Virus record (IMG/VR): IMGVR_UViG_3300025872_000352
Coordinates: 1 to 21,778 of that record
Length of the DNA: 21,778 nucleotides
Source of the DNA: a virus
Reading direction: 5' to 3' (one strand)
Shown here piece after piece: positions 1 to 21,778 of the stretch. How positions within the stretch are numbered: position 1 is the first letter of the stretch; the number at the start of each line of letters is the position of its first letter. The notes beneath the pieces are model-generated. The model worked only from the letters and a program-made list of their open reading frames with translations, did not search any database and was not told where the DNA came from. A program made the translations under genes and the position numbers.

Positions 1-29
1 ACATCGGGAAGAAAGGAAAGCGGGGGGAA

Positions 30-371
30 ATGGCCGTAGTTAAAATGATGATGGCCGCCGCACAACTCCAACGCACGGTGCAGCAGGATCGCTGGGGCCT
101 CGAGATCAAGCAGCGACAAGACGCAGCCGGTCGAGCAGGGGCGTGGGGCTGGCTCGTCAAAGGAGCCAAGTTTGACACCATCGAATCAAAGCACCCCGCC
201 GCAGTCGTTCGAAAGTTCGATGGTCTCCTTGAGACCTACCTTGAGATTCAAAACAAACGTCCCGGAATCAGTTCGTTTGTTGACCGGAAAGGCTACGTCG
301 AAAAGGCGTTGGGAGCAGTGGCCGCTGACATGGCCGAGTATCTTTACCGAAAACTTGGGATCGCAATATGA
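30..371 (+). CDS. Small protein upstream of tape measure; possible tail assembly chaperone (uncertain)
   Basis: A 113-residue protein I do not recognise by sequence. It lies directly before the tape measure gene and overlaps its start by ATGA, the position where tail assembly chaperones (lambda gpG/gpT type) usually sit, so a chaperone role is a positional guess only. The ATG at 30 was chosen because a purine-rich AGGA lies about 10 nt upstream. The same frame is open to the window's left edge, so the protein could be longer or could be a frameshift extension of an upstream gene. A run of six G and three A ends exactly at the ATG, and the other two frames stop at 37-39 and 41-43. The sequence is soluble-looking, with an Ala/Gln-rich N-terminal helix. 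Confidence 0.6.
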   Translation: MAVVKMMMAAAQLQRTVQQDRWGLEIKQRQDAAGRAGAWGWLVKGAKFDTIESKHPAAVVRKFDGLLETYLEIQNKRPGISSFVDRKGYVEKALGAVAADMAEYLYRKLGIAI

Positions 372-2560
372 GCACAGCAACAATCCGCATCGGTGCAGAC
401 ACGAGCAACTTCCGACAAGGGCTCACGCAGGCAGGGTCTCAACTCCGATCCTTCGCCGCTTCAGTCGCTTCCGTCGCTGGTGGGCAAGCTCTGTTCGCGG
501 GATTGCAAGCTGGAATTGGTGCCGTCGGGAGTGCATTTCGCGCACTCGGTCAGACGTTCGCCGAAAGCATCTCAGTGGCAGGAGAGTTCGAGGCCGTGGT
601 GGCTCAGTTCACGACGTTCTACAAGTCGGCTGAGACAGCGCAGGGGGCCGTCTCCGAGTTGGCCAAATACGCTGCTACAACCTCTTTCCAACTGAGCGAG
701 GTGGCCAACGCTGGCGCATCTCTGGCCGCTGCAAACGTACCTGCCGAACAACTCAAGGAGTCGATTCGAGTGATTGGGGACATCGCTGCCGCGACGAAAA
801 AGCCGATGGCTGAAATCCTCCAGCCCTACGTCAAGACGCTCTCGGTCGGAAAGATGCAGACCGAGACTTTCCTGCAGTTCCTTGAGCGAGGAATCCCCAT
901 CGGTGAGGAGTTGAAAAAGGCTCTCAACCTAAGTGATGCGGGTCTCCAAGAGGCACTGACGAAGAGTAAGATCTCGGCGCAGGACATGGTGAACGCGCTG
1001 CAAGCCATGACCACCACGGGTCTTTTCTCGGGCGCCGCAGCAAATCAAGGCCAGACGCTCAACGGGCTCATCTCCACGCTCAAGGACAACGTGGAGGAGG
1101 TGAAGCGGAACCTCGGCCTCGCAGCGTCGGAGGGGCTCAAGCCGCTCATCGAGTTTGCTCAAAACCTCGTCGGGAAGTTTGCTCCCATCGGCACCGCTCT
1201 CGGCAACATCTTTTCAACGGCCACGAAAAAGGCTCTACAGTTCTCAAACGACTTCAGCGCAGGCTTCGGTCGGGCCGTTGACACGGCGGTGCGAGCGTTT
1301 CAAATCATCGAGGGAGCCATTCAAAACGGGACGCTCTGGGATATCCTGACGGTCTCAGGGAAACTTGCATTCGCTGAAGTGCAAGCATTCGGTGTTCGGG
1401 CACTCGAGGGGATCACCGAGGTGTTTTCTGGGGCTGACCTGATCGGGGCTCTCGCTCCAGTGGCTGACTCGTTCATCGACCGAATTGTCAACGCGGGACC
1501 GGCTATCGGGGCCGCTCTTGAGTCTCCGCTTGGTCAGGCATTCATCCGCGCAGTCGATGCGTTTGCTTCGTATCTCAAGCAGCAGATCGGGTTTGCCGTC
1601 GCAGGTCTCGCTGACATCGCGCTTCCAAGTTTCATCTCGCCGACGCGGAACGAGACAACGGGCAAAGGCATGCGGATGGGTGGCCTCGGGCTCGAGGGGC
1701 CGATTGGGTTTGCCTCCGGTGGCGTCACCTCGGCGCAGGCAGGGGAGATTCTCGCAGCGCAGGCAGCAGGCTATCCGACGCCACTCACCCCGGGCGAGGT
1801 GCGCGAGACGTTTGCGAACGGGAAGCGCATCACGTACAACACCAAGGAGTCGTTTTCGAACGGTGTCATCGTGCCTCCGAGCAACGCTGACGCTTACGCT
1901 GAGGGCACGCCGGGGCAAGGACTGATCGCCGCATTCGAGCGAGGATTTACCCGCCAGACAGCAGCCACGGAGAAACTCCAAGTGCAGAATGAGCGACTCA
2001 AAACCGAGTTGGCCAAGCTCACCGAGGCCGCGCTTCGCAACGCAACAGCCATCCGCGAGCAGTCCAGCACCCTTAAAAACCAGACGGAGTTGACCGCGAA
2101 GACTGCTCAGGCTGAAGAAAAGAAAAGCAAGGTGACCAAGACCGGAGACTTCTTCACCTCGCTTGAGAAAATCGGCGGGGGACGACGGATGATGAACCTC
2201 GCGCCTCGGGGCGAGATGATCGGGATCGAAGGAAGAGCACCCGGACTTCGAGGGGCTGGGGATCTGGGCGGAGGATTCGCAGCGTCACCAGCATTTCTCG
2301 CCGCGAAGAAACGCGAGGAGATTGCGAAGATCCCTGTTCAAGGGCCACCCGCCGAGGAGTTCTTTAGGATTCAGCGCGAGAACCTTAAACAGGCCACCGA
2401 CATCGTTGCTGAGCCGTTCCCGCTCCCTATTCCCGGGGGTGATAAAACAGATCCTGTCATTCGGTCCATCCAGATCTGGCAGCAAGCGGTCACCGGAAAG
2501 CTCGACAACGTGGTCTCCGCAATCTCAAAACAAGGGTCTCTCAACGTTGCTGTGGTATGA
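368..2560 (+). CDS. Tail tape measure protein
   Basis: This 730-residue protein sets the length of the phage tail tube and travels through it at DNA ejection. The N-terminus (about residues 1-250) matches the tape-measure N-terminal domain: an Ala/Gly/Ser-rich helical start, then a segment with FEAVVAQFTTFYKSAETA and a region around LSEVANAGASLAAANVP. A hydrophobic, Gly/Ala-rich middle (roughly 250-440) follows. A charged, probably coiled-coil stretch rich in Glu, Lys, Gln and Thr lies near residues 515-590. The length is typical of a siphovirus with a mid-length tail. It starts with ATGA overlapping the previous stop, without a clear SD, so translation is probably coupled. It is the longest tail gene and anchors the interpretation of its neighbours. 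Confidence 0.93.
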   Translation: MSTATIRIGADTSNFRQGLTQAGSQLRSFAASVASVAGGQALFAGLQAGIGAVGSAFRALGQTFAESISVAGEFEAVVAQFTTFYKSAETAQGAVSELAKYAATTSFQLSEVANAGASLAAANVPAEQLKESIRVIGDIAAATKKPMAEILQPYVKTLSVGKMQTETFLQFLERGIPIGEELKKALNLSDAGLQEALTKSKISAQDMVNALQAMTTTGLFSGAAANQGQTLNGLISTLKDNVEEVKRNLGLAASEGLKPLIEFAQNLVGKFAPIGTALGNIFSTATKKALQFSNDFSAGFGRAVDTAVRAFQIIEGAIQNGTLWDILTVSGKLAFAEVQAFGVRALEGITEVFSGADLIGALAPVADSFIDRIVNAGPAIGAALESPLGQAFIRAVDAFASYLKQQIGFAVAGLADIALPSFISPTRNETTGKGMRMGGLGLEGPIGFASGGVTSAQAGEILAAQAAGYPTPLTPGEVRETFANGKRITYNTKESFSNGVIVPPSNADAYAEGTPGQGLIAAFERGFTRQTAATEKLQVQNERLKTELAKLTEAALRNATAIREQSSTLKNQTELTAKTAQAEEKKSKVTKTGDFFTSLEKIGGGRRMMNLAPRGEMIGIEGRAPGLRGAGDLGGGFAASPAFLAAKKREEIAKIPVQGPPAEEFFRIQRENLKQATDIVAEPFPLPIPGGDKTDPVIRSIQIWQQAVTGKLDNVVSAISKQGSLNVAVV

Positions 2561-3204
2561 GTCTAAACACCGAGTTCCCCATCTCCGCACAGGTCGACGA
2601 GCAAGGTGCCATTGAGGTTGTTTTCCGCACCCGCTACGCGCGCACTGGACCGAACACGGAGCCGTTCGAGTGGCCAGCAACCAAGACGCTCGGCTCGGTT
2701 CAGTTGGCGCTTGTTGGGGCGAAGGAAAACGTCGAGATGCTCAGTGACAGCCTCGGAACCTCGGAGGGGACTTACAGAGGCGCAGCATTCACGAAGAACT
2801 TTGTCACCGTCGAGGGGACAATCTCGAACGAACCCATCACCGCACACCCAGACTTCACCACATGGGCGGGAGATGCCGAGACGCCGAACACGAGCAACGC
2901 CATCTGGGAGGACTACGACGGCGCGAAACGGTTTGTTCAGTTTCGCGACGACTTCGAACTGGCTGGCATCACCACATACCTCGCGCCGCAGTGGACATTC
3001 AACCTCACGTGGATGGCCATTAACGCAGACGACGCGACGGTGCCGGGGCAGGTCTACGCGCTCCCACCCATCCCCAACTTCGCGATGTTCAACGGCCTAT
3101 CACTCCTCGGGACTTCAGTTTCGCAGGAGCAAAACGGGGCCTCTTGGAAAATCACCGCTCAACTCCTCGGCGCACCAGCATGGTCGTCCGACATTTACAC
3201 CTAA
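2557..3204 (+). CDS. Tail protein, first of two tandem paralogues
   Basis: A 215-residue protein of unknown function coupled by ATGA to the tape measure gene. It shares a recognisable C-terminal half with the next gene: both have EPITAxPxF, a Pro/Asn stretch ending in SNAIW or TNALW, KRFVQF or KRFVEF, a PP segment, WKIT, and a final WSSDIYT or WSSLIYS. The pair therefore arose by duplication. Genes right after the tape measure commonly encode distal tail or minor tail proteins, so a place in the tail-tip complex is likely, but I cannot assign a specific component. It has no signal peptide or membrane segment and is rich in Trp, Asn and Thr, fitting a beta-structured virion protein. Confidence 0.82.
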   Translation: MSLNTEFPISAQVDEQGAIEVVFRTRYARTGPNTEPFEWPATKTLGSVQLALVGAKENVEMLSDSLGTSEGTYRGAAFTKNFVTVEGTISNEPITAHPDFTTWAGDAETPNTSNAIWEDYDGAKRFVQFRDDFELAGITTYLAPQWTFNLTWMAINADDATVPGQVYALPPIPNFAMFNGLSLLGTSVSQEQNGASWKITAQLLGAPAWSSDIYT

Positions 3205-3205
3205 A

Positions 3206-3910
3206 ATGTCTCGAATCTTTAAGGGCGAAACCGCCGTCAAAACCTCACACTCATTCGACACCGACGAGTGGGGGAACGTCATTCAAACGTCGGTCCACAT
3301 CTTCAAAGACAATCAAATCGACACCATCCTCAGTCCGACTGGTTTACCGGACATGGGCGCAGACACGCAGCGAAGCATCATCTCGCGCTCGATGACGTTC
3401 GACGAGGGCTCACAGACTACGATGCTTGAGCAAAGGAGCATCTACGCTTACGCATCAGCCGCGAAGAAACGGTTGAGCATCGATGCCAACAGCGGGACCG
3501 AGCCGATCACCGCCAACCCGAGATTCCAAGACCTCGCGGGAACACCTGAGAATCCAAACGAAACCAACGCTTTATGGGTTGCATCGAACGACACCGAGTC
3601 AACCAAGCGATTCGTCGAGTTCAAAAAGCCGGGATTGGTCGGTGTCTCAAACTACATCGCCGGAAACGGTTGCACCCTTAAGGTGACCTACTTTGACATT
3701 TGGAGCGCCTTTGCATTACTGGTCAACGACATCGGAAAAATCTCGTTTCCACCCGTTGCAATCTGGGGGAGCGTTCAATCGTGGCTTCTCGCTGGGGCAA
3801 CCGCGGAGCCGTTTGGAGATCGGTGGAAGATCACCCTCATGTATCGCAACGCATCGGCGAACTACGGGCAGTACACGGGCGCGGGATGGTCGTCCCTCAT
3901 CTACTCATGA
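3206..3910 (+). CDS. Tail protein, second tandem paralogue
   Basis: A 234-residue protein that begins one base after the previous stop codon (TAA A ATG). An in-frame open stretch reaches back to 2606, but its Arg/Ser-rich translation is a shadow of the upstream gene, so the ATG at 3206 was chosen. The region from about residue 97 on (EPITANPRF, NALWV, KRFVEF, then WKIT near the end and terminal WSSLIYS) matches the preceding protein, while the N-terminal third is different. This suggests a shared C-terminal domain with divergent N-terminal parts, perhaps forming a hetero-oligomeric ring or two successive tail-tip layers (inference). The specific role is unknown. Confidence 0.82.
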   Translation: MSRIFKGETAVKTSHSFDTDEWGNVIQTSVHIFKDNQIDTILSPTGLPDMGADTQRSIISRSMTFDEGSQTTMLEQRSIYAYASAAKKRLSIDANSGTEPITANPRFQDLAGTPENPNETNALWVASNDTESTKRFVEFKKPGLVGVSNYIAGNGCTLKVTYFDIWSAFALLVNDIGKISFPPVAIWGSVQSWLLAGATAEPFGDRWKITLMYRNASANYGQYTGAGWSSLIYS

Positions 3911-5034
3911 TCCCGACGGTCATAACACCGGGTCCCATCGGGCGCACGCTCTCGGCCATCCGTCGAGAGTTGGTGAGATTGCAGGTGCAAAAGACCAAAG
4001 ACTTCACTGCCAACGAAACGCCAAGAGGCACGTTTCTCAATGTCGCTCCACCGAGGACAATCACCCAAGGGGAGCCGCAGGGCCCACGCTATCAGCCTTT
4101 TCTGAGCGAGGGATCCACTCGGTATTTCGTCACACCGTGGCCTTACGGACTGGTGGGACCGATCATCCAAATCGGCGACCGTCAGTATCGGGGGTTCGCT
4201 TTGACCGGAGGATCCAAACGCATCGTGGCCACCGTGATGCTGCGAGCAACCGCAACACGCAACGCCGCTGTGGATTACGACCCCGAGAACTCGAATCCAG
4301 AAACCTACGCGATCCTTAATTCGATTTACCTCATCCACACGGAGGATGTCAGTTTCGGGACGAGACAGACCTCGTTTGACCCGCTGACGGGCTTTCAAGG
4401 GCTCAACTTCGGAGGGCAGAACTGGTTCTTCCCCGTCAAGCTGGTCGACGCTTGGAACGAACCGGCTTCTCGCATCTCCGCCGATGATGTCGTCCAAAGT
4501 GGAAATCGGAAGATTCCGCTCGAGCCGGGCGAGCAGGACAACCCGTGGTATCCGACCGAGTTCGTCAAAGAGTATGAGGTCGACGTTCTGGTCGGGTTCA
4601 TCCATCAAACGGGAACCATTGGCTCAACCAGTGGCTACGTGCTCGACGGGTTCGGGAGCGACATGGCAGCAATGCCGGAGGAAACCGAAATCACGGGCGG
4701 CAAGGACTTCCTGAACGACCAACCGTACCCGCGCTGGCACGCCGAGGTTGAGCTTCAGGCTCGAGTGACGGTGCCGAGTTGCGATCCTGAGGAGACGTTT
4801 TCCAAACCCGTCGAGGAGTTTGGTTTCATGCTTCGGAACCGCGACGAGAACGGCTACATCCCGGGGAGCGAGTACCCGGGGAGTGATCAGGTGCACCCAC
4901 TCCGCAACAACTACCAGCGACAATCCGCTTTCATGCTTCCACTTTTGGGAGGTATTGGCGGGAGCGGACTCTCATCGAGTTTCCGAGGGCAGACAGTGAC
5001 CAACGACCTCCGAGAAATACCAACATGCCTGTGA
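3907..5034 (+). CDS. Minor tail / tail-tip protein of unknown function
   Basis: A 375-residue protein coupled by ATGA to the previous gene. The open frame extends upstream to 3700, but that part overlaps the paralogue's coding sequence and is composed like a shadow, so ATG 3907 is used. The protein is rich in Gly, Pro, Asn and aromatic residues (for example NFGGQNWFFPVKL and YPRWHAEVELQARVTVP) and has no membrane segment or obvious catalytic motif. Its place between the tape measure block and the fibre genes suggests a tail-tip or baseplate hub component. I see no lysozyme, peptidase or NlpC/P60 motif that would mark a cell-wall-degrading hub. Family not recognised. Confidence 0.8.
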   Translation: MIPTVITPGPIGRTLSAIRRELVRLQVQKTKDFTANETPRGTFLNVAPPRTITQGEPQGPRYQPFLSEGSTRYFVTPWPYGLVGPIIQIGDRQYRGFALTGGSKRIVATVMLRATATRNAAVDYDPENSNPETYAILNSIYLIHTEDVSFGTRQTSFDPLTGFQGLNFGGQNWFFPVKLVDAWNEPASRISADDVVQSGNRKIPLEPGEQDNPWYPTEFVKEYEVDVLVGFIHQTGTIGSTSGYVLDGFGSDMAAMPEETEITGGKDFLNDQPYPRWHAEVELQARVTVPSCDPEETFSKPVEEFGFMLRNRDENGYIPGSEYPGSDQVHPLRNNYQRQSAFMLPLLGGIGGSGLSSSFRGQTVTNDLREIPTCL

Positions 5035-5588
5035 TCCCACGTCTTAAAAGCGGTGGCCAGTTGGCCTCTGCCATCAACGCCATCATCGATTATCTCCCGA
5101 GATTGGCCATCCAATCGACTCCTGACATCACCGCGACCGTCACCCCGCGTGGCCAGCTGGTGTCGCTCAAGAACCGTCGGACGACGCAGACGGGCGCACC
5201 ATCGGCGACGACCAGCTTCCCATTTAAGGTGACGGTTCGAGCCGACAATCCCGGATCACCGAGCCCGACCTACAAAGTGTTTGTGCGATGGGGAACGGTC
5301 AACGGGCAGAGCGTCATGACGTACCCAGAGGAGGAGGTTGGGACGGCTGCTGACGGCAAGCGGGTCGTGCTCAACGTGGTCGGTAACTTCTCTTCGACGG
5401 CATCAACGGGCATCTCCAATCCATCCATTGCAATCGAGGACACTAGTGCGCTACTCGTGGCCGGTGAGGTCGGGGGAGCCATCAACTACAAAATCGTGTT
5501 GGCTTACATCATGCAGGAAGAGGACGGGACCTTTACCGTTTCGCAGCAAACGGGGGGGCATCAAATCATTGGTCTCTACGGTGCATGA
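5025..5588 (+). CDS. Small structural protein, probably tail
   Basis: A 187-residue protein whose start overlaps the previous gene by 10 nt, so the two are likely translated together. The N-terminus has a short amphipathic helix (ASAINAIIDYLPRL). The rest alternates hydrophobic and polar residues and looks beta-rich, ending in GGHQIIGLYGA. No recognised catalytic or binding motif is visible. Its context between a tail-tip gene and the fibre block makes it a virion component, possibly an adaptor that joins fibres to the tail tip (inference). Confidence 0.78.
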   Translation: MPVIPRLKSGGQLASAINAIIDYLPRLAIQSTPDITATVTPRGQLVSLKNRRTTQTGAPSATTSFPFKVTVRADNPGSPSPTYKVFVRWGTVNGQSVMTYPEEEVGTAADGKRVVLNVVGNFSSTASTGISNPSIAIEDTSALLVAGEVGGAINYKIVLAYIMQEEDGTFTVSQQTGGHQIIGLYGA

Positions 5589-5613
5589 CAGTTGATGACG
5601 GCCGCATGAGTGA

Positions 5614-6648
5614 ATGCTCACGCTCACCGTCGCTCTCGACTCTGGACTCGTCTACGTTGGTGGTCTCCGCCGCTCTGACGATCAGGAGGTGTTGCTCCGC
5701 AACGGGGACGTGATTCCGACCGCCATCGAGTTCCGTAGCACGATCTCCAGCACCTCAACGGTCGATATGGGCTCATCCACTGGGCTCCGATTGAGCGTCA
5801 AGCCGAAGGGTCTCTTCGATGCCAATCCTCTCCTCGCATTCTCCAGCTGGACCCGCACGGTGACGGGTTCCGCTGTTGACTACCGAGCGACACTCAACAC
5901 GGCATCAGGCGGCATTGACCGACTGCTCGGCATCGACCCCTACGACTCCGCCGAAGTCGTGGCCATCCAGACCACGGCAACGACGGCAAACGAAGTTTAC
6001 TTTGACCTTGCCGACTCGGTGGGGCCGGTGCGGGTTTGGATGGGCACCTCGTCCTCGACGGGGCCGGAGGCACCCGCTGATGGCCGTCTCATCAAGGTCA
6101 CAACGCTCGGGACCGAGAATGCGTCAGCGATGGCCGCGAAGATTGCGACCGCTCTGGATGCCGATCTGGCTTTTGTTGCATCATCCTCTGCTGACATCGT
6201 GACCGTGGCCGCGTCCACATTTGGCCAACGTCAGGCCCCACACTGCCGATCCTCTGGCTACGGTGTCACAGTGCTCGTGGCTGGCGGAGATGAGACGGTG
6301 ACAGACCTCCCGTCCGTTGTGCTCCAAGCGGAGATTGCGTGGGCTTACTCTGGCAATCTGACGACGACCCGGGCTCTTCGATGGAAGGTCGAGAATACGA
6401 ACCGCCGAGCATCGCAACCCGTCTCGCTCCCTTTTTTCGACTCATCGAACATCGCCAGTTCAGTGGTGCTGTTCACCGCTCAGAGCCTGACAGCACCCCA
6501 ACAAGCTCAGGCCCGAGCCAACATTGGTGCCGGAGCCGCGATTGCTGGCACAGGCGCAGAAGGTAACATCGTCGGTGTCGTCGGTGGGGTGACGACCTAC
6601 ACGACGCTGGCCGCTTTGGGTGCATCAGTCGACGGGGGACAAGTTTAA
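5614..6648 (+). CDS. Fibre-associated structural protein
   Basis: A 344-residue protein. The middle part (about residues 108-215) contains a module often seen in phage baseplate and fibre proteins, in which a short strand (VYFDLADSVGPVRVWMG) is followed by a segment resembling LIKVTTLGTENASAMAAKIATAL and then a Ser/Ala-rich strand. The C-terminus carries the tail-fibre motif LTAPQQAQARANIGA, known from fibre and appendage proteins. The ATG at 5614 is the first credible start after the previous gene, and the 25-nt spacer contains only tiny out-of-frame reading frames. It is probably an adaptor or a short fibre at the head of the appendage block. No enzymatic motif is visible. Confidence 0.8.
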   Translation: MLTLTVALDSGLVYVGGLRRSDDQEVLLRNGDVIPTAIEFRSTISSTSTVDMGSSTGLRLSVKPKGLFDANPLLAFSSWTRTVTGSAVDYRATLNTASGGIDRLLGIDPYDSAEVVAIQTTATTANEVYFDLADSVGPVRVWMGTSSSTGPEAPADGRLIKVTTLGTENASAMAAKIATALDADLAFVASSSADIVTVAASTFGQRQAPHCRSSGYGVTVLVAGGDETVTDLPSVVLQAEIAWAYSGNLTTTRALRWKVENTNRRASQPVSLPFFDSSNIASSVVLFTAQSLTAPQQAQARANIGAGAAIAGTGAEGNIVGVVGGVTTYTTLAALGASVDGGQV

Positions 6649-6663
6649 CAACATCAAGAGATT

Positions 6664-7800
6664 ATGCCGAACACGATCCAACTTAAACGCCGCACGACCT
6701 CAACGGGCGTGTCAGGCATCACGCTCGCGACTGGTGAGCTACTCTTTCAAGAGTTTGACAACCAGCTGCTCATTAAAAAGTCGAACGGGGACATCGTTCC
6801 GGTCGGTGGCGAGGGCACTGCCACCGCCGAAGGGATGGTCACCACGGCCAACCGCAACCAGACAATCCAAGGCACAAAGACGGTCTCGGGGACACTGAAC
6901 ATCACGGGCCAAATCCAGATCGCAGGGACGCAGGTGACCGCGGACGCCGCCGAGTTGAACAAGCTCGACGGAGTGAATGCAACGACCGCTGAACTCAACA
7001 CCGTCGCAGGTGTGACGGCTGGGACAGCGAGCGCGAGCAAGGCTCTCGTGGTTGACGCGTCCAAGAACCTGACGCTCGGTGCGGGGCTGATCTCGACGAC
7101 CGGAGTGCCGACCGATGACGCTCATCTGGCGAACAAGAAGTACGTCGATGACGTTGCACAAGGGCTTGATGTCAAAGCCTCAGCGCATGTTGCAACGACC
7201 GAAGCACTGCCTTCGGTTGCGTACAACAACGGCTCAAGCGGTGTTGGTGCCACGCTGACCTCGAACAACAACGTCGCATTGTCCATCGACGGTCACAACA
7301 TGGCCGTGGGTGAGTCGGTACTCGTTAAAAATCAGGCTAGCGCACTGCAAAACGGGATTTACCAAGTCACCGCAGTCGGCAGTTCCGAGTCTCCTTTCAT
7401 CCTCACTCGCCGCACGGATTCCGACAGTGGAACGGAGTTGAGCGCGGGATCGTTTGTCTTCATCGAACAGGGAACGACCAACGGGTCAACGGGTTGGGTG
7501 CTCTCGACATCGGGAGCAATCGTGATCGGAACGACTGCTCTGACGTTCACACAGTTCTCGAGTGCAGGCGTGGCTGACGCTGGGGATGGTTTGCAAAAGA
7601 GCGGCACAACGCTCTCGGTCAAAACCGCATCCTCAAGCCGCATCGCCGTCTCATCGAGTGGGGTCGACTTGGCCACCTCGGGCGTCACCGCCGCGTCGAA
7701 TCAGGTGCTCTTCACGGTCGACACATACGGACGGATCACGAGTGCAACAAACTCGATTCCAGCTTCAGCAGGGATTTCCATCGATTGCGGCGACCTCTAA
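6664..7800 (+). CDS. Tail fibre protein
   Basis: A 378-residue fibre protein. The N-terminus (MPNTIQLKRRTTSTG, then LATGELLF and a Lys/Asn-rich strand) is the short virion-attachment type found at the start of many phage fibres, and the gene downstream at 7810 has a related one. Residues about 95-120 contain the repeated motif AELNKLDGV ... TAELNTVAGV. A segment around VKNQASALQNGIYQVT is a known fibre motif, with an adjacent RRTDSDSGTEL strand. The rest is Ser/Thr/Ala-rich beta repeat ending in SAGISIDCGDL. It probably forms a trimeric fibre that contacts the host surface. The start is weakly preceded by AAGAG. Confidence 0.87.
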   Translation: MPNTIQLKRRTTSTGVSGITLATGELLFQEFDNQLLIKKSNGDIVPVGGEGTATAEGMVTTANRNQTIQGTKTVSGTLNITGQIQIAGTQVTADAAELNKLDGVNATTAELNTVAGVTAGTASASKALVVDASKNLTLGAGLISTTGVPTDDAHLANKKYVDDVAQGLDVKASAHVATTEALPSVAYNNGSSGVGATLTSNNNVALSIDGHNMAVGESVLVKNQASALQNGIYQVTAVGSSESPFILTRRTDSDSGTELSAGSFVFIEQGTTNGSTGWVLSTSGAIVIGTTALTFTQFSSAGVADAGDGLQKSGTTLSVKTASSSRIAVSSSGVDLATSGVTAASNQVLFTVDTYGRITSATNSIPASAGISIDCGDL

Positions 7801-7809
7801 TCTCGACGG

Positions 7810-9708
7810 ATGCCGAACTTCATCCGCCAACTCCGCAAGGCCACGTCGGGGACCCCTCCAATCGAGGGGATTCCGTCGGGCGTACTGATCGTCAATACAG
7901 CCGACCAGACCCTCTCGTTTCCAAATGCAGCAGGGAATGGCTGGGTGACGTTTCAAGCGGGGGCGTCGGCTCCATCGTTTGCGCTCCAGCAGTTTACGTT
8001 TACGGGCAACGGATCGCAGACAGTCTTCACCACAACGTCCACCGACTCGACGGACGACCATTTCGTCGTGGCCATCGGAGGTGTTTTCCAAACCGCTGGC
8101 GATGACTACACGGTCACAGCTGGCGTTGTGACGTTTACGAGCGCACCGCCGAGCGGTGAGAAGGTCAACATCCTCGTGGCGTCTGGCGGAGTTGCTGGGC
8201 CTCAAGGGCCGATTGGTGCGACTGGATCTGGAGCAACAGGACCCGTCGGTCCAAGCGGTGCGACAGGGCCGGTCGGTCCAAGTGGTGCGACCGGACCACA
8301 GGGGCCGTCAGGCTCTCCCGGAGGCGCGACTGGTGCGACTGGTCCAGCTGGCCCACAAGGCGAAGCAGGATCGCCGGGGGGTGCTACAGGCGCGACCGGA
8401 CCCGTCGGTGCGAGTGGGCCACAAGGTGTTGCTGGAGCAGTTGGTGCGACTGGACCAAGCGGTCCATCGGGGGCGCAGGGAGAAGCTGGACCAGCTGGCG
8501 GTGCAACTGGTGCCACAGGACCGAGTGGTGCCACAGGTCCCGCAGGATCTCCCGGAGGGGCGACAGGGCCGGTCGGTGCGAGCGGTGCGACTGGGCCAAG
8601 CGGCGCAACCGGACCAAGCGGTGCCGTCGGACCGAGCGGATCTTCCGGAGTTGCTGGGCCGAGTGGAGCAGTCGGGGCCACAGGACCCGTCGGTGCAACC
8701 GGATTGCAAGGTGAGCCCGGCTCACCCGGAGGGGCAACTGGTGCGACTGGTCCGATTGGTCCATCGGGCATTCCGGGGACTCCCGGCGGGGCAACTGGCG
8801 TACAAGGCCCGACCGGCGCGACTGGGCCATCGGTTGCTTGGAACTACACCGGAGCATTCGACCTCGGAATCAGCTACGCCGTCGGAGATTTGGCGACGTA
8901 CCAAGGGAACCTCTGGTATCGGAAAAACGCTAACGGCGGAAACGTTGGAGACATCCCGAGCACGCTCTCCAATTTTTGGGATCTCATCGCGAGTCGAGGA
9001 GCCAACGGTCCAGCTGGTTACGACGGGGCCACTGGCGAGCGAGGATCCACTGGTGCGACCGGTATCGCAGGCACGATTTTTTACGGCGGAACCGATGCGC
9101 CATCTCCCTCGCTTGGCAAGGATGGGGACGTCTACTTCCAAGAGATGCCCGAGTCCGACAACTACGACGACGTGCAGACTGTGTCGGTTTTTGTCAAGGC
9201 ATCCAACTCGTGGAATTCCTCGCTCAACATGCGCGGTGGCCGCGGTGCCACTGGTGCGACGGGCGATGTTGGACCCAAGGGGGATCAGGGCTTTCCCGGT
9301 CCCGCAGGACCGAGCGGGATGCAGGGGCCCGAGGGGAATCCGGGAATGCCGGGACCGAGCGGGATGCAGGGTCCAGAGGGGCCCCCTGGGTTTCCGGGGG
9401 ACACCGGCGAGCAAGGGCCAGAAGGACCGCGAGGTGCAACCGGACCAGTTGGACCGCAAGGAGCAACTGGGTCAACAGGACCAGCTGGCATCGATGGCAT
9501 CGACGGTGCAGTCGGTCCAGTCGGTCCAACTGGACCCGACGGCGCAAAGGGCGCAACTGGCTCAACAGGAATCACCGGCGACCAAGGAGCAACAGGCGCA
9601 ACAGGACCAAACTGGACCGTCTCAGAGGAAACCCCATCAAATACCGTGGTTCCAGCGGGTTACTTTGACGCTGGTAACGGGAAGTTGGTGCCATTTTACA
9701 CCGTATGA
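7810..9708 (+). CDS. Collagen-like phage fibre protein 1
   Basis: A 632-residue fibre with collagen Gly-X-Y repeats. The N-terminus ([14 protein letters not shown]) resembles the attachment module of the preceding fibre. A small beta module with IGGVFQ follows (about residues 58-125). Collagen block 1 spans about 130-341 and is dominated by GAT, GPS and GPV triplets. A W-Y-W module (about 344-395; [17 protein letters not shown]) looks like a carbohydrate-binding module of CBM5/12 type. A short collagen stretch precedes a module with [20 protein letters not shown] (about 422-470). Collagen block 2 spans about 477-600, and a short C-terminal cap follows. Block 1 is interrupted six times by an extra Gly (SPGGAT, PAGGAT or TPGGAT). 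The protein is likely trimeric and host-contacting; the threonines are candidate glycosylation sites. Confidence 0.92.
8197..8832 (+). repeat. Collagen Gly-X-Y coding repeat, protein 1 block 1
   Basis: About 70 Gly-X-Y triplets encoded in tandem, built on variants of a ggtgcgactgg / ggtccaagcggt core. The repeat register is shifted by one extra glycine codon six times, each within an S/T/A-P-or-A-Gly-Gly-Ala-Thr motif (first at about 8311-8328). Such DNA is prone to recombination and repeat-number change, which would alter fibre length. Confidence 0.88.
9238..9609 (+). repeat. Collagen Gly-X-Y coding repeat, protein 1 block 2
   Basis: About 41 Gly-X-Y triplets with a composition unlike block 1. 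The first half is rich in Pro, Met, Phe and charged residues and includes a direct repeat of [10 protein letters not shown] encoded at about 9310-9339 and 9352-9381. The second half returns to GAT/GPV/GST triplets. Confidence 0.87.
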
Positions 9709-10178
9709 CTCGCGTCTCAAACAACTTACTCAAGGATGCTGGGACGACTGGGAAGGCTCTGCTCGGGGCGACAACAGCCAGTGCTGCACGGACGACTCTC
9801 GGCCTCGCCACAGTGGCCTCCAGTGGCGACTACAACGACCTGCTCAACAAACCTTCGGGTGGCGGAGGCAGTTATAGGGATCCTGTTTACAGTCAGGCCG
9901 CGTTCGAAGGGGATGATGAAACGAGTGTTTTCTACGGTGTTTTCCCATCGGGCATTGGAGCCATCCGAAATGTTGTCGGCGAAAGCTGGAACCCTCCAAC
10001 TTCGAGCGTCCCATACACCGTTTCAGTTGGAGGAGTCATTCAGCGTCCTACGTCGTTTGAGATTTTGTTCACCTTGGTTGGAGACGTTGGGCCGAGCGAC
10101 GATGCCCAACAAGGTACCATCATTTTCGGTGAGCCAATCCCACTTGGCTACGCTGTAACCATCACAATCGTCATCTAA
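9705..10178 (+). CDS. Small fibre/appendage protein with GGVIQ module
   Basis: A 157-residue protein coupled by ATGA to collagen-like protein 1. The N-terminal third carries the fibre motif [20 protein letters not shown] followed by LNKP, common near the ends of phage fibre proteins, then a Gly-rich linker. The C-terminal half holds a beta module with [10 protein letters not shown] and a final strand ([12 protein letters not shown]). This module is related to the GGVFQ modules in both collagen-like proteins. It may be a separately encoded fibre tip or adaptor that assembles with the collagen-like fibres (inference). Confidence 0.82.
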
Positions 10179-12701
<2,523 letters not shown>

Positions 12702-12722
12702 AGCTAGCGTGAGTTGAGGCTA

Positions 12723-12768
12723 AACCCCTAGGCTGGAGAGCATGACAACTCTCCACTGCCTAGGGGTT
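12723..12768 (+). promoter_or_regulatory. Start-codon hairpin of the glycosyltransferase gene
   Basis: A long inverted repeat folds around the start of the glycosyltransferase gene. The outer arms aacccctaggc (12723-12733) and gcctaggggtt (12758-12768) are perfect 11-bp complements. The inner arms tggagag (12734-12740) and ctctcca (12749-12755) are perfect 7-bp complements. A two-base bulge (ct) separates them on the 3' side, and the 8-nt loop catgacaa holds the ATG. The SD-like GGAGAG is inside the stem. The 3' half encodes residues 3-9 of the enzyme. No U-run follows, so it is not a standard terminator. The visible architecture predicts translational repression when folded; the trigger for opening is unknown. 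Confidence 0.75.
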
Positions 12769-13887
12769 CCTCATACCGTGACCCATCCCGACTACTCAGC
12801 GTGCGCATTCACTCAGAAAGTCTTGAAGTTCTTGGAGATGTTCAAGGACTCGAGCGAGTACCGCACGATCCACTATGGACATCCTGACTCCATTACCGCC
12901 GCTCACGAGCACGTCAACGTCACCTCTCGTGACATCCTCCAAGAGACCTATGGGGACTACGACTGGAGACGAAACCAGTTCAAACACTCCTCGCAAGACC
13001 TTGCTCACAAGGCGTTTAATCTCATCGCTGGAGAGGCTATCAAGCGACGGAAAAAGAAAGGCGACATCGTGCTCGCGTTCTGGGGCGGGACACAAGAGGC
13101 GACCCACATTGCCAACGCTGACAAAGACTTGATCGTCGTGGAGCCGGGCATCGGAAGTGGCCACGCCTTCGCGCCGTTTCGGTGCTACGAGTCTTATCCT
13201 CTCAGGTCAGCATTCGTGGGCACTGAGGGCGTTTCCTACTGCAACCCAAAGTGGTATTGGAGAGTCGTGCCGAACTACTTCGACATCCGCAACTTCGACC
13301 CGACGCAAGAGCGAGAGGACTACGCGCTGTTCATCGGCCGCCTCGGGACCAACAAAGGCTTGGACATTGCCATCGACGCCTGCAAGCGGATGGGGATCAG
13401 GCTCAAGGTGGCTGGCCAAGGAGGGCCCGAGGGCATCGGATTAAAGGAGTGGCCGGAGCACGTCGACTTTGTTGGATACGCTGGCATTGAGGAGCGGAAG
13501 GAGTTGATGGCCAAAGCTCAGTTCGGGTTTCTTTTGTCCACCTACTGGGAGCCGTTTGGCGGAACAGCAGTCGAGATGATGCTCTCGGGGTGCGTGCCGA
13601 TCTGTTCGGACATGGGAGCCATGACCGAATACATCGTGGATGGTGTCAACGGGTTCCGATGCTCGACGATGGGTGACATCCTGCGAGCCATCCGGATCGG
13701 CTACCGCATCGACCGCTCGAAGATGGTGGCATTTGCTCAGGCGAACTTCTCGCTCGATGCGGTGAGGCCGAAGTTCGAGCGAGCGTTTGCCGACTTCCGA
13801 GACGTGTTCAGCGGCGCGGGATGGTACGAGGATCACAACCGGCCTTTCACGGTCGGCTACGGGCTCGACTACTCGCCGCTCAGTTGA
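12742..13887 (+). CDS. Glycosyltransferase, GT4 family (GT-B fold)
   Basis: A 381-residue enzyme expected to transfer a sugar from an activated donor to an acceptor in the cytoplasm. The C-terminal half shows GT4 hallmarks: ALFIGRLGTNKGLDIAIDAC (about 195-214) and YWEPFGGTAVEMMLSGCVP (about 268-286), with the EX7E pair at E270 and E278. The N-terminus (HCLGVPHTVTHPDYSACAFT) fits a group of phage GT-B transferases. The ATG at 12742 is supported by GGAGAG one base upstream, but both lie in a strong hairpin. The gene directly follows two collagen-like fibres rich in Gly-X-Thr, so fibre glycosylation is the leading idea; host surface glycan modification is the alternative. Donor and acceptor are unknown. 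Confidence 0.88.
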   Translation: MTTLHCLGVPHTVTHPDYSACAFTQKVLKFLEMFKDSSEYRTIHYGHPDSITAAHEHVNVTSRDILQETYGDYDWRRNQFKHSSQDLAHKAFNLIAGEAIKRRKKKGDIVLAFWGGTQEATHIANADKDLIVVEPGIGSGHAFAPFRCYESYPLRSAFVGTEGVSYCNPKWYWRVVPNYFDIRNFDPTQEREDYALFIGRLGTNKGLDIAIDACKRMGIRLKVAGQGGPEGIGLKEWPEHVDFVGYAGIEERKELMAKAQFGFLLSTYWEPFGGTAVEMMLSGCVPICSDMGAMTEYIVDGVNGFRCSTMGDILRAIRIGYRIDRSKMVAFAQANFSLDAVRPKFERAFADFRDVFSGAGWYEDHNRPFTVGYGLDYSPLS

Positions 13888-13903
13888 TGGCGGACAGTAG
13901 GGT

Positions 13904-14392
13904 GTGGACTGGAAATCATTACTGCCGACGATCGGACGGGCCTTAGGTGGCCCACTCGCTGGGATGGCCGTCGAGGCCGTCGGGAAGGCCATTGGAATCA
14001 GCGAGCCAACGAGTGCCAAGGTGCAGGATGCTCTCGACGGAAATACCCTCACCGACGCGCAGATCGTGGCACTGCGCGAGGCCGACGCTCAACTGAAGGT
14101 GCGGATGCGGGAACTCGACATCGACCTCGAGAGACTGGCTACACAGGACCGAGACAGCGCGAGGGCGATGCAAGCCAAACTCAACAGCCGCGTGCCTGCC
14201 GTGCTGGCTCTCGTCATCACCGCCGGATTCTTTGGAGTGCTCGCTGGTTTGCTCACGGGGCACTTCGACCTTTGGGACAACGCGGGGATCACCATGCTCA
14301 TCGGTTCGCTGGCCACCTCGTGGGGGATGGTCGTCTCGTTTTATTATGGGTCAGCGGCGAACATTGGCGGGAGGCCACCGGAAAAGAAATGA
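13904..14392 (+). CDS. Holin, GTA-type phage holin family
   Basis: A 162-residue membrane protein starting at GTG. The N-terminal amphipathic part (WKSLLPTIGRALGGPLAGMAVEAVG) is followed by a charged helical linker (LREADAQLKVRMRELDIDLERL, then DRDSARA). Two transmembrane segments lie near 97-117 (VPAVLALVITAGFFGVLAGLL) and 127-148 (AGITMLIGSLATSWGMVVSF). This order and the DRDSAR element fit the GTA-type phage holin family (PF11351-like), which forms inner-membrane lesions that let the endolysin reach the wall. It opens the lysis cassette and overlaps the next gene by ATGA. Confidence 0.83.
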   Translation: MDWKSLLPTIGRALGGPLAGMAVEAVGKAIGISEPTSAKVQDALDGNTLTDAQIVALREADAQLKVRMRELDIDLERLATQDRDSARAMQAKLNSRVPAVLALVITAGFFGVLAGLLTGHFDLWDNAGITMLIGSLATSWGMVVSFYYGSAANIGGRPPEKK

Positions 14393-14718
14393 ATCTCAAG
14401 GAGTACGGCATCGACATCGCGTTCCTGTGCGCTGGCCTTTTCGGGGCAGTCTTGACGACGGGCAAGAACGCTGCACGCAACCTCGGGAGCACCATCTCCT
14501 CACTCGTGGCCGGTGCCGCAGCTGCGAACTACCTGACACCTGTCGTGGTGCAGTTGGTCAAGGTTGAGGGGGAGCGCACGCAGTACGCCATCGCCTTCCT
14601 ACTCGGGTTCGTTGGTCTTCGAGCCGTCGAGTTCGCGAGCCGCAAACTGATCCCGCACTCCATCACAGACGAACACCATGAACCCGAACCTGCTCACCCT
14701 CGCAAACGGAGCCGCTAA
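14389..14718 (+). CDS. Small membrane protein of lysis cassette
   Basis: A 109-residue protein with predicted membrane segments near residues 8-24 (IAFLCAGLFGAVLTT), 34-55 (TISSLVAGAAAANYLTPVVVQL) and 65-82 (QYAIAFLLGFVGLRAVEF), and a hydrophilic His/Glu/Arg-rich tail. It follows the holin with ATGA overlap. The ATG at 14389 was preferred to an upstream in-frame start at 14272, which lies inside the holin gene. It may be a second holin, an antiholin or a pinholin-like partner. Family not assigned with confidence. Confidence 0.75.
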   Translation: MNLKEYGIDIAFLCAGLFGAVLTTGKNAARNLGSTISSLVAGAAAANYLTPVVVQLVKVEGERTQYAIAFLLGFVGLRAVEFASRKLIPHSITDEHHEPEPAHPRKRSR

Positions 14719-15067
14719 CGCGCTGATCGCGTTGGGCGGGATTGCGTTCGTCCTGTTCGTCTTTGGCCGTCCCGAGTCAAAGATCTACGAGTCGCCCAAG
14801 ATCGCGAAGCTGATGAAGCTCGGGCTCTCGCTCGTGTCGGTTGGAGCACTGCTCAACATCGTCACATTCTCCACGCCTCCGATCTCGGAGATCATTCTCA
14901 ACTTCGGACTCGGGCTCACCTTCGTCCTAGCTGCCGTCTGGCACTTCCAAACTTTTGTCCGTCACAATCAACCTACGAAAACCGATGAACTTCGACCACT
15001 CAAACCCGCACGACCTGCTCGTCGTGCCAAGCGTCAATCTCGCCGCGCTGATGCTCGGGTTGACTGA
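14678..15067 (+). CDS. Multi-pass membrane protein of lysis cassette
   Basis: A 129-residue protein that overlaps the end of the previous gene by 41 nt in another frame. It has hydrophobic segments near 12-30 (NALIALGGIAFVLFVFG), 48-65 (GLSLVSVGALLNIVTF) and 69-88 (ISEIILNFGLGLTFVLAAVW), then a strongly basic tail rich in Arg, Lys and Ala (about 103-129). Most of the basic tail is encoded where this gene overlaps the next one by 83 nt, so its composition is partly forced by the overlap. The function is probably lysis-related by context; no holin family is firmly recognised. Confidence 0.7.
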   Translation: MNPNLLTLANGAANALIALGGIAFVLFVFGRPESKIYESPKIAKLMKLGLSLVSVGALLNIVTFSTPPISEIILNFGLGLTFVLAAVWHFQTFVRHNQPTKTDELRPLKPARPARRAKRQSRRADARVD

Positions 15068-15158
15068 GGTGCATCAGCTGGTCAGCATCGGTGCCGCATT
15101 GGCAGCACTGGTCTATACGGTGCTGAAAATCGTCCAACTCTACCGAGACTTAAAATGA
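14985..15158 (+). CDS. Small single-pass membrane protein overlapping preceding gene
   Basis: A 57-residue protein with one or two hydrophobic stretches (LLVVPSVNLAALMLGL and VSIGAALAALVYTVLKIVQL) and a charged C-terminus (YRDLK). It starts 83 nt inside the previous gene in a different frame and overlaps the lysozyme start by ATGA, so it bridges the two. An upstream TTG at 14955 would add ten residues, but the ATG at 14985 gives a typical small holin-like length. No lipobox cysteine is present, so it is not an Rz1-type spanin. A holin or holin-regulator role is inferred from position. Confidence 0.62.
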   Translation: MNFDHSNPHDLLVVPSVNLAALMLGLTEVHQLVSIGAALAALVYTVLKIVQLYRDLK

Positions 15159-15760
15159 CCCTTTCAGACAAAGGCCGCAAACTCCTGCTCGACTACGAAG
15201 TCGGCGGTGGCGAACCGTATTACCGGAAATTTCTATCTCGGCCAACGTGGCCGGGGGAGCAATCAGGTGTGACGATTGGCGTCGGATTTGACCTCGGATA
15301 TAACTCCGAGAGTCAAGTTTCCGAGGCGTGGGGCACATTGTCCAACACCAGCCTCGAACTCTTGATGGGAGCAATCGGCATCCGTGGAGAGAGTGCTCGT
15401 TTGTGGTTGTCCTCAAGGCCAATGGTGCGCGACATCGAAGTCCCGTGGGAAAAGGCTCTGGACGTGTTCGAGAGGATCACCGTGCCGAGGTTCTACCTGC
15501 AACTTTTGAGGATCTACCCACAAGCGGAGACGCTACCGGAACCTGCTCGCGATGCACTGCTCTCGCTCGTGTTTAATCGCGGCACCGCATTGGCTGGAGA
15601 CCGACGGGCTGAGATGCTCGGGATCCAAAACGCTCTCCGCGATGGCCGCACCCACGACGTCCCGCAGCTGCTCCGCTCGATGAAACGACTCTGGCCAAAT
15701 ACCACAGGGCTCCAAAAGCGCAGAGACGCCGAGGCTGACCTGTTTGAGAGTGCGTTGTGA
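15155..15760 (+). CDS. Endolysin, pesticin/T4-type lysozyme
   Basis: A 201-residue muramidase-type endolysin that would cut peptidoglycan at the end of infection. The N-terminal region has a Glu-rich catalytic start (DYEVGGGEPYY, E15 or E20 as the acid), then GVTIGVGFDLGY at 38-49. T40 and D46 are six residues apart, the same spacing as Thr201 and Asp207 of the pesticin catalytic site. The C-terminal part is helical, with ARDALLSLVFNRGTAL and a conserved-looking LQKRRDAEADLF near the end. No signal peptide is visible, so it relies on the holins encoded upstream. It starts with ATGA overlap. Confidence 0.85.
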   Translation: MTLSDKGRKLLLDYEVGGGEPYYRKFLSRPTWPGEQSGVTIGVGFDLGYNSESQVSEAWGTLSNTSLELLMGAIGIRGESARLWLSSRPMVRDIEVPWEKALDVFERITVPRFYLQLLRIYPQAETLPEPARDALLSLVFNRGTALAGDRRAEMLGIQNALRDGRTHDVPQLLRSMKRLWPNTTGLQKRRDAEADLFESAL

Positions 15761-15786
15761 ATCTTTGAGTGGTACAGGGTTGTGTA

Positions 15787-16353
15787 ATGCAACCCGCCGA
15801 CTGGACACCGGAAGACCTCGACACCCCCGCCGAACAACTCGCCGAACGATTTGGGGTTCCGGTGGCAACCGCGCAGAGGATGGCCGACTGGCACCAAGCC
15901 GAACTGGCCAACCACGTTGAGAGGACGTCCTCAGCCGCATCAGCCGCGCACCTGCACCGGATCCTAGCTTGGATGTTGGGCCCCGGGGACGCCAAGGCCA
16001 AGGCAGTGGCCTTGTGTTTCGCTGCCGACCTCCAGCCCCTCATCGGGTGGCACAACCTCTCGGAGGCCGCGACGGATCTCGGGATGACGTCGGCCAACTT
16101 GAGTAAGCTGCAGACGGAAATCCAAGCGTGGCTGGCACTTCCGGAGACTCAGTGGAACAAAACCAAGTATCGCTTCAAGCAGTCTAACCAGCCCATCCTC
16201 AAGGAGATGCCGACAGTGGAGAGGGTGGCACAATCATTTCGGCGATGGGTTCAACGTGTTGATGTGGAGAAACTTACAGTAGACCAAAAGGAACGCATCA
16301 TCGCTTCCCTCTCGGAGATTGTCCTATTCTCGCAAAGCCTAGAGGAGCAATGA
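15787..16353 (+). CDS. Helix-turn-helix DNA-binding protein
   Basis: A 188-residue protein. Residues about 89-111 (NLSEAATDLGMTSANLSKLQ) form a likely helix-turn-helix, and an N-terminal segment near 12-31 (TPAEQLAERFGVPVATAQRM) is a second HTH-like unit. The C-terminal third is helical and charged. The ATG at 15787 was preferred to the GTG at 15769. The gene sits between lysis genes and the early region and just before the longest gap of the window. It could be a transcription regulator acting on that gap, a late-gene activator or a small-terminase-like protein. The sequence alone does not decide. Confidence 0.78.
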   Translation: MQPADWTPEDLDTPAEQLAERFGVPVATAQRMADWHQAELANHVERTSSAASAAHLHRILAWMLGPGDAKAKAVALCFAADLQPLIGWHNLSEAATDLGMTSANLSKLQTEIQAWLALPETQWNKTKYRFKQSNQPILKEMPTVERVAQSFRRWVQRVDVEKLTVDQKERIIASLSEIVLFSQSLEEQ

Positions 16354-16365
16354 TTTAGAGCACCG

Positions 16366-16394
16366 TTGACGGGCTTGGTTTCGTGTGGGACGAT
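16366..16394 (+). promoter_or_regulatory. Weak candidate promoter in early-region gap
   Basis: A TTGACG hexamer (16366-16371) matches a sigma-70 -35 box in five of six positions. At 17-nt spacing the best -10 is GACGAT (16389-16394), only three of six. It lies at the start of the only sizeable gap before the early genes, where a promoter is expected, but the -10 is poor and host sigma preference is unknown. Confidence 0.25.
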
Positions 16395-16406
16395 TTTCCG
16401 TGTTCA

Positions 16407-16446
16407 TCCGGTATGTTTGCCGGGGTGTCTGGTATGCTCCGGTGCG
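16407..16446 (+). repeat. Short direct repeats (TCYGGTATG-like) in gap
   Basis: TCCGGTATG (16407-16415) and TCTGGTATG (16428-16436) lie 21 bp apart start to start, two helical turns, and a weaker TCCGGTGCG follows at 16438-16446, 10 bp further. The periodicity is what an operator or iteron-type site would show, and an HTH protein gene ends just upstream. The repeats are short and could be chance. Confidence 0.4.
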
Positions 16447-16553
16447 GGAGGATGGGGCCTCCCGCATCGGTAACCACCTCAAACTCAACGAGTTTGCAAG
16501 GCATAAAAAAAGATGAAAAAACTGTTGGACAGAGAAAAACAACTGTGGTTTGA
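16413..16553 (+). CDS. Possible 46-residue ORF in intergenic gap (low confidence)
   Basis: An open frame from ATG 16413 to TGA 16551-16553 encodes a 46-residue peptide that is Ser/Thr-rich in the middle (ASVTTSNSTSLQG) and Lys-rich at the end (IKKDEKTVGQRKTTVV). It has no SD, but neither do many of its neighbours. It contains the whole 13-bp hairpin at 16439-16470, and codon-level support is absent. It may simply be an open stretch in regulatory DNA. Confidence 0.2.
   Translation: MFAGVSGMLRCGRMGPPASVTTSNSTSLQGIKKDEKTVGQRKTTVV
16439..16470 (+). promoter_or_regulatory. 13-bp hairpin in early-region gap
   Basis: Arms ccggtgcgggagg (16439-16451) and cctcccgcatcgg (16458-16470) pair over 13 positions with a single G-U wobble and enclose a 6-nt loop, atgggg. 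No T-run follows (next bases taaccacctc), so it is not a classical intrinsic terminator. It might be a leader-RNA structure, a processing site, a Rho-dependent pause or an origin/operator cruciform. The rest of the gap (16354-16608) holds an A-rich stretch at 16503-16520 and a weak ggggcggagacccc dyad at about 16566-16579. Confidence 0.65.
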
Positions 16554-16608
16554 TGGTTGCAGTTGAGGGGCGGAGACCCCAAGACGAAACAACCAACCAG
16601 ATAACAAA

Positions 16609-16830
16609 ATGAGCATCGACCCAACAAACCTAGGCAAACCAGCAACCCTCCACGTCGAGGCAATCATCGGAGACCGTCAAATCGGCATCGCAATCGTGGA
16701 TGGGCACCTTGTCCAATGCATCAACCGCAAGTGGTCGCATCAAAATCCAAAGCCGGGGATGACGATCGAGGAGGCAGCAAACGGCGCAGCGGCAATGCTC
16801 CTCACAAAAGGCGGAGTCAAGTTTGCATAA
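16609..16830 (+). CDS. Small protein of unknown function (early region)
   Basis: A 73-residue soluble protein, first clear gene after the gap. It has alternating strands (HVEAIIGDRQIGIAIVDGHLVQCI) and a helix with an Ala-rich end (IEEAANGAAAMLLTKGG). No known motif is recognised. The leader is A/C-rich (caaccaaccagataacaaa) with no SD. Its place at the head of the early operon suggests host takeover or regulation, but this is context only. Confidence 0.7.
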   Translation: MSIDPTNLGKPATLHVEAIIGDRQIGIAIVDGHLVQCINRKWSHQNPKPGMTIEEAANGAAAMLLTKGGVKFA

Positions 16831-16854
16831 CGCAACCCCACACCACCTCACACC

Positions 16855-17067
16855 ATGCAAACCAACACCCGCACCATCCAAACCGCCGCAGCCGAACTCA
16901 CCGCCGCAGGATTTGAAACCCACGTCACCCGCGACGGGTGGATCATCGTCCTAGGTGAAAACTGGGCAGCATCATTTTCGTCCAACGACGGAAACGACGT
17001 GACCGTCGGCGACGTTCCGCAGGAGGTATTTGACCTCGCGTATTTCGAGACCGAAGCGATGGCCTAA
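16855..17067 (+). CDS. Small protein of unknown function
   Basis: A 70-residue acidic protein (GNDVTVGDVPQEVFDLAYFETEAMA at the C-terminal end) with an N-terminal helix and strands around HVTRDGWIIVLGENWAASF. The 24-nt leader is rich in C and A with one G and no SD. No family is recognised. Confidence 0.68.
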   Translation: MQTNTRTIQTAAAELTAAGFETHVTRDGWIIVLGENWAASFSSNDGNDVTVGDVPQEVFDLAYFETEAMA

Positions 17068-17083
17068 TCCAACCCCATCAACC

Positions 17084-17111
17084 CCTAACCAACTCAACAC
17101 CATGACAACCA
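17084..17111 (+). repeat. 28-nt leader repeat, copy 1
   Basis: This stretch is identical to 17445-17472. It covers the leader and first codons of the gene starting at 17102 and includes cctaaccaactcaacacc followed by ATG. It lacks G before the start codon and has no SD. The second copy sits at the same relation to the next gene's ATG. Confidence 0.85.
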
Positions 17112-17449
17112 CCAAAGGATTTGCTCAACTCGTCCAAGCGATTGCAGACATGATGGACGGCCCTGCTAACACCAACACGACCGGCATCACCCTCCATCGA
17201 GATCTGGGTTGGTGCGCCACCTTTCAGGCATCGGACATCAACCCCGAGGATGAGATCGCGATTGTCTACAAAAACGACATCATTCATACCGCTCATTGCG
17301 CGGAGGAAGAAATCGACCCGCACGGCATCGCCGAGTGGATCCGGGACAACGTGGTCATGTGGATCTGCGATGCTCAAGACCGACTCGACGAGCACGGGAT
17401 CAAAAATCCACAGCTGACCCCAAAAGAGATTGTGGCGCACCTCTCCTAA
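17102..17449 (+). CDS. Acidic protein of unknown function
   Basis: A 115-residue acidic protein. The ATG at 17102 follows a G-free leader, and the upstream in-frame extension from 17030 overlaps the previous gene and is rejected. Central segments (HRDLGWCATFQASDINPEDEIAIVYK) and a helical part (IAEWIRDNVVMWICDAQDRLDEHG) are visible, with two separate Cys but no zinc-binding pattern. It may be a host-takeover protein, but no function is assigned. Confidence 0.72.
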   Translation: MTTTKGFAQLVQAIADMMDGPANTNTTGITLHRDLGWCATFQASDINPEDEIAIVYKNDIIHTAHCAEEEIDPHGIAEWIRDNVVMWICDAQDRLDEHGIKNPQLTPKEIVAHLS

Positions 17450-17472
17450 CCAACTCAACACCATGACAACCA
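17445..17472 (+). repeat. 28-nt leader repeat, copy 2
   Basis: Identical over 28 nt to 17084-17111. It includes the stop codon of the preceding gene (taa, 17447-17449) and the ATG (17463-17465) of the next, so the repeat spans an intergenic junction in both places. This suggests gene duplication with divergence of the bodies, or selection for a specific leader. Confidence 0.85.
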
Positions 17473-17648
17473 AAGCAAAAACCATCCAAGGGGAGGTCCT
17501 CCTCGCTCTCTCAACCATCGATTTCGTCCTGCTCGGAACCCTCGAGTGGGACGCATGGACAGCCGCAGTGGGCGTGCTCGGCCTCGTGTCGGCCGCCATC
17601 GGCATCACCTACGTCCTCGAGGCAGCTAGAGAGGAGGCAGGGCAATGA
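17463..17648 (+). CDS. Small membrane protein of unknown function
   Basis: A 61-residue protein with hydrophobic stretches (EVLLALSTIDFVLLGTL and AAVGVLGLVSAAIGITYVL) suggesting one or two membrane segments, and an acidic, basic-flanked C-terminus (LEAAREEAGQ). The leader is the second copy of the shared 28-nt repeat. Upstream in-frame sequence from 17430 belongs to the previous gene's shadow. It overlaps the next gene by ATGA. Confidence 0.65.
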   Translation: MTTKAKTIQGEVLLALSTIDFVLLGTLEWDAWTAAVGVLGLVSAAIGITYVLEAAREEAGQ

Positions 17649-17935
17649 GCACGCAAACCATCTACCACGAGGGCCGAGAGTGGTGCCTCGTCTCACCTGA
17701 GGACCACGCGACCCTGATCTCGGCTAAGGACGCCGCTCTGAGCATCGCGCAGCGGCTCCTCGTCGCCAAGCGCATCGAGACGCCCCACGGGGACTTGATG
17801 CTCGCGCCGAGCAAGCGGTGCAGGAGATGCAACGGGGACAAGCCGTCTAAGCGAGGGCAACGCTATTGCGCCGCGTGCTCAAAGATCAGCCGCATCGAAT
17901 CCGTGAAGGCCTATTGGCAAAGGAGGGCGAAATGA
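17645..17935 (+). CDS. Zinc-ribbon protein (CxxC pairs), unknown role
   Basis: A 96-residue protein with two CxxC pairs at C59/C62 and C75/C78, giving a small zinc ribbon or knuckle, followed by a basic tail (SRIESVKAYWQRRAK). The N-terminal half is a helix-rich segment. It is preceded by a perfect AGGAGG ten nt before the ATG, unlike most genes here. The zinc knuckle suggests nucleic-acid or protein binding; the role is unknown. It overlaps the resolvase gene by ATGA. Confidence 0.75.
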   Translation: MSTQTIYHEGREWCLVSPEDHATLISAKDAALSIAQRLLVAKRIETPHGDLMLAPSKRCRRCNGDKPSKRGQRYCAACSKISRIESVKAYWQRRAK

Positions 17936-18390
17936 TCGCCATCGACCCCGGGGTGGCCGGCGGATGGGCATACGACATGGAGCAGGGCGCAATCGAGTGC
18001 TGCCGGATGCCAGAGACCGACGGGGACATCCTGACAGGCCTTCGCAACCTCTGGGCAGTTGGCCACCGAGAAATCCGCATGGAGATTCCCGCAAAAGCGA
18101 TCTTCGGTGCTGGTCACTCATCGCTCGCGGTGCTCCATCGCAACGTCGGGTTTATCCAAGGAGTGGCGATGGCTCTCGGGTTCAGTCTTCTCCTCGTCCA
18201 ACCGAAGGCGTGGCAAAAGGTCATCGGCATCTCGAAAAGATCCGGAGAGGAACAGAGGAAATGGAAAAATCGGCTTAAGGAGGAGGCACAACGTAGGTTC
18301 CCAAACCTTCATATCACTTTGAGTACCGCTGACGCGGTCCTCATCCTCGCCGCTGGATTAGCGGCAAAAAACAACAACACCAGACAGTAG
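17932..18390 (+). CDS. RuvC-like Holliday junction resolvase
   Basis: A 152-residue RNase H-fold nuclease of RuvC type, which cuts four-way junctions in phage DNA. The first strand has IAIDPGVAGGWA (catalytic D5), the next acidic residue sits in RMEIPAK (E51), and the C-terminal helix holds STADAVLILAAG (D134). These are the expected acidic positions of the family. The length is typical for phage versions. A strong AAAGGAGG lies about five nt upstream of the start, and the start overlaps the previous gene's stop. With the RecT-like gene next to it, it forms a recombination module. Cleavage specificity is not shown by the sequence. Confidence 0.82.
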   Translation: MIAIDPGVAGGWAYDMEQGAIECCRMPETDGDILTGLRNLWAVGHREIRMEIPAKAIFGAGHSSLAVLHRNVGFIQGVAMALGFSLLLVQPKAWQKVIGISKRSGEEQRKWKNRLKEEAQRRFPNLHITLSTADAVLILAAGLAAKNNNTRQ

Positions 18391-18395
18391 AAAAC

Positions 18396-19130
18396 ATGAA
18401 CAACGAACACAAACCACTGGCCCTCTTCGCAGGGGTTAACGACCCCGTCGGGGCAGCAATGCAACTGGGTGAAGCCTTCGCATCCTCGGGGATGTTTGGC
18501 TGCACCAAACCCGCACAGGGGGCCATCCTCGCGCTGCAATGCCTGACGTCAGGCCTGACCCCATTCGAGGTCACGCAAACGTACCACCTGCTCGACGGAA
18601 AACTGAGCATGAAGGCCGACGCAATGCTCGGTCGGTACAAGGCCGCAGGTGGCAAGGTCATCTGGGGCACTCGGACTGCCGAGCGAGTCAAGGCTCGGTG
18701 GGTCTACGGAGAGAACGATCTGGAAATGGAGGTCACGATGCAGGAGCTGGTGGCCAACGGGGTCGCGCTCGGCAAGGGTGGCGAACTCAAGGAAAACTAC
18801 AAGCGGCACCCGAGGCAGATGCTGACCGCTCGACTCATCTCCGAGGCCGTCAGACTCCTCGCACCTGAGGTTGTCTCGGGGATCTACACCCCCGAGGAAG
18901 TCAGCGATTTCGGGCCGGTTGAGAGGGTCGAGAAACCCGCGCAGGTGCACGTCGTCGAGCCGGAGGCGTTGCCACCCGCAGAGGACCAAGAGCAAGAGTT
19001 CCGCGACCTTCTCGGGGAGCACTACACATCCGCGCTGGCGTTTTTCAAAACCGACCTCCTCACGCTCCTCCCTCAAAAGGTCCAAAAGGACATCCGGACC
19101 CGCACCTCAGACCTCATCTCCAAACTCTAA
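18396..19130 (+). CDS. RecT-like single-strand annealing protein
   Basis: A 244-residue protein of the phage RecT-type annealing group. The conserved core is visible: AMQLGEAFASSGMFG (about 21-35), an aliphatic helix (GAILALQCLTSGLTPFEV), YHLLDGKLSMKADAMLGRYKAAGGKV (about 63-88) and HPRQMLTARLISEAVRLLAPEVVSGIYTPEEV (about 138-169). The C-terminal tail is Pro/Glu-rich and then helical. It is expected to anneal complementary single strands in recombination-dependent replication, together with the SSB-like protein encoded next. No exonuclease partner is visible in the window. Confidence 0.83.
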   Translation: MNNEHKPLALFAGVNDPVGAAMQLGEAFASSGMFGCTKPAQGAILALQCLTSGLTPFEVTQTYHLLDGKLSMKADAMLGRYKAAGGKVIWGTRTAERVKARWVYGENDLEMEVTMQELVANGVALGKGGELKENYKRHPRQMLTARLISEAVRLLAPEVVSGIYTPEEVSDFGPVERVEKPAQVHVVEPEALPPAEDQEQEFRDLLGEHYTSALAFFKTDLLTLLPQKVQKDIRTRTSDLISKL

Positions 19131-19136
19131 CAAACC

Positions 19137-19637
19137 ATGTTCAAAATCGACCGAAACGCAGCGCCGGAATCCTCGTGGATCAAGACTCCGGGCATCTACT
19201 CAGGCACCATCAAGTTCCCAAGCGAGATTGAGTGTACGCCGAAAGGCGAGATGAAGATCCGCCTCGAGTTCGTAACGGAGTCGGGAGCGAAGGCCACCGA
19301 CGACATCATCAACGCTGAGAGTCTCTGGTGGAAACTGAACGTGCTCCTCGCCGCGGCTGACCCCGATGGGAGCAAGATCAACATCCCCAACGGGCAGTCG
19401 GCAGACTTCTCGAAAAACTCGAACTTTATCGAGTTTGTGCGGAAGTTTGATGGGCTCTGGGTGACCTTTGCCATCTACCTCGAGACGTACCAAAAAAAGG
19501 ACGGATCGCAGGGGACGGCCACAAGGCTCAGGCCGATGGACCCGAGAAAGAACAAGGCTCAACTGCCAGCGAAGGCACTCGAGCAGATCAAAAAGGCCGA
19601 GGAGGAAGCCGAGGGACCGGATGAGGTGCCGTTTTAA
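19137..19637 (+). CDS. SSB-like protein with acidic C-terminal tail (DUF669-type)
   Basis: A 166-residue protein with a beta-rich body (YSGTIKFPSEIE, MKIRLEFVTESG, LWVTFAIYLETYQ) and a helical, Lys/Glu-rich linker. It ends in EGPDEVPF, very like the DDDIPF tip by which bacterial SSB recruits partners. Adjacent to a RecT-like gene, proteins of this size are often DUF669-type ssDNA-binding proteins, so that is the best label. An OB fold is inferred rather than shown. The start is ATG after a short CAAACC leader. Confidence 0.72.
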   Translation: MFKIDRNAAPESSWIKTPGIYSGTIKFPSEIECTPKGEMKIRLEFVTESGAKATDDIINAESLWWKLNVLLAAADPDGSKINIPNGQSADFSKNSNFIEFVRKFDGLWVTFAIYLETYQKKDGSQGTATRLRPMDPRKNKAQLPAKALEQIKKAEEEAEGPDEVPF

Positions 19638-19640
19638 GCC

Positions 19641-19895
19641 ATGCAACCGCAGCAACTCGACAACCTGATAAGACAAGCCATGAGCACAGTGGAAGCAATC
19701 AAGACCGAGGTCAGAGCCGTGATGCTCTCCTCAGAGTTTCAAGATCAACTGCGAGAGATCGTGAGGGACGAACTGGCCGACGAGCTGCGAGACCAGGGGA
19801 AGCATCCCGACGCTCTCGCGTTCGAGATCCGGTTCCTCCGCCGCGAACTTGAGGCCATGACCAAGCAACTCGCAGCCATCAATACGATCCAATGA
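19641..19895 (+). CDS. Small coiled-coil protein
   Basis: An 84-residue helical, charged protein with heptad-like pattern in two parts (VEAIKTEVRAVMLSSEFQDQL and FLRRELEAMTKQLAAI). An alternative start lies at 19680. There is no known domain. It sits between the SSB-like gene and further small coupled genes and overlaps the next by ATGA. It may be an oligomerisation or adaptor protein. Confidence 0.7.
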   Translation: MQPQQLDNLIRQAMSTVEAIKTEVRAVMLSSEFQDQLREIVRDELADELRDQGKHPDALAFEIRFLRRELEAMTKQLAAINTIQ

Positions 19896-20212
19896 ATCAA
19901 GAACTCAGAGAACTGAGGCCGGTGTTCGCGGACATGCTGAACAACGTGTTCCGCATCGTTAACGACAAGCAAGTGAGGGACGTATCTTACGACGTTGCCT
20001 ACTGGGATTTAGTCAACCGCATCGGAAAACTCGAACAATGGGCAACATGGCGCACCAATCAGGCGACGGCCATCGCTCTGTTTATCAACAGACCAGAGGT
20101 CATTGAGACCGTCGACAAACTCATGAGCATCCTGTTGAGCGCGAGGAAACAGTGGGTTGACCCCACAGAGTTTCACCAACTCTCGGCGCACCTAGCAACC
20201 ATCCTCAAATGA
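19892..20212 (+). CDS. Helical protein of unknown function
   Basis: A 106-residue helical protein (LRPVFADMLNNVFRIVNDKQ; WATWRTNQATAIALFINRP; ILLSARKQWVDPTEFHQL). It begins with ATGA overlap and ends with ATGA overlap into the microprotein gene. No family is recognised; probably a small regulatory or scaffold protein. Confidence 0.7.
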   Translation: MNQELRELRPVFADMLNNVFRIVNDKQVRDVSYDVAYWDLVNRIGKLEQWATWRTNQATAIALFINRPEVIETVDKLMSILLSARKQWVDPTEFHQLSAHLATILK

Positions 20213-20307
20213 ACAACCTCCACCGTCTCGGGGCTGGCGTGCTCGCCGTCCTACTCGTCAGCGTGTTCGTCGGCCTCGTGGCGGTGGGCTCATCAAAACG
20301 AAAATGA
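20209..20307 (+). CDS. 32-residue single-pass membrane microprotein
   Basis: A 32-residue protein with one membrane segment (LGAGVLAVLLVSVFVGLVAV) and a basic C-terminus (SSKRK). Its start overlaps the previous stop and its stop overlaps the next start (both ATGA), so it exactly fills the space between two good genes, which supports it being real. It could be a small membrane-anchored regulator or host-takeover peptide. No homology is claimed. Confidence 0.6.
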   Translation: MNNLHRLGAGVLAVLLVSVFVGLVAVGSSKRK

Positions 20308-20534
20308 AATCCACATTCTATGCCGACCCGAAATCCATGCTGTTATGGGTCGACGCCAACGTTGAAATGCCCAAGCGCGACATCCCGGTGATCGTCCTAG
20401 TTCGAGACGGCAAGCGGACATTCTGCACGCCGTCACATCGCATGGCCTTTGCATGGTCAGGCATCAAGTCGCCGAGCGTCGTCACCCACTGGGCCGCGAT
20501 GCCAAAACCCCCAACCATTGGAGACAACGAATGA
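20304..20534 (+). CDS. DUF551-like protein
   Basis: A 76-residue protein. It matches the pattern of DUF551: an N-terminal LWVDANVEMPKRDIPVIVLV, a central DGK strand and the C-terminal VTHWAAMPKPP. Such proteins occur in early regions of phages and prophages, with unknown function. It is coupled by ATGA on both sides. Confidence 0.75.
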   Translation: MKSTFYADPKSMLLWVDANVEMPKRDIPVIVLVRDGKRTFCTPSHRMAFAWSGIKSPSVVTHWAAMPKPPTIGDNE

Positions 20535-20701
20535 AAATGCGCGACCAAATCGAGCGGCTCGAGCAGCAGGTTGCCAGCCTCCGCGAGGCTTTTGCGGAAC
20601 TCTGGGGGAGCATCTCGCTCTACCTCTCGCAAGAGCAGATTGAGAGCCTCAAAACCTATCACGCCGAGGAGTTTGCGGAACTGGAGGAGGATGAGGAATG
20701 A
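20531..20701 (+). CDS. Small coiled-coil protein, acidic tail
   Basis: A 56-residue helical protein with a heptad pattern (IERLEQQVASLREAFAELW) and an acidic C-terminus (EEFAELEEDEE). The ATG at 20531 overlaps the previous stop; upstream in-frame sequence from 20453 is shadow. It is tightly coupled to the next gene. Role unknown. Confidence 0.68.
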   Translation: MKMRDQIERLEQQVASLREAFAELWGSISLYLSQEQIESLKTYHAEEFAELEEDEE

Positions 20702-21003
20702 ACGCCGAACTGCTAGAAAATGGGGCCGCGTCGGAACTCATCGAGGATCTGGTGGCCGAGTTGGCAAGCGTCGTAAAACGCCTCGAGGCAGCTAATAAGG
20801 ACTATTGGGGCCTGATGGATGCATTCAGCCGCCTCACCAGGACCTGTCAGGACCTGCAACAGCACAACGCTCAACTCCACGACGAGCTCAAGGAGGCCTA
20901 TGACGCTGCGCACCCGATGACCCTCGTCGAGCGGGGCAAGCACAAGGCTCTCCAGACCATGTACAACGCGGCCTTGGAGGAGATTAAACGCCTCAAATCC
21001 TGA
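20698..21003 (+). CDS. Coiled-coil protein of unknown function
   Basis: A 101-residue, almost fully helical protein with long heptad-like stretches (LIEDLVAELASVVKRLEAAN; LQQHNAQLHDELKEAYDAA; ALEEIKRLKS). It is preceded by GAGGAGGATGAGG, so it has a good SD inside the previous gene, and overlaps that gene by ATGA. It may be an accessory replication or regulatory protein by position. Confidence 0.7.
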   Translation: MNAELLENGAASELIEDLVAELASVVKRLEAANKDYWGLMDAFSRLTRTCQDLQQHNAQLHDELKEAYDAAHPMTLVERGKHKALQTMYNAALEEIKRLKS

Positions 21004-21029
21004 CCTCGGAGCAGGTCGAAAAACAACCC

Positions 21030-21778
21030 ATGCTGACACCATACGAACGCGCCGCCTCTTACGCGGCAAAAGTGCCCGGGGCCGTCTCTGGGCAGGGAGG
21101 CCACTCGGCCACCTATGACCTCGCCAGAGTGCTGGCTCACGACTTCGCATTGAGCGAGGGGGAGAGTCTCCAAATCCTCGAGCAGTGGAACCAGCGGTGT
21201 TCGCCACCGTGGTCCCGCAAAGACCTAGAGCACAAGGTCCGACAAGCCGCGACGAAGCCTCACAACAACCCGCGAGGGTCGAAACTGGACACGCACCAGA
21301 CCGTCAGCCCCACGGGAAGGTTCATCATCAACCGGAACGCTGCACCTGTGGACCTTTCAGGGGACGACTCGTCGGCGTCGACCATTCGCTTCCTCAAGGC
21401 CGCATTCATGCCGGGGGAGCTGGTCTGCATCTGCACTCAGGCACTCGAGAGCGAGGACGGAAAGCATCGACCGGGGAGCCACGGCACCTTTAAACCGCTT
21501 GAGTGGTTCGTGGACCAGATTGAGCAGGGTGACAACCCATTCACCTGCTCGTCAGCCTCGGGGCGATGGATCCGCATCAACCCCTATCGAAGCGAAAGCA
21601 CGACGGGCGCAGACTCCAACGTCAGCGCATACAGGCACGTTCTCATCGAGTTTGACGACCTGCCAGAAGCCGACCAGCTGGCCACCCTCAAAGGGTCCAA
21701 CCTGCCGCTCACCGCTATCATCTCGAGCGGTGGCCGATCGTTTCACGGGTGGGTGCGCGTTGACGCACCCGACAAGGC
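21030..21778 (+). CDS. Phage primase, AEP type with N-terminal helical domain (partial)
   Basis: A frame open from ATG 21030 to the right edge encodes 249 residues so far; the gene continues outside. The N-terminal part (ERAASYAAKVPGAVSGQGGH, then LSEGESLQILEQWNQRCSPP and WSRKDLEHKVRQA) matches a helical domain found with phage and bacterial primases (PriCT-like). After a linker, HVLIEFDDLP (about 203-212) and SSGGRSFHGWVRV (about 232-244) fit the archaeo-eukaryotic primase (AEP) core, with acidic motif I and the S-x-H motif II. It would lay primers for phage replication, next to the recombination module. The C-terminal region, perhaps a helicase part, is not visible. Confidence 0.78.
   Translation, partial: MLTPYERAASYAAKVPGAVSGQGGHSATYDLARVLAHDFALSEGESLQILEQWNQRCSPPWSRKDLEHKVRQAATKPHNNPRGSKLDTHQTVSPTGRFIINRNAAPVDLSGDDSSASTIRFLKAAFMPGELVCICTQALESEDGKHRPGSHGTFKPLEWFVDQIEQGDNPFTCSSASGRWIRINPYRSESTTGADSNVSAYRHVLIEFDDLPEADQLATLKGSNLPLTAIISSGGRSFHGWVRVDAPDK

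Follow-up and report, generated by a model that had tools for sequence, protein, structure and literature searches.

The start codon of a glycosyltransferase (GT) gene in a viral contig is looped out of a long hairpin, of which the 5′ arm is intergenic and the 3′ arm is coding sequence. The structure is conserved and covaries among close relatives, is restricted to the GT start, and persists when the tail-fibre gene upstream is replaced. We propose, at a probability of about 0.55, that the hairpin is a cis-acting translational brake that holds GT synthesis low relative to that of the fibre.

The hairpin at the glycosyltransferase start

The source window, i.e., the whole stretch of DNA that was analysed, is a 21,778-base viral contig. 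Positions 12723–12768 of its + strand read AACCCCTAGGC TGGAGAG CATGACAA CTCTCCA CT GCCTAGGGGTT. The initial annotation described a hairpin here, and its anatomy and coordinates are correct: 11 bp, a 2-nt bulge, 7 bp, and an 8-nt loop that holds the ATG. The features of the locus are as follows:

10185–12701, + strand: open reading frame (838 aa) of a collagen-like tail fibre; 21 nt separate its end from the hairpin
12702–12722, + strand: spacer from the fibre stop to the hairpin, not conserved across fibre types
12715–12719, + strand: stem extension UGAGG, 5 bp with 12769–12773, with a 3-nt bulge between
12723–12733, + strand: outer 5′ arm, AACCCCTAGGC, 11 bp with 12758–12768
12734–12740, + strand: inner 5′ arm, TGGAGAG, with the SD-like GGAG, 7 bp with 12749–12755
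12735–12740, + strand: GGAGAG string in the inner stem
12741–12748, + strand: 8-nt loop, CATGACAA, with the GT start codon ATG at 12742–12744
12749–12755, + strand: inner 3′ arm, CTCTCCA, codons 3–5
12756–12757, + strand: 2-nt bulge (CT)
12758–12768, + strand: outer 3′ arm, GCCTAGGGGTT, codons 6–9
12769–12773, + strand: CCTCA, the 3′ half of the stem extension
12742–13887, + strand: GT, 381 aa (PHROG 3408 / Pfam Glycos_transf_1)

The RNA folding check that had been proposed bears the structure out. The 12680–12800 transcript folds at −48.9 kcal/mol (z −3.35), a value that none of 200 shuffles equalled, and the GT start has the most stable fold among the likely gene starts of the window (−39.7 kcal/mol). 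For L002, in which the locus is identical, the duplex between leader and coding sequence scored −41.1 versus −21.8 ± 3.7 for shuffled leaders, none of which (0/300) was as good. The 5′ arm had been called exactly complementary to codons 3–9; it does match them, except that the 2-nt bulge is unmatched. An Rfam 15 search of the hairpin gave only sub-threshold chance matches, none above the gathering score.

The start had also been considered unusual among the structural genes for its clear SD. Its hybridisation energy (−6.4) is more favourable than the values for most structural genes (−1.5 to −5.1). The first ORF, with its start at 30, has a better one (−9.4), and with just 3 nt between GGAG and the ATG the SD is not as strong as had been stated. 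Complementarity to CTCTCC may have produced the SD-like string incidentally. Elsewhere in the window, the starts at 14678, 16855, and 19137 lack an SD and follow C/A-rich leaders that are unstructured, with ACACC or AAACC ahead of the ATG; such leaders at several later genes suggest non-SD initiation in this phage.

The upstream fibre matches Pfam Collagen (7.8e-48), CBM_5_12 (1.6e-9; a carbohydrate-binding module), and a PHROG tail fiber protein. The GT is a group 1 glycosyltransferase that matches PHROG 3408 at full length (3.3e-100 over residues 4–363) as well as Glycos_transf_1 (2.6e-17). Its nearest named relatives, ~45% identical, occur in Synechococcus myophages, where they adjoin a collagen-repeat protein. 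No close relative of the GT was found in prokaryote genomes, so nothing links it to a prophage or a host; tape-measure and RecT gave best matches of <40% identity from mixed hosts, and a nucleotide search against phage records gave no match. It is the adjacency of the two genes that suggests modification of the fibre by the GT. For the next gene (PHROG 1544, unknown function) the most likely start is GTG 13904, 16 nt past the GT stop, and the stretch 15155–15760, with a weak sub-threshold Pfam match to a Pesticin/phage lysozyme-like domain, is a candidate endolysin.

Conservation and covariation in the glycosyltransferase clade

Five protein scans of viral contigs yielded 57 distinct GT leaders. 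We defined the clade as GTs with ≥83% protein identity to that of the window, which comprises 14 distinct leaders from 21 contigs and ~19 metagenomes, all of uncultured phages. The hairpin is kept in 14/14 of these leaders. Their leader–coding duplexes have z scores of −2.8 to −7.6 against shuffled leaders; 0/300 shuffled leaders were as good in 13 of the 14 and 2/300 in the remaining one, so that the pairing is indeed beyond chance. Relatives that keep the enzyme and lose the pairing, which the initial annotation had named as counterevidence, exist among GTs with <80% identity, where pairing is generally absent, but not within the clade.

The arms co-vary, as the comparison called for in the initial annotation shows: among the 14 leaders, 4 of the 18 pairs carry compensatory double changes. 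Pair 12736:12753 changes from G-C to A-U in L009 and L016, pair 12723:12768 from A-U to G-C in L016, pair 12726:12765 from C-G to G-C in L018, L020, and L021, and pair 12728:12763 from C-G to U-G and U-A. Only 4 of 500 shuffles reach four pairs changed on both sides. The covariation score, which draws on one clade with related rows counted repeatedly and few independent events, is 0.133 versus 0.081 ± 0.010 for shuffled alignments (reached by 0/500). Standard pairs fill 96% of cells in the 14-sequence alignment, as opposed to 93.1 ± 0.7 after shuffling and 32–51% in slid registers. Covariation beyond sequence conservation, as in conserved cis-regulatory RNAs generally, is thus present, on few independent events.

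The remaining variation is mixed. Coding-arm changes in the paired columns of the main group comprise two that are compensated (codons 4 and 9), one that gives a G-U pair (codon 7, L007), and one that breaks a pair (codon 8, L009), and there is variation at the unpaired bulge position in codon 5. L007, L009, L018, and L021 have G-U pairs, and some clade members (L009 and L017) have broken ones. L018–L021 retain the outer stem and have largely lost the SD-bearing inner stem. Synonymous constraint over codons 3–9 is weak (0.17 vs 0.32, with 41 of 362 seven-codon windows equally low) and is suggestive only. Judged from these alignments, the start-codon hairpin is real, conserved, and covarying.

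Matched arms might also have arisen by mutation, without function. In that case template switching would have produced the 5′ arm as an inverted copy of codons 3–9, and further rounds of it (quasi-palindrome correction) would keep the arms matched. The arm is the reverse complement of codons 3–9 save two bases, the weak synonymous constraint fits, and template switching can create and repair perfect stems in one event, thereby mimicking compensatory change (PMC8794818). An origin of the arm by this route is therefore plausible, and template switching is a serious rival on that point. As an explanation without function it appears quite improbable: the G-U pairs fit stepwise RNA-level selection better than copy-repair, an arm that blocked the GT start to no benefit would be expected to disappear, yet 0/14 leaders lack it, and the arm survives replacement of everything upstream. 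The G-U intermediates and the retention in 14/14 leaders argue, within a small sample, that selection would also be acting.

Fibre replacement and the fibre–glycosyltransferase junction

The fibre genes upstream fall into at least four unrelated C-terminal types (..GPAGG or ..GPAA, ..VRASQ, ..RIPYYE, and ..GATGTV). Gapless identity between fibre types is ~20–50% up to −24, 84–100% over the 5′ arm (−19 to −1), and mostly 82–97% in the GT. The hairpin persists to its edge despite the different fibre genes upstream. Because homology starts at the arm across fibre types, the arm is kept with the GT and not with the fibre. A covariance model run over 489 kb of clade and related loci found strong + strand copies at GT starts only. 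We discarded three other candidates. First, a 15-mer scan for the arm as a mobile or repeated element matched the GT start, and its seven other matches formed no hairpin and looked like chance. Second, an N-terminal extension of the GT through the arm was judged unlikely (an in-frame CTG is present in the main group and, by hand reading, absent from L018–L021). Third, a background scan suggested that relatives have another start hairpin downstream of the GT, but this came from mis-called internal ATGs.

That homology between phages starts at the hairpin edge would also be expected if the inverted repeat were a DNA-level exchange site for tail-fibre swaps at this junction, and L090 joins a different leader and first codons to another GT lineage. 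We regard such a role as highly improbable, since covariation alters the sequence while keeping the pairing, which disfavours homologous exchange, the repeat is found at the GT start only, and no recombinase tied to the hairpin was found.

It is doubtful, too, that the hairpin is primarily an intercistronic mRNA element, i.e., a stem that blocks 3′-to-5′ decay of the fibre mRNA, forms an RNase III site, or stalls polymerase, with the overlap of the GT start being secondary. The stem (18–23 bp) sits right behind a structural gene, its length is near the RNase III requirement, and terminator-like hairpins lie at the same place in many relatives. However, the stem is followed by CCTCATACC without a T run and is absent from our terminator scan; lacking a U-tract, it does not qualify as an intrinsic terminator. 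The spacer could accommodate an element that served the fibre only, yet half of this one is coding sequence. Moreover, the stem stays with the GT when the fibre changes, and cutting both strands would destroy the GT frame.

Outside the clade, about a dozen leaders (L024, L025, L028, L030, L141, L048, and L093–L097) have a strong hairpin (approximately −20 to −32 kcal/mol) that ends ≤16 nt from the ATG; several of these abutting hairpins are followed by T-rich sequence, and there is little room for a promoter. In all of them except L048, a terminator-like hairpin ends 5–12 nt before the GT ATG, which leaves so little promoter room that GT transcripts must arise by read-through or be leaderless. 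The intrinsic terminators ahead of PHROG 3408 GT genes in relatives (L024, L025, L030, and L093–L097) resemble the window's hairpin in being strong fibre–GT junction hairpins in the same gene order, but they end before the ATG, run into a T-rich stretch, and do not pair with the coding region. A terminator-like hairpin could achieve an equivalent step-down through transcription, and lowering of the GT relative to the fibre by differing means would be an attractive common theme.

Other GT leaders were of different kinds. L023, L026, L027, L032, and L082, from a quite different phage type (some contigs ~200 kb), have the GT start codon in a small conserved hairpin, GTATAGT..ACTATG; neither these stems nor the L051-type leader stem (7 bp, z −0.8) was significant by the duplex test. 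L043, L044, L106, L107, and L108 carry a different two-hairpin leader, CTAGCGTTCACGCTAG and then GGYAGTGTAG, which pairs with codons 4–7 (CTACAYTGYC). The duplex test places this type at the borderline, with z −3.5 and −3.3 for two members and weaker values for the rest, and its hairpins show G-U type variation only, with no double changes. L090 (2441–2560) is a mosaic in which an L106/L108-type leader and first 7 codons are joined to an L112/L039-type GT, which places the crossover just inside the coding start.

Predicted cost to translation and possible modes of release

Freeing positions −20 to +15 costs 19.8–35.2 kcal/mol in the clade (median 27.6), as compared with a median of 8.9 and a 95th percentile of 20.5 for other gene starts in these contigs (n = 292). 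GT leaders outside the clade have a median of 14.1 versus the 8.9 of other genes (p 2e-4, uncorrected for relatedness). The AUG is unpaired in the clade (P ~0.9–1.0). The SD region has an unpaired probability of 0.02–0.12 in the main group and of 0.22–0.38 in L018, L020, and L021, in which it is partly freed. With an opening cost of ~20–35 set against 8.9, default silencing is the natural prediction, and the known dependence of initiation on local stability would make the repression strong.

We envisage that, on a polycistronic late mRNA, the intergenic 5′ arm would fold back onto codons 3–9, burying the ribosome-binding region and leaving just the AUG in a tight loop. GT output would then be low, and perhaps conditional, with translation of the upstream fibre unhindered. 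We infer that the hairpin would form in the cell, lower translation, and be selected for low GT dosage. Low dosage is not a family-wide rule, because in L138 and L139 (77–78% identity) the fibre stop touches the GT start or lies 3 nt from it. Leaders in which the upstream stop overlaps, touches, or lies 3 nt from the GT start are those of L138, L139, L150, L154, and L110. The MS2 coat initiator hairpin offers a comparison, in that its start codon lies in the loop and its stability sets the translation rate; it is much weaker, belongs to an RNA phage, and has no homology to the GT hairpin.

The initial annotation went further and predicted a switch that would silence translation until unfolded and so time fibre modification. 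The conserved, covarying structure and the high opening cost agree with silencing, but we found no evidence of a switch, and its timing is unsupported. First, a promoter scan from −90 to −5 in 11 leaders found no −10-like site (5 of 6) or T4-late site (TATAAATA), although the phage's own promoter type may differ; the window itself has no promoter-like site in or before the 5′ arm. Upstream of the arm the members' sequences are unrelated, which rules out a shared promoter in that region. Second, neither arm has a conserved 8–9 nt alternative partner within 400 nt. Third, the fibre stop lies 34–45 nt before the ATG, i.e., 15–26 nt before the main stem, and in the clade it neither overlaps nor comes within a few nt of the start or the structure. 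A ribosome terminating 15–26 nt short of the stem is not expected to melt it, which makes coupling unlikely.

The best-known phage hairpins that hide a start are those of T4 and its relatives, in which an internal promoter provides release. The T4 e hairpin cuts lysozyme synthesis ~100-fold on long transcripts (PMC3014915), and in both e and I-TevI transcription from a late promoter inside the 5′ arm gives short mRNAs that can be translated (PMC3014915, PMC2988022). By analogy, the GT could be silenced on long transcripts and the block later bypassed by arm-internal transcripts, cleavage, or a trans-acting protein or RNA. The anatomy is that of the RBS-sequestering hairpins of T4 e, soc, 49, I-TevI, and Aeh1 mobE (PMC3014915, PMC2988022), and so strong a hairpin makes sense if it can be relieved. 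In the GT hairpin as in that class (also segB), a stable cis-acting stem of leader and early codons contains the SD and/or AUG. The GT hairpin differs in the placement of its AUG in the loop, in having virion-associated or moron genes on both sides, and in belonging to a phage that is not T4-like. The T4 class has, as one of its defining features, a late promoter in the 5′ arm, whereas none was detected in or just before that of the GT hairpin, as far as tested; with no conserved alternative partner and a fibre stop too far away for coupling, we consider a T4-type timed switch unlikely. We assign a low probability to a default-off RNA switch, in which a phage or host factor (protein, antisense RNA, or nuclease) would open the hairpin at a given stage. 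Fibre glycosylation would then occur only late or be confined to a fraction of the progeny, and the hairpin would accompany the GT regardless of the fibre.

The split-SD structures of T4 genes 25 and 38 are likewise RNA structures at the start of a phage structural gene that are conserved in a close clade only (PMC3014915), but they bring a distant SD close and raise translation. Because the SD of the GT is inside the stem and only 3 nt from the AUG, enhancement by that route is not possible. Under the translational brake that we favour, a covarying start hairpin that lacks such a promoter, is tied to a fibre-adjacent GT, and survives fibre swaps would imply that RNA structure at module boundaries sets the dose of virion-modifying enzymes.
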